A stretch of DNA of 64,000 nt from an uncultured Chloroflexota bacterium. GTDB lineage: Bacteria; Chloroflexota; Dehalococcoidia; Lucifugimonadales; GCA-002694895. The number at the start of each line of letters is the position of its first letter. Position 1 is the stretch's first letter. The stretch spans positions 1-64,000 of the forward strand of contig CAJWSY010000001.1 in assembly GCA_913045935.1 (NCBI GenBank). Reading direction: 5' to 3'. Positions 1 through 64,000 of this stretch are shown in pieces. Made by a program: the position numbers and the translations under genes. The notes below the pieces were generated by a model. The model did not search any database and was not told the DNA's origin. It was given only the letters and a program-made list of their open reading frames with translations.

Positions 1-266
1 TCAAATAAATCTTTGTCACCTAAAATACTAACAATTTTGCTTTTATCATTTATCAAAAGTGGAGCAATTCCAATTAGTTTTTGATCATAGTAAAAAAATA
101 TACATCGAATACTGTCAGTATCATTTAAAAATGTATCAACCCAAGCATTATAAAATGGCAGAGAAGTAAAAGGGTTTGGGAATGAAGATCCAATTAACAA
201 TTTATCCCATTCGTGTTTTTTTTCATTTGCCTCAGACCAATTTAGATCTTTGAATTCAATTTTCAT
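1..266 (-). CDS. Partial GNAT/CelD-BcsL-like acetyltransferase (N-terminus only; continues left of window)
   Basis: Reverse-strand translation from ATG at 266: MKIEFKDLNWSEANEKKHEWDKLLIGSSFPNPFTSLPFYNAWVDTFLNDTDSIRCIFFYYDQKLIGIAPLLINDKS..., open to the window edge; NPFxSxxFxxAW pattern typical of FemAB/BcsL-like acyltransferases. Confidence 0.5.
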   Translation of the reverse strand, partial: MKIEFKDLNWSEANEKKHEWDKLLIGSSFPNPFTSLPFYNAWVDTFLNDTDSIRCIFFYYDQKLIGIAPLLINDKSKIVSILGDKDLF

Positions 267-275
267 ATGCTATGT

Positions 276-1322
276 TTATAAATCAAGTATTTGTGTTAGA
301 TCTTTAATTGTTGGTTCAATTTTGTGTTGATGAAATTCTAAATAATTATTAGCCACTTCAGGGTCTTTTAAACCAGACCCAGTCAAAACGCATACTATGA
401 TTTTATCTGAAAAATCATATTTTTGCTCTTTCAAATAATATAATCCAGCAATAGAAATACTTGAAGCAGGCTCAACAAAAATTCCTTCCATAGAAGCTAT
501 TGATTTATAAGCTTCTATAATTTTATCATCTTCTATTGCATGTATAGACCCTTCTGATTCTTCTAATGCTAAGTTTGCTTGTGTCCAACTTGCAGGATTT
601 CCGATTCTTATAGCTGTTGCTATAGTTTGAGGATTTTGAACTTGTTTTTTTTCTACTATAGGAGCAGAATCTTTAGCTTGAAATCCTACCATTTTAGGGA
701 GAGAAGTATTTTTGTGATCATTGTACATCTTATAACCACTCCAATAAGCAGTTATATTACCTGCATTACCTACAGGTAAAAACATTTCATCAGGAGATTC
801 TCCTAATTCATCGATAATCTCAAAAGCTCCGGTTTTTTGCCCATGTATTCTGTTAGGATTTAATGAATTGACCAATTCAATATTATTGTTTTTTTCAGAA
901 ATTTCTTTAACTAAATTTAAAGCCTCATCAAAATTACCATTAATGCTTATTATTTTTGCCCCATAAGCTACAGCTTGAGATAATTTGCCAAGAGCAATTT
1001 TACCTTCCGGTATCAAAACACTAGTATCAATTCCTAAATAAGCTCCATATGCAGCAGCTGATGCGCTAGTATTTCCTGTAGATGCGCAGATGATTTTTGT
1101 TACTTTTTTTTCAAGTGCTTTAGAAACAGCCATAACCATACCACGATCTTTAAAGGAACCCGAAGGGTTGCACCCCTCTAATTTGAAATATAATTCTTTA
1201 CAACCTATTTCATTTATGATATTTCTAGACTTAACTAGCGGAGTAAACCCTTCGCCCATACTTACAATAGGAGTTTTAGAATTTACCGGCAAAAAATTTT
1301 TATATTTCTCTATTAGATTCAT
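276..1322 (-). CDS. thrC: Threonine synthase
   Basis: PLP-binding SFKDRGM motif, GEGFTPL N-terminus, GNAGNITAYW, typical ThrC length (348 aa). Confidence 0.9.
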   Translation of the reverse strand: MNLIEKYKNFLPVNSKTPIVSMGEGFTPLVKSRNIINEIGCKELYFKLEGCNPSGSFKDRGMVMAVSKALEKKVTKIICASTGNTSASAAAYGAYLGIDTSVLIPEGKIALGKLSQAVAYGAKIISINGNFDEALNLVKEISEKNNNIELVNSLNPNRIHGQKTGAFEIIDELGESPDEMFLPVGNAGNITAYWSGYKMYNDHKNTSLPKMVGFQAKDSAPIVEKKQVQNPQTIATAIRIGNPASWTQANLALEESEGSIHAIEDDKIIEAYKSIASMEGIFVEPASSISIAGLYYLKEQKYDFSDKIIVCVLTGSGLKDPEVANNYLEFHQHKIEPTIKDLTQILDL

Positions 1323-1389
1323 TTTGTCCCTTTAAAAGTTTTCAAAAAGAAAACTTAATAATTTAATCTATAATTAACCAAAGATAGAA

Positions 1390-1418
1390 TTGACACATAA
1401 CTTTATGTTAATTATCAT
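1390..1418 (+). promoter_or_regulatory. Sigma70-type promoter for the ilv-leu operon
   Basis: TTGACA (1390-1395), 17-bp spacer, TATCAT (1413-1418), directly upstream of the T-box leader. Confidence 0.6.
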
Positions 1419-1439
1419 ATTATCTCACTGAAAATATAA

Positions 1440-1675
1440 AATTCAAAGCGATGATGAGGATTAGTATAAAGAATTTTGTGATTTAGCGAGTCGAGTATGG
1501 TGAAAGTCGATATTGCAAAACTTTAGAACTCACCTCTGAGTGTTACCTTGAATAAAGTAGGGGTAAACGGGTAAGTCCGTTATAGCTTAAATAAGTGGCT
1601 TTCATTAATTGGCAGCAATTAGGGTGGTACCACGGGTAGTATTCCCGTCCCTTTGGGGCGGGTTTTATTTTTTAA
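1440..1675 (+). promoter_or_regulatory. T-box leader (tRNA-sensing riboswitch), probable Leu specifier CTC
   Basis: GATGAGGATTAGTA (AGTA motif), GGTGAAAG distal loop, GAA-CTC-ACC specifier context (CTC at 1529-1531), stem III-like GGGTAAACGGGTAAGTCCGTTATAGC, canonical AGGGTGGTACCACGG T-box at 1621-1635, then a terminator. Confidence 0.92.
1644..1675 (+). terminator. T-box intrinsic terminator
   Basis: CCCGTCCC-ttt-GGGGCGGG stem followed by TTTTATTTTTT; competes with the antiterminator formed by the T-box sequence. Confidence 0.8.
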
Positions 1676-1686
1676 AAAAGGGAAAA

Positions 1687-3390
1687 ATGAATAAAGAAAT
1701 CATTAAAAATGGATCACAAATAGTTTGTGAATCCTTATTAAAAGAAAATGTTGAACATATCTTTGGAATTCCTGGTGGTGCGATTCTCCCTCTATATCAA
1801 GTTCTACCCGAATATCCTGATTTGAAACATATACTTGTGCGACATGAGCAAGGTGCTGCGCATGCAGCTGATGCATATGCAAGAGCTACAGGAAAAGCCG
1901 GTGTTGCGTTTGCTACTTCCGGTCCTGGCACAACTAACTTGGTTACAGGAATTGCTACTGCACAAATGGATTCTGTCCCTCTAGTTGCAATAACAGGACA
2001 AGTCGGGAGACCTGTTATTGGAACTGATGCTTTTCAAGAAACTGATATTACTGGAATAACACTTCCAATAACAAAACATAACTACCTTGTTATGGAAACT
2101 AAAGACATTGCAAGCACAATCAAAGAAGCATTTCATATAGCAACAACCGGGAGACCAGGCCCTGTACTAGTAGATATCCCGAAAGATATACTTCAAGAGG
2201 ATGGTATATTTGAATATCCTGAATCAATTAATATCCCCGGATATAAACCTAACAATTCTGTTAATCTCAAGCAGATTAAAAAAGCGACCAAATTGATTCA
2301 AGAGTCTAGTAGACCTGTAATTTTAGCAGGACATGGAATTAAAATTTCTAACGCCTACGATGAATTATTATCATTCGCAGAAAAATGCCAAATTCCAGTG
2401 ATAAATACATTGTTGGGATTAAGTTCTTTTCCAGCTAATCATTATTTGTATTATGGGTGGCCAGGAATGCACGGAATGGCTTATTCAAATCTGATTCTAG
2501 ATCAAGCTGACCTAATAATAGCAGTTGGGATGCGATTTGATGACAGAATAACTGGTAATCCTGAAAAATTTGCCACCTCATCAAAAAAAATACATATTGA
2601 TATTGATGCATCTGAAGTTGGGAAAATAATTCCAGTAGAAGTTCCAATTGTAGCAAATGCTAAGAATGCTCTTAAAGAATTAATATCTGCCGCTCCGGAA
2701 AAAGAGCATACAGAATGGTTAACTCAAATTGACAGAATAAAAAATAATCACCCAACGTTGAAATTACGAGAAACTGATAAATTGATTCCACAATATGTTA
2801 TTAAGCAATTACACGATCTCACTAAAGGACAAGCTATTATCGTAACAGGTGTAGGCCAGCATCAAATGTGGGCTGCCCAACACTATCCTTTCAACGATAA
2901 AAATAAACTCATAACATCGGGTGGAGCTGGCGCAATGGGATATGAAGTTCCCGGTGCACTAGGGGCTCAAGTCGGCAGGCCAAATGAAATGGTTTGGTCA
3001 ATTGCCGGAGATGGTGGATTTATGATGACTATGTCAGAACTCGCTACAATTGCTGAAAATAGACTGCCAATCAAAATAGCAATAATGAATAATGGTTTTC
3101 TTGGAATGGTTAGGCAATGGCAAGAATTATTTTACGAAAAATCTTATGTTTCAACTCAATATAATGGAATTCCAGACTTTGTTAAATTAGCAGAAGCATT
3201 TGGAATCAAAGCTATGAGAGTAAAAGATAAAACACAAGTCAAAGGTGCCATCAATGACGCTGTGACTCACGATGGTCCAGTCCTTATTGATTTCGTTGTT
3301 GAATCAGAAGAAAATGTTTACCCTATGATCCCATCAGGGCAAACTGTTCAAGATATGATGGAAGAACCATCTTCACAGGAAATAAAATAA
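1687..3390 (+). CDS. ilvB: Acetolactate synthase large subunit
   Basis: MNKEIIKNGSQIVCESLLKENVEHIFGIPGGAILPLY..., GDGGFMM.. ThDP motif; start set at 1687 because upstream residues of ORF 1609 translate the T-box/terminator. Confidence 0.95.
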   Translation: MNKEIIKNGSQIVCESLLKENVEHIFGIPGGAILPLYQVLPEYPDLKHILVRHEQGAAHAADAYARATGKAGVAFATSGPGTTNLVTGIATAQMDSVPLVAITGQVGRPVIGTDAFQETDITGITLPITKHNYLVMETKDIASTIKEAFHIATTGRPGPVLVDIPKDILQEDGIFEYPESINIPGYKPNNSVNLKQIKKATKLIQESSRPVILAGHGIKISNAYDELLSFAEKCQIPVINTLLGLSSFPANHYLYYGWPGMHGMAYSNLILDQADLIIAVGMRFDDRITGNPEKFATSSKKIHIDIDASEVGKIIPVEVPIVANAKNALKELISAAPEKEHTEWLTQIDRIKNNHPTLKLRETDKLIPQYVIKQLHDLTKGQAIIVTGVGQHQMWAAQHYPFNDKNKLITSGGAGAMGYEVPGALGAQVGRPNEMVWSIAGDGGFMMTMSELATIAENRLPIKIAIMNNGFLGMVRQWQELFYEKSYVSTQYNGIPDFVKLAEAFGIKAMRVKDKTQVKGAINDAVTHDGPVLIDFVVESEENVYPMIPSGQTVQDMMEEPSSQEIK

Positions 3391-3893
3391 TGACTATAAA
3401 AAAACATAAATTAGAAACAAGAACAGTAACCGCCTTGGTTAACGATAAACCGGGGGTTCTAAATAGAATTACAAGTATGTTGAGAAGAAGGGGATTTAAT
3501 ATACAAAGCCTTGCAGTTGGACATAGCGAAATAGAGGATTTGTCTCGTCTAACAGTAATAGTTGAAGGTGGGGACGATATTGTAGAACAAATCACAAAAC
3601 AATTACACAAATTAATTGATGTTATTAAAGTTACTGATATATCTGATGAAAGTATAGTATCAAGAGAACTAGCTTTAATAAAAGTAAAATCTACTCCTGA
3701 AACTAGAAGTGAGATTGTTCAATTAGTATCGATTTACAGAGCAAAAATAATAGATGTTAGTTCTAAGTCCATAATTATCGAAGCAACAGGAGATTATCAA
3801 AAAATCAAAGCACTTCAAGACCTTCTTGAAAATTTTGGTATAACTGAAGTTATGAGGACAGGAATGATTGCTATGAATAGAGAAAAAAATTAA
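3390..3893 (+). CDS. ilvN: Acetolactate synthase small (regulatory) subunit
   Basis: ACT domain: [36 protein letters not shown]. Confidence 0.95.
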
Positions 3894-3912
3894 TTTAAAG
3901 GAAGGCTACAAA

Positions 3913-4911
3913 ATGGCTAAGATGTTTTACGATACAGATGCAGATTTATCTGTTTTAAATAACAAATCAATTGCTGTTATAGGCTACGGAAGTCAGGGTC
4001 ATGCTCATGCTTTAAGTGCTCATGACAGTGGAATAAAAGTTAGAATTGGATTATATGAAGGCAGTAAAAGTTGGGAAAAAGCTGAGCAAGACGGATTAGA
4101 AGTTAATACAGTAGACAAAGTAACAAAATCATCAGATATCATAATGATTCTTTTACCTGACACAGTTCAACCGTCAGTATACGAAGAACTTATAAAGCCA
4201 CATCTTGATGAAAGCAAAACCTTAATGTTTGCTCATGGATTTAACATTCATTATAAAACAATTGTCCCACCAAATAATGTAGACGTAATAATGGTAGCGC
4301 CCAAAGCTCCAGGTCATAGAATGAGAGAAGTTTTCACAAAAGGATCAGGCGTACCTGGGCTATTAGCGATACATCAAAACCCATCAGGAACTGCTGAAGA
4401 AAAAGGACTTGCGTACGCTAAATCTGTTGGTTGTACAAGAGCAGGAGTACTTACCACAACATTTAAAGAAGAAACTGAAACTGATTTATTTGGCGAACAA
4501 TCAGTGTTATGCGGAGGAACTGCTCAATTGGTCAAATATGCATTTGAAACATTAGTTGAAGCAGGTTATCAACCAGAATCTGCTTATTTTGAATGTCTTC
4601 ACGAATTAAAACTTATTGTAGACCTGATGTATGAAGGTGGGCTAGACTATATGAGATATTCTATAAGTACTACTGCAGAATACGGAGATTTAACAAGAGG
4701 TCCAATGATTATAGACGAATCTGTAAAAGAGAATATGAAAAAAGTACTTAGCGATATTCAGGATGGAACTTTTGCTAAAGAATGGATCGCAGAAAATGAC
4801 GAAGGTTTACATCGTTTTGAAAAGCTTAGAAAAGAAAATAGTTCACACCCTATTGAAAAAATTGGTAAAGAATTAAGAGACATGATGCCATTTTTAAAAG
4901 ATACAGAATAA
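3913..4911 (+). CDS. ilvC: Ketol-acid reductoisomerase
   Basis: [49 protein letters not shown]. Confidence 0.97.
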
Positions 4912-4929
4912 TAAGAGGCTAATTTAATT

Positions 4930-6453
4930 ATGAGTAAAAATAATCAAATACTTATTTTTGACACAACATTAAGAGATGGCGAGCAATCAGCTGGCATAGG
5001 ATTAACAAAATCAGAAAAAATCGAAATCGCTTATCAACTTCAAGAATTAAATGTTGATATAATCGAAGCTGGATTTCCTGCGTCATCACCAGGTGATTTC
5101 GAGTCTGTAAAAGAAATTTCTAAATTAATAAAAGGTCCAAAAATTGCTGCTCTTGCTCGATGTGTACCATCTGATGTGGATTCTGCATGGGAAGCCATCA
5201 AAAAATCAGAAAACCCTAGAATACATGTATTTGTTAATAGTTCTGACATACAAATAATAAATCAGTTGAAAAAGAATAGAGAAGAAGTACTTGATATGGC
5301 TGTTTATTGTGTAGAACAAGCGAAAAAATACTGTGATGATGTGGAATTTTCACCAATGGATGCATCAAGAACAGACATGGATTTTTTGTATCAATTAATA
5401 GAGGCAACTGTAAAAGCAGGAGCAACTACAATAAATATACCCGATACGGTAGGCTACACAATGCCCTGGGAATTTAAACAAAGAATCGAAGACATAATTA
5501 ATAATGTCCCCGGAATGAATGATGTAATAACTAGCGTACATTGCCATAACGACTTAGGCTTATCTGTTTCAAATAGTCTAGCTGCAGTCACAGCAGGAGC
5601 AAGACAAATTGAAGGATGTATAAATGGCTTAGGTGAAAGAGCAGGAAATGCTGCATTAGAAGAAGTTATTATGGCTATTGATACTAGAAAAGATTTGTTG
5701 AATGTTTCAACAAATATAAATACAAAACAGATATATAAAACAAGTCGCTTAGTTAGTGATATAACAGGGTTCCCTGTACAACCCAACAAAGCAATAGTTG
5801 GAGCAAATGCATTCAGGCATGCCTCGGGAATACATCAAGATGGTGTTATTAAATCAAAATCAACGTTTGAAATCATGGATCCTGAATCCATAGGATTGAC
5901 AGGAAATGCCTTAGTTCTTAGTAAATTAAGTGGAAGAGCAGGATTAAAATCTAGGCTAGAAGATTTAGGGTATAATCTTACAAAAGAAGAACTAGATAAA
6001 ACATTTGAAGATTTTAAAAATCTTGCTGACAAAAAAAAGGAAGTTACAAATCAAGATCTTGAAATATTAATGTCTGACCAAAAAAGATCAGAAAGATCAA
6101 AAAAGAATTTTGAATTAATTTCGGTTGAAATAGAATCAGGATCTGAGAAAAATCCAACAGCTATAGTAAAAATTAAAAATAACGCAACTAATAAAGTGGA
6201 ATCATCAACTTCATCAGGAACAGGCCCAGTAGATGCTATATATAAAGCTATTGACCAATTAATTGATATCAAAGTAACTCTTAATGAATGGAGAATTGAA
6301 GCTGTTACAGAAGGGATAGATGCAATAGGAGATGCGATTGTAAGGTTAGAAAGTAATGACCTTAACGTCATTGGTAGAGGTTCTGACACGGACATCTTGG
6401 TATCAAGTGCAAAAGCTTATATCGACGGACTAAACAAATTAACAAGTAACTAA
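4930..6453 (+). CDS. leuA: 2-isopropylmalate synthase
   Basis: FDTTLRDGEQSAGIGLT, HCHNDLGLSVSNSLAAV, C-terminal LeuA allosteric domain. Confidence 0.95.
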   Translation: MSKNNQILIFDTTLRDGEQSAGIGLTKSEKIEIAYQLQELNVDIIEAGFPASSPGDFESVKEISKLIKGPKIAALARCVPSDVDSAWEAIKKSENPRIHVFVNSSDIQIINQLKKNREEVLDMAVYCVEQAKKYCDDVEFSPMDASRTDMDFLYQLIEATVKAGATTINIPDTVGYTMPWEFKQRIEDIINNVPGMNDVITSVHCHNDLGLSVSNSLAAVTAGARQIEGCINGLGERAGNAALEEVIMAIDTRKDLLNVSTNINTKQIYKTSRLVSDITGFPVQPNKAIVGANAFRHASGIHQDGVIKSKSTFEIMDPESIGLTGNALVLSKLSGRAGLKSRLEDLGYNLTKEELDKTFEDFKNLADKKKEVTNQDLEILMSDQKRSERSKKNFELISVEIESGSEKNPTAIVKIKNNATNKVESSTSSGTGPVDAIYKAIDQLIDIKVTLNEWRIEAVTEGIDAIGDAIVRLESNDLNVIGRGSDTDILVSSAKAYIDGLNKLTSN

Positions 6454-6459
6454 ATTATT

Positions 6460-7869
6460 ATGAGTAACACAAATCCCAAAACATTATTCGAAAAAATATG
6501 GGAAAAACATATTGTAGACGAAAAAGAGGGACAGCCTACATTACTTTATGTCGACCTTCACATGATTCATGAAGTAACTTCTCCTCAAGCCTTTGAAGGC
6601 TTGAGATTGTCAAACAGGAAAGTCAGAAGACCTGATTTAACAATAGCTGTAGCTGATCACGCGATTCCAACTTGGAAAGGTCGTGATCCTATTTCAGATC
6701 CAATAGCAAAACAACAAGTAGAAACACTATCTGAAAATTGCAAAGAATTTGGTGTGACTCTTTATGATATGTACCATAAAAACCAAGGAATAGTACATGT
6801 AATTGGTCCTGATCTAGGACTTACCCAGCCAGGTAAAATAATTGTTTGTGGTGACAGTCATACCTCAACACATGGTGCTTTTGGTGCTTTTGCTATGGGT
6901 ATAGGTACATCAGAAGTAGAACATGTACTAGCTACACAAACTCTCAGGCAATTCAAACCAAAAACTATGAATATAAATATTAATGGAAATTTACCTAATG
7001 GAGTAACGGCTAAAGATCTAATACTTGGAATAATAAAAAATATAGGAATCAGTGGAGCCGTGGGACATGCAATAGAATATACAGGTGAAGCGATAACTAA
7101 TTTAAGCATGGAAGGAAGAATGACTGTTTGCAATATGTCTATAGAAGCTGGCGGTCGTGCTGGAATGATTGCCCCCGATGATAAAACTATAAATTATTTA
7201 AAAAATAAACCTTTCGCACCTAAAGGTGATGATTTTAGAATAGCTACAGATGAATGGTTGAATTTAAAAACAGATCAAAATGCACAATATGATACACAAA
7301 TAAATATAGATGGGAATGAATTTGAACCTTTTGTTACATGGGGTACAAACCCAGGAATGGTTGCTCCTATTACAGGGAAAATACCTGATCCTAAAAACTC
7401 TCAAGACGAAGATGAAAAATCTTCAATAATAAAAGCCTTGGAATATATGGGATTAAAGGCAAATACAAACATACAAGACATAGAAATCGATAAAGTATTT
7501 ATTGGTTCATGTACAAATTCTAGGATTGAAGATTTAGAAGCTGCTGCCGAGGTAGTTAAAAATAAAAAAGTAAATTCTTCTGTAAGTGCGATGGTTGTTC
7601 CTGGATCTACTTTAGTAAAAAAGATAGCTGAAGATAAAGGATTAGACAAAATATTTATAGAAGCAGGATTTGAATGGAGAGAAGCTGGTTGTTCTATGTG
7701 TTTAGGAATGAATCCAGATATTTTATCTCCTAAAGAAAGATGTGCTTCAACTTCAAATAGAAACTTCGAAGGCAGACAAGGTAAAGATGGAAGGACTCAT
7801 TTAGTTAGCCCACAAATGGCGGCAGCTGCAGCTATAGCCGGACATTTTGTTGATACACGTGAGATATAA
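6460..7869 (+). CDS. leuC: 3-isopropylmalate dehydratase large subunit
   Basis: [55 protein letters not shown]. Confidence 0.96.
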
Positions 7870-8484
7870 ATGAAACCAATCAACCGACATAAAGGTAAAG
7901 TTGCACCATTAGATATGGTAAACGTAGATACAGATCAAATTATACCAAAGCAATTTTTAAAAAGAATTGAAAGAACAGGGTATGGACAATTTTTATTTTA
8001 TGATTGGAGATTCAATGAAGATGGATCAATAAACACTTCTTTTATTTTAAAAAAAGAAAAATATAAGAATTCTTCTATTCTTGTTACCGGAGATAATTTT
8101 GGATCTGGGTCCTCACGTGAGCATGCTCCATGGGCATTAGGTGATTATGGGTTTCAAATAATTATTGCACCTAGTTTTGCTGATATCTTCTATAACAATT
8201 GTTTCCAGAATGGATTGTTACCGATTGTATTAGATAAAGAAATAGTAAAAAAAATAATTAATAAAACAACTAATGAAAATGAATTTAATTTAAATATAGA
8301 TTTAGAATCTCAAATGATTTGGGATGATACAGAAGAAATATCAATAAATTTTGATATTGAAGAATTTCGAAAATATTGCCTATTAAATGGCTTAGATGAT
8401 ATAGGTCTCACTCTCAATGAAGAAAACAAAATAAAATTATTTGAGAATAAAAGATCTAAAACCGGTGGCGTAATTTCAATATAG
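7870..8484 (+). CDS. leuD: 3-isopropylmalate dehydratase small subunit
   Basis: VDTDQIIPKQFLK, GDNFGSGSSREHAPWAL. Confidence 0.96.
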   Translation: MKPINRHKGKVAPLDMVNVDTDQIIPKQFLKRIERTGYGQFLFYDWRFNEDGSINTSFILKKEKYKNSSILVTGDNFGSGSSREHAPWALGDYGFQIIIAPSFADIFYNNCFQNGLLPIVLDKEIVKKIINKTTNENEFNLNIDLESQMIWDDTEEISINFDIEEFRKYCLLNGLDDIGLTLNEENKIKLFENKRSKTGGVISI

Positions 8485-8570
8485 CTTATTTATATTAATT
8501 ATCTTTTTTTATAATCATTTTCTTACTTTAAGCACTAAGTGTATTGAAAATATTAAAATTATAAATGTGC

Positions 8571-9275
8571 TTACAATTTATTATACAAGTCTATAAAATC
8601 TTCAGCTACCAAATCAAAATTATCTAAGTTTTCTGGTTTTTTATAATAAGAAAATTCATTTTTCCTCTCTACATAAAAAGTTTTCAACCCAACATTTTTT
8701 GCTGCTAATAAATCATTTTCATGAGCAGCAACCAGTGCTACTTCTCCCTCAGCTAGATCAAGATAAGAACATGCTTCTTTATATACCAATGGATTAGTTT
8801 TGTATTTTTTAAATATATCTCCAGAAAAAATAAAGTCCCATTTTAATTTTGAATATTTGCTCATATTAAGTAACAGTGAAAAATTCCCATTCGACAAGGT
8901 CCCTATTGAGTATTTGTTTTTTAGTAAATTTAGGCCTTCAACAGTATCTGGCCACGGATTTAATTTATGCCAAAGTAAATTAATTTCTTTTTTTTGTGAG
9001 TCATTTAGAAATTCAAAGTAATTTTCTTTTTTTAAAATTTCAATAAGCTTTGAATAATGTACATCATCTATTTTTTTCCATTGTTCCTTCCCTGAATTAA
9101 AATCTTGAATGAATTCTGTATATCCTTTTCTCCATTCTACGGCAAATGATTCTAAATCTTGTTCACTCGGGTTATTAGGAATTAATTCTTTTAACCCATT
9201 TTTTATACTACTCCTCCAGTCCACAACTGTACCGAATACATCAAAAATAAGAGCTTTAGGATTATTGATTTTCAT
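8571..9275 (-). CDS. HAD family hydrolase, haloacid dehalogenase type II-like
   Basis: KALIFDVFGTVVDWRSSI N-terminus, GTLSNGNFSLLLNM, S/K/D HAD motifs. Confidence 0.85.
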   Translation of the reverse strand: MKINNPKALIFDVFGTVVDWRSSIKNGLKELIPNNPSEQDLESFAVEWRKGYTEFIQDFNSGKEQWKKIDDVHYSKLIEILKKENYFEFLNDSQKKEINLLWHKLNPWPDTVEGLNLLKNKYSIGTLSNGNFSLLLNMSKYSKLKWDFIFSGDIFKKYKTNPLVYKEACSYLDLAEGEVALVAAHENDLLAAKNVGLKTFYVERKNEFSYYKKPENLDNFDLVAEDFIDLYNKL

Positions 9276-9309
9276 TGATTAGTTTTAGCACCTTTTTGTT
9301 ATAGAATAA

Positions 9310-11070
9310 TTATTCACTTTGGATTTTTCTTATTTTCCTTTTTCTGTCACTTATTTTTTTAGAAATATAATCTGTAATTTTCCCCTTAGCAGCAATAGCT
9401 TCATTGGCCAAATTATATAAATACGAATTATTAAAATCAGATATATTTCTAAATTTTTTGTATTTATCTTTAAATCTTGATCTTTCGGATTTTTTATTTA
9501 ACATAGCAAGTTCTATCATTAAAAATTTTCTTAACAAACTAAAGCATTCATCAGGATTCATATGTATGCCACCAACAGGTTCAGGAATAACAGAATCAAC
9601 AATGTTTAAATCTTTACATTCTTTAGCACCAATAATTGATGGTTTATTTAAAGAATCTTTATCATCCCTATTATCTCCCATAACTAAAATAGCATTCTCT
9701 AACATTAATCTTCGATCAGATATATCCAAAGAAAGTGCTGCTTCTGATCCGCCTCTAGTAATTAACACTGATATTGACGGTGATGACATTTGTGCCATAG
9801 ATAACATAGTTTCACCCAATGAAGTTCCAATACCTTTAATTTCCTCATTGTAGGTCATGTTGTGCCCTACTGTGTCAATAAAAGTTATCAAAGGGATATT
9901 AAATCGTGAAGCAAGATTAATTGCTCTACTACATTTTCTGAAATCAGATGACTTTAGCCCGTCTATCGAATTATTTTCATTTATATTTTCTTGGGCGACA
10001 ATCATTACAGTTTGACTTCCTAATTGTGCCAATCCAGTAATAATTCTGTCACTATTATCTAAAAGTCTATCACCTTTTATTTCAAAGAAGTTTTCAAATA
10101 CTTTTTTTAAAAAAATTGAGGAACTAGGTCGTTTATCACTTAAAGATATTTTCACTCTTTCTTCAATAGATAAGTTAGATAAAGAAAAATTTGGTTTGTT
10201 ACTTTCATTATTTTCATAAACTAATTTATGATTATTATTTAATAAATCTATAATTCGAGATATTTGCTCTTTTTGTTGATTTCGATTAACAATAGAATCA
10301 ATCAAACCTCTTTTAAGCATAGAATCAGATGCTCTAGATTCAAAATCTACTGAACCATAATCGCCTTTCAAATCTTTTAAGGGACTCATTCCAACTGACG
10401 CACCTGGTTCTGATAAAATAATGTCAGAATATGTAGCTAAAGTAATATATGCTTGCCCAGTACAGGGATTAGTGAGTAAAGATAATGAAGGAATATTTTT
10501 ACTTTTAGCATTAGCCATAGACAATGTAACTTTTGCCATTTGCATTAGTGAAAGTATCCCTTCCTCAATTCTTGTTCCAGAACTAGAAATAATAGAAACA
10601 ATAGGTATTTTCCTTGATACTGCTTCATCAATTGCCAAAGAAATTTTCTCTCCTGAAACAAGGCCTAAATTTCCGCCCATAAATGAAAAATCCATTAATA
10701 TTATGACACAGGAATTGCCACCCATTGTCCCAATTCCTGTTATTACAGAATCATTCAAACCTGTACGTTCAACATCTGATTTTGTTCTCTTTTTATATTC
10801 TGGAAGTTCATCATGTGTGTATTCATGAACATTAGTTAATTCTTGATTAAACTCAACAAATGACGCTCTATCAGTTAACAAAGCCAATCTGTCATATGGC
10901 TTTATATAAAAATGAAAATTACAAGACGAACATACTCGATAAGTATCGTATAATTCAGATTCTTTTAAATTAAAATCACATTTAAGGCACGAATCAAAAT
11001 CTTGATCTGGTGCATTAGTTATCAATTCCTCAGCATTAAAAAATGCATTTTCATTATTTAATTCTTTCAA
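9310..11070 (-). CDS. accDA: Fused acetyl-CoA carboxylase carboxyltransferase beta-alpha (AccD-AccA) protein
   Basis: N-terminal zinc ribbon CLKCDFNLKESELYDTYRVCSSCNFHFYI plus beta domain, then alpha-type SSSIFLKKVFENFFEIKGDRLLDNSDRIITGLAQLG in one 586-aa ORF. Confidence 0.88.
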   Translation of the reverse strand: MKELNNENAFFNAEELITNAPDQDFDSCLKCDFNLKESELYDTYRVCSSCNFHFYIKPYDRLALLTDRASFVEFNQELTNVHEYTHDELPEYKKRTKSDVERTGLNDSVITGIGTMGGNSCVIILMDFSFMGGNLGLVSGEKISLAIDEAVSRKIPIVSIISSSGTRIEEGILSLMQMAKVTLSMANAKSKNIPSLSLLTNPCTGQAYITLATYSDIILSEPGASVGMSPLKDLKGDYGSVDFESRASDSMLKRGLIDSIVNRNQQKEQISRIIDLLNNNHKLVYENNESNKPNFSLSNLSIEERVKISLSDKRPSSSIFLKKVFENFFEIKGDRLLDNSDRIITGLAQLGSQTVMIVAQENINENNSIDGLKSSDFRKCSRAINLASRFNIPLITFIDTVGHNMTYNEEIKGIGTSLGETMLSMAQMSSPSISVLITRGGSEAALSLDISDRRLMLENAILVMGDNRDDKDSLNKPSIIGAKECKDLNIVDSVIPEPVGGIHMNPDECFSLLRKFLMIELAMLNKKSERSRFKDKYKKFRNISDFNNSYLYNLANEAIAAKGKITDYISKKISDRKRKIRKIQSE

Positions 11071-11097
11071 ATGATAATTCCTAAAACGTAAAAGTTA

Positions 11098-13416
11098 TTA
11101 GTTAATTATAACATCTCTTGATTTTGCTGATTCCAGTTGCGGCCCTACAATTCCTTCCTCTTCCAATTCGTCCATTAACCTAGCAGCTCTAGGGTATCCA
11201 ATTCTTAATTTTCTTTGGAGTAAAGAAATTGAAAGTTTTTTAGTATTTCTAGCTAAAGATACTGCGTCATTAAAAAGAACATCTTTGTCATTACTTAAAT
11301 GTTCTTCAGCAACATTACCATCATCATTTTCCATATTTTCAAAAATATTTATATCATAATTATAATTAGAAACTGAATTGTTTTTCCAAAAATCTACCAA
11401 ATTTGATATCTCTTGATCATTTATAAAACATCCTTGCAATCTTGCAGGAGAAGAGCCGTCAACAGGCAAATATAACATATCACCTTTTCCTAGTAATTTT
11501 TCTGCACCTGTTGTATCTAAAATTGTTCTTGAGTCAACACTAGAAGTAACACTGAAACTTATACGACTTGGGAAATTTGATTTTATTAATCCTGTAACAA
11601 TATCAACTGAAGGTCTTTGAGTTGCTACTACCAAATGAATTCCTGTAGCTCTGCCAAGTTGAGCTAATCTGCAAATTGATCTTTCTATCTCTGCTCCACT
11701 AGTCATCATTAAATCAGCAAGCTCATCAATTACTATTACTAAATATGGCATAGAATTAGGGAATTTACTATTTAATTCAGAAATATTTCGAACCGATTTG
11801 GATTCCATTAGTTTATATCTCTTAAACATCTCATTTATCACTCCTCTAAATATTTTGGCTACAGAATCCATTTCAACTATAACCGGGGAAATCATATGAG
11901 GTATTCCGTTATATTGTGTTAATTCAACTCTTTTTGGATCTACAAGCATCAAACGCAATTGATCTGGTGATTTACTATATATCAAACTAGATACAATAGA
12001 ATTCATACATACGCTTTTACCACTACCTGTAGCACCTGCAATTAATAAATGAGGCATTTTAGTTAGGTCTATAGAAATATTATCTCCTCCAGACCCTTTA
12101 CCTAAAGCAATAGGCAAAGAATCATGTTTTTTAAATATATTTTGATAATCATTTGATTTTAACATTGACTTTATTCCTATAACTCCTGGATTAGGATTCG
12201 GAACTTCTATTCCAACCAAAGATTCACCAAGTACTGGAGTTTCAATTCTTATAGAAGGGGTTTTTAAAGCTAAAGATAAGTCTTTTTCACGAGCAAATAT
12301 TGAATCAACTTTTACTCTATTTTTTCTTTCTACTTCTTTTAAAACGTGTTTCCCTTTTTCATCAACTATAGGATTGCCTTCTGAATCAAATTGTTTTTCT
12401 TTTTTTGTTTTTTTAATCCAACCAGGGATCAAGCCATATAATGTAACTACGGGGCCTGGTTGGACTTGCCCGATTTCTACTTCCACATCATATTGACCCA
12501 ACGTTTTTTTTATATTCTCAGCAGTTTCATCTATTTCTTCCTGTAAAATTGAAACTTCTTCAAGATCATTCAGCAATTCAATTGAAGGTAAATAGTCTTT
12601 TTTTAAATTGTTATTTAAATTTGCGGAATTGGGTATAGAATTAAAATTTTCATCAGAAATCTTTGAGTCTTGAATATTAAAGTTATCTTTAGAAATTTCA
12701 AGATCTTGAGTATTAAAATAACTAGTACTATTATCTTTGTTCTTAATCAATATATCGTCATTTTTATATGCGTCTGATTTTTTTTGAAACCACTTAGAAT
12801 TATCTTCAGAATCAAGTTTTGAAAAATTATTTTGAGTATTATTATCATCAAAATTAGCAAAGGTTATTTCTTCATCATTTAACAAATATTTATGATCCTT
12901 GGAATTTTCTGACAATTGTGGTGCAATTATTTTTTGTGGTGTGGGATTTTTGGATATGTATATTTTTTCTGATTTTCGAAATTTTTGAAATAAAGATATG
13001 AATGATCTTATGCTCAGTGTGATGATCATTATAAAAATCAATCCTGAATTCAAAAATGCTTTAATAACATTTTTAGGACTGATAGATAACAAAATTATAA
13101 ATACAAAGAATAAACTTGTAGAATAAAATGCAATTATTGAATTTGATTGTAATTTTTGCCCTAAACTTCCTCCAAGTGAATTATCTGAAGTATAGACAAA
13201 ATATTTGGTGATTTCATTTTCAGCTTTAAAATTACTCAAAATAAATACAGCAAAAATCAAAATCAAAGTTATTGTAAAATTAATTCGCAGATTGGTCTTA
13301 TTAAATCCAAAAAAATAAAAAGCTAAGAAACTAAGTGAATAAACACTCAATATTAATGGTAAAGAAAATCCAAAAATTGCTCTTAAATCTGTTACAAAAT
13401 TTGTAATTACATCCAT
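11098..13416 (-). CDS. ftsK: DNA translocase FtsK/SpoIIIE
   Basis: N-terminal TM segments, Walker A GATGSGKSVCMNSI, C-terminal gamma domain LLQRKLRIGYPRAARLMDELEEEGIVGP. Confidence 0.92.
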   Translation of the reverse strand: MDVITNFVTDLRAIFGFSLPLILSVYSLSFLAFYFFGFNKTNLRINFTITLILIFAVFILSNFKAENEITKYFVYTSDNSLGGSLGQKLQSNSIIAFYSTSLFFVFIILLSISPKNVIKAFLNSGLIFIMIITLSIRSFISLFQKFRKSEKIYISKNPTPQKIIAPQLSENSKDHKYLLNDEEITFANFDDNNTQNNFSKLDSEDNSKWFQKKSDAYKNDDILIKNKDNSTSYFNTQDLEISKDNFNIQDSKISDENFNSIPNSANLNNNLKKDYLPSIELLNDLEEVSILQEEIDETAENIKKTLGQYDVEVEIGQVQPGPVVTLYGLIPGWIKKTKKEKQFDSEGNPIVDEKGKHVLKEVERKNRVKVDSIFAREKDLSLALKTPSIRIETPVLGESLVGIEVPNPNPGVIGIKSMLKSNDYQNIFKKHDSLPIALGKGSGGDNISIDLTKMPHLLIAGATGSGKSVCMNSIVSSLIYSKSPDQLRLMLVDPKRVELTQYNGIPHMISPVIVEMDSVAKIFRGVINEMFKRYKLMESKSVRNISELNSKFPNSMPYLVIVIDELADLMMTSGAEIERSICRLAQLGRATGIHLVVATQRPSVDIVTGLIKSNFPSRISFSVTSSVDSRTILDTTGAEKLLGKGDMLYLPVDGSSPARLQGCFINDQEISNLVDFWKNNSVSNYNYDINIFENMENDDGNVAEEHLSNDKDVLFNDAVSLARNTKKLSISLLQRKLRIGYPRAARLMDELEEEGIVGPQLESAKSRDVIIN

Positions 13417-13505
13417 AAGTTATTTTTTATATTTAAAAATAAATAATAAAGAAAAATAATTACAATTTCTATTTATTAAAAGGTTAATTTCTTAATAAGA
13501 TTTAT

Positions 13506-13757
13506 TTATGAAATTCCTTTCTTTTTTAAGAAGTCTAAAGCATCCTGAACTGTTAAAATACTTTCTGCATCTTCATCTGATATTTCTACTGGGTTATCAT
13601 CAGTGCTAAATTCTTCCTCAAATGCCATTATCAATTCCACTAAATCCAATGAATCAGCATCCAAATCATTCATAAATGAAGCAGAAGGAACTACTTGATT
13701 TTCTTCAACTCCTAATTTGTCGGTAACAATATCTTTTAATCTATCTTCTAAACTCAT
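13506..13757 (-). CDS. acpP: Acyl carrier protein
   Basis: [20 protein letters not shown] phosphopantetheine site. Confidence 0.95.
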
Positions 13758-14248
13758 GTTATCTCCTTATTTTTTATATTTTTTTGAATAAAAGAATCTA
13801 ATACTCCATTAATAAATGAAGAAGATTTCTCTGATCCAAATATTTTAGCTATTTCTATTGCCTCATTTAGGGCTATCTCTGTCTTTAAACTAACATATTT
13901 AATTTCAAAAATTGAAATACGTAAGATATTTTTATCAATTATTGGCAAGTCTTTCAATGGAAATGTAGTAGCAAAAGTCTCTATTATAGAATCAATTGTA
14001 TTTTTTTGATTATTTACACCGTTTAATAATTCATTAGCATATTTAATATCTTCTTCTTCGTAATTTGAAATACTATCTATAAATCCTTCAATCTGAATTT
14101 CATTCAATATTGCTGAAGCATCATTCATTGTTATTATAGTATTATTAAATCCAGGGATTATATCTAATTTGTATAAATATTGCAAAGTCAAGATTCTTGA
14201 AAAAGTCCTTCTACCATAAAAATATGGCTGATCAGGTTTTATGCTCAT
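13754..14248 (-). CDS. nusB: Transcription antitermination factor NusB
   Basis: [55 protein letters not shown]. Confidence 0.85.
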
Positions 14249-15199
14249 TTATTGAGTTAATGTGTTAATTGAGTCAGTTGTATCAACTGAAGTTATGATA
14301 GATTTAGAGTCTATTCGCTTAATCATATTTCCTAAAACTCCACCATGGCCAAATTCTACAAAAGAATCAACTCCGTCGTTGACCATATATTTAACACTTT
14401 TATTCCAATCCACACAATTTGTAATCTGTGTAATTAGTTCTTTTTTTATTTCAGAAACATCAGTTAATGGTTTTGCGCTACAATTGGCTACTATAGGTAT
14501 AGTTGGGGATGCAAATTGTAAATCATTGATGTAATTTTGCATTTTTTCAGCAGCAGGTTTCATTAAATCTGAATGAAAAGCTCCCGCAACTTTTAGTGGT
14601 ATGGCTCGTTTCGCCCCTCTAGAAGTTGCCAAATCTATTGCAGAAACAATTGCTGTTTTATCACCACTAATTACTGTTTGTAAATCAGTATTAATATTAG
14701 AAACATAAGTTCCTGTCTGTCTGCTAATTTCATATACTGCTTTTTCATCTAAACCTATAATTGCAGCCATAGTGCCCGGGTTTTGATCACAGGCATCTTG
14801 CATTAATTCTCCTCTTAATGAAACTAATTTAGCAGTTTCCTCTAAGTCTAATGCTCCAGAAACATATAAGGATGTATACTCACCGAGACTATGCCCAGCA
14901 ACGTATTTTGGGATTGGAAAAGAATCTCCAATCTTTAATTTCAAAGCTTCGTAACACGCAATACTAACAGTCATAATCGCAGGTTGAGCATTTTTAGTTA
15001 ACATCAATTCATCATCAGGGCCATTAAATATAATGTCACTTAATTTACGACCAAGAGCATCATCTACTCTTTGGAAAACATCAGCGGAAACATCAATATC
15101 TAACAAATCTCTACCCATTCCGACTTTTTGGCTTCCCTGACCAGGGAAAATAAATGCTGAATTAGAATTTGATTCTAATGTTTTATCGCTTTTAATCAT
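14249..15199 (-). CDS. fabD: Malonyl-CoA:ACP transacylase
   Basis: FIFPGQGSQKVGMG, AGHSLGEYTSL, GAFHSDLM. Confidence 0.95.
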   Translation of the reverse strand: MIKSDKTLESNSNSAFIFPGQGSQKVGMGRDLLDIDVSADVFQRVDDALGRKLSDIIFNGPDDELMLTKNAQPAIMTVSIACYEALKLKIGDSFPIPKYVAGHSLGEYTSLYVSGALDLEETAKLVSLRGELMQDACDQNPGTMAAIIGLDEKAVYEISRQTGTYVSNINTDLQTVISGDKTAIVSAIDLATSRGAKRAIPLKVAGAFHSDLMKPAAEKMQNYINDLQFASPTIPIVANCSAKPLTDVSEIKKELITQITNCVDWNKSVKYMVNDGVDSFVEFGHGGVLGNMIKRIDSKSIITSVDTTDSINTLTQ

Positions 15200-15212
15200 T
15201 ATATATATATTA

Positions 15213-15392
15213 TTAATCTAAAATTTGTTGGCTTTTATATACTCCACACTCAGGACAAGCAGAATGTGGAACAATGAAAGCGTCACATCCAGGTTCATTA
15301 CATTTAGTCAAAGGAACGTTTTTAATTCCGAAATGCGAAGCTCGGTCTTTTTTTCTTTTTTTCGAATGTTTTTTCTTAGGTAATGGTGCCAT
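15213..15392 (-). CDS. rpmF: 50S ribosomal protein L32
   Basis: Not in ORF track (59 aa). Translates MAPLPKKKHSKKRKKDRASHFGIKNVPLTKCNEPGCDAFIVPHSACPECGVYKSQQILD*. Confidence 0.9.
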   Translation of the reverse strand: MAPLPKKKHSKKRKKDRASHFGIKNVPLTKCNEPGCDAFIVPHSACPECGVYKSQQILD

Positions 15393-15443
15393 ATTTAAAA
15401 TCCAAGATATATATTACATTAAATTTGTCAGATTACAAACTAC

Positions 15444-15842
15444 TTAGTAATTCATTAATTTACATTTTTTCGAACAAATTGGTTTTAAAGGAATGTTTAT
15501 TATTATATATTCTCTTAAACATTCATCTAGTCTTAAATGATTATCTTTATCAATAGTAAATGAATCTTCATTAATAAATCCATCATCAACTAAGAATTCT
15601 TCATTCAAATTAATATCAAGATCAAGATCAATCTGTTCTAAACATCTTGAGCAATTCAACTCAATTCCTACGGGAATCGTGCCTGATATCCATATACCTT
15701 TATCAGTTTTAGTTAAATCAATCACAGATTTTTGTACTTTAACATTCCCGATGTCGTAATAGTTATACTTAAAATTATTTATTTCTAATTGTTTGCTAAA
15801 TCCAAGCGATTGCTTAAACATTTCTGAAAGATTATATATCAT
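15444..15842 (-). CDS. DUF177/YceD family protein
   Basis: Upstream of rpmF as is typical; LNCSRCLEQIDLDLDINLNEEFL, C-terminal CxxxC; start chosen at MIYNLSEMFKQ because the longer ORF runs into the divergent promoter region. Confidence 0.75.
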   Translation of the reverse strand: MIYNLSEMFKQSLGFSKQLEINNFKYNYYDIGNVKVQKSVIDLTKTDKGIWISGTIPVGIELNCSRCLEQIDLDLDINLNEEFLVDDGFINEDSFTIDKDNHLRLDECLREYIIINIPLKPICSKKCKLMNY

Positions 15843-15909
15843 ATATATAAAATAAATTAACTTAAGATAAAATAATATATAATTTATTATATATTTAGTT
15901 CCTTGACCA

Positions 15910-16293
15910 ATGAAATTAAGTGAAGCAAAAATAAATACCATTTTAATTGATGACGAAATTATATTGTCTTCAGATTTGTTGTCTTTGTATATGAAAAGTG
16001 TACAAAGTGAAAGGAATATTAATAAAACAAAGCATACTCCTATATTTTTTCCAACTGCTCTTGTTTTTGGAGAAATATTTAAAAAATACTCTCTACCAGA
16101 TGGGACTATTCATCTTTCACAAAAAATCGAATTTTCAGATCCGATACAGCAAAATTCTAAAATTCATGCTTTTGCTGAAATAACTAAAAATTTAATTAGA
16201 TCAGGCAATCGATTAATTTCAATTAACATAAACATCTACAACTCACAAAAATCTCTTTCTCATAAATCTCAATGTAATTTACTTATATCATGA
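15910..16293 (+). CDS. MaoC/FAS1-like dehydratase, non-catalytic (HadA/HadC-like) half
   Basis: FPTALVFGEIF...LPDGTIHLSQKIEFSDPIQQNSKIHAFAEI resembles MaoC_dehydrat_N; lacks DxNxxH and AHG catalytic residues; overlaps the next MaoC gene. Confidence 0.65.
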   Translation: MKLSEAKINTILIDDEIILSSDLLSLYMKSVQSERNINKTKHTPIFFPTALVFGEIFKKYSLPDGTIHLSQKIEFSDPIQQNSKIHAFAEITKNLIRSGNRLISININIYNSQKSLSHKSQCNLLIS

Positions 16294-16682
16294 AAAAATA
16301 TACTCAAGGATACATGTTAAAACCTCAATCTATGAAAGTCACTCAAAATGATGTGATTATGTATTCTGAGGCAAGTGGAGATAAAAACCCTATTCATATT
16401 AATCAAAATTTTGCGTCTAAATCTATGTTCAAAGAAACTATAGCTCACGGAATGATGATAGGGGCATTTTTAAGTGAATTTTTATTCAATGAATTCGGAG
16501 ATGCTTGGTTAGAAGAAGGGTCTATAGATATTAAGTTTAAACTTCCTATATTCATGAATGAAAGTATAACTGCAACTAGTACAGTGTCAAACATTGAAAA
16601 TAACATGATTAAATTAAATATTGCTGTCATAAAAAAAGACGGAACTGAAGCTGTAAAGGGTTACGCTACAGTAAAGATTTAA
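16290..16682 (+). CDS. MaoC family dehydratase, catalytic (HadB-like) half
   Basis: YSEASGDKNPIHINQNFASKSMFKETIAHGMMIGAF hydratase-2 motif (D..N..H, AHG). Confidence 0.85.
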   Translation: MKKYTQGYMLKPQSMKVTQNDVIMYSEASGDKNPIHINQNFASKSMFKETIAHGMMIGAFLSEFLFNEFGDAWLEEGSIDIKFKLPIFMNESITATSTVSNIENNMIKLNIAVIKKDGTEAVKGYATVKI

Positions 16683-16720
16683 TATATGATTCTTTTTACT
16701 TATAAATTTTAAATAAAAAA

Positions 16721-17764
16721 ATGATTAATAATAATATAACTATATCTATTGATGCGATGGGTGGAGATAATGCTCCAAACGAAATCGTAAAAGGAGCAGT
16801 AAATTCAGTAAATAAAAATAACGAATTATCTATTCTGCTAGTAGGGGATGAGAGCCAAATAAAAAATGCACTAAGTAAGTTAGGCCCTTCCGCATTAGAA
16901 TTCATTGAATCAAATAGGTTAACAGTAGTACCTTCAGAAGGTGTAATTAAAGACGGAGAACAACCTGTTATTGGATTAAAGAAAAAGCCTAAGTCATCAA
17001 TAGCTGTGTCTTCTTTTCTTGTAAAAAATAAAAAAGCAGACGGGTTATTATCTATGGGTTCAACTGGAGCAACTATGGCAGCCTCTGCCTTAACTCTTGG
17101 AATGATTAATGGAATTGAACGCCCAACTGTTGGGGGTCCTATAATAGGCAGTTCCCCTAACACAGTAATATTGGACATAGGCGCTAATGTAGACTGCAAG
17201 CCTTCCCAGTTAGTAACTTTTGCAGTGTTGGGGTCAATATATTCAAAATATACATTTGAAATCGACTCACCTAGAGTTGCAATATTAAATGTTGGAAGTG
17301 AACAAGGTAAAGGAAATAAATTAACTAAAGACACATTTGAGCTAATAGAGAATACAAATTTAAATTTTGTAGGTAATATTGAACCTAATGATTTGTTTTA
17401 TGATAAAGCTGAAGTCGTTGTATGTGACGGTTTTGTTGGTAATATTCTTTTGAAATTACTAGAATCTACCGGCTTTTTAATTAAAGATTTTATAGATGAA
17501 CAATTAGATCCATACATAGATCAGAATACTAAGTATGAAATATCCAATAAAGCTTTAAATTACCTTAATGTAGGAGAAACTTATGGGGTTGCTCCATTAT
17601 TTGGTGTAAATGGAGTTGTTGGAATCGGGCATGGAAAAGCAAATCATTCAACAGTCGAAAAAGCAATAAACAGTATTATTTTATGGATAAAAAGTAATAT
17701 GATTGAAGAAATGAATAAAGAAATAAATCAATTATCAACAGAGAAAACAAATGAAAAACAATAA
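16721..17764 (+). CDS. plsX: Phosphate acyltransferase
   Basis: ISIDAMGGDNAPNEIVKGA, SMGSTGATMAAS, VVCDGFVGNILLKLLES. Confidence 0.95.
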   Translation: MINNNITISIDAMGGDNAPNEIVKGAVNSVNKNNELSILLVGDESQIKNALSKLGPSALEFIESNRLTVVPSEGVIKDGEQPVIGLKKKPKSSIAVSSFLVKNKKADGLLSMGSTGATMAASALTLGMINGIERPTVGGPIIGSSPNTVILDIGANVDCKPSQLVTFAVLGSIYSKYTFEIDSPRVAILNVGSEQGKGNKLTKDTFELIENTNLNFVGNIEPNDLFYDKAEVVVCDGFVGNILLKLLESTGFLIKDFIDEQLDPYIDQNTKYEISNKALNYLNVGETYGVAPLFGVNGVVGIGHGKANHSTVEKAINSIILWIKSNMIEEMNKEINQLSTEKTNEKQ

Positions 17765-18494
17765 AAACGCGTTAATTACAGGTGCTGCAAAAGGAATTGG
17801 AAAAGCTATAGCGCTAGAACTTGCAAAACAAGGAAATAATATTGCAATAAATTACAATTCTTCAAAAAAAGAAGCCGAAGAATTAAAACAAATTATAAAA
17901 AAAGATTACAAAGTCAAAGCATTTATAATTCAAGGGAATGTAAGTATTAAGAAGGATTGTTACAATATAGTGGAAACAACAATATCTGAATTTGGGTCAA
18001 TTGATATATTGGTTAACAACGCAGGTATTATAGATGACAATTTAATGATTAGAATGTCTGACGAAGCTTGGGAAAGAGTTTTAAGAACTAATTTAGACAG
18101 TATTTTCTATTGTACTAAGCCTGCATTAAAATCAATGTTAAAAAGTAAATGGGGAAGAATACTAAATATAGGTTCAGTTGTTGGAATTAGAGGAAACATT
18201 GGACAGGTTAACTATTCTTCTTCAAAAGCTGGAATGATGGGATTTACAAAATCTTTAGCTAAAGAAGTGGCTACAAGAAATATTACCGTAAATACAATTA
18301 CCCCAGGATATATAAACACAGAAACAGTAGATGTACTCAAACAAGAGCAAAAAGACACCATTATGACCTGGATTCCTCAAGGACATTTTGGAGAAGTTGA
18401 AGACATATCTCACTTAGCAGGGTTTATATGTTCTGAGAAAGCAAAGTATATGACCGGACAAATCATCAGTGTTGATGGTGGTATGGCAATTTAA
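17751..18494 (+). CDS. fabG: 3-oxoacyl-ACP reductase
   Basis: SDR: TGAAKGIGKAIA, NNAGI, NYSSSKAGMMGFTKSLAKE, VDGGMAI; next to plsX. Confidence 0.92.
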   Translation: MKNNKNALITGAAKGIGKAIALELAKQGNNIAINYNSSKKEAEELKQIIKKDYKVKAFIIQGNVSIKKDCYNIVETTISEFGSIDILVNNAGIIDDNLMIRMSDEAWERVLRTNLDSIFYCTKPALKSMLKSKWGRILNIGSVVGIRGNIGQVNYSSSKAGMMGFTKSLAKEVATRNITVNTITPGYINTETVDVLKQEQKDTIMTWIPQGHFGEVEDISHLAGFICSEKAKYMTGQIISVDGGMAI

Positions 18495-18519
18495 ATTTTA
18501 TATCTTTTAATTTTTAAAC

Positions 18520-19269
18520 ATGAATTATTTTAAAAATAAAACAATTATTGTTACTGGGGGGAGCCGTGGTATTGGAAAAACTATATGCCTTGAATTTGCC
18601 AAACTTGGTGCGAATATAATATTTAACTATGTAAGAAATCATGAAGAAGCAAAAAATACCAAACAAGAAATAACTCAATACAATGTCGATTGTGATTATA
18701 TAAAATGTAATTTAAACGAACCAAGTCAAATAAATAATTTTTTTAATACCATTAAATCCAAATATAAGTCTGTGGACTTTCTCGTAAATAATGCAGCCTC
18801 AGGTGTTAATAAAAAATCATATGAATTAGAAATTAAACATTGGGATTGGACATACAACATAAACGCAAAAGCGCCATGGTTATTATCAGTTGAATCTTCA
18901 GAGCTTATGAAAAATGGTGGTTCAATTGTAAATATATCTAGCTTAGGATCTAACAAAGTCCTACCAAACTATTTTTTAGTTGGAACCTCTAAAGCATCTC
19001 TAGAATCCATTACTAGATATCTTGCAGTAGAATTAGCTGATAAAAATATAAAAGTTAATACTATTTCAGCAGGTATAGTTGAAACAGATGCCCTTAAGAG
19101 TTTTCCTAATGAATCAGAAATGTTATCGGCCAAAGAAAAAAACCCCGCAGGTCGCTCAATTAGTACAAATGACATAGCAAATCTTGTGATTTTTTTATGT
19201 AGTGATAAATCTGATATGATAAGAGGTCAGACTATTGTATTAGATGGGGGATATAGCTTAATAAATTAA
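18520..19269 (+). CDS. fabL: Enoyl-ACP reductase, FabL type (ENR III)
   Basis: FabL-diagnostic strings as I recall them from B. subtilis FabL: VNNAASGV, HWDWTYNINAKA, SSLGS, TRYLAVELA, TDALKSFPNE, NPAGR, DMIRGQTIVLDGGYSL. Confidence 0.85.
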   Translation: MNYFKNKTIIVTGGSRGIGKTICLEFAKLGANIIFNYVRNHEEAKNTKQEITQYNVDCDYIKCNLNEPSQINNFFNTIKSKYKSVDFLVNNAASGVNKKSYELEIKHWDWTYNINAKAPWLLSVESSELMKNGGSIVNISSLGSNKVLPNYFLVGTSKASLESITRYLAVELADKNIKVNTISAGIVETDALKSFPNESEMLSAKEKNPAGRSISTNDIANLVIFLCSDKSDMIRGQTIVLDGGYSLIN

Positions 19270-20216
19270 TTATTCGTATCATTTGCATTATGTATTACGA
19301 AATCTTCATTTTTTTCATTTAAAAATTTTTTCTTCATATATGCTAATTTATAAGCACCACTATGATATGTGTCAGATGAATGCGATGTGATTTTCCCAAT
19401 AATGGTATCTTCAAAAGTTATGTCTGGACCTAATGGTTTTAAAGCTTTAATTAGAACTAATTTATTCTGAACTTTCTCGTAACTCTCTAATCTAGTTATA
19501 ACTTCCTGTCCTACATAGCAACCTTTGTTGAAACTTATATATTTTTTTAGTCCAGCTTCAAGTGGATTATATTCTTCATTTATTTCTGATGGATATGCAG
19601 GAATATTATTTATAATCCTGTAATCATTAAAATTATTATCGTTCATCAATATAGAATCAAAGTTTTGAGTTTTAGCAAAATAAGAAACTAATTCTTGAAT
19701 ATTATCATGAGTGGAGTAAATCTCATAATGATTTTTATGGTAAAACTTTTTATTAATAATTAAAATTTTGGTTCTTCCTGCTGACAATGAATTAAATGCA
19801 ACATACATTGATTTTCCTTCCAAAAGTGACATATCTAAGTCAAAAGTTTTGTTAAACAATTCTATAGTATTATCACCAAAAATTACTAAGCTTGATTCAT
19901 AATCTTTTTGATCTAAAATAATTTCAATGTCCTCTCCGAAAGTATAAAAATCAATCCATTCTAATACAGCATTAAGTGAATTCTTTGAACATCCTAACAC
20001 GATATAGTCATCTAATCTTAAAACACTTAGCATATCAATCATTCTTCCTTTTGGGGAAGTTAAGATAGTATAGATATGTTCCATTGGTTTAATAACGCTT
20101 AAATCGTTCGTTGTGAGTCTATCTAATAAATCTAAAGCTTCATTACCTTTGATTTTCACAAATGACAAATTGCAAGGTTGGTGAAAATAAACTTTTTTTG
20201 ACGTGTCACTTTCCAT
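19266..20216 (-). CDS. ygfZ: YgfZ/GcvT-domain folate-binding protein (Fe-S cluster related)
   Basis: LDRLTTNDLSVI, TSPKGRMIDMLSVLRL, NKGCYVGQEVITRLE (K-G-C-Y-x-G-Q-E); start reset to MESDTSKK at 20216. Confidence 0.88.
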   Translation of the reverse strand: MESDTSKKVYFHQPCNLSFVKIKGNEALDLLDRLTTNDLSVIKPMEHIYTILTSPKGRMIDMLSVLRLDDYIVLGCSKNSLNAVLEWIDFYTFGEDIEIILDQKDYESSLVIFGDNTIELFNKTFDLDMSLLEGKSMYVAFNSLSAGRTKILIINKKFYHKNHYEIYSTHDNIQELVSYFAKTQNFDSILMNDNNFNDYRIINNIPAYPSEINEEYNPLEAGLKKYISFNKGCYVGQEVITRLESYEKVQNKLVLIKALKPLGPDITFEDTIIGKITSHSSDTYHSGAYKLAYMKKKFLNEKNEDFVIHNANDTNN

Positions 20217-20221
20217 AATCT

Positions 20222-20590
20222 CTATACCGAAAACGATGTCCCACAACCACAAGTTGTTTTAGCATTAGGGTTGTTAAACACAAATCCTTTTCCATTTAAT
20301 CCACCTTGGTACTCAAGTGTTGTTCCCGCAAGGAAAATATATGACTTTTTATCAACATACAGCTCCAAGCCGTTTTCAGTTATAATTTTTTCATTTTCTT
20401 TTGCTTTGTCAGCCAACTCTAAAACGTAAGTTAATCCAGAGCAACCGCCACCTTTAACTGCAACTCTAAGGTTTGTATCATTTTTCCCCTCTACTTTACC
20501 AAATTCTTTAATATGCTTAACAGCATCTTGAGAAATTGTTATAGTTAATGAACCTGATTGGTCTCTTTGTGCAGAGGGTTTATTTAGCAT
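20222..20590 (-). CDS. erpA: A-type iron-sulfur carrier protein (ErpA/IscA)
   Basis: LRVAVKGGGCSGLTYVLEL, GFVFNNPNAKTTCGCGTSFSV. Confidence 0.93.
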   Translation of the reverse strand: MLNKPSAQRDQSGSLTITISQDAVKHIKEFGKVEGKNDTNLRVAVKGGGCSGLTYVLELADKAKENEKIITENGLELYVDKKSYIFLAGTTLEYQGGLNGKGFVFNNPNAKTTCGCGTSFSV

Positions 20591-20680
20591 AAAGTTTATT
20601 TTTTATAATTACTAACTTTTATATTATAAATTATATGTAAATTTATTTACATATGTATATTATAATGCACATAATATATT

Positions 20681-21030
20681 CAGGCGATTGGACAGCTGCT
20701 ATATATTTCTGATATGTAGAGGAAAGTCCGAGCACTAATGAGAAAAGTGCCAGTTAACGGCTGGTCAGGGTAACTTGAAGGAAAGTGCCACAGAAAAAAT
20801 ACCGCTATGAATTATCGTAGTAAGGGTGAAATGGCGAGGTAAGAGCTCACCGCTTTGTTGGTAACAACAAAGGCATGGTAAACCCCACTTAGTGAAAGGC
20901 CAGATAAAAGGAAATGGATTATCTCATATCCAAGTACTTTGGGTAGGCCGCTTGAGCTTAATGGCAACATTAAGCCTAGATAGATAGCTGTCAGTTTAAA
21001 ACTACAGAACTCGGCTTATAGATCGCCTGA
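20681..21030 (+). ncRNA. rnpB: RNase P RNA (class A)
   Basis: GGCGATTGGACAGC 5' end, GAGGAAAGTCCGAGC, GGCCAGATAAAAGGAAATG-type core, ACAGAACTCGGCTTATAGATCGCC 3' end; terminal pairing GGCGA/TCGCC. Confidence 0.93.
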
Positions 21031-21036
21031 AAATAT

Positions 21037-21885
21037 TTATTCAAATTCTAATTTTATTTTTGTATTTTGAGCTTGATGAATAAGCGCACCGGAAGATATT
21101 CCATCAACACCTTTAATTAAATAACCAGGCAAGTTATCTATTGTTACTCCACCTGAAATCTCTATAAAAATATTTTTATTTACATTTCTTATTATTTGAA
21201 CGCATTCTTGAGCATATGCAGGAGACATATTATCTAACAATACTGCATCGATGTTATATTCTAATAATTTAGTTAATTGCTCTTTTTGATCCACTTCAAC
21301 TTGAATTGGATGTTCCATATTATAATTTTGGATAATTTTATAGAAATCGTCAGAAGAGGCAACCCAATGATTATCTTTAATTAACAAACCTTCTGATAAA
21401 TTCAATCTATGATTATAACCCCCTCCTACAGTAACTGCATATTTTTCAAATAATCTTAACCCTGGAGTAGTTTTACGTGTATCAAGAATCTTAATTCCAC
21501 TATCTTTTGTTATATCTGCATATTTTCTAGTTAAAGTAGAAATCCCTATTAATCTTTGGAGTAAATTTAATAAAATTCTTTCATATCTCAATAAACTTTT
21601 AGCATTCCCTTTTATAATAGCTATTTTTTGACCTTTAGTTAATTCGTCTCCATCTTCGCAAAGCATAGTTGTCTCAAAATGGTTCAGAGCTTTTATAATT
21701 GGTTTTCCGCAAAAAATTGCTGAATCTTCACAAACTAAATATGATACAGCTGTTTTTGTATCATCTACAGTTAAATCTGAAGTTGGATCTCCTTGTGGTG
21801 AATCTTCAATTAAAAACTCATCAAATTTTTCTTTTATATAATCAGGTGACAATGATGTTATTTGTTCGTATAAAGGATTATTCAT
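21037..21885 (-). CDS. nadC: Nicotinate-nucleotide pyrophosphorylase (quinolinate phosphoribosyltransferase)
   Basis: DTRKTTPGLRLFEKYAVTVGGGYNHRLNLSEGLLIKDNH; EISGGV. Confidence 0.95.
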   Translation of the reverse strand: MNNPLYEQITSLSPDYIKEKFDEFLIEDSPQGDPTSDLTVDDTKTAVSYLVCEDSAIFCGKPIIKALNHFETTMLCEDGDELTKGQKIAIIKGNAKSLLRYERILLNLLQRLIGISTLTRKYADITKDSGIKILDTRKTTPGLRLFEKYAVTVGGGYNHRLNLSEGLLIKDNHWVASSDDFYKIIQNYNMEHPIQVEVDQKEQLTKLLEYNIDAVLLDNMSPAYAQECVQIIRNVNKNIFIEISGGVTIDNLPGYLIKGVDGISSGALIHQAQNTKIKLEFE

Positions 21886-21930
21886 AATTACTATAATAAA
21901 ATTTTACAGAGATAATATAATATTTACTCA

Positions 21931-22599
21931 TTGAATAAAATACAAATAAAGCAAAACAAAAAATTTGGATTAGCATCAAAATCACCTCGAAGAATTGAGT
22001 TGAGTAAAATGCTAGGGTTATCTTTTGAAATTTTGAACTCATCTGACGCTGAGCCCAAACCTGTATTAAATGAATCTCCTGTAGACTACGTAATAAGAGC
22101 AAGTGAATTTAAGGTTAAAAACAACGATAACATTCTTAATGAATTCGTAATTGCTTCAGATACAATTGTGTCATTAGAGAAAGAAATTTTGGGAAAACCA
22201 ATAAATAAGAAAATTGCTATTGATATGATTACAAAACTAAATAATAAAACTCATTTTGTAATAACAGCTATATCAGTATTAAATACTAATAACAAATCTA
22301 TTACGAGCCTAGTGAAAAAAAGTAAAGTAAAATTTAAAAATTGGAACAATTCTCAAATTTACAAATATATAGAAAATAATGACATTTTAGACAAAGCCGG
22401 AGCATACGCTATACAAGATAACAATAATTCTCCTGTAGAGGATTACACTGGTTGTAAATTAAATATTGTCGGACTTCCTGTCTGTAATCTCATTGAATTA
22501 TTAATATCAAATCAAGTAATTGAAAAAACAAATCTGCCTAAAAACAATATTTGCAAATTAATTGAATCATGGCAGGAGCGAGAGGGCTCGAACCCCTGA
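21931..22599 (+). CDS. maf: Maf family nucleotide pyrophosphatase
   Basis: FGLASKSPRRIELSKMLGLSFEI, IASDTIVSLEKEILGKP, DKAGAYAIQ; 3' end lies on the complement of the tRNA gene. Confidence 0.88.
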   Translation: MNKIQIKQNKKFGLASKSPRRIELSKMLGLSFEILNSSDAEPKPVLNESPVDYVIRASEFKVKNNDNILNEFVIASDTIVSLEKEILGKPINKKIAIDMITKLNNKTHFVITAISVLNTNNKSITSLVKKSKVKFKNWNNSQIYKYIENNDILDKAGAYAIQDNNNSPVEDYTGCKLNIVGLPVCNLIELLISNQVIEKTNLPKNNICKLIESWQEREGSNP

Positions 22600-22645
22600 C
22601 CCTTGGTTTTGGAGACCAATGCTCTACCAACTGAGCTACGCTCCT
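22570..22645 (-). tRNA. tRNA-Trp (CCA anticodon)
   Basis: Reverse complement AGGAGCGTAGCTCAGTTGGTAGAGCATTGGTCTCCAAAACCAAGGGTCAGGGGTTCGAGCCCTCTCGCTCCTGCCA; AGGAGCG/CGCTCCT acceptor, anticodon loop CTCCAAA, encoded CCA. Confidence 0.97.
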
Positions 22646-22689
22646 TCGTCCTTAATAGATCAAGAATATTAATTAGAATACTTTGTGAT

Positions 22690-22713
22690 ATTCCCACTAT
22701 AATTCCCACTATA
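22690..22713. repeat. Exact tandem 12-mer (ATTCCCACTATA x2)
   Basis: attcccactata attcccactata read directly, upstream of tRNA-Trp. Confidence 0.9.
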
Positions 22714-22864
22714 AAGTTCAAATACTGCCATGATTTACTATTTGAAAGAATATTCTAGCATATCCTGTAACTGTAGCCGATTGGCTTTAAGGGTTATTAT
22801 TTATTTATATGTGATATCTTCAGAGACTAAAAGGTGTGAATATTAGATAAGGTATAATTTAATA

Positions 22865-23278
22865 ATGGAATTGCTAAAACATTTAAAACAAAACGGATAT
22901 AGAATCACAGAATCTAGAAAAATGATATGTGAAGTATTAGAAAAAAATGTTCATTTTCATTTCAGTGTCAACGAATTATATAAATTAATTAATTCTGAAT
23001 CGACATCAATAGTTGATAAAACTACTATTTACAGAACCCTTGATGCGCTAGAAGAATTAGGATTATTAACACATTCTCATGTTCCACATAAATCTGCCAT
23101 CTATTTTATAAATGATAAAAATCAAAACGTACATTTAATATGTGAAAAATGTGACAAAATCATTGATCTTCCAAATAATTCAATTAATTCTATAAATTCA
23201 ATATTAAAAAATGAAACTCATTTCGAATCTATAAATAATAATTATGTTTTTGTTGGGACATGTATTAAATGCAAATAG
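22865..23278 (+). CDS. Fur-family metalloregulator, candidate Nur/Zur
   Basis: NGYRITESRKMICEVLEKN.HFHFSVNELYKLI....VDKTTIYRTLDALEELGLL, CEKCDKI, C-terminal CIKCK. Confidence 0.9.
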   Translation: MELLKHLKQNGYRITESRKMICEVLEKNVHFHFSVNELYKLINSESTSIVDKTTIYRTLDALEELGLLTHSHVPHKSAIYFINDKNQNVHLICEKCDKIIDLPNNSINSINSILKNETHFESINNNYVFVGTCIKCK

Positions 23279-23301
23279 TTATTGCACATCAATTGCAATA
23301 A
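23279..23301 (+). promoter_or_regulatory. Candidate Fur/Nur-family operator
   Basis: Perfect inverted repeat TTATTGCA-N7-TGCAATAA; also reads TTGCAC-N5-TTGCAA, close to the Streptomyces Nur box TTGCAA-N5-TTGCAA. Confidence 0.7.
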
Positions 23302-23321
23302 GGCCCTGATTTTAATATAAT
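23293..23321 (+). promoter_or_regulatory. Candidate promoter of the Ni/Co transporter
   Basis: TTGCAA (23293-23298), 17-bp spacer, TATAAT (23316-23321); -35 coincides with operator half-site. Confidence 0.6.
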
Positions 23322-23347
23322 CAAAATATAATTTTCAAATTTATAAA

Positions 23348-24151
23348 ATGTTAGATATATTAAATTTTCAAATAGTTAACTTTTCTAATTTAGAGGAAAC
23401 ACTGCCAGATTCAAAATGGATTACAATGTTTGTTCTTGGACTAGCTATGGGATTAAGGCATGCTACAGATGCCGACCATGTCGTAGCAGTATCTACAATT
23501 GTTTCAAAATCAAAAAATATATGGAGAGGTTTTTGGATTGGATCTTCATGGGGATTGGGGCACACTATCCCGCTATTTATTCTTGGTTTTATTATTCTTA
23601 ATCTTAGAGATTTAATGAATAATTATGAGAGTATATCTCACTACTTTGAGTTTATTGTAGCATTAATGTTAGTAATTTTAGGAATTCAAGCATTAGTAAT
23701 ATCTCTAAAAAACAAAGACTTAGTAGGTTTATTATTTAGCAGAGCATACAATTTTTTAAATTTACCTAAATTTAAAATTCATGATGACAATGAGCATGAT
23801 ATAGAAAGTGAAAAACATTCTAAATTCAAATTCCATAAACCTCACTTTAGGGTTAAATCATTTTCAATAGGAATAATACATAGCTTAGCTGGAAGTGCTG
23901 CAGTGATGCTGATGTTACTACCTTCAATTAACAATGTTTTTAAAGGTTTGTTATTCATATCATTATTTGGTCTTGGAACGATCATATCGATGTCATTGAT
24001 GACATTTCTTCTTTCTCTTCCATTTGCATTAGGTAATAATAATAAATTTTTAGTAAATGGATTAAATGCCGTTGCAGGGATATTAAGTATATTACTTGGC
24101 ATATTACTTGGCTCAGATATTATGCTTGGTACAGAATTTATTTGGTACTAA
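23348..24151 (+). CDS. High-affinity nickel/cobalt transporter, NicO/UreH type
   Basis: LAMGLRHATDADHVVAVSTIVS, WIGSSWGLGHTIPLF, FSIGIIHSLAGSAAVMLM, FGLGTIISMSLMT; membrane protein. Confidence 0.88.
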   Translation: MLDILNFQIVNFSNLEETLPDSKWITMFVLGLAMGLRHATDADHVVAVSTIVSKSKNIWRGFWIGSSWGLGHTIPLFILGFIILNLRDLMNNYESISHYFEFIVALMLVILGIQALVISLKNKDLVGLLFSRAYNFLNLPKFKIHDDNEHDIESEKHSKFKFHKPHFRVKSFSIGIIHSLAGSAAVMLMLLPSINNVFKGLLFISLFGLGTIISMSLMTFLLSLPFALGNNNKFLVNGLNAVAGILSILLGILLGSDIMLGTEFIWY

Positions 24152-24154
24152 TAT

Positions 24155-24589
24155 TCATTTCAAATTTTCATCTACTTCGACTTGGTATGATTCAACCAAA
24201 CTATTAGTTTCATTTGCCATTCCCACCACTGCGATTAGTTCTTTAAGCATTTCATCATCCATACCTTTCAATTTAGCTGACTTTATATGTGACCTTATAC
24301 AATATTCACAACTGTTTGTCATTGACACAGCAATATAAATCATCTCTTTAAATAATGAACTTAGATGCCCTTCTTGCATAACTTGTTGTAAAGAATTCCA
24401 TGTTCGTTCTAAAGTATTGGGATCGTTTGCAATCGTTTTCCAAAAATTAGGAACTTTATCTATTTTTCTTATTACTTTTATCTCATTAAATATTTTTTTT
24501 ACCTTCGAATTTTTTGTATTTTCAGATATAGGTTTTAAAATAGTCATTACTTTTTCTCCATTTAATATATATGTATGATAATAATACAT
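24155..24589 (-). CDS. Carboxymuconolactone decarboxylase/AhpD-like family protein
   Basis: KEMIYIAVSMTNSCEYCIRSHIKSAKLKGM (CxxCxxxH). Confidence 0.88.
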   Translation of the reverse strand: MYYYHTYILNGEKVMTILKPISENTKNSKVKKIFNEIKVIRKIDKVPNFWKTIANDPNTLERTWNSLQQVMQEGHLSSLFKEMIYIAVSMTNSCEYCIRSHIKSAKLKGMDDEMLKELIAVVGMANETNSLVESYQVEVDENLK

Positions 24590-24610
24590 TAAATATATAA
24601 TGCGAAAAAT

Positions 24611-25441
24611 ATGTCCAAAGATTATGACAACTCATCTATAAATGAATTGATTGACGAATTTGTAATACAAGAAATAAATTTTAAAGATGTAATAAACAAT
24701 AATAAATCTGAAATAGAGAAATTAATAATTGAATGCTCAAATAGGATACAAAACAAAAATAAAATATTTTTAATTGGTTCAGGGACAAGCGGCAGATTAG
24801 GAATGATAGAATCATCAGAAGTTTATCCTACTTTTGGTGACAATTCATTCACAGGCATTATTGCAGGTGGAATCGATGCAATGACTCACTCTGTTGAAGG
24901 TTCAGAGGATTCGTTAACAGATGGAATAAATCAACTAAATACACACGGCTTAAGATCTGACGATCTTGTTATAGGAATTAGTGCTAGTGGAACAACGCCA
25001 TTTACAATAGCAGCTTTAAATAATAGTAAAAACAAAAAAATCAAAACTTGTTTGATATCTAATCAATCACAAAATAATTATGATATAAACATTCAACTTG
25101 GGGTCATATACGAAAAAATCTTAGGTTCAACAAGAATGTTATCTGGTACTTTAACCAAGCAATTACTAAATCTAGTTACAACTATTTCAATGATCAAATC
25201 TGGAAAAACTTATAAAAATTACATGGTCAATGTAAAACCTCTAAATAAAAAATTAATTAAAAGATCAATTGATATAATTAGTAAAATAACAGTTACTGAC
25301 ACAAAATTTGCCACAACACTTTTTGAAAAATCAAATTATAAAATCAAACATGCAATAGTAATGCATATTAAAAACATTGACTACAAAGATGCTGATCAAT
25401 TACTTGAAGCTAACCAGGGATTTTTATATAAAATTATATAG
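24611..25441 (+). CDS. murQ: N-acetylmuramic acid 6-phosphate etherase
   Basis: LIGSGTSGRLGMIESSEVYPTFG, IIAGGIDAMTHSVEGSEDS, GISASGTTPF, GSTRM. Confidence 0.88.
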   Translation: MSKDYDNSSINELIDEFVIQEINFKDVINNNKSEIEKLIIECSNRIQNKNKIFLIGSGTSGRLGMIESSEVYPTFGDNSFTGIIAGGIDAMTHSVEGSEDSLTDGINQLNTHGLRSDDLVIGISASGTTPFTIAALNNSKNKKIKTCLISNQSQNNYDINIQLGVIYEKILGSTRMLSGTLTKQLLNLVTTISMIKSGKTYKNYMVNVKPLNKKLIKRSIDIISKITVTDTKFATTLFEKSNYKIKHAIVMHIKNIDYKDADQLLEANQGFLYKII

Positions 25442-25443
25442 AT

Positions 25444-26538
25444 ATGAATAAAATTAATATAATTGGATTAATGACAGGAACGTCATGTGATGGCATGGAC
25501 TTATGTTTGATTCAATGCAACTTATCAAATGGAATACCTGTTGCGAAAATAGTTAAAACCCAATATGTAGAATATTCTGAAAAATTTAGTAAATCTTTAT
25601 TACAAATAAACTCATCATCAATTGATAATATAGCACAATATCATATGAGTTTAGGAAAATTATGGGCTACTGAAATTAATAATTGGGTGGTAAAAAATAA
25701 ATTTAAAATAGATATGATAGGGATTCACGGGCAGACTATTTATCACAAAGGAAAAAATGCAAGTATCCAAATAGGTGAGCCATTATACATATCAAAAAAA
25801 CTTAAAGTTCCTGTAATTCATAATTTTAGAACAAAAGACATTATTAACCATGGTCAAGGAGCTCCATTAATGCCAATTGTAGATAATTGGATTTTTAATG
25901 ATTTGAAAGAAAATGTTATCACCCTAAATATCGGGGGCATATCAAATATTACTATTATAAATAAAGATAAAAAAATTTCGGGTTTCGATACAGGCCCTGG
26001 AATGTCTTTGTCAGATCTTTATTGTTTACGTTTTTTATCTCAAAAATATGATGTGAATGGCACAATGGCGCTAAATGGAAATATTGATATTAATCTGGTA
26101 AATAAATGGATACATGATGAAAAATTCATATTAGACTCTCCTCCAAAAAGTGCAGACAAATCACTTTTTGGAGAAGAGTGGTTAGATAAAAATATAAATA
26201 ATTTTGATTCACATGAAAATAACTTAGCAAATTTAGCTTATTTCACTTCATTAAGTATATCTTTAAATGTGAAAGCAAATGATAAAAGTAAAAATACATC
26301 CATTTATGTTTCAGGAGGAGGTATAAAAAATAAAGCAATTATGACTAATCTTTCTGAACTACTTCCAAAATTCAAAATATTGTCTATAGCAAAAAAAGGA
26401 ATAGATCCAAAATATAAAGAAGCGTATGCTTTTGCGATGTTGGCAGCATCTAATTATTTCAAAATAAAAGTAGATACAAGGCATATCACCGGAGCAAAAG
26501 ATCCATATATAATTGGAGAAAAAGTATTATGGAGTTAA
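25444..26538 (+). CDS. anmK: Anhydro-N-acetylmuramic acid kinase
   Basis: GLMTGTSCDGMDLCLIQ, GIHGQTIYHK, NIGGISNIT, FDTGPGMSLSD, YVSGGGIKN. Confidence 0.95.
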   Translation: MNKINIIGLMTGTSCDGMDLCLIQCNLSNGIPVAKIVKTQYVEYSEKFSKSLLQINSSSIDNIAQYHMSLGKLWATEINNWVVKNKFKIDMIGIHGQTIYHKGKNASIQIGEPLYISKKLKVPVIHNFRTKDIINHGQGAPLMPIVDNWIFNDLKENVITLNIGGISNITIINKDKKISGFDTGPGMSLSDLYCLRFLSQKYDVNGTMALNGNIDINLVNKWIHDEKFILDSPPKSADKSLFGEEWLDKNINNFDSHENNLANLAYFTSLSISLNVKANDKSKNTSIYVSGGGIKNKAIMTNLSELLPKFKILSIAKKGIDPKYKEAYAFAMLAASNYFKIKVDTRHITGAKDPYIIGEKVLWS

Positions 26539-26539
26539 T

Positions 26540-27253
26540 TTGAGAATAGCTAAATATTTGGCATCCCAAAATATCGGATCAAGAAGAGAAATTGAAAGAT
26601 ACATCAAACAAAATAGAATAAAAGTCAACGGATCAATCATACATTCGCCAATTACTTTTGTAGGTGAAAATGACAATATTCAGCTTGATAACAAATTAAT
26701 TGAACACACAAATAAAATATCTATACTAAAATTCCATAAACCTGTTAAATATATAACTTCGAATAAAAAGCAAAATAACAAACCGATTATTTTCGACATT
26801 ATTGACAAACAATATAGAAACTACAAAACTGCAGGAAGATTAGATTATTTTTCTGAAGGACTGTTGATATTAGCGTCTAATGGAGAAATAACAAGAAACT
26901 TAGAATTACCTAAAAATAAATTTAAAAGAGTATATGAAGTAACAGTAAACGGATTATTCAAAGAAGAAAATTTAGCGAAAATAAGCAAAGGTGTAATGAT
27001 TCAAAATATAAAATACAAACCTTTCTCATATCAAATAATAAATACACAGAAAAAAACAACCAAATTAAAACTAACTCTTGTAGAAGGTAAAAATAGAGAA
27101 ATAAGAAATATAATGTCTTACTTGAAGTTAAATATAATAAAATTAAAACGAACTGAATATGGGCCTTTCAAGCTAAACACTCTTAAATCAAAAGAGTTGC
27201 AGTTAGCTAGTGAAAATGAAATCAAACAATATTATGAAAATTTAAAAAAATGA
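26540..27253 (+). CDS. rRNA pseudouridine synthase, RluB/RsuA family
   Basis: S4 domain LRIAKYLASQNIGSRREIERYIKQNRIKVNG, GRLDYFSEGLLILASNGE; TTG start at 26540 preferred over ATG 26513 inside anmK. Confidence 0.88.
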   Translation: MRIAKYLASQNIGSRREIERYIKQNRIKVNGSIIHSPITFVGENDNIQLDNKLIEHTNKISILKFHKPVKYITSNKKQNNKPIIFDIIDKQYRNYKTAGRLDYFSEGLLILASNGEITRNLELPKNKFKRVYEVTVNGLFKEENLAKISKGVMIQNIKYKPFSYQIINTQKKTTKLKLTLVEGKNREIRNIMSYLKLNIIKLKRTEYGPFKLNTLKSKELQLASENEIKQYYENLKK

Positions 27254-27882
27254 TAAATTTATTTAACAAACAAGAATTATTAAATGGAATTAACTATCTT
27301 TCTAGCAATTACCCAATTATGCAAAAATTATACAGGCAATACGGGACTCCAAATTTAGATCGTGGATCAAAAGATATTTTTCTATCGTTAATCAGATCAA
27401 TTATATCTCAACAAATTAGCACTCAAGCAGCTTTAAGTGTGCATAAGAAATTTCAAAATTTATTCTCAGAAAATATAATAACACCCGATGCGATTTTGTC
27501 CGAAGATGAGGTGAATTTAAAATCTGCCGGTCTTTCTAAACAAAAAATTGAATATATAAGATCAACATCTCAATTTTTTATTAAAACAAAGTATACAAAT
27601 GAAGACTTAAGTTCTATGAATGACAGCGATTTAAAAAAACAATTAATCTCAATTAAAGGAGTAGGTCCCTGGACAATTGATATGATTTTAATATTTTCTC
27701 TAGGCAGGCCTGATATTTTTCCAGTTGGTGATTTAGCTATACGTAAAGGTTTTAACATTCTTTATGGAAAAGAGCATACTGAAAAACAAATGATTAATGA
27801 GTCAAAAAACTGGAAACCATACAGAACTATATTCTCATGGTATTTATGGAGAGTGATAGATGGAACATGGGAATCATTATAA
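27250..27882 (+). CDS. DNA-3-methyladenine glycosylase (AlkA-type, HhH-GPD)
   Basis: LIRSIISQQISTQAALSVHKKF, LISIKGVGPWTIDMILIFSLGRPDIFPVGDLAIRKG. Confidence 0.92.
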   Translation: MINLFNKQELLNGINYLSSNYPIMQKLYRQYGTPNLDRGSKDIFLSLIRSIISQQISTQAALSVHKKFQNLFSENIITPDAILSEDEVNLKSAGLSKQKIEYIRSTSQFFIKTKYTNEDLSSMNDSDLKKQLISIKGVGPWTIDMILIFSLGRPDIFPVGDLAIRKGFNILYGKEHTEKQMINESKNWKPYRTIFSWYLWRVIDGTWESL

Positions 27883-27887
27883 TTATA

Positions 27888-28073
27888 ATTTTTTTTATGG
27901 TTTTAAACACTCTATGAAGGGAGGGGGTTGACAAGTCTGTTTTAATTCTGTTATAATAGTCTCACGTCAGCTTAAATAGCTGGCTTTTTTTTTGGATTTT
28001 TTTAATCCTTTCCTAATAATTTGTTAACCAAATCTTTATTCATTTGCGCATAAAACCATTTGTCCGGTGTAAT
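27888..28073. repeat. Tandem 186-bp repeat, copy 1
   Basis: Base-by-base identical to 28074-28259; includes promoter-like and terminator-like elements and a 24-codon copy of the 3' end of the downstream minus-strand gene. Confidence 0.95.
27928..27993 (+). promoter_or_regulatory. Consensus sigma70 promoter followed at once by a hairpin plus T9 (copy 1)
   Basis: TTGACA 27928-27933, 18-bp spacer, TATAAT 27952-27957, then GTCAGCT-TAAAT-AGCTGGC (27966-27984) and TTTTTTTTT (27985-27993). Confidence 0.65.
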
Positions 28074-28259
28074 ATTTTTTTTATGGTTTTAAACACTCTA
28101 TGAAGGGAGGGGGTTGACAAGTCTGTTTTAATTCTGTTATAATAGTCTCACGTCAGCTTAAATAGCTGGCTTTTTTTTTGGATTTTTTTAATCCTTTCCT
28201 AATAATTTGTTAACCAAATCTTTATTCATTTGCGCATAAAACCATTTGTCCGGTGTAAT
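28074..28259. repeat. Tandem 186-bp repeat, copy 2
   Basis: Identical to 27888-28073; period 186 from ATGG at 27897 vs 28083. Confidence 0.95.
28114..28179 (+). promoter_or_regulatory. Consensus sigma70 promoter followed at once by a hairpin plus T9 (copy 2)
   Basis: Same elements as copy 1, shifted by 186 bp. Confidence 0.65.
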
Positions 28260-28742
28260 ATTTTTGTGATCTATAATTTCTAAATTATCATTTACAAGAT
28301 AAGTAGAAGGAACTGTTGTATTATTAAAATACTTTGCAAAAGCCATTCCTAAATCTGTTTTACTTATTTGCATAGAATACAAGATAGGAACATCTTTGTT
28401 AATAATATTTTCCAAATCTCTCACCGAGGATTTTGCAGATCTGCATGTTGCTCAGGATTCTTCCCATAAATAAATCAAAGTATATGGTCTGGTTTCATAA
28501 ATCTTTTTAAAATCGTTAGTTTTATATTTATCATAAAACTCTTTTTCAGCTTTATTTTTTTTCAAATCATTTTTATTCTTAATGACATTGTACTTTTCAG
28601 TTAAATCTATATTAGACAAATCTTCTTTTGCCATTAATTTGTACATTTCTGAATTAGGATCATGATTAACTAAATTTTCATTAGTTGAACAAGCTAAAAA
28701 TAAAAAAATAATTATGCTTAAAATCTTTTTGTTTAAATTCAT
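28188..28742 (-). CDS. Thioredoxin-fold lipoprotein, candidate selenoprotein with in-frame UGA (UxxC active site); otherwise a nonsense pseudogene
   Basis: ORFs 28452..28742 and 28188..28424 are in the same frame, separated only by TGA (28452-28454) and nine sense codons: ...RPYTLIYLWEES-U-ATCRSAKSSVRDLENI...FNNTTVPSTYLVNDNLEIID...; LFLAC lipobox-like signal and Trx cis-Pro VPST. Confidence 0.7.
28414..28433 (-). promoter_or_regulatory. Candidate bacterial SECIS element
   Basis: RNA AAAUC-CUC-GGU-GAG-A-GAUUU: 8-bp stem with one bulged A, GGU apical loop, loop begins 26 nt after the UGA. Confidence 0.55.
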
Positions 28743-28762
28743 ATAAGTTGGTCTAAAATAAT

Positions 28763-28791
28763 AGAGGCTAGTAAATATTATACTAGCCTCT
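28763..28791 (-). terminator. Strong hairpin/terminator downstream of the M20 amidohydrolase gene
   Basis: Perfect 11-bp inverted repeat AGAGGCTAGTA-aatatta-TACTAGCCTCT, followed on minus strand by ATTATTTTAG. Confidence 0.65.
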
Positions 28792-28861
28792 AATAAAAGG
28801 AGGTGATGGAATTATGATGTCCATATGCTTAATATTATAAATTTCAAATATTTAGCAAATA

Positions 28862-30211
28862 TCAAGATTTCATAAATTCATGAAACTCATTACCCATTCT
28901 TTTTTCTTGTAAATTTATATACTGATCTTTAGTGTAATTAGGAATGTGAGTATTCATAATTTCTTTTAATCTATTTTCTTCTGGCCATAATAAATCAATA
29001 ACAGTCATTGCCATAGATTTAGCAGGGTTAATCACAGATTTATAATAATCATCAATATAATAATCATTACCATGCCCGACTCCTATTGCACCACCACTCC
29101 TTGGATGAATGATTGGCATTATTTGACTAAGGTCACCCATGTCAGTAGATCCTCCGGATTGATCATCAGGATGAACTTTTACATTACCCTCCCCGACTAC
29201 TTGATACGCATTTTTAGCGTAAATATCATTAATATCCTTATTTTGTAACATAGGTAAATTTCCCGCAATAGATCTGATTCTTACATTTGCACCCATTGCC
29301 ATCGCACCCGCTTTTAATGACCTGTCGATTTTTTCATTAACTTCGTTTACTATATCTATTGTTCGACCTCTAATTCTCCATTCTAATTTAACTATTGAAG
29401 GTATAGAATTAGTTGCAGTACCACCTTCTGTTAATATTCCATGAACTCTAATTTTATCCTCATCTTTAAATGATTCTCGCTGTAAATCCATAGCCATCAT
29501 TGCTATATTTGCAGCTTTGAGAGCATTTACTCCTGCATAAGGAGCGCCTGCTGCATGAGAAGCTCTACCATGAAATTCAACATATTTCACCACATGCCCT
29601 AAAGACGTACCTCCTACAGATAAATCTTTATCTTCTGGATTTGTAGTAGCATGGCTTAACATTGCTGAATCAATATTGTCAAAAGAACCTATTCTAATTA
29701 ATTCTTGTTTGCCTGACATAAATCCCAATTTACCTTCGTCTATTAAATTTATTCTAAATTCATTCTCAATAGTTTCTTCAGCAGGAACTGCAAACAATAC
29801 TACATTCCCATTTAAATATTGACTCGCTCCACTATTAATAAGACCCAATCCTACACCAACCATTGATCCGAGTTGGCAATTGTGGCCACATGCATGAACT
29901 GCGCTTGTTTTTAAATCTGCCAAAGGGTGATCTTTAACTATTAATCCATCTAATTCACCTATAACTGCAATAGTTGGGCCATCAGATCTTCCTTTTATTG
30001 GTTCAGATTTAACTCCTGTAATAGCGTGACCATCTGTGTATCCTAAATTCAAGCTTTTAAATATTTCTTTTACTTTGGTAGATGTTTTAAGCTCCCTGTA
30101 ACCTGTTTCGGCATTTTCTGCTATATCTTTTGAAAAATTTATTAATTTATCTTTATTATTATCAATTTCTTCAGATACTTTCTTTTTTAATTCTTCTTTA
30201 GAAATATTCAT
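28862..30211 (-). CDS. M20 family amidohydrolase (AbgB/p-aminobenzoyl-glutamate hydrolase-like)
   Basis: ACGHNCQLGSMVGVGLGL, HGRASHAAGAPYAGVNALKA, GGSTDMGDLSQIMP. Confidence 0.85.
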   Translation of the reverse strand: MNISKEELKKKVSEEIDNNKDKLINFSKDIAENAETGYRELKTSTKVKEIFKSLNLGYTDGHAITGVKSEPIKGRSDGPTIAVIGELDGLIVKDHPLADLKTSAVHACGHNCQLGSMVGVGLGLINSGASQYLNGNVVLFAVPAEETIENEFRINLIDEGKLGFMSGKQELIRIGSFDNIDSAMLSHATTNPEDKDLSVGGTSLGHVVKYVEFHGRASHAAGAPYAGVNALKAANIAMMAMDLQRESFKDEDKIRVHGILTEGGTATNSIPSIVKLEWRIRGRTIDIVNEVNEKIDRSLKAGAMAMGANVRIRSIAGNLPMLQNKDINDIYAKNAYQVVGEGNVKVHPDDQSGGSTDMGDLSQIMPIIHPRSGGAIGVGHGNDYYIDDYYKSVINPAKSMAMTVIDLLWPEENRLKEIMNTHIPNYTKDQYINLQEKRMGNEFHEFMKS

Positions 30212-30269
30212 ACGACCCCTCTTTTGTTATTATTGTATTATTAATTTTAATAATACAAAAATTCTCGAT

Positions 30270-30347
30270 ATGTTTAAATCATTCATGCTAATTGGGGTTC
30301 CAGTTATTGTATTAGCAGTTTTATATGCCGCTTCAGTAGGTTTTTAA
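30270..30347 (+). CDS. Possible 25-aa single-TM miniprotein
   Basis: ATG...TAA encodes MFKSFMLIGVPVIVLAVLYAASVGF*; no clear SD. Confidence 0.25.
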   Translation: MFKSFMLIGVPVIVLAVLYAASVGF

Positions 30348-30352
30348 TATAA

Positions 30353-30745
30353 TCACTTTGAAGTCTTAACTCTTAATATAAATAAAGTACCTATAATTAA
30401 TAACAATAAAACAACAATTTTTACCAACAACAATGTCGCTGGTATCCAAATTGTTATAGAAAGCAAACCAAATACCCACATTATAAAAATAGATATTAAT
30501 TTAGCTTTTAAGGGCATTCCTTTTCCAGACAAATAATTTTTAATATATATTCCTAGTAATCTGTTATTGATTAACCACATATATAGTTTTTCTGAGCTTC
30601 TAATATAAAAATATGAAGCAATTATCAAAAAAATTGTTGTCGGCCAACCTGGTACAAATATTCCAATGACACCCAATCCCACAGAAATACTGCCAAATAA
30701 AATCCATAATATTCTAATTGATTTGTGCTTATTTAATTTTGACAT
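30353..30745 (-). CDS. DUF454/YbaN-like inner membrane protein
   Basis: GVIGIFVPGWPTTIFLIIASYFYIRSSEKLYMWLINNRLLG. Confidence 0.85.
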   Translation of the reverse strand: MSKLNKHKSIRILWILFGSISVGLGVIGIFVPGWPTTIFLIIASYFYIRSSEKLYMWLINNRLLGIYIKNYLSGKGMPLKAKLISIFIMWVFGLLSITIWIPATLLLVKIVVLLLLIIGTLFILRVKTSK

Positions 30746-30760
30746 ATTAAATTTTAAAAA

Positions 30761-31222
30761 TCATAGATCCAAAAATTTAATAATTTGTTCTGCATGTCCA
30801 TTTGGGTCTACAGGATTCCAAATTTTAGAAATATATCCATCCTCATCAATAACAAATGTAATTCGATATATTCTTTCAACTTCCACCCCATCCACATCTG
30901 CCTTATATGACACATCATAATTTTTACACATAATTCGTTCTATATCAGAAAGAAGAGGAAATGGTAAATTGAATTTTTTTGTAAATGCTTGATGGGATTG
31001 TTCATCATCAGCACTAATACCATATATTGAAATATTATTATCATTAAATACAGAATAATTATCTCTGATTTCACACGCTTCAATAGTACACCCAGGAGTG
31101 TCATCTTTTGGATAGAAATACAAAACTAATTTCCCTCCCTTAAAATCATTTAATTCTACTAGATTCCCATTTGTATCTTTCAATTTGAAATCGGGAGCTT
31201 TGTCGCCTTCTTTTAATTTCAT
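30761..31222 (-). CDS. bcp: Thioredoxin-dependent peroxiredoxin (Bcp type)
   Basis: GDKAPDFKLKDTNG, LYFYPKDDTPGCTIEACEIRDN. Confidence 0.93.
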   Translation of the reverse strand: MKLKEGDKAPDFKLKDTNGNLVELNDFKGGKLVLYFYPKDDTPGCTIEACEIRDNYSVFNDNNISIYGISADDEQSHQAFTKKFNLPFPLLSDIERIMCKNYDVSYKADVDGVEVERIYRITFVIDEDGYISKIWNPVDPNGHAEQIIKFLDL

Positions 31223-31226
31223 TTCC

Positions 31227-32009
31227 TCACCTAAGTCTTTGTTTCAATTTTCTATTTATATATAAAAACAATACTATTATAAAAATGATTAAAATTAAAA
31301 CATATATAACTGACTTATTAATTTTTATGATTCCAATAAAATTATTTGTATTTTCCAGGCTAGTTGGGGGATCAGTCAAACTAGTTTTAATATCATCAGA
31401 ATCCTTGGTATCAGAATGAAAGTCACGTACTTTATTTCTTGTTCCAGCAAAATTAGCTAAATCTGAAATCCCAAAATCCTCAATAATTCCTGTGGCGAAC
31501 CATAGTTTATAATCAGTTATATATTCCGATGTAACTCTAACAAAATAAGTTCCTTCATTTTCTATTAAAAATCTATCTTTAACATATACCCATGAATAAG
31601 TATTGGTAAATGGTTCGTGAAATTCTGACAATCCCCATTTATTATCGCTTGTATAAGATAAAACTTCGGTAAAATCATTTTCATCTTGGTAATACAAATA
31701 TAAATTGGGATATTTACTTTGATAATCGTCAAATTTAGGAGCTCCTAAATCTAGAATTAAATTATGCCCTTTGACTAAAGATAATTCAAACCAAAATTCT
31801 TTTTTTTCTTCTGACAATATAAAATAGAAAACCTGTGAAATATTTGGCTGATTGATATATAAAGCTTGTTCTTTAGAATTTGATTCAGGTGGGAAAAATG
31901 GTTTATGTGCCTCGATCTTTTGAACATCAATAATAAAAATTAAAATAATCACAAAAATTAAATTTTTATAATTTATTTGAAATTTATTTATATTTAGCAT
32001 TTGTAACAT
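31227..32009 (-). CDS. Hypothetical secreted/membrane-anchored protein (signal peptide plus C-terminal TM)
   Basis: Hydrophobic N-terminus, AHKPFFPPES mature start, C-terminal VIYVLILIIFIIVLFLYI-RKLKQR anchor. Confidence 0.6.
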   Translation of the reverse strand: MLQMLNINKFQINYKNLIFVIILIFIIDVQKIEAHKPFFPPESNSKEQALYINQPNISQVFYFILSEEKKEFWFELSLVKGHNLILDLGAPKFDDYQSKYPNLYLYYQDENDFTEVLSYTSDNKWGLSEFHEPFTNTYSWVYVKDRFLIENEGTYFVRVTSEYITDYKLWFATGIIEDFGISDLANFAGTRNKVRDFHSDTKDSDDIKTSLTDPPTSLENTNNFIGIIKINKSVIYVLILIIFIIVLFLYINRKLKQRLR

Positions 32010-32056
32010 ATGTTGATTAAAAGGATCTTTTGTGAAAGAATTAATTTTTAAACTTA

Positions 32057-34435
32057 TTGGTAAATATTATAATTAATTTAATAACAAATTTCTCTAGCTC
32101 TAGAGTTGGTAAGTGGATTGTTCTGTCTTCATGGATATTAATAGCAGGATTAATAATCCCTTTTGCACCCCAACTTACAGAAAGTGTAAATCAGACAGAT
32201 TTTCTACCGGAAAGTGCAGAATCAACTAAAGCTGCTAGACTAGTAGAAGAAAGATACAGCACAGGATCTATAGAAGCTCCGAGTATAATTGTTGCTCAAA
32301 CTAAAAATAAAGCTGAATTCACATCTTCAGAAATACAAAAATTATCAGAGTTAGAAAATAAAATTAAATCTGACTCTTCTCTAAATCTTAAAAATATAGT
32401 TTCTGTATTTAGTTTGCCTCAAGCTAGAAGTGAATTTGTTTCTCCTTCTGAAAATACTATGACAATGATAGTTAACTTGAACATTCCTCCGTTTGCTGAT
32501 GAATATCCCGGTGAATTAAAAAAATTGCGAAAATTAATAAGTGACGAATTAGATAAAGAAAATAATTTAGAAGTACTCGTTGGAGGTCCAGGAGGCTTAC
32601 TAGCTGATTTGATAGAAGTATTTAGCTCAATAGACGGATTGTTGCTAATTGTAACTGTAGTACTTGTTCTTGTTCTGCTTTTATTAATATACAAATCACC
32701 AGTTACTGCCTTGCTCCCTTTAATTTCTGTAGGGTTGGTTTTTCAAGTAGCACAAGGAGTAATTGCTTGGATAGATCAAGGAACAGGCGATTTTTTACGT
32801 ATAAATGGACAATCAACTGGAATAATGACTGTTGTTTTGTTTGGGTCTGGAACAGATTATTGCCTTTTTATTTCCTCAAGATTCAGAGAAGAATTAACTA
32901 AAACAAAAGACAAACACGAAGCTATGAAAAAAACTATGAAAGGAGTCGGAGGAGCTGTTGCTTCTGCTGCTCTAACAATAATAATAGCTTCATCTATTTT
33001 GCTTTTATGTATATTGAAATCTTATCAATCACTTGGTCCTGTTATTGGGATAGCAGTATTATTGATGCTTATCGCAGCTCTAACTCTTGTGCCTTCACTT
33101 ATGTGCATAATGGGTAAATTTACATTTTTCCCAGTGGATTACTCATGGAGGTCAAAATTAATAGCTTCAATTCTTTTCCCATTCTATGCGGTTATTGGAT
33201 TATTCGAATTAGCATATTATTTTGTTATTGGTAAAAATAAAAAATCAACAAAACCATCTGAGACAATCTATTCAAGAGTTGCAAAATGGGTAATAACAAA
33301 GCCTGTAACTACTCTTCTGATTACCTCTTCAATATTGATCCTTATGTTTACAGGGCTAATTGGAGCGAAGCCAACTTATGATCAATTAGCAAGTCTTCCA
33401 AACAATGCTGATTCTGTTAAAAGTTTTGAATTATTAAGATCCGGTTTTAATCCAGGTGAATTAGCTCCTGTAGAAATTTATGTTGATTTCGAATCTGAAA
33501 ATGCTGCCATTGAAAATTCAAATCTTAAAAAAATAGACACCCTTTCTAAGATATTAATTAATGCTCCTGGAGTGAATAGAATATCAAGTCAAACAAGACC
33601 ATTTGGTATAAATTCACCAATTGGAGGAGCAGATCAAATAGGACAGTATCTAAAATCTCAAGATCCTCAACATTTACCAATTTTAGCTAAAGTAGCTAAC
33701 TATTCATCTCCTGATAATTCTATATCAAAATTAGAACTTGTACTCAACGAGAACCCATATAATGAAAAAGGAATGGACCTCATACCGCAAATAAGAAACT
33801 ATATCTCTACAAAAGCGAATGAAACAGGGATTGATTTATCAAAACTGTACGTTGGTGGAGAAACAGCTGTGCAATACGACACAAGAGAGGCAGTTAATAG
33901 AGATCAATTAGTCGTCCTTCCAATAATTTTATTGGCAATAGGTTTAGTATTATTGGTTCTATTAAGATCAGTTGTAGCTCCTATATACCTTTGCGCAACA
34001 ATAATATTTACTTATTTTTCAACAATAGGAATATCTCTTCTCGCTTTCAATTATATATTTGACCAACCTGCCTATACCGCTGGATTACCATTTTTCTTAT
34101 TTGTATTTTTAAATGCATTAGGGGTTGATTATAATATTTACTTAATGAGTAGAATCAGAGAAGAAGCCAAAAGACACGAATTATCCGAAGCAACACGAAT
34201 TGCTGTTTCTCAAACAGGTGGAGTCATTACTTCTGCAGGAATAATATTAGCAGGGACTTTTTCTGCCCTTATGGTACTACCATTAACTGATTTATTCCAA
34301 CTCGGGTTTGCTGTTGCAATTGGCGTAATTATTGATACTTTTATAACAAGAACTTTATTAGTCCCGGCTATTGTAAAATTATTGGGTCAAAAGAATTGGT
34401 GGCCTAACAAAATAATTCCAAGCAAAGCAAAATAA
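32057..34435 (+). CDS. MMPL/RND-superfamily transporter
   Basis: 792 aa, repeated TM blocks, FGSGTDYCLFISSRFREEL and ALGVDYNIYLMSRIREE GxxxDY motifs. Confidence 0.92.
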   Translation: MVNIIINLITNFSSSRVGKWIVLSSWILIAGLIIPFAPQLTESVNQTDFLPESAESTKAARLVEERYSTGSIEAPSIIVAQTKNKAEFTSSEIQKLSELENKIKSDSSLNLKNIVSVFSLPQARSEFVSPSENTMTMIVNLNIPPFADEYPGELKKLRKLISDELDKENNLEVLVGGPGGLLADLIEVFSSIDGLLLIVTVVLVLVLLLLIYKSPVTALLPLISVGLVFQVAQGVIAWIDQGTGDFLRINGQSTGIMTVVLFGSGTDYCLFISSRFREELTKTKDKHEAMKKTMKGVGGAVASAALTIIIASSILLLCILKSYQSLGPVIGIAVLLMLIAALTLVPSLMCIMGKFTFFPVDYSWRSKLIASILFPFYAVIGLFELAYYFVIGKNKKSTKPSETIYSRVAKWVITKPVTTLLITSSILILMFTGLIGAKPTYDQLASLPNNADSVKSFELLRSGFNPGELAPVEIYVDFESENAAIENSNLKKIDTLSKILINAPGVNRISSQTRPFGINSPIGGADQIGQYLKSQDPQHLPILAKVANYSSPDNSISKLELVLNENPYNEKGMDLIPQIRNYISTKANETGIDLSKLYVGGETAVQYDTREAVNRDQLVVLPIILLAIGLVLLVLLRSVVAPIYLCATIIFTYFSTIGISLLAFNYIFDQPAYTAGLPFFLFVFLNALGVDYNIYLMSRIREEAKRHELSEATRIAVSQTGGVITSAGIILAGTFSALMVLPLTDLFQLGFAVAIGVIIDTFITRTLLVPAIVKLLGQKNWWPNKIIPSKAK

Positions 34436-34438
34436 ACA

Positions 34439-35293
34439 TTACTTTTTTTTATATGTAATCATAATTATTCCTGAAATAATAATTATTCCTGAAACCAATT
34501 GATAAATTTCTAATATCTCATTTAAAATTATGACACCAAATATTGAGCCTGTTACCGGTACTAATAACCCAAAAGGTGTTACTTTCACAGAATTATATTT
34601 ATTTAACAAATATTGCCACAGAGAAAATCCTAACAATGTAGATATACAAGCAGTATATAAAATTGATAATAAAACACTAATATGAATATCAGTAATGACA
34701 ATTGATTTAATTTGATCGAACTCTAAATAAAAAGAAATAAAAAATAAGAAAATTGCTGCAACCGGAGATATCCATATTAAAAAAGATACCATATTTATAT
34801 TTCCTAAATTTTTTAGTTGGACATTTGCAATTCCCCATGAAATTGCAGCAAACAATATTATAATAATTGACTCAAATTTGAAATCTCCGTCGTTGAAAAC
34901 AAATAAAAGTAAAACACCTAAAGCACCAATAATTAATCCGATTATTTCTTTTATTTTAATACTTTCATTCATAAATAAAGAAGAAATTATTACTGAAAAA
35001 AAAGATTGCGTTTGTAAGATAACCGCACTTAATCCAGCTGACAAGCCCAGACTCATTCCGTAATACAAAAGACTATATTGAAATACTCCTAATGACAAAG
35101 GTATGGAAATAAATTCAATTTTAGATATTTTGGGTTTTTTTACAAAAAATATCCACGGCAAAGATAATATTAAAAATCTTAAAGCTGCTGCAAATACTGG
35201 TGGGAGTGAATTAACAGTCACTTTAAGTGCTACAAAGTTAAATCCCCATAAAAAAACTATCAATACAGCTATAAGTATATGTTTTTGTTTCAA
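34439..35293 (-). CDS. EamA/DMT-superfamily transporter
   Basis: LWGFNFVALKVTVNSLPPVFAAALRFLI, ten-TM duplicated pattern, PVTGSIFGVIILNE. Confidence 0.9.
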   Translation of the reverse strand: MKQKHILIAVLIVFLWGFNFVALKVTVNSLPPVFAAALRFLILSLPWIFFVKKPKISKIEFISIPLSLGVFQYSLLYYGMSLGLSAGLSAVILQTQSFFSVIISSLFMNESIKIKEIIGLIIGALGVLLLFVFNDGDFKFESIIIILFAAISWGIANVQLKNLGNINMVSFLIWISPVAAIFLFFISFYLEFDQIKSIVITDIHISVLLSILYTACISTLLGFSLWQYLLNKYNSVKVTPFGLLVPVTGSIFGVIILNEILEIYQLVSGIIIISGIIMITYKKK

Positions 35294-35307
35294 CTATTTC
35301 TCTAGGT

Positions 35308-36174
35308 TTAATTTGTTATAATTTTGTAGGGCTTAGAATTATTTGTTAATCCTGGTTTGGAAGTTAATTTTGTAAAATTTCTTTTTTTGAATCTGTTGTA
35401 AGCATCAGAAGAACTTTTTCTGTTTTTACAAATATAATTACAAAATATTTTCCGTTCACTTGTAGTGCTAAACAAATCATTACAATTTTTACATAATCTA
35501 TAATTTATTTTATTTGTAATCGAACTAACAAAATTATTCCATAAAAAGTTAATCAATTGGGGATGTTTATTAACTCTGTTTATAGTATTTAAATTTATAT
35601 CAAACTCAAATTTAATCCCAGGAAGAGCTTTGTCATAGTGATTCAAAATATCATTAACATACAAACTTAATGTTTTTTTTAATAAAAAATCATTATCAAA
35701 ATCAGATAACAATTCAGCGATATGATAAGGTTTAAAATTCAAAGTTGGAGTTATTAAATGTATAGATTTAGTTTCTACAAAATGATTAAACATTTTTAAC
35801 AATTTGTTTTTTGTTTGATCAGATGGAGAATTCAAAAAATTACAACTCATCAAAACTGTCCACATAATTTTCAATTCAGTTAATACATTTTCAGAAGTAA
35901 AATTATGATTAAATAAAATAAAGTTATTTTCTATATATAATTTTAAATTTTCTGAAAAATTTCTGTCAGAAACTACCGAATAATTATCAAAATACGAAAA
36001 ATTAATTAGATTGAGATAATCGGTTATTTCGGGATTATTTTGATTTATAAAAGCTTCAAAGCTAATACTTGGATTTACTAAGTACAATGATTCTAAAATA
36101 TTAAATTTGTCTTCTAGATATCTATATGACTGTCCATCTTCAAAATTATTTAAATTATCATTAATGTTTAACAT
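35308..36174 (-). CDS. CGNR-like zinc-finger protein
   Basis: C-terminal LCKNCNDLFSTTSERKIFCNYICKNRKSSSDAYNRFKKR. Confidence 0.65.
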   Translation of the reverse strand: MLNINDNLNNFEDGQSYRYLEDKFNILESLYLVNPSISFEAFINQNNPEITDYLNLINFSYFDNYSVVSDRNFSENLKLYIENNFILFNHNFTSENVLTELKIMWTVLMSCNFLNSPSDQTKNKLLKMFNHFVETKSIHLITPTLNFKPYHIAELLSDFDNDFLLKKTLSLYVNDILNHYDKALPGIKFEFDINLNTINRVNKHPQLINFLWNNFVSSITNKINYRLCKNCNDLFSTTSERKIFCNYICKNRKSSSDAYNRFKKRNFTKLTSKPGLTNNSKPYKIITN

Positions 36175-36254
36175 TAGTTAGTCAAAAAAATCTAATAATT
36201 TAATTGAATATGATATATGTCTGAATTGCAATTAAAATCAAGTTATATGTTTGA

Positions 36255-38807
36255 TTATTTTTCTTTGAATTTTTCTTTGATTTCAGAAAGCTTAATTAAA
36301 GCATCTAAGGGTGTAATTTCATTAGTATCTATATTATTTATTAATTCTTTAACGTCATCATAATTATTGTCAGTTAAATTCAGCGGTAATTGTGCAGAGA
36401 TATTTTTAGATTCAAAGTTAGAATTTGATTCAAAGTTTGATAATAATAATTTTGATTTATGAATAACTTGTTGAGGCATCCCTGCTAATTCAGCAACGTA
36501 GATTCCGTAACTTCTCTCTGAAATACCTCTTTTTATATTGTGCAAAAATACAACTCTTTGGCCATCCTCTATAACGCTAACGTGATAATTTTTAATCCTA
36601 ATAAAATCTGATTCTAAAGTTGTCATTTCATGAAAATGTGTAGCAAACAATGTTCTTGATTTCATATTATGATCTTCATGAATAAATTCTGCGACTGACA
36701 TTGCAATTGCTAAACCATCATAAGTACTAGTACCTCTTCCAATTTCATCAAGAATTATTAAAGATCTTTTGGTAGCTTCCTTTAAAATCAAAGCTGTTTC
36801 TAACATTTCGGTCATAAAGGTTGATCTTCCTTCTGACAAATCATCTTCTAATCCCACTCGTGTAAATATTCGATCAACAATTCCAATTTCAGCAGATTTT
36901 GCAGGTATATAACACCCAATCTGAGCCATCAAAGTTAATATACCTACCTGTCTTATATATGTTGATTTACCTGACATGTTAGGACCTGTAAGTAAAATTA
37001 TCTGTTGACTTAAATCATCGATAATAACGTCGTTGGATACAAATTTCCCTGATTCAATTATCTCTTCAACCATAGGATGTCTAGATTTTTTAATATTCAA
37101 TTTTATAGAATTATCGATTTTGGGTTTAATATAGTTATTTTCAATTGCAATCGTGGCAAAATTTGATAATACGTCTAACTTAGATAAAATTTCTGATGAA
37201 TATAAAATCAATGATGATCGTGAAATAATAAAATCACAAACATCATTAAAAATCTTTCTTTCAAGTTCAGAAACTAAATCTATGGATATACTAATTTTAG
37301 TTTCCAATTCTTTTAATTCTTCAGTAAAAAAACGTTCAGCATTAACAAGAGTTTGTTTTCTTATAAAATATTCAGGAACATTTTCTATTTGTGATTTTGT
37401 AACTTCAAAATAATACCCAAATATTTTATTGAATCTAATTCTTAGATTTTTAATTTTTGTATTTTTTCTTTCTTTTGATTCTAGTTCTGAGAGTAAAGTT
37501 TTAGAATTATTTAATGCGTAAATATACTCATCTAATTCTTTGGAAACATTTTTTTTTATAAGAGTTCCATCACCTAATTTGCCGGAGTACTCCATATCAA
37601 AATTTCTTTCTACTAAATTTGGAATGTCTGTAATTTCAGGAAATAGTAACACAAGTTTTTTTATATTTTTATTTATTGATTTAGATGACAAGTAAGATAC
37701 ACTGTCATCTAAAATTTTAATACTATGAGCTAACGAAATAACATCAATCGGTTCAGGGTTAGAATTAGATATTTTAGATACTAATCTTTCAATATCAGAC
37801 AATTTACTAATTTTCATTCTATATTCTTTGGTTATAGTGTTATTAACATAAAACCATTCAACAATTTCTTGTCTGTTAGTGATTTTATTTAAATTTATTA
37901 ATGGTTGCCCAATATAATGTTTAAGTAGTCTTGCTCCCATAGGTGTTTGCGTACTATTTAAGGTGTTGAATAGAGAAAAAGAATTAGATTTAGAAGGAAA
38001 CAAACTAAGATTCTTTCTTGTTTGAGGGTCTATAAACATATAATCAGAGACTTGATAATATCTTGTGTTGCCAAAATTTATATTTGCTAACAACTTATTT
38101 TTGTTCAAATAATTTAACAAACCAATAAAAGATTTTGTGTCTACATCTTTTTCAAGAAACCATGTTTCGCTTACTATTTTATCTAGATTTTGAGCAATAC
38201 TTATTTCAAAATTAAAATCTACAAATTCTCGATTATCCAAAATCACAGTATGAAAATTTTCAAAGAGTTGATTGTCTGAAGAATTCAACAATATTTCAGC
38301 TGAATTAAGTCTTGCTAACTCAGATGATATTGACTCTTTATTCAATTTGGAAACTTTTAGTTCCCCTGTAGATACGTCTATATAGGATATACCAATTATC
38401 TCATCTGAAATATACAAACTTGTAAGATAATTATTACTTTGGGTGTCGAGTAAATGCTCTTCGTATACAGTCCCTGGACTTACAACTCTTACAACTTCTC
38501 TTTCGATTATACCCTTAGAATTGACATCATCACTTGTTTGTTCGCAAATCGCAACTTTAATATTATGTTTAATCAAAGTAGATAAATGTTGATTCAATGA
38601 ATGAAAGGGAAATCCTGCTAGGGGATGTTTTTGGTTTTTCCCAAATTCTTTTTTAGTAAGTGTGATTTGTAGAATATCAGCTAAAATATGAGCGTCATTA
38701 TCAAAAGCTTCATAAAAATCTCCCATTCTAAACAACAAAACTACATCAGTATAATCCTTTTTTATATTCATATACTGTTTCCAGGCAGGAGTCATATTGC
38801 TACTCAT
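36255..38807 (-). CDS. mutS: DNA mismatch repair protein MutS
   Basis: FRMGDFYEAF, LLTGPNMSGKSTYIRQVGI, DEIGRGTSTYDGLAIA. Confidence 0.97.
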   Translation of the reverse strand: MSSNMTPAWKQYMNIKKDYTDVVLLFRMGDFYEAFDNDAHILADILQITLTKKEFGKNQKHPLAGFPFHSLNQHLSTLIKHNIKVAICEQTSDDVNSKGIIEREVVRVVSPGTVYEEHLLDTQSNNYLTSLYISDEIIGISYIDVSTGELKVSKLNKESISSELARLNSAEILLNSSDNQLFENFHTVILDNREFVDFNFEISIAQNLDKIVSETWFLEKDVDTKSFIGLLNYLNKNKLLANINFGNTRYYQVSDYMFIDPQTRKNLSLFPSKSNSFSLFNTLNSTQTPMGARLLKHYIGQPLINLNKITNRQEIVEWFYVNNTITKEYRMKISKLSDIERLVSKISNSNPEPIDVISLAHSIKILDDSVSYLSSKSINKNIKKLVLLFPEITDIPNLVERNFDMEYSGKLGDGTLIKKNVSKELDEYIYALNNSKTLLSELESKERKNTKIKNLRIRFNKIFGYYFEVTKSQIENVPEYFIRKQTLVNAERFFTEELKELETKISISIDLVSELERKIFNDVCDFIISRSSLILYSSEILSKLDVLSNFATIAIENNYIKPKIDNSIKLNIKKSRHPMVEEIIESGKFVSNDVIIDDLSQQIILLTGPNMSGKSTYIRQVGILTLMAQIGCYIPAKSAEIGIVDRIFTRVGLEDDLSEGRSTFMTEMLETALILKEATKRSLIILDEIGRGTSTYDGLAIAMSVAEFIHEDHNMKSRTLFATHFHEMTTLESDFIRIKNYHVSVIEDGQRVVFLHNIKRGISERSYGIYVAELAGMPQQVIHKSKLLLSNFESNSNFESKNISAQLPLNLTDNNYDDVKELINNIDTNEITPLDALIKLSEIKEKFKEK

Positions 38808-39554
38808 TTATTTCCAAAAACGTTCCTCTATAACTTGAAATCCTTTCTTATCTTCTAAATTTCTTTGTATATCAATAATCATATCAGGATTGCCACATGC
38901 AAAAACAATTGTATTATCTGGTTTTAAATTATTATCTAAGACATATTTGTCGACTATCGTATTTACCCTGCCAACTGATCCTTTCCATGATTTGTTTCTA
39001 TATTCTTCTGGTCTACTAATAGTTGGCACATATTGAAGATTATCTTTATGTATACTTGACAATTCGTTTAACTCTTCCAAATACCCAAATTCGTCAACAT
39101 AGCTTGATCCTTGAAGAATATGAAATTTCATATCTGAATCATTATTGTCTAAATATGATCTGGCAAAACTAACATATGGAACCACGCCGGTTACTGTACT
39201 TATTAATAAATAATTATCAAGAGTTTTATCTTTTATTTGAAATATTCCTTTAGCTTTGGGTCTCATTGTAAAAACATCACCTTTTTTCATAGTCCAAATA
39301 ACAGGAGTAAGAATACCGCCTTCATCTTCTTCAACTAATTCTATAAATAACTCAATCAATTGCTCAGAAGGAGCAGATGCGATAGAATATGCTCTCTCAA
39401 TTCCATCAACACCTAGTGTACAATATTGACCTGGTTTAAAGTTGTATTCATCGGGTTTTTCAACCCAAACTTTAATCATCAAATCACTTAAATATTCTAT
39501 TTTGACTATTTCCGTTTCAAGTAATTTTTTTTTAGCAGGAAAATTAGTATTCAT
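38808..39554 (-). CDS. Ferredoxin/flavodoxin-NADP+ reductase-like (FNR family)
   Basis: FKPGQYCTLG, ERAYSIASAPSE, STVTGVVPYVSFAR, ACGNPDMI. Confidence 0.85.
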   Translation of the reverse strand: MNTNFPAKKKLLETEIVKIEYLSDLMIKVWVEKPDEYNFKPGQYCTLGVDGIERAYSIASAPSEQLIELFIELVEEDEGGILTPVIWTMKKGDVFTMRPKAKGIFQIKDKTLDNYLLISTVTGVVPYVSFARSYLDNNDSDMKFHILQGSSYVDEFGYLEELNELSSIHKDNLQYVPTISRPEEYRNKSWKGSVGRVNTIVDKYVLDNNLKPDNTIVFACGNPDMIIDIQRNLEDKKGFQVIEERFWK

Positions 39555-39584
39555 AATATTAAAAAAATAAATTATATTTACAGT

Positions 39585-42290
39585 TTATTTTTTTATTTTA
39601 ACAGACACAAGATCTAAATTAGGAACTGAATAATATTTCAAATCTGATTTTGATTCATCAAGTGTTTTAATCATATTTCCAAATAACGTCGTAATGCTGA
39701 ATACATTTTTAGTTTTTCCATTTGTTATCACAATGCAATCTAAAGGCTTTGACATATTATCAGAGAGCAATTTGATTTTTTGATTTTGTTTCAATTTGTG
39801 CTTTATAGCATCGTCTGGATGAATAGATAAATTATAAAGTTGTTTGAAAGTGGATTGATCATTCGGTTTATGAGTTATTGTAAATCTTGATTTATTCAAA
39901 ACTCTTCCCATAGCTAAGTAGTACCCATTTTGTTTGAAATCTGAATCTAAAAGAGAAGAAATTTGAAGTTGAAATTCTTTGTTTGTTGCATTCATTTTCA
40001 TTGAATACAGAATATTATTTGTATTATTTTCATGAATTGGCCATGTATTCTTTTTATTAGCCTTTAAATACTTATAATCATAATTTGAATATATAGGAAC
40101 AGATTCAGAAATTTCATTAAATATATTTTTTATATTGATATTTTTAAATTTCTTATCACCAAAGTATTTTGAAAGATTTTGCATGGATTGATAAACTTGA
40201 GATTGATCAAATTTAGGCTTGATAGCAATATCTAGTAATTGAATTCTTCTTTCAATATTTGTTTTAGTTCCTTCTGATTCAGCAAAAGTCGTAGAAGGAA
40301 GAATATAATCTGATATTTCTTTTCTATTAGGATTCGATAATGATTTATGAGAAATAATTTTCATATTATTACTAACTTTATTTAAAATTTCAAATAATTC
40401 ATCATTATATGATTCATTAAAATCACCTACCAAATGCAATACTTCAATTTTATTATCTTTAATGATGTCCAATATTTTAGCATATGAAATATTTCTGTTA
40501 TCGATAATATCTAAATCTGTAGGGTTGTTAACTACTGTAGTAAGACCCAAATCAGTTGCTCCTTGAGAGTTTGATCCTCTATAAAGAGGGAATATTCCAC
40601 CACCGCTTATGCCAATATTGCCAGTGATTAGACTTAAATCTACAAGTAATTTTACCAATTCTTCCAAATTCTCTGGTTTTATAGTGTCATTTGAATAAAT
40701 TGTTGCCATGGGACCATTTGTAAGTATATTAACTGCTTCACTAATGTCTTCTATACTTATACCTGTAATAGCAGATACTTTCATTAAATCAAATTTCCAT
40801 ATTGAATTTCTGAATTCAGAATAGTTATTACAATTATTTTCGACAAAATCTTTATTTTCTAAAGCCTGATCTATGATAGATCTTATGATTCCTCCAACAA
40901 GATATGCTTCAGTCCCAGGATATGGATTTAGCCATAATGTAGCAAACTTTGTCATTTCAGTTTCTCTTTGATCAATTACTACCATCTTTGCCGTACCCGA
41001 ATCAATAGATTGTTTTATCGGTAAAGATAACACATTATGGTTTTCAGTGACATTGGAAGATACAACAAGGTAAGATTTAGAATTTTTAAGGTCTTGGACA
41101 GTATTTGAAGCAGAAGAATAACCTAGTGTTTCTGTTAGTTTGTATCTCAGCCCACTATCAAGATCTGCATTTGAAATAATATTGTTGGATCCAACAATTT
41201 CAGAACCAAATTTATTTGCTAAATACATATCTTCATTAGTTAAGTTCGAATCAATAATCATTGCATATTTTTGAGGATCTGTATTTTGAATCAACTCGGA
41301 AATAGCTTCCATATTGTCAGCAATAGTAGATTTTACTAAAATTTTATTCTTTCGTGCCATAGCGTAAAATATTTTAGATTTAGAATTAACAAAATCAAAT
41401 CCAAACTTACCTCTAAAACAAGTTTGTCCTTTATTCGATGGTCCAGATAGATTACTACCGATTCTAACTAATTTTTCTCTTGAATTTGTTTCCAAGTCCA
41501 CAGTACATCCTATAGGACAATAATTACATATAGAAGTCGTTTTGTTTTCAGCTTTTTCCCATTTATAATCCCGTTCAACTATAGCTCCTGTAGGACAAAC
41601 ATCCAAACATGCTCCACAAAATTCACATCCTGCGTCAATCAAGCTATCGCCCATAGAAGTTCCTATTATTACTTTTCCTGCTCTTTCCTTAACTGTCAGA
41701 GCATTATCAACTCTAACTTCAGAACAAACTCTGACACATCTGGCACAAACTATACATAAATTCATATCCATATCCCATAATGGATCATCATTCTTTACAT
41801 GCTCTCCTCTATAGTTATAAGTTAGAGGGCTATTCATTTCCATGTCTAAACTTCTGACTGTGTCTTTTAATTCACATCTTTCATTTTTTGGACAAGTAAT
41901 ACATCTGTCATTTACTGATACATGTCTTAGACAAATATCACTTGGTCCGCACAAATCAATTCTATGACAAGTGAGGCAGCCGTGTGGATGTTCTGACAAA
42001 AGTAATTCCATAATTCCTTTTCTTAAATCAACTAACTCGTCAGTTTGGGTATTAATTTTCATTCCATCAGCTACAGGCGTAGTACAAGATGCAGGCATTC
42101 CTCTCCCACCTTCTACTTCAACTACACACATTCTGCATGCACCATATGATTTCATTCCTGGGTAATAACATAAATAAGGTATATACATTCCTGCATCCAT
42201 AGCAGCTTGAAGTATGTTTTTACCTTTACCAGCTTTTATTTTCTTGCCATCAATAGTTATATCTACTGTATCAATATTATTTTCTATCAT
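39585..42290 (-). CDS. NuoG/FdhA-like molybdopterin-fold oxidoreductase subunit
   Basis: N-terminal 2Fe-2S CYYPGMKSYGACRMC, C..C..C ferredoxin repeats, CNYCPIGCTVDLE, C-terminal molydopterin domain (AESEGTKTNIERRIQ); no Cys/Sec at the usual FDH active-site position. Confidence 0.85.
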   Translation of the reverse strand: MIENNIDTVDITIDGKKIKAGKGKNILQAAMDAGMYIPYLCYYPGMKSYGACRMCVVEVEGGRGMPASCTTPVADGMKINTQTDELVDLRKGIMELLLSEHPHGCLTCHRIDLCGPSDICLRHVSVNDRCITCPKNERCELKDTVRSLDMEMNSPLTYNYRGEHVKNDDPLWDMDMNLCIVCARCVRVCSEVRVDNALTVKERAGKVIIGTSMGDSLIDAGCEFCGACLDVCPTGAIVERDYKWEKAENKTTSICNYCPIGCTVDLETNSREKLVRIGSNLSGPSNKGQTCFRGKFGFDFVNSKSKIFYAMARKNKILVKSTIADNMEAISELIQNTDPQKYAMIIDSNLTNEDMYLANKFGSEIVGSNNIISNADLDSGLRYKLTETLGYSSASNTVQDLKNSKSYLVVSSNVTENHNVLSLPIKQSIDSGTAKMVVIDQRETEMTKFATLWLNPYPGTEAYLVGGIIRSIIDQALENKDFVENNCNNYSEFRNSIWKFDLMKVSAITGISIEDISEAVNILTNGPMATIYSNDTIKPENLEELVKLLVDLSLITGNIGISGGGIFPLYRGSNSQGATDLGLTTVVNNPTDLDIIDNRNISYAKILDIIKDNKIEVLHLVGDFNESYNDELFEILNKVSNNMKIISHKSLSNPNRKEISDYILPSTTFAESEGTKTNIERRIQLLDIAIKPKFDQSQVYQSMQNLSKYFGDKKFKNINIKNIFNEISESVPIYSNYDYKYLKANKKNTWPIHENNTNNILYSMKMNATNKEFQLQISSLLDSDFKQNGYYLAMGRVLNKSRFTITHKPNDQSTFKQLYNLSIHPDDAIKHKLKQNQKIKLLSDNMSKPLDCIVITNGKTKNVFSITTLFGNMIKTLDESKSDLKYYSVPNLDLVSVKIKK

Positions 42291-44052
42291 TGACCACCTG
42301 CCTTATCTTACCCTGATAAACTTGTCCTGATTTAACTTGCCAGGCATTAGGACGAGTGTTAATGGGGAAAACTATATTTCTTTTTTTACAACTACCCGTA
42401 GGGCAATCGCCACTCATACATTCTTCAAAATCTTTTTGAAAATGTTTTAATGCAGAGCTTATCGGGTTATACCCTAATTGCCCATGCCCACACAAAGATC
42501 CGGCTTGCATGTTTTTACCTATTTTATTCATAAGCGCTAAATCTTCAATAACTCCTTCACCCTTAGAAATTTTTTCAACAATTTCCAGCAGATGAGTCAT
42601 TCCTAATCTGCATGGGAAACATTTACCACATGATTCATACTGACAAAAAGCTACTAATGATTTAGTTAGATCAACAGCGCAAGTCCTGTCGTCTACCACT
42701 ATAATTCCGCCAGAGCCTAAAATTGCACCTGCTTTTGCCATTTCATCAAAATCAATTTTTACTTTAAGGCTATCAGATCCTAAAACTCCTCCTAAGGGGC
42801 CTCCTGTTTGTAACATTTTAAGTTTTCTGCCATTCGGGATACCTCCGCCCAATTTCTCAATTACATCACCTATAGACAGCCCCATCTCAACTTCGTACAT
42901 TCCAGGATTAGATATGTCACCAGATAAACAAACTATGGCTGTACCAGAACTACTTTCTGTACCTGTTGATTTAAACCAGTCACTTCCGTTTCTTATAATT
43001 TCAGCAACATATGACAATGATTTAACATTATTTATGGTACTTGGCTTACCCCAAACACCATAGGCAGCCGGAAAAGGAGGCCTTGATCGTGGTCTAGAAC
43101 TTTTACCTTCTATAGATTCCATTAATGCTGTTTCTTCACCTGCAACATACGAGTCTCCTGTTAAAGAAACCTCAATGTCAAATGAAAAACCTGAACCTAA
43201 AATATTTTCACCTAATAATCCATTTTCATAAGCTTGTTTAATAGCTTCTTCAGTTCGAATAATTGGGCCTTCATGTCCATGCCTGATAAAAACATAACCA
43301 TTTGTAGAATTTGTAGCAAATCCTGCAATAATCATTCCTTCGATTAGTGTAAATGGATCACTTTCTAATATACCTTTATCGTTAAATGCTCCTGGATCTC
43401 CTTCTTCACAATTACAAAGAATATATTTCTTACCTTTAGAATTAGCCATAAAACTCCATTTAACACCTGTAGGAAAAGCAGCCCCTCCCCTACCTCTTAA
43501 ACCAGAGTTTTTCACTTCGTTAATTACTTCTTCAGAACTCATAGAACTCAAAGCCTTATTCAATCCCAAAAAACCTCCATTAGCAATGTACTGATGAATA
43601 TCATTAAAAGCAATGTTTCCAGAATTTCTAAGAGCTATTCTGTTTTGATACTGTATTCCAGGTAAATCAGAAAATCTTGGGACCCCTTTAATTATTTGAT
43701 CACCCAAAGATCCAAGTAAATTCTTTTTGATTATTTTATTTTTATTTATATAACTATCAATGATCTCTTCAACATTTTCTATGGTCACATACCCCCAAAA
43801 CATTCTTGGTTTATCTTCTAACAATACATCAATAATCGTACCCGCATAACAAATACCATGACATCCAACTGTATCAATATTCAGTGAGATATTATGTTTT
43901 TTACTAAATCCCTTTATAGTTTGTACTATTTCCTCTGAACCCAATGATGAACCACAACACATAGCATCGCTTACTCTGATCCATGGTATATTGCCACTAT
44001 TCAACTCTGACCATCTTATGTCGCTATCATTTTTCAGACTTTCGTAACTCAA
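42277..44052 (-). CDS. nuoF: NADH-binding NuoF-like subunit
   Basis: GLRGRGGAAFPTGVKWSFM, CNCEEGDPGAFNDKGILESDP, ESCGKCFPCRLGM; N-terminal Trx-like and C-terminal Cys-rich extension. Confidence 0.92.
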   Translation of the reverse strand: MSYESLKNDSDIRWSELNSGNIPWIRVSDAMCCGSSLGSEEIVQTIKGFSKKHNISLNIDTVGCHGICYAGTIIDVLLEDKPRMFWGYVTIENVEEIIDSYINKNKIIKKNLLGSLGDQIIKGVPRFSDLPGIQYQNRIALRNSGNIAFNDIHQYIANGGFLGLNKALSSMSSEEVINEVKNSGLRGRGGAAFPTGVKWSFMANSKGKKYILCNCEEGDPGAFNDKGILESDPFTLIEGMIIAGFATNSTNGYVFIRHGHEGPIIRTEEAIKQAYENGLLGENILGSGFSFDIEVSLTGDSYVAGEETALMESIEGKSSRPRSRPPFPAAYGVWGKPSTINNVKSLSYVAEIIRNGSDWFKSTGTESSSGTAIVCLSGDISNPGMYEVEMGLSIGDVIEKLGGGIPNGRKLKMLQTGGPLGGVLGSDSLKVKIDFDEMAKAGAILGSGGIIVVDDRTCAVDLTKSLVAFCQYESCGKCFPCRLGMTHLLEIVEKISKGEGVIEDLALMNKIGKNMQAGSLCGHGQLGYNPISSALKHFQKDFEECMSGDCPTGSCKKRNIVFPINTRPNAWQVKSGQVYQGKIRQVVNDRK

Positions 44053-44513
44053 TTTAATTCATCCATCATTTTTGATAATTTTTTTGTATTCATTTTTCCA
44101 TAAAGTTTGTGATTAACACTTATTAGAGGTGCTTGAGGGCAGGCTCCTAAACACGTATTAAATTTAAGTGAAAACTTTCCATCCTTAGTATCTCCTTGAT
44201 TTTCAAGATCTAATTTTTTTAATGCTGTTTGTTGCAAATCAGAAGCTCCTCCGATGTGACATGATGGGCCCCAACATATTTCTAAATTATATTTTCCAGG
44301 TGGATCAAATCTAAAATTCAAGTAAAAGGAAGCTACTCCCCAAACATCGTTAGTTGAAACTTTCATGAATTCCGCAACTACATTAACCGAATTTTTAGGT
44401 AAATAACCAATTTCGTCTTGCACAGCTAATAAAGAGGACAATATTGTTCTAGTAGTATAATGCTGATTTTCAATAATATTTAGAATATATTCATCTTTGT
44501 AATCTTTTAACAT
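44049..44513 (-). CDS. nuoE: NuoE-like 2Fe-2S thioredoxin-fold subunit
   Basis: EICWGPSCHIGGA ... FNTCLGACPQAPLISVN. Confidence 0.9.
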   Translation of the reverse strand: MLKDYKDEYILNIIENQHYTTRTILSSLLAVQDEIGYLPKNSVNVVAEFMKVSTNDVWGVASFYLNFRFDPPGKYNLEICWGPSCHIGGASDLQQTALKKLDLENQGDTKDGKFSLKFNTCLGACPQAPLISVNHKLYGKMNTKKLSKMMDELN

Positions 44514-44741
44514 CCAAACATATAAAAATATATAAAAAGTTACTTCAATTTGATCATAACATAAAAAATTATATTTGTTACTACCCTTTATATAAATCTT
44601 TATATAAAATTGTGAAATATTGAACTAGGATAATTATTAAATGCTAAATATTTTTGACCAAATTGAAACTAAATATCTTATTCACTAAAATATTTGATAT
44701 ACTATTACTTTACTAATGAATATACTTTTTTGGTGTTGAGT

Positions 44742-45536
44742 ATGAATAAAACAGAATTAATTGAGGATCCTAAAGAATTATGGAATCTGATAAGAGAAGA
44801 TAAATATTTAAAATCTACAGCAGGTGTAGCTCTAGGTTATTTACAAACCAACTTAGTAACACTCCCAAGTGAGTATGCGTTTGATTTCCTGCTATTTTGC
44901 CAAAGAAATCCTAAGCCATGTCCAATTCTTGAAGTTATGGAACCAGGAGAATATGAACCAAAAATACTAGCCAAAGGAGCTGATATCAGGACTGACATTC
45001 CTTATTACAGAATATACGAACACGGTAAGTTAGTTAACGAAACAAAAAATATAATCGATTACTGGAAAGATGATTTGGTATCTTTTTTGATTGGATGTAG
45101 TTTTACATTTGAAACAGCTATGCTTAATGCAAATATCTCTTTAAGACATATTGAACAAGATACTACCGTACCTATGTACATAACAAACCTAGAAACACAA
45201 GCTGCAGGAAAATTTAGCGGTCCAACTGTTGTATCAATGAGACCCATCAAGAAAGAGCATTTAGTTAGAACTGTTCAAGTTACAAGCAGATTTCCTGGAA
45301 CACATGGCGCTCCATTGCATATAGGCAATCCAAATGAAATAGGAATTAACAATATTGATGCCCCTGATTTTGGAGAGAAAGTTGAAATAAAAGAAAACGA
45401 AATTCCTGTATTTTGGGCTTGTGGAGTAACACCTCAAGCTGTTGCTTTAAAATCAAAACCGCCTATTATGATTACACATTCTCCTGGATATATGTTTGTT
45501 ACTAGTACAAGAGATGACTCTGTAGCTGTTATTTAA
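44742..45536 (+). CDS. DUF1445 / D-glutamate cyclase N-terminal-type protein (YcsI-like)
   Basis: STAGVALGYLQTNLVTLPSEYAFDFLLFCQRNPKPCPILEV, FLIGCSFTFETAML, PGTHGAPLHIGNP; start set at MNKTELIEDP. Confidence 0.85.
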   Translation: MNKTELIEDPKELWNLIREDKYLKSTAGVALGYLQTNLVTLPSEYAFDFLLFCQRNPKPCPILEVMEPGEYEPKILAKGADIRTDIPYYRIYEHGKLVNETKNIIDYWKDDLVSFLIGCSFTFETAMLNANISLRHIEQDTTVPMYITNLETQAAGKFSGPTVVSMRPIKKEHLVRTVQVTSRFPGTHGAPLHIGNPNEIGINNIDAPDFGEKVEIKENEIPVFWACGVTPQAVALKSKPPIMITHSPGYMFVTSTRDDSVAVI

Positions 45537-45550
45537 AATTAGGATAATTT

Positions 45551-46387
45551 ATGGAAACAATAAAAAATATAATTACAGATCATGATAAAAGAGGAATATC
45601 TATACTTCTTCCACATGTGTCTGATAATGTCTGCGAAGAAGCAGCGGAATTAATTTTAAACAACGGAAATAAAGCTGTAATACTAACTGGATTCTACATC
45701 TTATCCGCAGGTGCTGCTGAAACAGACGGACCTATCGGTGCAATAGCAATTGGCAATGCTCTAAAAAAATTAAATTATCAAGTAACATATATAACCGACA
45801 AATTTTCAGCTCCCCCTATAAAAAAAGTATTATCAGAAGATGATAATTTTATAATTTTCCCTCACGAAAACGTAATTGACAGTAAAAAAACAGCATCAAA
45901 AATCATTAAAGATATTAACCCTAATATAATAATATCAATTGAAAGATGCGGTCCCACCATAAATGGGGAATACCTTAATAGTAGGGGGAAAAAAATCGAT
46001 GAATTTAATTCTAAAACTGAATTTCTTCTTAATAATGAAATACCCAGTATAGGAATAGGTGACGGTGGAAACGAAATAGGTATGGGTAACTTAAACAATA
46101 TAATCAAAAAATCAAATCAACTTTCAAATCCTCCTTGCATAACACAAACTGATATTCTTATTCCTGCAAGTACATCAAACTGGGGAGGTTATGGATTAGT
46201 GGCAGGTCTGTCAAAAATCTCGAAACAAAACCTTTTGCCAAGCATATCTGAAGATGAAAAACTAATTAAAGATTTTGTAGACGCAGGTGGAGTAGACGGG
46301 ATTACTGCAACTTCTGCTTATAAAGTTGATAGTTTTGAATTAGAAGTTAACAGTTCCATTCTAGAAAGATTACATAAAATAATTTAA
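45551..46387 (+). CDS. DUF4392 / D-glutamate cyclase C-terminal-type protein
   Basis: ETDGPIGAIAIGNALKKL, ERCGPTINGEYLNSRGKKI, IGIGDGGNEIGMGN. Confidence 0.82.
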   Translation: METIKNIITDHDKRGISILLPHVSDNVCEEAAELILNNGNKAVILTGFYILSAGAAETDGPIGAIAIGNALKKLNYQVTYITDKFSAPPIKKVLSEDDNFIIFPHENVIDSKKTASKIIKDINPNIIISIERCGPTINGEYLNSRGKKIDEFNSKTEFLLNNEIPSIGIGDGGNEIGMGNLNNIIKKSNQLSNPPCITQTDILIPASTSNWGGYGLVAGLSKISKQNLLPSISEDEKLIKDFVDAGGVDGITATSAYKVDSFELEVNSSILERLHKII

Positions 46388-47160
46388 TATTCACCAATTA
46401 ATTTAGCATGCACTAACAATCTTGAGTGATACAAAAAACTTGGAACACAAGTAACCAAAACTATTTCAGGGGATTCGGAATCAATTTCTAGTACCAAATC
46501 ATCTTTGGGAATAACTTCTGTTTTATAAATTTGGTAAACAAATGTTTTAGATTTTGTTTCAATATGCACATATATATATGGATCAAATTGCATCAATTCA
46601 GGAATCTTAGGTAACATATGAAATACTTTACCTTCTTTTTTAATAAAGCTTTCCAAATGCCCAAAATACCAAGATTTACCTTTCTCACCAGGTTTTACAG
46701 ATTCAGGTATATGCCCAACAACATTTTTTGGGGTCTCATAAGAGGAAGAATCACCCAAATCAATAATATCTAATTCTTTAATCTGAGATTTCAATCCTAT
46801 TTCTTTTATCATAATTGATTTAGGAGTATTATCCTCAAATATATCAAAAATCGATTTTTGATATATTTGAAAATTAGTTGGGAGACCTGCATAAGGATCT
46901 GCATTATCCTCGTCTTGGTTAACAATAATTCCTGCATCTATTTTTGTTTGATTATTATTTACTGACTTGTCATCTTCAGACAAAACAGTAGATTGTTTTT
47001 TTTGAACAACTAAAAGTTCATCATTTATTTCATTGTTTAAATTTTGGATATCAGTTTTTGAGTATTGAATCAATGCAAATATCAAAATTCCAAAAATTAA
47101 AAAGAAAAATCCAAAAATCTCAAATACGTGATACTTTAGTAGTAATTTAAAAAAATTCAA
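46384..47160 (-). CDS. Sortase family protein (class D/E-like)
   Basis: N-terminal TM, SWYFGHLES (His), VLVTCVPSFLYHSRLLVHAKL (Cys and Arg). Confidence 0.82.
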   Translation of the reverse strand: MNFFKLLLKYHVFEIFGFFFLIFGILIFALIQYSKTDIQNLNNEINDELLVVQKKQSTVLSEDDKSVNNNQTKIDAGIIVNQDEDNADPYAGLPTNFQIYQKSIFDIFEDNTPKSIMIKEIGLKSQIKELDIIDLGDSSSYETPKNVVGHIPESVKPGEKGKSWYFGHLESFIKKEGKVFHMLPKIPELMQFDPYIYVHIETKSKTFVYQIYKTEVIPKDDLVLEIDSESPEIVLVTCVPSFLYHSRLLVHAKLIGEY

Positions 47161-47172
47161 TATTTATAAATC

Positions 47173-47391
47173 TTAACGGACCCTGGGAGAATGAGATTCG
47201 CCGCTTGCAATTGGTTCATCTATATATACATCCCCATTTCTAATTTTCAAGTTATATCCACAATCCGGAACATTGCATACCCATGCTTTGTAATGAATTG
47301 CTGCCCCCTGATTACCAAAGTCTGAAAGCGGTAACAAAGTTCCACCTTTTGTACATTTCATACATTTAGGAAAATTTGATTCATCTGCCAT
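47173..47391 (-). CDS. Small zinc-ribbon-like protein of unknown function
   Basis: PKCMKCTKGGTLL ... WVCNVPDCGYNLKI. Confidence 0.55.
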   Translation of the reverse strand: MADESNFPKCMKCTKGGTLLPLSDFGNQGAAIHYKAWVCNVPDCGYNLKIRNGDVYIDEPIASGESHSPRVR

Positions 47392-47447
47392 TAACGATCC
47401 CCTCTTTTATATTTATATTACTAGTATTATATTCGATATATTTTTTT

Positions 47448-48290
47448 TTACCAAGATAATAAATTTGATGCATTTTTATAAAATATATCATCCAACTCGT
47501 AAGTGGTTAACTTTGAATCTCTAATATTTTGAACTGCTCTTTCTATAGAAATCAATCCATAATCACTTCCAAACAATATTTTTTTTGATCCTAAAATTTC
47601 ATAAAATACTTTTACAATTTTCGGATCATATAAAAAATCTATTGCAGCAGTATCATAGTAAACATTGTCTAATTCTTTTTTTAATTCAGGCATAAAATAA
47701 TAAATAGGAAGACCTCCTCCTAAATGAGAAAAAATCATTTTAAGATTTTTGTATTTCTTCGCAAAGGAATATAATTTGCTTGGAAACATTCTGCCTTTGC
47801 CCTTATAAATATGGCCAACCGGCTCAGAAGAATGAAAATTAATAATCATATTATTTGATACCATTATTTCAACAATAGGATCAAATATATTAAAATTTAA
47901 TAAATCAAATCCTTGGGCATCTGGATGTAACTCGCCAATTCCAATAACTCCTTTACTGTACATTCTGTCTAATTCTTCTAAACATTTTTCAATACCCCAA
48001 GTTATATTTATGGAACCAAAAGTTTTGACTTGATCGTATTTTGTTGACATTTCAATTAAAAAATCATTGGTATATTTTGTAAGCTCAAAATCTTGATAAC
48101 CTATACTCTGTATGATTAATTTGATTTTTGGATATTTATTTAAAATTTGGACTAAATCATCTTCTATAGGGATATTAATTCTTTTTTCTTCGTACAATTC
48201 AGAAAAATTTGAATCCAATCTGCAATATTTAGATCGATTCAATTTCATGTCATTAGGGAAAAAATGTGTATGTACATCGATTATATTCAT
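47448..48290 (-). CDS. Amidohydrolase-2 (ACMSD-like) family protein
   Basis: MNIIDVHTHFFP, GIGELHPDAQGFD, INFHSSEPVGH, IFSHLGGGLP, LFGSDYG. Confidence 0.85.
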   Translation of the reverse strand: MNIIDVHTHFFPNDMKLNRSKYCRLDSNFSELYEEKRINIPIEDDLVQILNKYPKIKLIIQSIGYQDFELTKYTNDFLIEMSTKYDQVKTFGSINITWGIEKCLEELDRMYSKGVIGIGELHPDAQGFDLLNFNIFDPIVEIMVSNNMIINFHSSEPVGHIYKGKGRMFPSKLYSFAKKYKNLKMIFSHLGGGLPIYYFMPELKKELDNVYYDTAAIDFLYDPKIVKVFYEILGSKKILFGSDYGLISIERAVQNIRDSKLTTYELDDIFYKNASNLLSW

Positions 48291-48370
48291 AGTACTATGT
48301 CTTAAATATATTTAATAATAACAAAATAATAATAAATATTTTATATTTTCTAGGGAGCAAAAAATTACTA

Positions 48371-49630
48371 ATGATAAATATAGATCTACTAAGAACTAAC
48401 GATAACAAAACAATCATATCTCTAACTAATAGAAATGTTGACAAATCTGAACTTGATAAAATCACAAAATTTGATGCAAAAAGACGAAAATTAATAGAAA
48501 ACATAGATTTATTAAGATCAAAAAGAAATACTACTTCTAAAGAATTAAGCAAAATGAAAGACAAACCTCAAAATGTTATTGATGAGATGAGACTGCTTGG
48601 CAAAGATATAAAAGAAAAAGAAAAAGATTTGTCACAAATCAGTGAACAGTTAAACTCTTTACTACTAACAATCCCGAATATTCCTGCAAAAGATGTCCCT
48701 ATAGGAGAAAATGAAGATTTAAATAAAATTATTTATTCAGAAAAATATGAAACAAATGATAATTTCAATCCTCTACCTCATTGGGATATAGGCACAAAGC
48801 TAGATTTGATTGACTTTGAAAGAGGTACAAAATTATCAGGATCAAGATTTTATATTCTAAAAAATAAAGCAGCTCAATTGCAAAGAGCCTTAACTAATTG
48901 GATGCTTGATAATCATTTAAACAATGATTATCAAGAACACTACCTCCCCAACCTAGTAAAAGAATCAGTAGTGCGAGGCGCAGGACAATTGCCAAAATTT
49001 AAAGACACAATGTTTAGCGATCAAGAATCAGAATTATGGCTAATACCTACAGCAGAAGTTCCCATAACTAATATTTATGCTAATGAGATAATAACATCAG
49101 ATCAATTGCCAATAAAAATTGTTGCACAAACTTCATGTTTTAGAAATGAAAAAGCTGCGGCCGGGAAAGATACAAGGGGAATTAAAAGAGTGCATCAATT
49201 TGAAAAAGTTGAATTGTATCAGTTTGTTGAACCTGAAAAATCTGAAGATGCACTAGATTCTATGCTGAATGCATGCGTAGATCTTTGTAAAAAATTAGGG
49301 CTTACGTACAGAATCAAACTTTTATGTACTGGCGACTTAGGATTTTGTTCAAATAAAACCTACGATATAGAAGTTTGGTCGCCTGGCTCTCAAGAATGGC
49401 TTGAGGTTAGCTCTGTTTCAAATTGTACCGATTTTCAAAGTAGAAGATCAAATACGAAATTTAAAAAAAATCCAAAGTCTAAAACAGAATACTTGCACAC
49501 CTTAAATGGATCAGGTCTAGCTCTTCCAAGGATAATAATTGCAATATTAGAAACATATCAAAATGAAGATTTGAGTATAGATATCCCTGAAACTTTATGG
49601 GATTATACTAAATTCAAAAAAATATCTTAA
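48371..49630 (+). CDS. serS: Seryl-tRNA synthetase
   Basis: LIPTAEVPITNIYANEI, RNEKAAAGKDTRGIKRVHQFEKVELYQFVEPE, NGSGLALPR. Confidence 0.97.
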   Translation: MINIDLLRTNDNKTIISLTNRNVDKSELDKITKFDAKRRKLIENIDLLRSKRNTTSKELSKMKDKPQNVIDEMRLLGKDIKEKEKDLSQISEQLNSLLLTIPNIPAKDVPIGENEDLNKIIYSEKYETNDNFNPLPHWDIGTKLDLIDFERGTKLSGSRFYILKNKAAQLQRALTNWMLDNHLNNDYQEHYLPNLVKESVVRGAGQLPKFKDTMFSDQESELWLIPTAEVPITNIYANEIITSDQLPIKIVAQTSCFRNEKAAAGKDTRGIKRVHQFEKVELYQFVEPEKSEDALDSMLNACVDLCKKLGLTYRIKLLCTGDLGFCSNKTYDIEVWSPGSQEWLEVSSVSNCTDFQSRRSNTKFKKNPKSKTEYLHTLNGSGLALPRIIIAILETYQNEDLSIDIPETLWDYTKFKKIS

Positions 49631-49636
49631 AATTTT

Positions 49637-51181
49637 CTATGAATACATTTCCCTAAGATCTTTCTTTAGAATTTTGCCCATTGAATTTCTTGGTAATTTG
49701 TCTACAAATATTATTTGTTCGGGACGTTTGTAGCCTGACAACTTATCTTTACAAAAATCAAATATTACATTTTTATCAACAAGATCTCCATCTTTCAATA
49801 CAATAACAGCTACTACTACTTCACCCCATTGCTCATCAGGCAATCCTATTACAGCAACTTCAGATATATTTTTATGTCCATATATTATTTGTTCGATTTC
49901 TTCAGGAGAAATCATCTCTCCGCCTCTTTTAATAAAATCTTTGGCTCTACCTGAAAGAAAAATATACCCAGCATCATCAATATATCCTAGATCTCCTGTA
50001 TATAGCCATCCATTTATCAAAACAGAATTAGTTTCTTTTTCATTGTTCCAATAACCTGTCATAATTCTATCTCCCTTTGCTATTATTTCGCCTATAACAA
50101 AAGAATCTACTTCTTCAGAATTATCATCAACTATTTTAACTTCCACATCAGGAAGTGGTTTGCCTATAGAGGTAAGTCTTTTTAATTTTAATTCTTTTTC
50201 TTTTTCTGTTCCAAATATTTTATGATCATCCGGTCCTAAAGAAGTTATTGTTGCTGCTGTCTCTGTTTGACCAAATGCATTAATAAAATTTGTTCCAGGA
50301 AATTTTGAAATTGCTTCTTCTAATACACTGATAGGCATAGGTGCAGCTCCGTAAGTTATAACGTCTAGTGATTGATAATTATAATTTGTAAATTCGGGGC
50401 TATCTATAATTTGTTTTAACATAGTTGGAACAAGCATAACTCGATTAACGTTGAATTTTTCTACTGACTTCATCCATTCGACAGCTTCAAATTGGTCCTG
50501 GATAACCGTAGTTCGGGCTGAGTAAATCCCAGAGATTAAAGTTTGAATTCCCGCAACATGATATAGCGGAACGGAAAGTAAATTTACTTCATTAAATTCA
50601 GGATCTGGAGGATTAAGATTATTTAAAGCAAAATCACAAAAACTGGAATGATTAAGTATAACGGCTTTTGGTGTACTAGTTGTACCTGCAGTATAAACTA
50701 ACAAGGCTAAAGAATTATTATTATCGCTTTCTATCAAAGAGTTATATGTATTATCTAAATTATTAATACCTAACCAAGGATCAGAAAATTCATCATCAAT
50801 ACTTACACAAATAGGTTTGCAATTAGACTTTGATATAGCAGAATCAATCAAATCATGGTAACGAGTACCGGCAAATATTATATTTGGATTGCTATCATTT
50901 AACATAAATTCTAATTCTTCAGCCTTTGATCTATAATTTATAGGAACCACCACAGCTCCAATATTGCATGCAGCAAAAACAATTTTTACCCAATCAACAG
51001 TATTAGTATGAAAATAAAAAATTCTATCCCCATTTTTCACTCCAAGATTCAGTAATATATTTGAAAAGCTTAAGACCTCAGTTTGCAATTCACCAAATGT
51101 TAGCGAATTGTTTTTATATATAAATCCTTTTCGTTCAGGACAAATTGATGCTGATATTTCTAATAAATCATTTATGTTCAA
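49637..51181 (-). CDS. AMP-forming acyl-CoA synthetase
   Basis: LVYTAGTTSTPKAVILNHSS, NAFGQTETAATIT, YTGDLGYIDDAGYIFLSGRAKDFIKRGGEMISPEEIE. Confidence 0.93.
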   Translation of the reverse strand: MNINDLLEISASICPERKGFIYKNNSLTFGELQTEVLSFSNILLNLGVKNGDRIFYFHTNTVDWVKIVFAACNIGAVVVPINYRSKAEELEFMLNDSNPNIIFAGTRYHDLIDSAISKSNCKPICVSIDDEFSDPWLGINNLDNTYNSLIESDNNNSLALLVYTAGTTSTPKAVILNHSSFCDFALNNLNPPDPEFNEVNLLSVPLYHVAGIQTLISGIYSARTTVIQDQFEAVEWMKSVEKFNVNRVMLVPTMLKQIIDSPEFTNYNYQSLDVITYGAAPMPISVLEEAISKFPGTNFINAFGQTETAATITSLGPDDHKIFGTEKEKELKLKRLTSIGKPLPDVEVKIVDDNSEEVDSFVIGEIIAKGDRIMTGYWNNEKETNSVLINGWLYTGDLGYIDDAGYIFLSGRAKDFIKRGGEMISPEEIEQIIYGHKNISEVAVIGLPDEQWGEVVVAVIVLKDGDLVDKNVIFDFCKDKLSGYKRPEQIIFVDKLPRNSMGKILKKDLREMYS

Positions 51182-51189
51182 TTATTCAC

Positions 51190-51900
51190 CTAGTTTACTT
51201 CTGAATATATTTTTTCAAGTTGCTCTGATAAAAATATATTTTCATCTGAGCTAACTCGTAATAAATTTTTTACATTTTTTATTCTATTTAATTCAATATT
51301 TTCTATATTTTGGCTAAATTCATCAACTTTTTTCAACAGTAAATCGTAGTCATGAGAATGAAAATTTACTATTCCATAATCATAAGCTTTATAAACATCT
51401 ACAGGTTGAGCAAATAATAGTATTTCTTTTGCAACAGATATGGATGTTTTTTTCAATAATGTCTGAGTGCCTCCAGAAATAGGAGTAATAGATAATTCAA
51501 CTTCTGGCATCTTAAATATTGTACTTTGGTGAGAAAAAACAAAATCCGATAACAATACGATTTCAAATCCTGATCCAACCACCCATCCTTGTGTGATACA
51601 AATTATAGGTTTGTTAAAATTATACAAATCTTTCCATAGTGTGTTTTCCTTTGATATCAAATTAGATTCTATGATAGAGGGATAACTATTAAATTCTGAC
51701 AAATCCGCTCCAACACAAAAATTGTTAGACTCAGATTTTATAACTACAATTTTAATATCATTATCTAAATTGCAAGCATTAAGGATTTCTGAAAATTCGT
51801 ATCTCATTTCTATGCTAAGTGCGTTGTTTTTTTTAGGATTATTAAAAATAATATTTCCAACATTTTTAACTTTATTGAATTTCATATATTTCCAATACAT
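51190..51900 (-). CDS. Enoyl-CoA hydratase/isomerase family protein
   Basis: NNALSIEMRYEFSEIL, FCVGADLSEF, QGWVVGSGFEIVLLSDFVFS. Confidence 0.85.
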   Translation of the reverse strand: MYWKYMKFNKVKNVGNIIFNNPKKNNALSIEMRYEFSEILNACNLDNDIKIVVIKSESNNFCVGADLSEFNSYPSIIESNLISKENTLWKDLYNFNKPIICITQGWVVGSGFEIVLLSDFVFSHQSTIFKMPEVELSITPISGGTQTLLKKTSISVAKEILLFAQPVDVYKAYDYGIVNFHSHDYDLLLKKVDEFSQNIENIELNRIKNVKNLLRVSSDENIFLSEQLEKIYSEVN

Positions 51901-52641
51901 TTATTCACCTAAGTATGGTTTACGTTTTTTTCTATTTTTAAATGCATTAATAGATTGTTTTCGATCGTGGCTATTTAAAAGGATAGAATATAAATCATTT
52001 TCGCTATTCATCCCTTGCATGGTATTAGTACTCAAATTAAAGTTAATTGCATTTTTTGTAAATTGCATAGCCAAAGGTGAATTCTTAGATAAATTCAATA
52101 ATTTTTCATCTAATGTTAAATTAAGATTACTATCTTCAACTAATTCATTAATTAAACCAATTTTTAATGCAGCTTTGCTATCGTATGTTTTACCAAACAT
52201 AATCATTTGTTTAGCTTGATTTAAACCAATAATTCTTGGAAGTAATCTTGTTGCGCCATCAAATTGCATGTTGTAATCATACATCTGAGACATTCTGAAA
52301 AATGAATTAACTCCAGCTATTCTATAATCCATAGGTAACGTTAACTCTAATAATCTATTGGACACATCTCCATTTATTAAACCAATAACAGGTTTTTTTA
52401 TATTGATAATTAAATTAGTTAAACTAAAATTATCTATTAATTCTCTAGAATCTAAATTTAAAATTTGTTTTACATTAGTCAAATCAAATCCTACAACCCA
52501 AATATTTTTATCAGTGTTAATTTCAGTAATAATAGACTGTAAATTGTGATGTATTAATTCTGGAGAAAATTCTTCATCATTTATTGTAATCACAATATAA
52601 TTATCTTTGTTTTTAATAGATATTTGTTCTTTATCATTCAT
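51901..52641 (-). CDS. Enoyl-CoA hydratase/isomerase family protein, divergent
   Basis: KKPVIGLINGDVSNRLLELTLPMDYRIAG, LARIIGLNQAKQMIMFGKTYDSKAALKIGLINELV-type pattern. Confidence 0.75.
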   Translation of the reverse strand: MNDKEQISIKNKDNYIVITINDEEFSPELIHHNLQSIITEINTDKNIWVVGFDLTNVKQILNLDSRELIDNFSLTNLIINIKKPVIGLINGDVSNRLLELTLPMDYRIAGVNSFFRMSQMYDYNMQFDGATRLLPRIIGLNQAKQMIMFGKTYDSKAALKIGLINELVEDSNLNLTLDEKLLNLSKNSPLAMQFTKNAINFNLSTNTMQGMNSENDLYSILLNSHDRKQSINAFKNRKKRKPYLGE

Positions 52642-53479
52642 GTTTAATTATATTCAACCTATTTGTTACATATTCAATAGAAGGTATGCCATTAATACCT
52701 AAATTTTCCACAACAAAACTTGCTGCGCAATTGGCAATATTTACTGCAAATTCAATGCTCTTAGTCTTATAATAATAAACTAACAAATATAAAGCAAAAA
52801 TATCGCCTGCACCCGTAGGATCCAATACCCTGTTTGGTGTATAGGAATTGAATTTTGCAGATTTATTGTAATCAGAGTATATTTTAGCCCCTCTTTCCGA
52901 TAAAGTAACTGCAATATATTTTACGTAATTAAATAAATATTTTTTATCCATATAATCATCTTCTTCTTCAGAATATGAAATCAAATCTATATCATGAAAA
53001 TTTTCATTTAATGAAATCTTTTTTAAACAAATTTCCGATTTTTTATTCAGATGTCTTGTAAGCCCTTGGGGGGATAATAAAGAAATTTCATAATCAAAAT
53101 TGTTTCTTACGTTTAAATCTAATTCATTGAAAATCGGTGCGATCATTAGCATTTTAGTTTTTATTTTACTTGTCAAATTTAGATTAATTTTCTTTGTATA
53201 ATTCTTGATAATTCCCTTCCTGATTTTTTTTTCGTAATTCCATACAAACTCTGTGTTGCTTTCACTATTTACACAATAAATATCTAATTGATCATGATTT
53301 GGCAAATCTAATTCAGAAATTGAATGATTACTTATTATCAATGTTTTCAACCCCATCATTGCTGATCCTATTCCAGCGTAAATACTAGAACCTCCAACAT
53401 TAAAAGTTGAATTGTATTCAAAAAAATCTTTAGTTATATTACCTACTATAACAACATCATATGAATTTCGAAAAATCAA
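52634..53479 (-). CDS. PfkB-family carbohydrate kinase
   Basis: FNVGGSSIYAGIGSAMMG, VTLSERGAKIY, DPTGAGDIFALYLLVYY. Confidence 0.85.
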   Translation of the reverse strand: MIFRNSYDVVIVGNITKDFFEYNSTFNVGGSSIYAGIGSAMMGLKTLIISNHSISELDLPNHDQLDIYCVNSESNTEFVWNYEKKIRKGIIKNYTKKINLNLTSKIKTKMLMIAPIFNELDLNVRNNFDYEISLLSPQGLTRHLNKKSEICLKKISLNENFHDIDLISYSEEEDDYMDKKYLFNYVKYIAVTLSERGAKIYSDYNKSAKFNSYTPNRVLDPTGAGDIFALYLLVYYYKTKSIEFAVNIANCAASFVVENLGINGIPSIEYVTNRLNIIKHE

Positions 53480-53494
53480 ATTACGTAAAAACTT

Positions 53495-54133
53495 TTATTT
53501 TAATTTCAAAACAACGTGTCTATCTCTACCGTAATCCTCACTCTCAGACACTATTTTTTTGTGATCAGAAAAATATCTATGGACATATCTTCTGTCAAAA
53601 GAAGGCATTGGATCGAGAGCAACTTTCTTTTTTGTTTTCAAAACTTTAGATTCCATTTTTTTTGATAATTGAAACAAATTATTTAGTTTTTTTTCAATAT
53701 AACCCTCAACATCTAATGAAACTAATTGGTCTCTTTTGTTTAATTTTTTTTGAATCATCAAGTTTGTCAAATACTGCAAGGATCTCAATGTTTCTCCTCG
53801 TCTACCAATAATTAATGCAGCATCTTCTCCATCTAGAGATATTATTGAATCAGATATTTTATCATTATTAATTAATTTGGTTGTAATGGTCATATCTGAT
53901 TCTAAAAATCCTAATATATTTCTTAGAATTTCATAAGCAATTTGAATATTTTCGGAAACATCTGATTTTTTTTCAACTTTAACTTTTGCTTCCTCGTTAC
54001 CAAACCCTAATAGTCCACTTTTACCTCTACTAATAACTTTAATTTCTACTTCTTCTCTGCTTGCGTTTAGTTCTACTAGTGCGATGTCTATTGCTTCTTC
54101 TATTGTTTTTCCTGTTGTTTCTATCACTCTCAT
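53495..54133 (-). CDS. jag: Jag/KhpB-like RNA-binding protein (KH + R3H)
   Basis: GKTIEEAIDIALVELNASREEVEIKVISRGKSGLLGFGNEEAKV, IIGRRGETLRSLQYL; start set at MRVIETTGKT. Confidence 0.85.
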   Translation of the reverse strand: MRVIETTGKTIEEAIDIALVELNASREEVEIKVISRGKSGLLGFGNEEAKVKVEKKSDVSENIQIAYEILRNILGFLESDMTITTKLINNDKISDSIISLDGEDAALIIGRRGETLRSLQYLTNLMIQKKLNKRDQLVSLDVEGYIEKKLNNLFQLSKKMESKVLKTKKKVALDPMPSFDRRYVHRYFSDHKKIVSESEDYGRDRHVVLKLK

Positions 54134-54962
54134 TTTCGTCCTCAACTTGAATAATTTTATTATCTTCAATTTCATTTTCTAAATCTTTATCTTCATCGAT
54201 CAATTTTGAATTCAAATTAAAAAGATTCTGAATTTTTCCAGTTATGATCAACTGAATAACTGTACCAATAACATTTGATATTAACCAATATAATGCCAAA
54301 CCACTTGGAAAGCTCAGCGTGAAGTATCCAAGTAATATAGGCATAAACCATAACATCATTCTATTAGTAGATTTTTGCCTTTCATCTATTGCAGGTGTGG
54401 CTGTGGTTTTTTGCATAAAAAATGTAGATGCTCCAACTAATAACGGTAAAAATATTTTTGTGTATATATCTGCTGATCCAACAATGATTTCCAAATTTAG
54501 CCATAAAAATTGACCGTCAATAGGAATAGCTTGATTTATCAATGGAATAAATCCATAAATCGAATCATATAATTGGCTTAAGTTTTCTGGATTAGAAGGT
54601 AATGTGATATACAACGCCTGGTACAATCCAATAAAAATGGGCATTTGAATTACTAGTGGACCTAAACAACCAACAGGATTTATTCCTTGTTGCCTGTAGA
54701 TATTCATAGTCTCTTGAGATATTCTTTGTCTATCATCCTTGTATTTTTCTTGTATTGCTTTTATTTTAGGTTGTATAAGAGACATAGCTTTCATTTGACG
54801 AGTTTGTCTAATTGATAAAGGAAACATAGCCATCCTAATAAGTACAGTAAAAGATATAATGCTTAATCCAAAGCTATTTCCAAGTAATATATAAAGCAAG
54901 ATCAAACTATTGACCATTGGTCTAATAAAAACTAAATTCCATATGTCTGCAAATATTTCCAT
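54039..54962 (-). CDS. yidC: Membrane protein insertase YidC/Oxa1
   Basis: RQTRQMKAMSLIQPKIKAIQEKYKDDRQRISQETMNIYRQQGINPVGCLGPLVIQMPIFIGLYQAL; basic C-tail. Confidence 0.95.
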   Translation of the reverse strand: MEIFADIWNLVFIRPMVNSLILLYILLGNSFGLSIISFTVLIRMAMFPLSIRQTRQMKAMSLIQPKIKAIQEKYKDDRQRISQETMNIYRQQGINPVGCLGPLVIQMPIFIGLYQALYITLPSNPENLSQLYDSIYGFIPLINQAIPIDGQFLWLNLEIIVGSADIYTKIFLPLLVGASTFFMQKTTATPAIDERQKSTNRMMLWFMPILLGYFTLSFPSGLALYWLISNVIGTVIQLIITGKIQNLFNLNSKLIDEDKDLENEIEDNKIIQVEDENESDRNNRKNNRRSNRHRTSRTKRKQRRSRN

Positions 54963-54977
54963 AACTATCCTAAATAA

Positions 54978-56153
54978 TTAACAAGAAGGGTCCCAATCCT
55001 CTTCATTTCTATCATCATTTTCTCGTGTAAAAAATGGTTTCTGCCATAATTCATCAGGATTACCATTCTTTTTTATGTTAAAACCTCTCAAAGATCCATC
55101 AGATACTTGAATAAATATGTTATTCTCATGAACTTCAATAGAAGAGTAAATCTTTTTATCAATATTACAAGTTCCTAATTTTCTTTTTGAATCTTTGTGA
55201 ATGACTAATAATTCTCCATTTTTTGTTACAAAAATCAAAAAATCGTCGATTACCACTGGAGATGAGACTATTGGACTTTTTGTCTCGTATTTCCATTTAA
55301 TTTGTCCAGTATTTTTATTCAAAGCATATATACTTCCGTCTAAATTTGGAGCGTAAACTATATCTGTATTTATTACTGGAGCAGTCCAAAACCAACCTTT
55401 TGAATCATCAAACTCCCATATCAAATTACCGTTTTTAGCATTTATCGAATAAAATTTTCTATTTAAAGTACCAAAGTAAATTTGATTATTTTCTAATATC
55501 GGAGAACCAACTATACTAGATTTGGTATCAAATTCCCAATTAAGATTGCATTGATTGTTGATGGAGTACATATTACCATCCATAGAACCAAAAATAATTT
55601 GTTGATTTAGCTCATCATATACAGGAGTATTCCAAATTGCTTCCTCAGCTTGATATGAGCATACAGGATCAAACATCTCTAATTTGTTATATTTAAATAT
55701 TAACAATTCCCCATTTGATGCCGGTACATATATTAAATCTTCGTGAGAAACAATATTTCCGACTATCATGGGGCCATAATTTTCTTCAGATAATAATACC
55801 TTCTCTTCTATATCTTGCAAGGATACTTCATCTAATCCTGTTTGTTTATTAAATCCTAATATTTTACCTGCAGATGTGCCGATAAAAGTTTTGTTATCAT
55901 AAATAAAAGGTTTAGAATAAATCGCTTTTGCAACAAACCTTCTGTCTTCGTCGTCTAAAGAAACTGCTCTCCAATTCTCACTGCCGCTATCTATGTTTAC
56001 TGAAATCAACTCTCCATCAATAGTTGCAACATATACATTTCCTTCATCAACTAAAGGTGTTGACCAGCCTGAACCCTGAAATCTGTCAGCTGTACAAGCA
56101 ACAAAGCTCAAAATAACAAATGCAGATGTAATTATTCTCTTAATATTACTCAT
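54978..56153 (-). CDS. PQQ-like beta-propeller lipoprotein
   Basis: LSFVACTADRF lipobox; repeated blades e.g. GDSGSENWR, NGNLIWEFDD, TGQIKWKYETKSPIVSSPVV. Confidence 0.85.
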   Translation of the reverse strand: MSNIKRIITSAFVILSFVACTADRFQGSGWSTPLVDEGNVYVATIDGELISVNIDSGSENWRAVSLDDEDRRFVAKAIYSKPFIYDNKTFIGTSAGKILGFNKQTGLDEVSLQDIEEKVLLSEENYGPMIVGNIVSHEDLIYVPASNGELLIFKYNKLEMFDPVCSYQAEEAIWNTPVYDELNQQIIFGSMDGNMYSINNQCNLNWEFDTKSSIVGSPILENNQIYFGTLNRKFYSINAKNGNLIWEFDDSKGWFWTAPVINTDIVYAPNLDGSIYALNKNTGQIKWKYETKSPIVSSPVVIDDFLIFVTKNGELLVIHKDSKRKLGTCNIDKKIYSSIEVHENNIFIQVSDGSLRGFNIKKNGNPDELWQKPFFTRENDDRNEEDWDPSC

Positions 56154-56359
56154 TTTACTGGATCGTACTCCCTACTATTAAATGGATTACATTTAATTAA
56201 TCTTTTAACAACAAGAAAGGATGCCTTTAAAAAATTATGTCTATTTAAGGCATCAATTGCATACTGGGAGCAAGTTGGTAAATACCTGCATGAACTAGGC
56301 AAATACTGAGATATAGCCTGTTGGTAAAACTTTATTATTAATATTGATATAGATTTCAT
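56150..56359 (-). CDS. yidD: Membrane protein insertion efficiency factor YidD
   Basis: LIIKFYQQAISQYLPSSCRYLPTCSQYAIDAL. Confidence 0.93.
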   Translation of the reverse strand: MKSISILIIKFYQQAISQYLPSSCRYLPTCSQYAIDALNRHNFLKASFLVVKRLIKCNPFNSREYDPVK

Positions 56360-56375
56360 TTGTTTTATTAGTCTT

Positions 56376-56720
56376 TCATCTAGAGGTTAATCCTGCGCTT
56401 GTTAATAAACGATTTAACTCTTCTTCGATTATACTAAACTTGGATTCCTTTGATTTTTTTCTTGCCATAATTACTATATCGTTACCATAGATGATATTAG
56501 CATTACGGATAATAGACCTTATTCTCCTCGTTATTTTATTTCTTTGTACGGAATTACCGTAATTTTTTACTGAAGATATCCCTACTCGAGTATACTTTTG
56601 ACTATTTTTAACATATATGAGTATCAGATTATCAGATATTTTTTTCTTACCTGAAGACCAAACTAGTCTAAAATCAGTATTTTTTTTTAATCTTATTATT
56701 TGATTGTCATAGCCAATCAT
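56376..56720 (-). CDS. rnpA: Ribonuclease P protein component
   Basis: RLKKNTDFRLVWSSGKK, NSVQRNKITRRIRSIIR, between yidD and rpmH. Confidence 0.9.
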   Translation of the reverse strand: MIGYDNQIIRLKKNTDFRLVWSSGKKKISDNLILIYVKNSQKYTRVGISSVKNYGNSVQRNKITRRIRSIIRNANIIYGNDIVIMARKKSKESKFSIIEEELNRLLTSAGLTSR

Positions 56721-56737
56721 AAAATTCTCATGTTAAA

Positions 56738-56875
56738 TTAAGGTGACAATCTTGATCGTGATTTTGCCATCCTTCTCTTCAATACATTACGTCCAGATTT
56801 AGTTCGCATACGCGATCTAAATCCATGCACTCGGGCTCTTCTTCTTTTTTTAGGTTGATATGTTCTTTTTGCCAT
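56738..56875 (-). CDS. rpmH: 50S ribosomal protein L34
   Basis: Not in ORF track (45 aa). [45 protein letters not shown]. Confidence 0.95.
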
Positions 56876-56975
56876 AGTTTTATTTGCGAAAAAAGGATTA
56901 TATAAATCTTTACAATGATGGTCAATCTTATTTTACCTTCATAAATGTAAGATTAAAACAACTTATATACAAATA

Positions 56976-57680
56976 TTAATCAAAATATTCTTTTTGAATT
57001 GAAATTATATCTTTAATTGCTGATTCTGCCATTTCAGTAGCTTCTATTAATTGAGTTTTACTAAATGTCCCACTTTCTCCTGTCCCCTGAACCTCTATAA
57101 TATTACCCATATCATCCATAACAAAATTAAAATCAACGCTAGCTTGAAAATCTTCCTCGTAATTCAAATCTAATATAATTTCATTGTTTACTATTCCTAC
57201 ACTGATCGCAGCTATCAAATTAAAATTAATATTATTTGTTAAAACATTAGAACTCTGTAGTTTTGTTATTGAATTTCTAAGTGCAATAACACTTCCAATA
57301 ATGGAAGCCGTTCTTGTCCCTCCGTCAGCATTCAAAACATCACAATCAACTAAAAGTGAATTTTCTCCAATTTGATTTAAATCCACCACAGCCCTTAGGC
57401 TCCTTCCAATCAATCTTTGAATTTCTTTACTTCTACCACTGTTTGTATTATTTCTGCTAACTCTTGAATTTGTTGATCCGGGCATCATAGAATATTCTGC
57501 AGTAATCCATCCTTGACCTGTACCTTTCAGAAAATGAGGAACTTTATTTTCAAATCTTACGGCACAAACAACTTGCGTATTTCCCAAACTAATCAAACAA
57601 GAACCGTCTGATTGATATTGAATATTATTTTCAATCGAAATTTTTCTAAGTTCATTATTTTTTCTATTATCAATTCTCAT
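56976..57680 (-). CDS. rph: Ribonuclease PH
   Basis: GWITAEYSMMPGST, EIQRLIGRSLRAVVDL, CDVLNADGGTRTASI; start reset to MRIDNRKNNELR. Confidence 0.95.
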   Translation of the reverse strand: MRIDNRKNNELRKISIENNIQYQSDGSCLISLGNTQVVCAVRFENKVPHFLKGTGQGWITAEYSMMPGSTNSRVSRNNTNSGRSKEIQRLIGRSLRAVVDLNQIGENSLLVDCDVLNADGGTRTASIIGSVIALRNSITKLQSSNVLTNNINFNLIAAISVGIVNNEIILDLNYEEDFQASVDFNFVMDDMGNIIEVQGTGESGTFSKTQLIEATEMAESAIKDIISIQKEYFD

Positions 57681-57781
57681 CAATTCATCCTTAAATATAA
57701 CTATCGAAACACATATAAATAAATAGTATCCTATGTGATAATTATATAGTAAAAACAATATATATATTTAAATATTTAATT

Positions 57782-59590
57782 ATGGATCAAAATTTAATAA
57801 GAAATTTTTGTATTATTGCACACATTGATCATGGTAAATCCACCTTGGCCGACAGGTTAATTGAATTCACCAAGGGAGAAAAAGATGATAAAGACCAAAT
57901 TCTTGATACTATGGATCTTGAAAGAGAAAGAGGGATAACAATTAAATCTCAAGCAGTCAGCCTCCCATTCAATTTAGACAATAAAACAACTTATAATCTT
58001 AATTTAATAGATACTCCTGGGCATGTAGATTTTGCATCAGAGGTTTCTAGAAGTTTAAGATCATCTGATGGGGCAATATTATTAGTTGATGCTACGCAAG
58101 GCATACAAGCTCAAACTATTGCTAACACATACCTCGCTATCGACTTAGGGCTAACCATTATACCTGTGATCAATAAAATAGATTTACCATCTTCTCAAAC
58201 AAAATCCGTGACTGAAGAATTAATATCAACATTCGGATTTATTGAAGATGAAATATTGCATTGCTCGGCCAAGACAGGAGAAGGAGTAAAAGAATTACTT
58301 GAAAATATAATAAAAATCATTCCTCCTCCAAAAGGAGACCCTGGATTTACTAGAGCATTAGTTTTCGATTCAAAATATGATCAATACAAAGGAATTATTA
58401 ACTATGTGAGAATATTTGATGGAGAAATAAAATCTGGTGATAACCTGAGAACATTTAATTCTAAAAATGATTTTCTTGCCAATGAAGTTGGAATCTTCAC
58501 CCCAGAACAAACTAAAAAACATTCACTTAAATATGGACAAGTAGGATATATCTACACTGGATTAAAAGAATTCAAAACTTTACCTGTAGGAGAAACTATA
58601 TTTAATCTAAACAATGAAAATATTGAGCCATTAATTTCTAACCAAGAATTAAAACCCAAAGTATTTGCAGGTATGTTTCCATTAGACCCAAATGATTTTA
58701 TTGATTTAGAAGAAGCTCTTTCTAAACTTCAATTAAATGATGCTTCAATTTTGTATTCAAGAGAAACTTCTCAAGCTTTAGGTCCTGGTTTCAGGTGTGG
58801 GTTTTTAGGTGTTTTGCATATGGAGATAATTCAAGAAAGAGTAGAAAGAGAATATGGAATAGAAATTATTATGACTGCGCCAAGCGTTGAATATAAGATC
58901 ACATTAAAAAATGAAAAAACAATTTTAATAAATAATCCTTCCTCGGTAGAATTAGCTGACATAGAAAGTATTGAAGAACCTTGGATCAAAGCAACAATAA
59001 TTTGCCCTGATAAATTTATTGGTAAAATAATGGATCTAGTTACATCAAGAAGAGGAACTTCGTCAAATATTGAATATCTAAATACATCTGAAAACAAATC
59101 AAAAATTAATCGTATATTAATTTCATTTGAAATGCCTCTTGGGGAAATATTAGTTGGATTTTATGATCAACTAAAATCTGTTACACAAGGTTACGGATCT
59201 ATCGATTATGAAATTATTGGATTTAGAAAGTCTAATTTAGCAAAAGTGGACATACTAATTAATCAGGATAAAGTAGATTCACTTAGTACATTTATTTCAA
59301 AAGAAAAATCATACTATTATGGCCGTGAATTGGTTTCAAAATTAAAAGAACTAATTCCACGACAGTTGTTCGAAGTCCCAATACAAGCAGCTATTGGCTC
59401 AAAAATAATTGCAAGAGATAATGTGAAAGCACTAAGAAAAAATGTAACAGCAAAATGTTACGGAGGTGATATAACTAGAAAGAAAAAACTACTTGCAAAA
59501 CAAGCTGAAGGGAAAAAAAGGCTTAAAAAATTAGGAAGAGTTGAAATCCCTCAAGAAGCTTTTCTGTCTATTTTAAATATAGATCATTAA
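57782..59590 (+). CDS. lepA: Elongation factor 4 (LepA)
   Basis: IRNFCIIAHIDHGKSTLADRLIEFT, LNLIDTPGHVDFASEVSRSL, CYGGDITRKKKLLAKQAEGKKRLK. Confidence 0.97.
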   Translation: MDQNLIRNFCIIAHIDHGKSTLADRLIEFTKGEKDDKDQILDTMDLERERGITIKSQAVSLPFNLDNKTTYNLNLIDTPGHVDFASEVSRSLRSSDGAILLVDATQGIQAQTIANTYLAIDLGLTIIPVINKIDLPSSQTKSVTEELISTFGFIEDEILHCSAKTGEGVKELLENIIKIIPPPKGDPGFTRALVFDSKYDQYKGIINYVRIFDGEIKSGDNLRTFNSKNDFLANEVGIFTPEQTKKHSLKYGQVGYIYTGLKEFKTLPVGETIFNLNNENIEPLISNQELKPKVFAGMFPLDPNDFIDLEEALSKLQLNDASILYSRETSQALGPGFRCGFLGVLHMEIIQERVEREYGIEIIMTAPSVEYKITLKNEKTILINNPSSVELADIESIEEPWIKATIICPDKFIGKIMDLVTSRRGTSSNIEYLNTSENKSKINRILISFEMPLGEILVGFYDQLKSVTQGYGSIDYEIIGFRKSNLAKVDILINQDKVDSLSTFISKEKSYYYGRELVSKLKELIPRQLFEVPIQAAIGSKIIARDNVKALRKNVTAKCYGGDITRKKKLLAKQAEGKKRLKKLGRVEIPQEAFLSILNIDH

Positions 59591-59592
59591 AT

Positions 59593-62175
59593 TTAATTTA
59601 AACTAAAGGATGAAATTCCACCGTTTTTCTCTACTTCAATTGCTCTGTCAAAAGATTCTTTTAGAGATTCCAAATGAGTAATAACAATAATTTTTTTAAA
59701 CTTATAATCATTTGAAATACTAACTGTTTGTATTGCCTCCCTAAGTCTATCTTGTCCCTCTTGATCTTGCGAACCAAAACCTTCATCAATAAATAATATG
59801 GGAGATCTTACACCTGATCTTAAAGATATCAGTCTAGATAAAGCAATTCTAATTGCAAAATCTATTCTAAAAGATTCTCCTCCACTATATGTTTCATAAT
59901 CTCTTACAACACCATTATGATCAGCAATAAAAATTTCTATTTCTTGTGAAAAAGATTCAGATCCACTGATTTTTTTTCCATCTATTTTTCTAAATTCAAC
60001 AGTCAAGTTATTTTCAGTCAATGCCGAAAGTAATTTGTTTGTTTCTCTACTTAATTCTGGTAAAGAATATTCAATTATTTGAGATGGAATTCCATTAGTG
60101 CCAAAACTTTTAACCAAAATTTCTAAATTATTTTGTTTTTCAAATAATTTTGTATTTTTAATTTTAGTATCTTCAACTAAGTCTAATTTAGATTGTAAGT
60201 TATCAATAAAATTTGATTTTGAATGTTTTTCATTCGTTAATTCTTTAATTTCAGATTCTAAGTTATGAATTACTTCAATATCAAAATCATAGACATCTAA
60301 TTTTTCATTATTTAAAATAATGTTTTCTTCTAAAATTTTAATATCATTTTCAATTATCTTTTTATCTTCATTCAACAAATTTAATTTTTGATTATTTTGA
60401 GTAGTTCTTGATAAAGCTTGATCCATATAAAACTTTTCTTTTTCTAACTCTATTTTTTGAGTCTGAACATTTTCTAGCAAATAATTATATCTATCCTGAT
60501 CAAAATTCAGTTCATTAATTTCTTTGTTTAATGTGATTAATTGTTCATTCAAATCTTTATATTCAAAATTATTTTCCTTGTAATTAAGTAATGTATTTTG
60601 AATTTTTTCTTTTTCTATAATTTCATTATTATAATTTTCACCCACAGTTTTAATTTTATTATTTTCAGATTCTAAATATTTTATTTGATTATCATTATTT
60701 ACATATAGATCAGTAATTGCTTTGTAATCCTTTCTAATTTGATCTCTAGTTTTTATCTGATCTGACAATTTTTTTTTATCTTTAATTAATTGAGAATTGA
60801 ATTGTTCAATTTCATTATTGTAATTTTCAATTAAGTCATTTTTTGAATTATCATCTATTTTCGATTTACAAACAGGACAAATATTATCATCAAATTTAAG
60901 CAAATCAATTTTTTGCAAAAAATCTTCAACAATATTTTCTTTCTTTAAAATCTCTTTATTTAAATTTTCTATATTTGAATCGTATGTAACAATTTTCATA
61001 TCAAGTTCTTTAGAATCACTACTTGCATCTATTTGATCGTTTTGTAATTTAGTAATCGTATTTTTATTATTTGTATAAGTTGATTTTTCTGATTCAAGTT
61101 TCTTTTTCAATTCAATCAAATTTGCTGAAATATTATTTAATTCCAAATCATTATTTTTAATTACTGAAGTTAAGGTAATTTTTAATTTGTCAATTTTAGA
61201 ATTAATTTCCTGATGTTTTGAAAATAATTTGCCTAAATCATTAAACTCGGCATATTTTAAAAGTATTTTCTCATAATCTAAATTAATTTTTTTCGAGTCA
61301 ATCAACAACTTTTTATCACTCATTATTTCATCTGAAATTAATTGTATATCTGTGTTTTTAGATTTCAGATTTTCATCTAATATATTTTTCTTATCTATAT
61401 CTCCTTTTATTGCATTACTCAAATTATTAAACTCTAATATTTTTGATTCGTTATCTTTTTTTGTTTGCTCTTTATGTGACAACATTTGTTCAATTTCTTT
61501 TAATTTTTTCTTGTGTCCATTTAATCCTATTTGTTCAGGGTCTAATTGTAATAATTCGTCAGATATTCTTTCATTTAACATAGAATTAAATCCTATCTGA
61601 TTTTTTATATCATTTAATTTTTTTTTACTAAAATCAGATAATTTTTGCCATTCATTCAGGTTTAATATTTCAGACAATATTTCTTTTCTTTTTGTAGGTT
61701 GAGAAGTAGAGAATCTATCAGCATTTCCTTGCATTAGATAAGATGTATTAACAAATGTTTCATAGTTCATATTTACTATTTTTTCAATAATTCTTTGCGT
61801 TTCAGAAACAGTATTTCCAGATATTGAATTAAATCCTGTTCCATCAAATTGTTCAAAGTTGAGTTTTTGTGATCCTTTAGATTTAATAGATCTAAGGATT
61901 CTGTATTTTGTATTTGACAAAGATTCTGTAGTAATAAAATCAATGTCAAATTCAAGCTCAGCAAACATTTCATCCTCACCTTTAGATATTAAATCTTTAG
62001 AACTTTGAACTCTAGTTTTTCCCCATAACGACCATGTAATTGCCTCCAAAAGAGCAGATTTACCATTACCATTATCGCCAGTGATACAAGCAACACTCCA
62101 ATCATCAAAATCTAAAACATCAGTCTTACCTTTATAAGACATAAAATTATTTAATTTCAATTTTGAAGGAATCAT
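59593..62175 (-). CDS. SbcC/Rad50-like SMC-family ATPase
   Basis: Walker A GDNGNGKSALLEAITWSLWG, coiled coil with CPVCKS zinc hook, SGGESFRIDFAIRIALS signature, FIDEGFG. Confidence 0.9.
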   Translation of the reverse strand: MIPSKLKLNNFMSYKGKTDVLDFDDWSVACITGDNGNGKSALLEAITWSLWGKTRVQSSKDLISKGEDEMFAELEFDIDFITTESLSNTKYRILRSIKSKGSQKLNFEQFDGTGFNSISGNTVSETQRIIEKIVNMNYETFVNTSYLMQGNADRFSTSQPTKRKEILSEILNLNEWQKLSDFSKKKLNDIKNQIGFNSMLNERISDELLQLDPEQIGLNGHKKKLKEIEQMLSHKEQTKKDNESKILEFNNLSNAIKGDIDKKNILDENLKSKNTDIQLISDEIMSDKKLLIDSKKINLDYEKILLKYAEFNDLGKLFSKHQEINSKIDKLKITLTSVIKNNDLELNNISANLIELKKKLESEKSTYTNNKNTITKLQNDQIDASSDSKELDMKIVTYDSNIENLNKEILKKENIVEDFLQKIDLLKFDDNICPVCKSKIDDNSKNDLIENYNNEIEQFNSQLIKDKKKLSDQIKTRDQIRKDYKAITDLYVNNDNQIKYLESENNKIKTVGENYNNEIIEKEKIQNTLLNYKENNFEYKDLNEQLITLNKEINELNFDQDRYNYLLENVQTQKIELEKEKFYMDQALSRTTQNNQKLNLLNEDKKIIENDIKILEENIILNNEKLDVYDFDIEVIHNLESEIKELTNEKHSKSNFIDNLQSKLDLVEDTKIKNTKLFEKQNNLEILVKSFGTNGIPSQIIEYSLPELSRETNKLLSALTENNLTVEFRKIDGKKISGSESFSQEIEIFIADHNGVVRDYETYSGGESFRIDFAIRIALSRLISLRSGVRSPILFIDEGFGSQDQEGQDRLREAIQTVSISNDYKFKKIIVITHLESLKESFDRAIEVEKNGGISSFSLN

Positions 62176-62181
62176 AAATCT

Positions 62182-62667
62182 TTAATTCACAACATCGTAT
62201 TTAAAATCACAATAATCATCACCCTGCATTAAAGTTTTTTTACGAGTTAATTTTATATTTTGATTAAACCCTTTCACCAAATTAAAATCACGATTGCAAG
62301 AAAGATCAAATCCCAATTCCTCCAATCCCATAGATTTATACATTTCTGCATACTTACATCTCACTACGTTATAATGATAACTTTTATCATCTTTTTTTAT
62401 AATCGAAGTTTCTAAAGATCCGTCTCTTGTCCATGGTTCTTGTCTGTCTATAAATGCTTCCAAAGAATTTCCTTTAATCTTTGTTAGTTCATATCCTTGT
62501 TCAATTGCTATGCCTTTTATAACTTCTGTAATGATATGCCGGGTTTTTTTAGTACCTAATTCCCCGGATAAATAATCTTTAAATTTCATAATAAGCTTAG
62601 CTTCTATTTCTCTTCTAAGTAGTATGCCTACTTTTTCGTTTATTTCATTATCACTTTTTGGAGCCAT
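62182..62667 (-). CDS. L-2-amino-thiazoline-4-carboxylic acid hydrolase family protein
   Basis: YHYNVVRCKYAEMYKSMGLEELGFDLSCNRDFNLVKGFNQNIKLTRKKTLMQGDDYCDFKY; start set at MAPKSDNEIN. Confidence 0.8.
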   Translation of the reverse strand: MAPKSDNEINEKVGILLRREIEAKLIMKFKDYLSGELGTKKTRHIITEVIKGIAIEQGYELTKIKGNSLEAFIDRQEPWTRDGSLETSIIKKDDKSYHYNVVRCKYAEMYKSMGLEELGFDLSCNRDFNLVKGFNQNIKLTRKKTLMQGDDYCDFKYDVVN

Positions 62668-64000
62668 CACTATCCTCAATATATTTTGATAAAGGACTAA
62701 CATTATACTCAAATTTCTTACTATTCACACTAAGTATGGCAGAGTAAGCCCCATCAAGAGACGTGAAACATGGGATGTTTTTTTCGGCGGCTGCTCTACG
62801 AATATCAAATCCGTCCTTTATCATTTCACTTTCTCCTGTAACTGTATTAATTACTACATCGACTAATCCATGATTAATAACATCTACTACATTAGGGTGT
62901 TTTCCGGTAAAAACTTTAGGAATGAAATTCACGTCTATACCCATATTTTTAATAAAGTCTGCCGTACCTTCTGTAGCAAGTAAGTTAAATCCTTTTTCAT
63001 CTAACTCTAAAACTATTTTTTCAAAATCTGATTTATCTCTGTCAGCAATACTGACTAAAACCGTACCTTTGTCTGGTATAGCCATACCTGAAGATATAAG
63101 AGCTTTATACATTGCTTTATTAAATTCTTTATCTATACCCATAACCTCGCCTGTTGATTTCATTTCAGGACCTAAAGTTGTATCAACTCCGGTTAATTTT
63201 GACATGGAAAAAACCGGAGCTTTTATAGCAAATAAATCTTTATTTTTATTCAATCCTCCAGGATAACCTAGTGAAGATAATAATTCACCTGCCATAACTT
63301 TAACTGCAATATTTACCATAGGAATATTGGTGACTTTTGATATAAAAGGGATAGTTCTACTTGCTCGTGGGTTAACTTCAAGAACTAATACTTGTTGTGT
63401 TTTTTGATCTATAACATATTGTATATTCAACAATCCTTTGACATTTAAATTCAAAGCAATTTTAGTTGTATAGTCAATAATTTGATTAATATGATCGTCA
63501 GACAAACTGATAGGCGGATACACTGCCATTGAATCTCCGCTATGAACTCCTGCTTTTTCAATATGTTCCATAATTCCTGGTATAAATACATCTTTACCAT
63601 CACAAACAGCGTCAACTTCTATTTCTGTACCTAAAATATATTTATCAATCAAAACAGGTCTACCTTCTCCAGCTTGAAATGCATCTTTTAGTAATGAATC
63701 TAATTCGCTCTCTTTATATGCGATATCCATAGCTCTGCCTCCTAGCACAAAGCTAGGTCGGACAAGAACTGGATAGCCTAATTTAACTGCAATATTCCTT
63801 GCTTCTTCTTCATCGGAAGCAGTAAATCCTGGAGGATTTGGCACATCGATAGTTTTTAAAAATTGTTCAAACAAACCTCTATCAGATGCAGTGTTAATAG
63901 AATTAACAGGAGAGCCCAATATTTGATATTTATTCAAGTTAATTTGTGAAGATAAATTAATAGCAGTTTGTCCTCCAAACTGTACTATTGTTTTTGTATC
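62651..64000 (-). CDS. carB: Carbamoyl-phosphate synthase large subunit, C-terminal part (continues past window end)
   Basis: Frame open upstream of the track start: DTKTIVQFGGQTAINLSSQINLNKYQILG; VRPSFVLGGRAMDIAY, EVNPRASRTIPFISK. Confidence 0.95.
   Translation of the reverse strand, partial: DTKTIVQFGGQTAINLSSQINLNKYQILGSPVNSINTASDRGLFEQFLKTIDVPNPPGFTASDEEEARNIAVKLGYPVLVRPSFVLGGRAMDIAYKESELDSLLKDAFQAGEGRPVLIDKYILGTEIEVDAVCDGKDVFIPGIMEHIEKAGVHSGDSMAVYPPISLSDDHINQIIDYTTKIALNLNVKGLLNIQYVIDQKTQQVLVLEVNPRASRTIPFISKVTNIPMVNIAVKVMAGELLSSLGYPGGLNKNKDLFAIKAPVFSMSKLTGVDTTLGPEMKSTGEVMGIDKEFNKAMYKALISSGMAIPDKGTVLVSIADRDKSDFEKIVLELDEKGFNLLATEGTADFIKNMGIDVNFIPKVFTGKHPNVVDVINHGLVDVVINTVTGESEMIKDGFDIRRAAAEKNIPCFTSLDGAYSAILSVNSKKFEYNVSPLSKYIEDSDGSKK

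Follow-up and report, generated by a model that had tools for sequence, protein, structure and literature searches.

The Fur-family regulator gene, the palindrome behind it and the NicO/UreH-type transporter gene described here probably form a one-target, Nur-like metal switch, with nickel as the most likely metal. Computation established the operator with its conservation and its place, the promoter-like hexamers, the kinship of the transporter, the presence of a nickel superoxide dismutase (Ni-SOD) and the proximity of the regulator to Nur. The window, i.e., the whole 64-kb stretch of DNA that was analyzed, belongs to a 76%-complete genome (G000) and contains the following features around the locus.

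22570-22645, minus strand: tRNA-Trp (CCA), overlapping the 3' end of a Maf-like ORF (21931-22599)
22853-22858, plus strand: TATAAT, probable -10 hexamer of fur, 6 nt before the ATG; TATAAT-N6-ATG also in congeners
22865-23278, plus strand: Fur-family regulator gene (fur), 137 aa; Pfam FUR, 83.3 bits, with the nearest PDB chain (Nur, 3EYY) and an AlphaFold2 model in agreement
23279-23301, no strand assigned: operator, perfect inverted repeat TTATTGCA-N7-TGCAATAA
23282-23287, plus strand: left half-site TTGCAC; TTGCAA in congeners, where it is their -35-like hexamer
23293-23298, plus strand: right half-site TTGCAA, doubling as the -35-like hexamer in the window genome
23316-23321, plus strand: TATAAT, -10-like hexamer for nicO, 17 bp from the right half-site
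23348-24151, plus strand: NicO/UreH-type transporter gene (nicO), 267 aa
24155-24589, convergent to nicO: carboxymuconolactone decarboxylase-family gene, adjoining nicO in congeners G002 and G004 too

Operator and transporter promoter

The sequence at 23279-23301 (TTATTGCACATCAATTGCAATAA) is a perfect inverted repeat with 8-bp arms and a 7-bp spacer, and it starts at the base following the fur stop codon (TAG, 23276-23278), just as a preliminary description of this DNA had claimed. Its TTGCAC and TTGCAA half-sites are 5 bp apart. The Nur box of Streptomyces coelicolor is tTGCaa-N5-ttGCAA (PMC3919588, PMC7055735), and the resemblance to it that had been pointed out earlier holds, with one mismatch in the window and an exact match in three congeners. 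On its own, the palindrome is weak evidence, as arms of at least 8 bp arise in about 2% of simulated or shuffled AT-rich 69-bp stretches; a few dozen comparable inverted repeats were found within the window. A genome-wide search of G000 returned the whole 16-letter operator pattern only once, and the next-best matches had two mismatches and lay inside coding sequence.

Four congeners (G001 to G004) were found, and the genomes of the genus are 65-89% complete. The intergenic region was readable in three of them, as the contig of G001 ends inside fur. These three supplied four further operator copies (one each from G002 and G003, two from G004). In the alignment, all five copies, from four species, agree in every letter of TAGTTATTGCA and TTGCAATAA and differ in the spacer (CATCAAT, ACTAATT, AATCATT, ACGAAGT and ACCTTAT). 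As the arms are conserved among congeners while the spacer varies, the operator is taken as real, and comparison of the sequences supports its placement at 23279-23301, its Nur-box-like character and its position over the -35 region. The gene order fur, repeat, transporter is likewise kept in G002, G003 and both G004 copies.

G002 and G003 each have a single exact TTGCAA-N5-TTGCAA and G004 has two; all four are placed between fur and the transporter gene, and these three genomes contain no further exact copy. It had been proposed that a scan for TTGCAm-N5-TTGCAA would define a regulon. The scan recovered the sites between fur and the transporter gene, but no box was found near sodN at the G000 locus, and the one-mismatch sites beyond nicO that were inspected mostly fell within coding frames. 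Two one-mismatch sites in G002 (L205 and L206) had no 100-aa frame over them. The two fur-box-nicO copies of G004 (L114 and C18) have the same arms and may reflect a duplication or a mixture of strains in the assembly.

With 17 bp between them, the right half-site (23293-23298) and TATAAT (23316-23321) match the promoter consensus at 10 of 12 positions, in agreement with the earlier observation that the second TTGCAA doubles as a -35 hexamer. This pair of hexamers alone proves nothing, as the promoter scan found 10 sites versus 7.3 in shuffled sequence. In G002 and G004, TATAAT lies 17 bp past the left TTGCAA, and TAAAAT is found at the same distance in G003; the window differs from its congeners in that the -10 hexamer is 17 bp past the right half-site, not the left. 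As the operator nevertheless covers the -35 region in every species read (window, G002, G003 and G004), a simple reading is that repression would occur by occlusion of the promoter. For fur itself, a leaderless transcript is suggested by the TATAAT 6 nt before the ATG, which the congeners' copies have as well. The nicO gene of G004 likewise looks leaderless. The only element detected in an Rfam search of the leader was the tRNA.

Transporter and nickel requirement

The transporter scored 33.6 bits against the Pfam family DsbD_2 (cutoff, 24.9) and 24.7 bits against NicO, below the cutoff of 27.7. Its HX4DH and GH motifs (H38, D43, H44, G71 and H72) are invariant in 74 sequences across the order. 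Annotated relatives among plasmid matches, at about 24-35% identity, follow ureEFGD in a urease operon (Peribacillus), lie between the urease gamma and beta genes (Thermus), follow hypD-hypE-hypB beside nikR (Afipia), follow hypDEAB (Bradyrhizobium) or lie near hypF and cobN (Runella). The Celeribacter relative is annotated as a nickel transporter but has no nickel neighbor genes, and the record of the Niallia relative contains no annotated genes at that place. These motifs and the relatives in nickel-enzyme loci bear out the earlier assignment of the downstream gene to the NicO/UreH type, and the transporter is, judging from sequence, probably a nickel importer. It shares its motifs and about 24-35% identity with the UreH/NicO nickel permeases of urease and hyp loci; in contrast to these, it is paired with a Fur-family gene and not with a urease or hydrogenase operon.

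A Ni-SOD gene was found in every one of the five genus genomes, in 36 of the 40 genomes tested and in none of 14 controls. The G000 protein carries the hook HCDIPCGIY, and its gene is divergent to an S26-peptidase-like gene (named by sequence reading). Matches to urease alpha in the genus were weak and none was convincing. No CbiM importer was found in the genus and no ZnuA-family (PF01297) gene in its five genomes, nor was control of ZnuABC-type import, as expected of a Zur, found there. B12-binding proteins are present in four of the five genus genomes, from which it follows that cobalt is also used. NicO and Ni-SOD are uncorrelated, as the three f18 genomes tested possess NicO without Ni-SOD and Ni-SOD is nearly universal.

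The regulator and its counterparts in the order

Only one Fur-family gene (22865-23278) was found in the 76%-complete window genome. The nearest solved chain to the genus regulator is S. coelicolor Nur (3EYY; 73.3 bits), followed by a chain at 49 bits, with Zur chains at or below 47.7 bits; Nur is also the nearest solved chain for the Furs of two relatives. The AlphaFold2 model (pLDDT, 89) has the Fur fold, and a fold search with it matched Fur, PerR and Nur alike, so that the Fur subfamilies were not separated.

In the alignment, histidines 70, 72, 75 and 90 of Nur are kept in the genus regulator. Among the M-site ligands of Nur, which we take to be histidines 33, 86, 88 and 90, position 86 is N or D and position 88 is N in the four species. 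Of the presumed Ni-site ligands, histidines 70, 72 and 126, the first two are kept and position 126 is N. At position 81, where the order's Furs mostly have E, the genus has F or Y. Neither the four-histidine M-site nor the three-histidine Ni-site described for Nur (PMC7055735) is therefore complete in the genus regulator, although the Ni-site of Nur is possibly a crystal artifact (review, PMC7055735). As positions 86 and 88 are N/D and N and E81 is replaced by F or Y, the predicted metal site is no copy of that of Nur.

The preliminary description had looked to phylogeny to place the regulator among Fur, Zur and Nur. The genus joins Nur at 93/95 support, unstarred, on a very long branch (8J6W in this tree is E. 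coli Fur), while approximately unbiased (AU) tests rejected neither a join with the order's Furs (P = 0.33) nor one with Fur/PerR/Zur (P = 0.14). As two M-site histidines are replaced and the tree gives no decision, we do not class the regulator as Nur. Its sequence is best read as that of a Nur-like repressor that controls one importer and probably responds to nickel.

The system resembles that of S. coelicolor Nur in the Fur fold and nearest solved sequence, in the identity of the Nur box with the congeners' TTGCAA-N5-TTGCAA, in the four shared histidines, in having a metal importer as its target and in the Ni-SOD encoded in the genome. However, histidines are absent at positions 86, 88 and 126, the importer is of the NicO/UreH type, the operator is placed past the end of the regulator gene and no box was found near sodN. 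Nur controls nikABCDE plus sodF, whereas one target was found per locus copy here. The Fur/Mur box of alphaproteobacteria, which regulates iron or manganese genes, has a similar TGC/A half-site (PMC9409073) but a different spacing rule; Nur is thus not alone in having such a half-site.

Of 250 genomes in the order, 128 gave a match to the transporter profile. Pairing of fur and nicO occurs in many families, the transporter gene often coming right after a Fur-family gene. At such loci outside the genus, a sister box, TTGCA-N6-TGCAA, is located upstream of fur. With one locus counted per genus, it was found with at most one mismatch in 19 of 38 entries and with at most two in 31 of 38 (shuffles: mean, 0.5; maximum, 3); the one entry from the window's genus (L114) did not match. 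Other spacings yielded 0 or 1, except for N2, where the match is to the core of the sister box itself. The order's boxed Furs share with the genus the transporter partner (about 40-52% identity) and the half-sites. In contrast, they are only about 19-30% identical to the genus regulator, most keep H33/E81/H88/H90, and their box is upstream of fur with a spacer one base shorter.

Other importers can occupy the same slot. In NicO-free relatives (G007, G022, G025, G044 and G053), the gene after a boxed Fur encodes a ZnuA-superfamily binding protein, with AztC (Zn) and MntC (Mn) as the best profiles, all below the cutoff. G043 (L013 and L153) shows an importer swap, with CbiM plus a PDGLE domain behind the boxed Fur. 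CbiM as a general substitute importer was rejected, as it was found in 1 of 40 genomes. G009, G018 and G069 have the same regulator-importer order with the recognized box absent, and in Thermomicrobium roseum a metal ABC operon likewise comes after a Fur gene, again without the box. A box upstream of zinc genes had been named in advance as evidence against nickel; this was found in part outside the genus, before the ZnuA-superfamily genes, whereas no ZnuA-family gene was found inside the genus. As relatives can have a CbiM or ZnuA-superfamily importer after the boxed Fur, the metal may also be cobalt or another one. If one metal is sensed throughout the order, nickel or cobalt fits NicO plus CbiM best, which is an argument and not a test.

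In f28, f32 and f34, several relatives with small genomes encode the transporter but show no Fur match next to it. At the AT-rich loci L063, L066, L067, L069, L072, L077, L078 and L080, a NicO-type gene has neither an adjacent Fur match nor a clear box, and uptake there is possibly unregulated. The Furs of family f18 (L095, L096, L098, L100, L102, L104 and L111), which are paired with NicO, have histidine-rich C-terminal tails (HSHSGH...).

Proposed mechanism and significance

We infer that the regulator binds the operator and represses the transporter gene in response to nickel. A dimer of the Fur-family protein loaded with metal, most likely nickel, would bind the 23-bp operator and sit over the -35 region of the transporter promoter and over its spacer, blocking RNA polymerase from the importer gene. 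At low nickel, the protein would release the operator and the importer would be made, and the imported nickel would feed the Ni-SOD encoded elsewhere in the genome. A Ni-responsive repressor circuit had already been suggested in the preliminary description. The operator, the NicO/UreH-type transporter, Ni-SOD in all five genomes and Nur as the nearest solved sequence speak for it; with histidines 86 and 88 replaced, a tree that gives no decision and ZnuA-superfamily importers in some relatives, nickel is no more than the probable metal.

The same repressor and operator could instead sense cobalt, and the transporter carry it for vitamin B12 enzymes, which we consider unlikely. The NicO and CbiM families handle nickel as well as cobalt, and the CbiM plus PDGLE behind the boxed Fur of G043, the B12-binding proteins of the genus and the Runella relative near cobN are all consistent with cobalt. 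However, most annotated transporter relatives are in urease or hydrogenase-maturation loci, one of them beside nikR, and every genus genome encodes Ni-SOD. That the regulator senses zinc or manganese, in the manner of Zur or Mur, and the transporter carries that metal is somewhat less likely again, given that no ZnuA-family gene was found in the genus genomes, the ties of the transporter family to nickel loci and the score of Nur relative to the Zur chains. This reading draws on the ZnuA-superfamily proteins behind several relatives' boxed Furs, on the similar half-site of alphaproteobacterial Fur boxes and on the AU test that leaves a join with Fur/PerR/Zur unrejected. That the palindrome is no operator at all, but a chance repeat or an element with another role, such as a fur transcription terminator, is very improbable. 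Such repeats are indeed common in AT-rich DNA, but five copies keep the arms while their spacers vary, no terminator-like site was found and loci across the order have a sister motif at the promoter of fur.

A tentative and rather doubtful history of the switch may be considered. An ancestral nickel switch of the order, with TTGCAA-N4-TTGCAA heading a fur-importer operon, would have kept its box while swapping importers between three families that are unrelated to one another (NicO, CbiM and ZnuA-superfamily). In this small-genome genus, it would have been rewired, with the box behind the regulator, the spacer longer by one base and thus at the Streptomyces spacing, and the sensor site remodeled, either converging on Nur or acquired from it.

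To our knowledge, little is known of nickel control other than by NikR and actinobacterial Nur, and a literature search of partial coverage brought up no account of a system of this kind in Chloroflexota. From isolate names and gene content, we read the congeners as marine and as probable members of SAR202. The locus predicts a Nur-like system with a single defined operator in uncultured marine Chloroflexota encoding Ni-SOD. Together with its counterparts in the order, it would offer a natural series, with N4 versus N5 spacing and two metal-site patterns, of how Fur-family proteins change their operator and metal choice.
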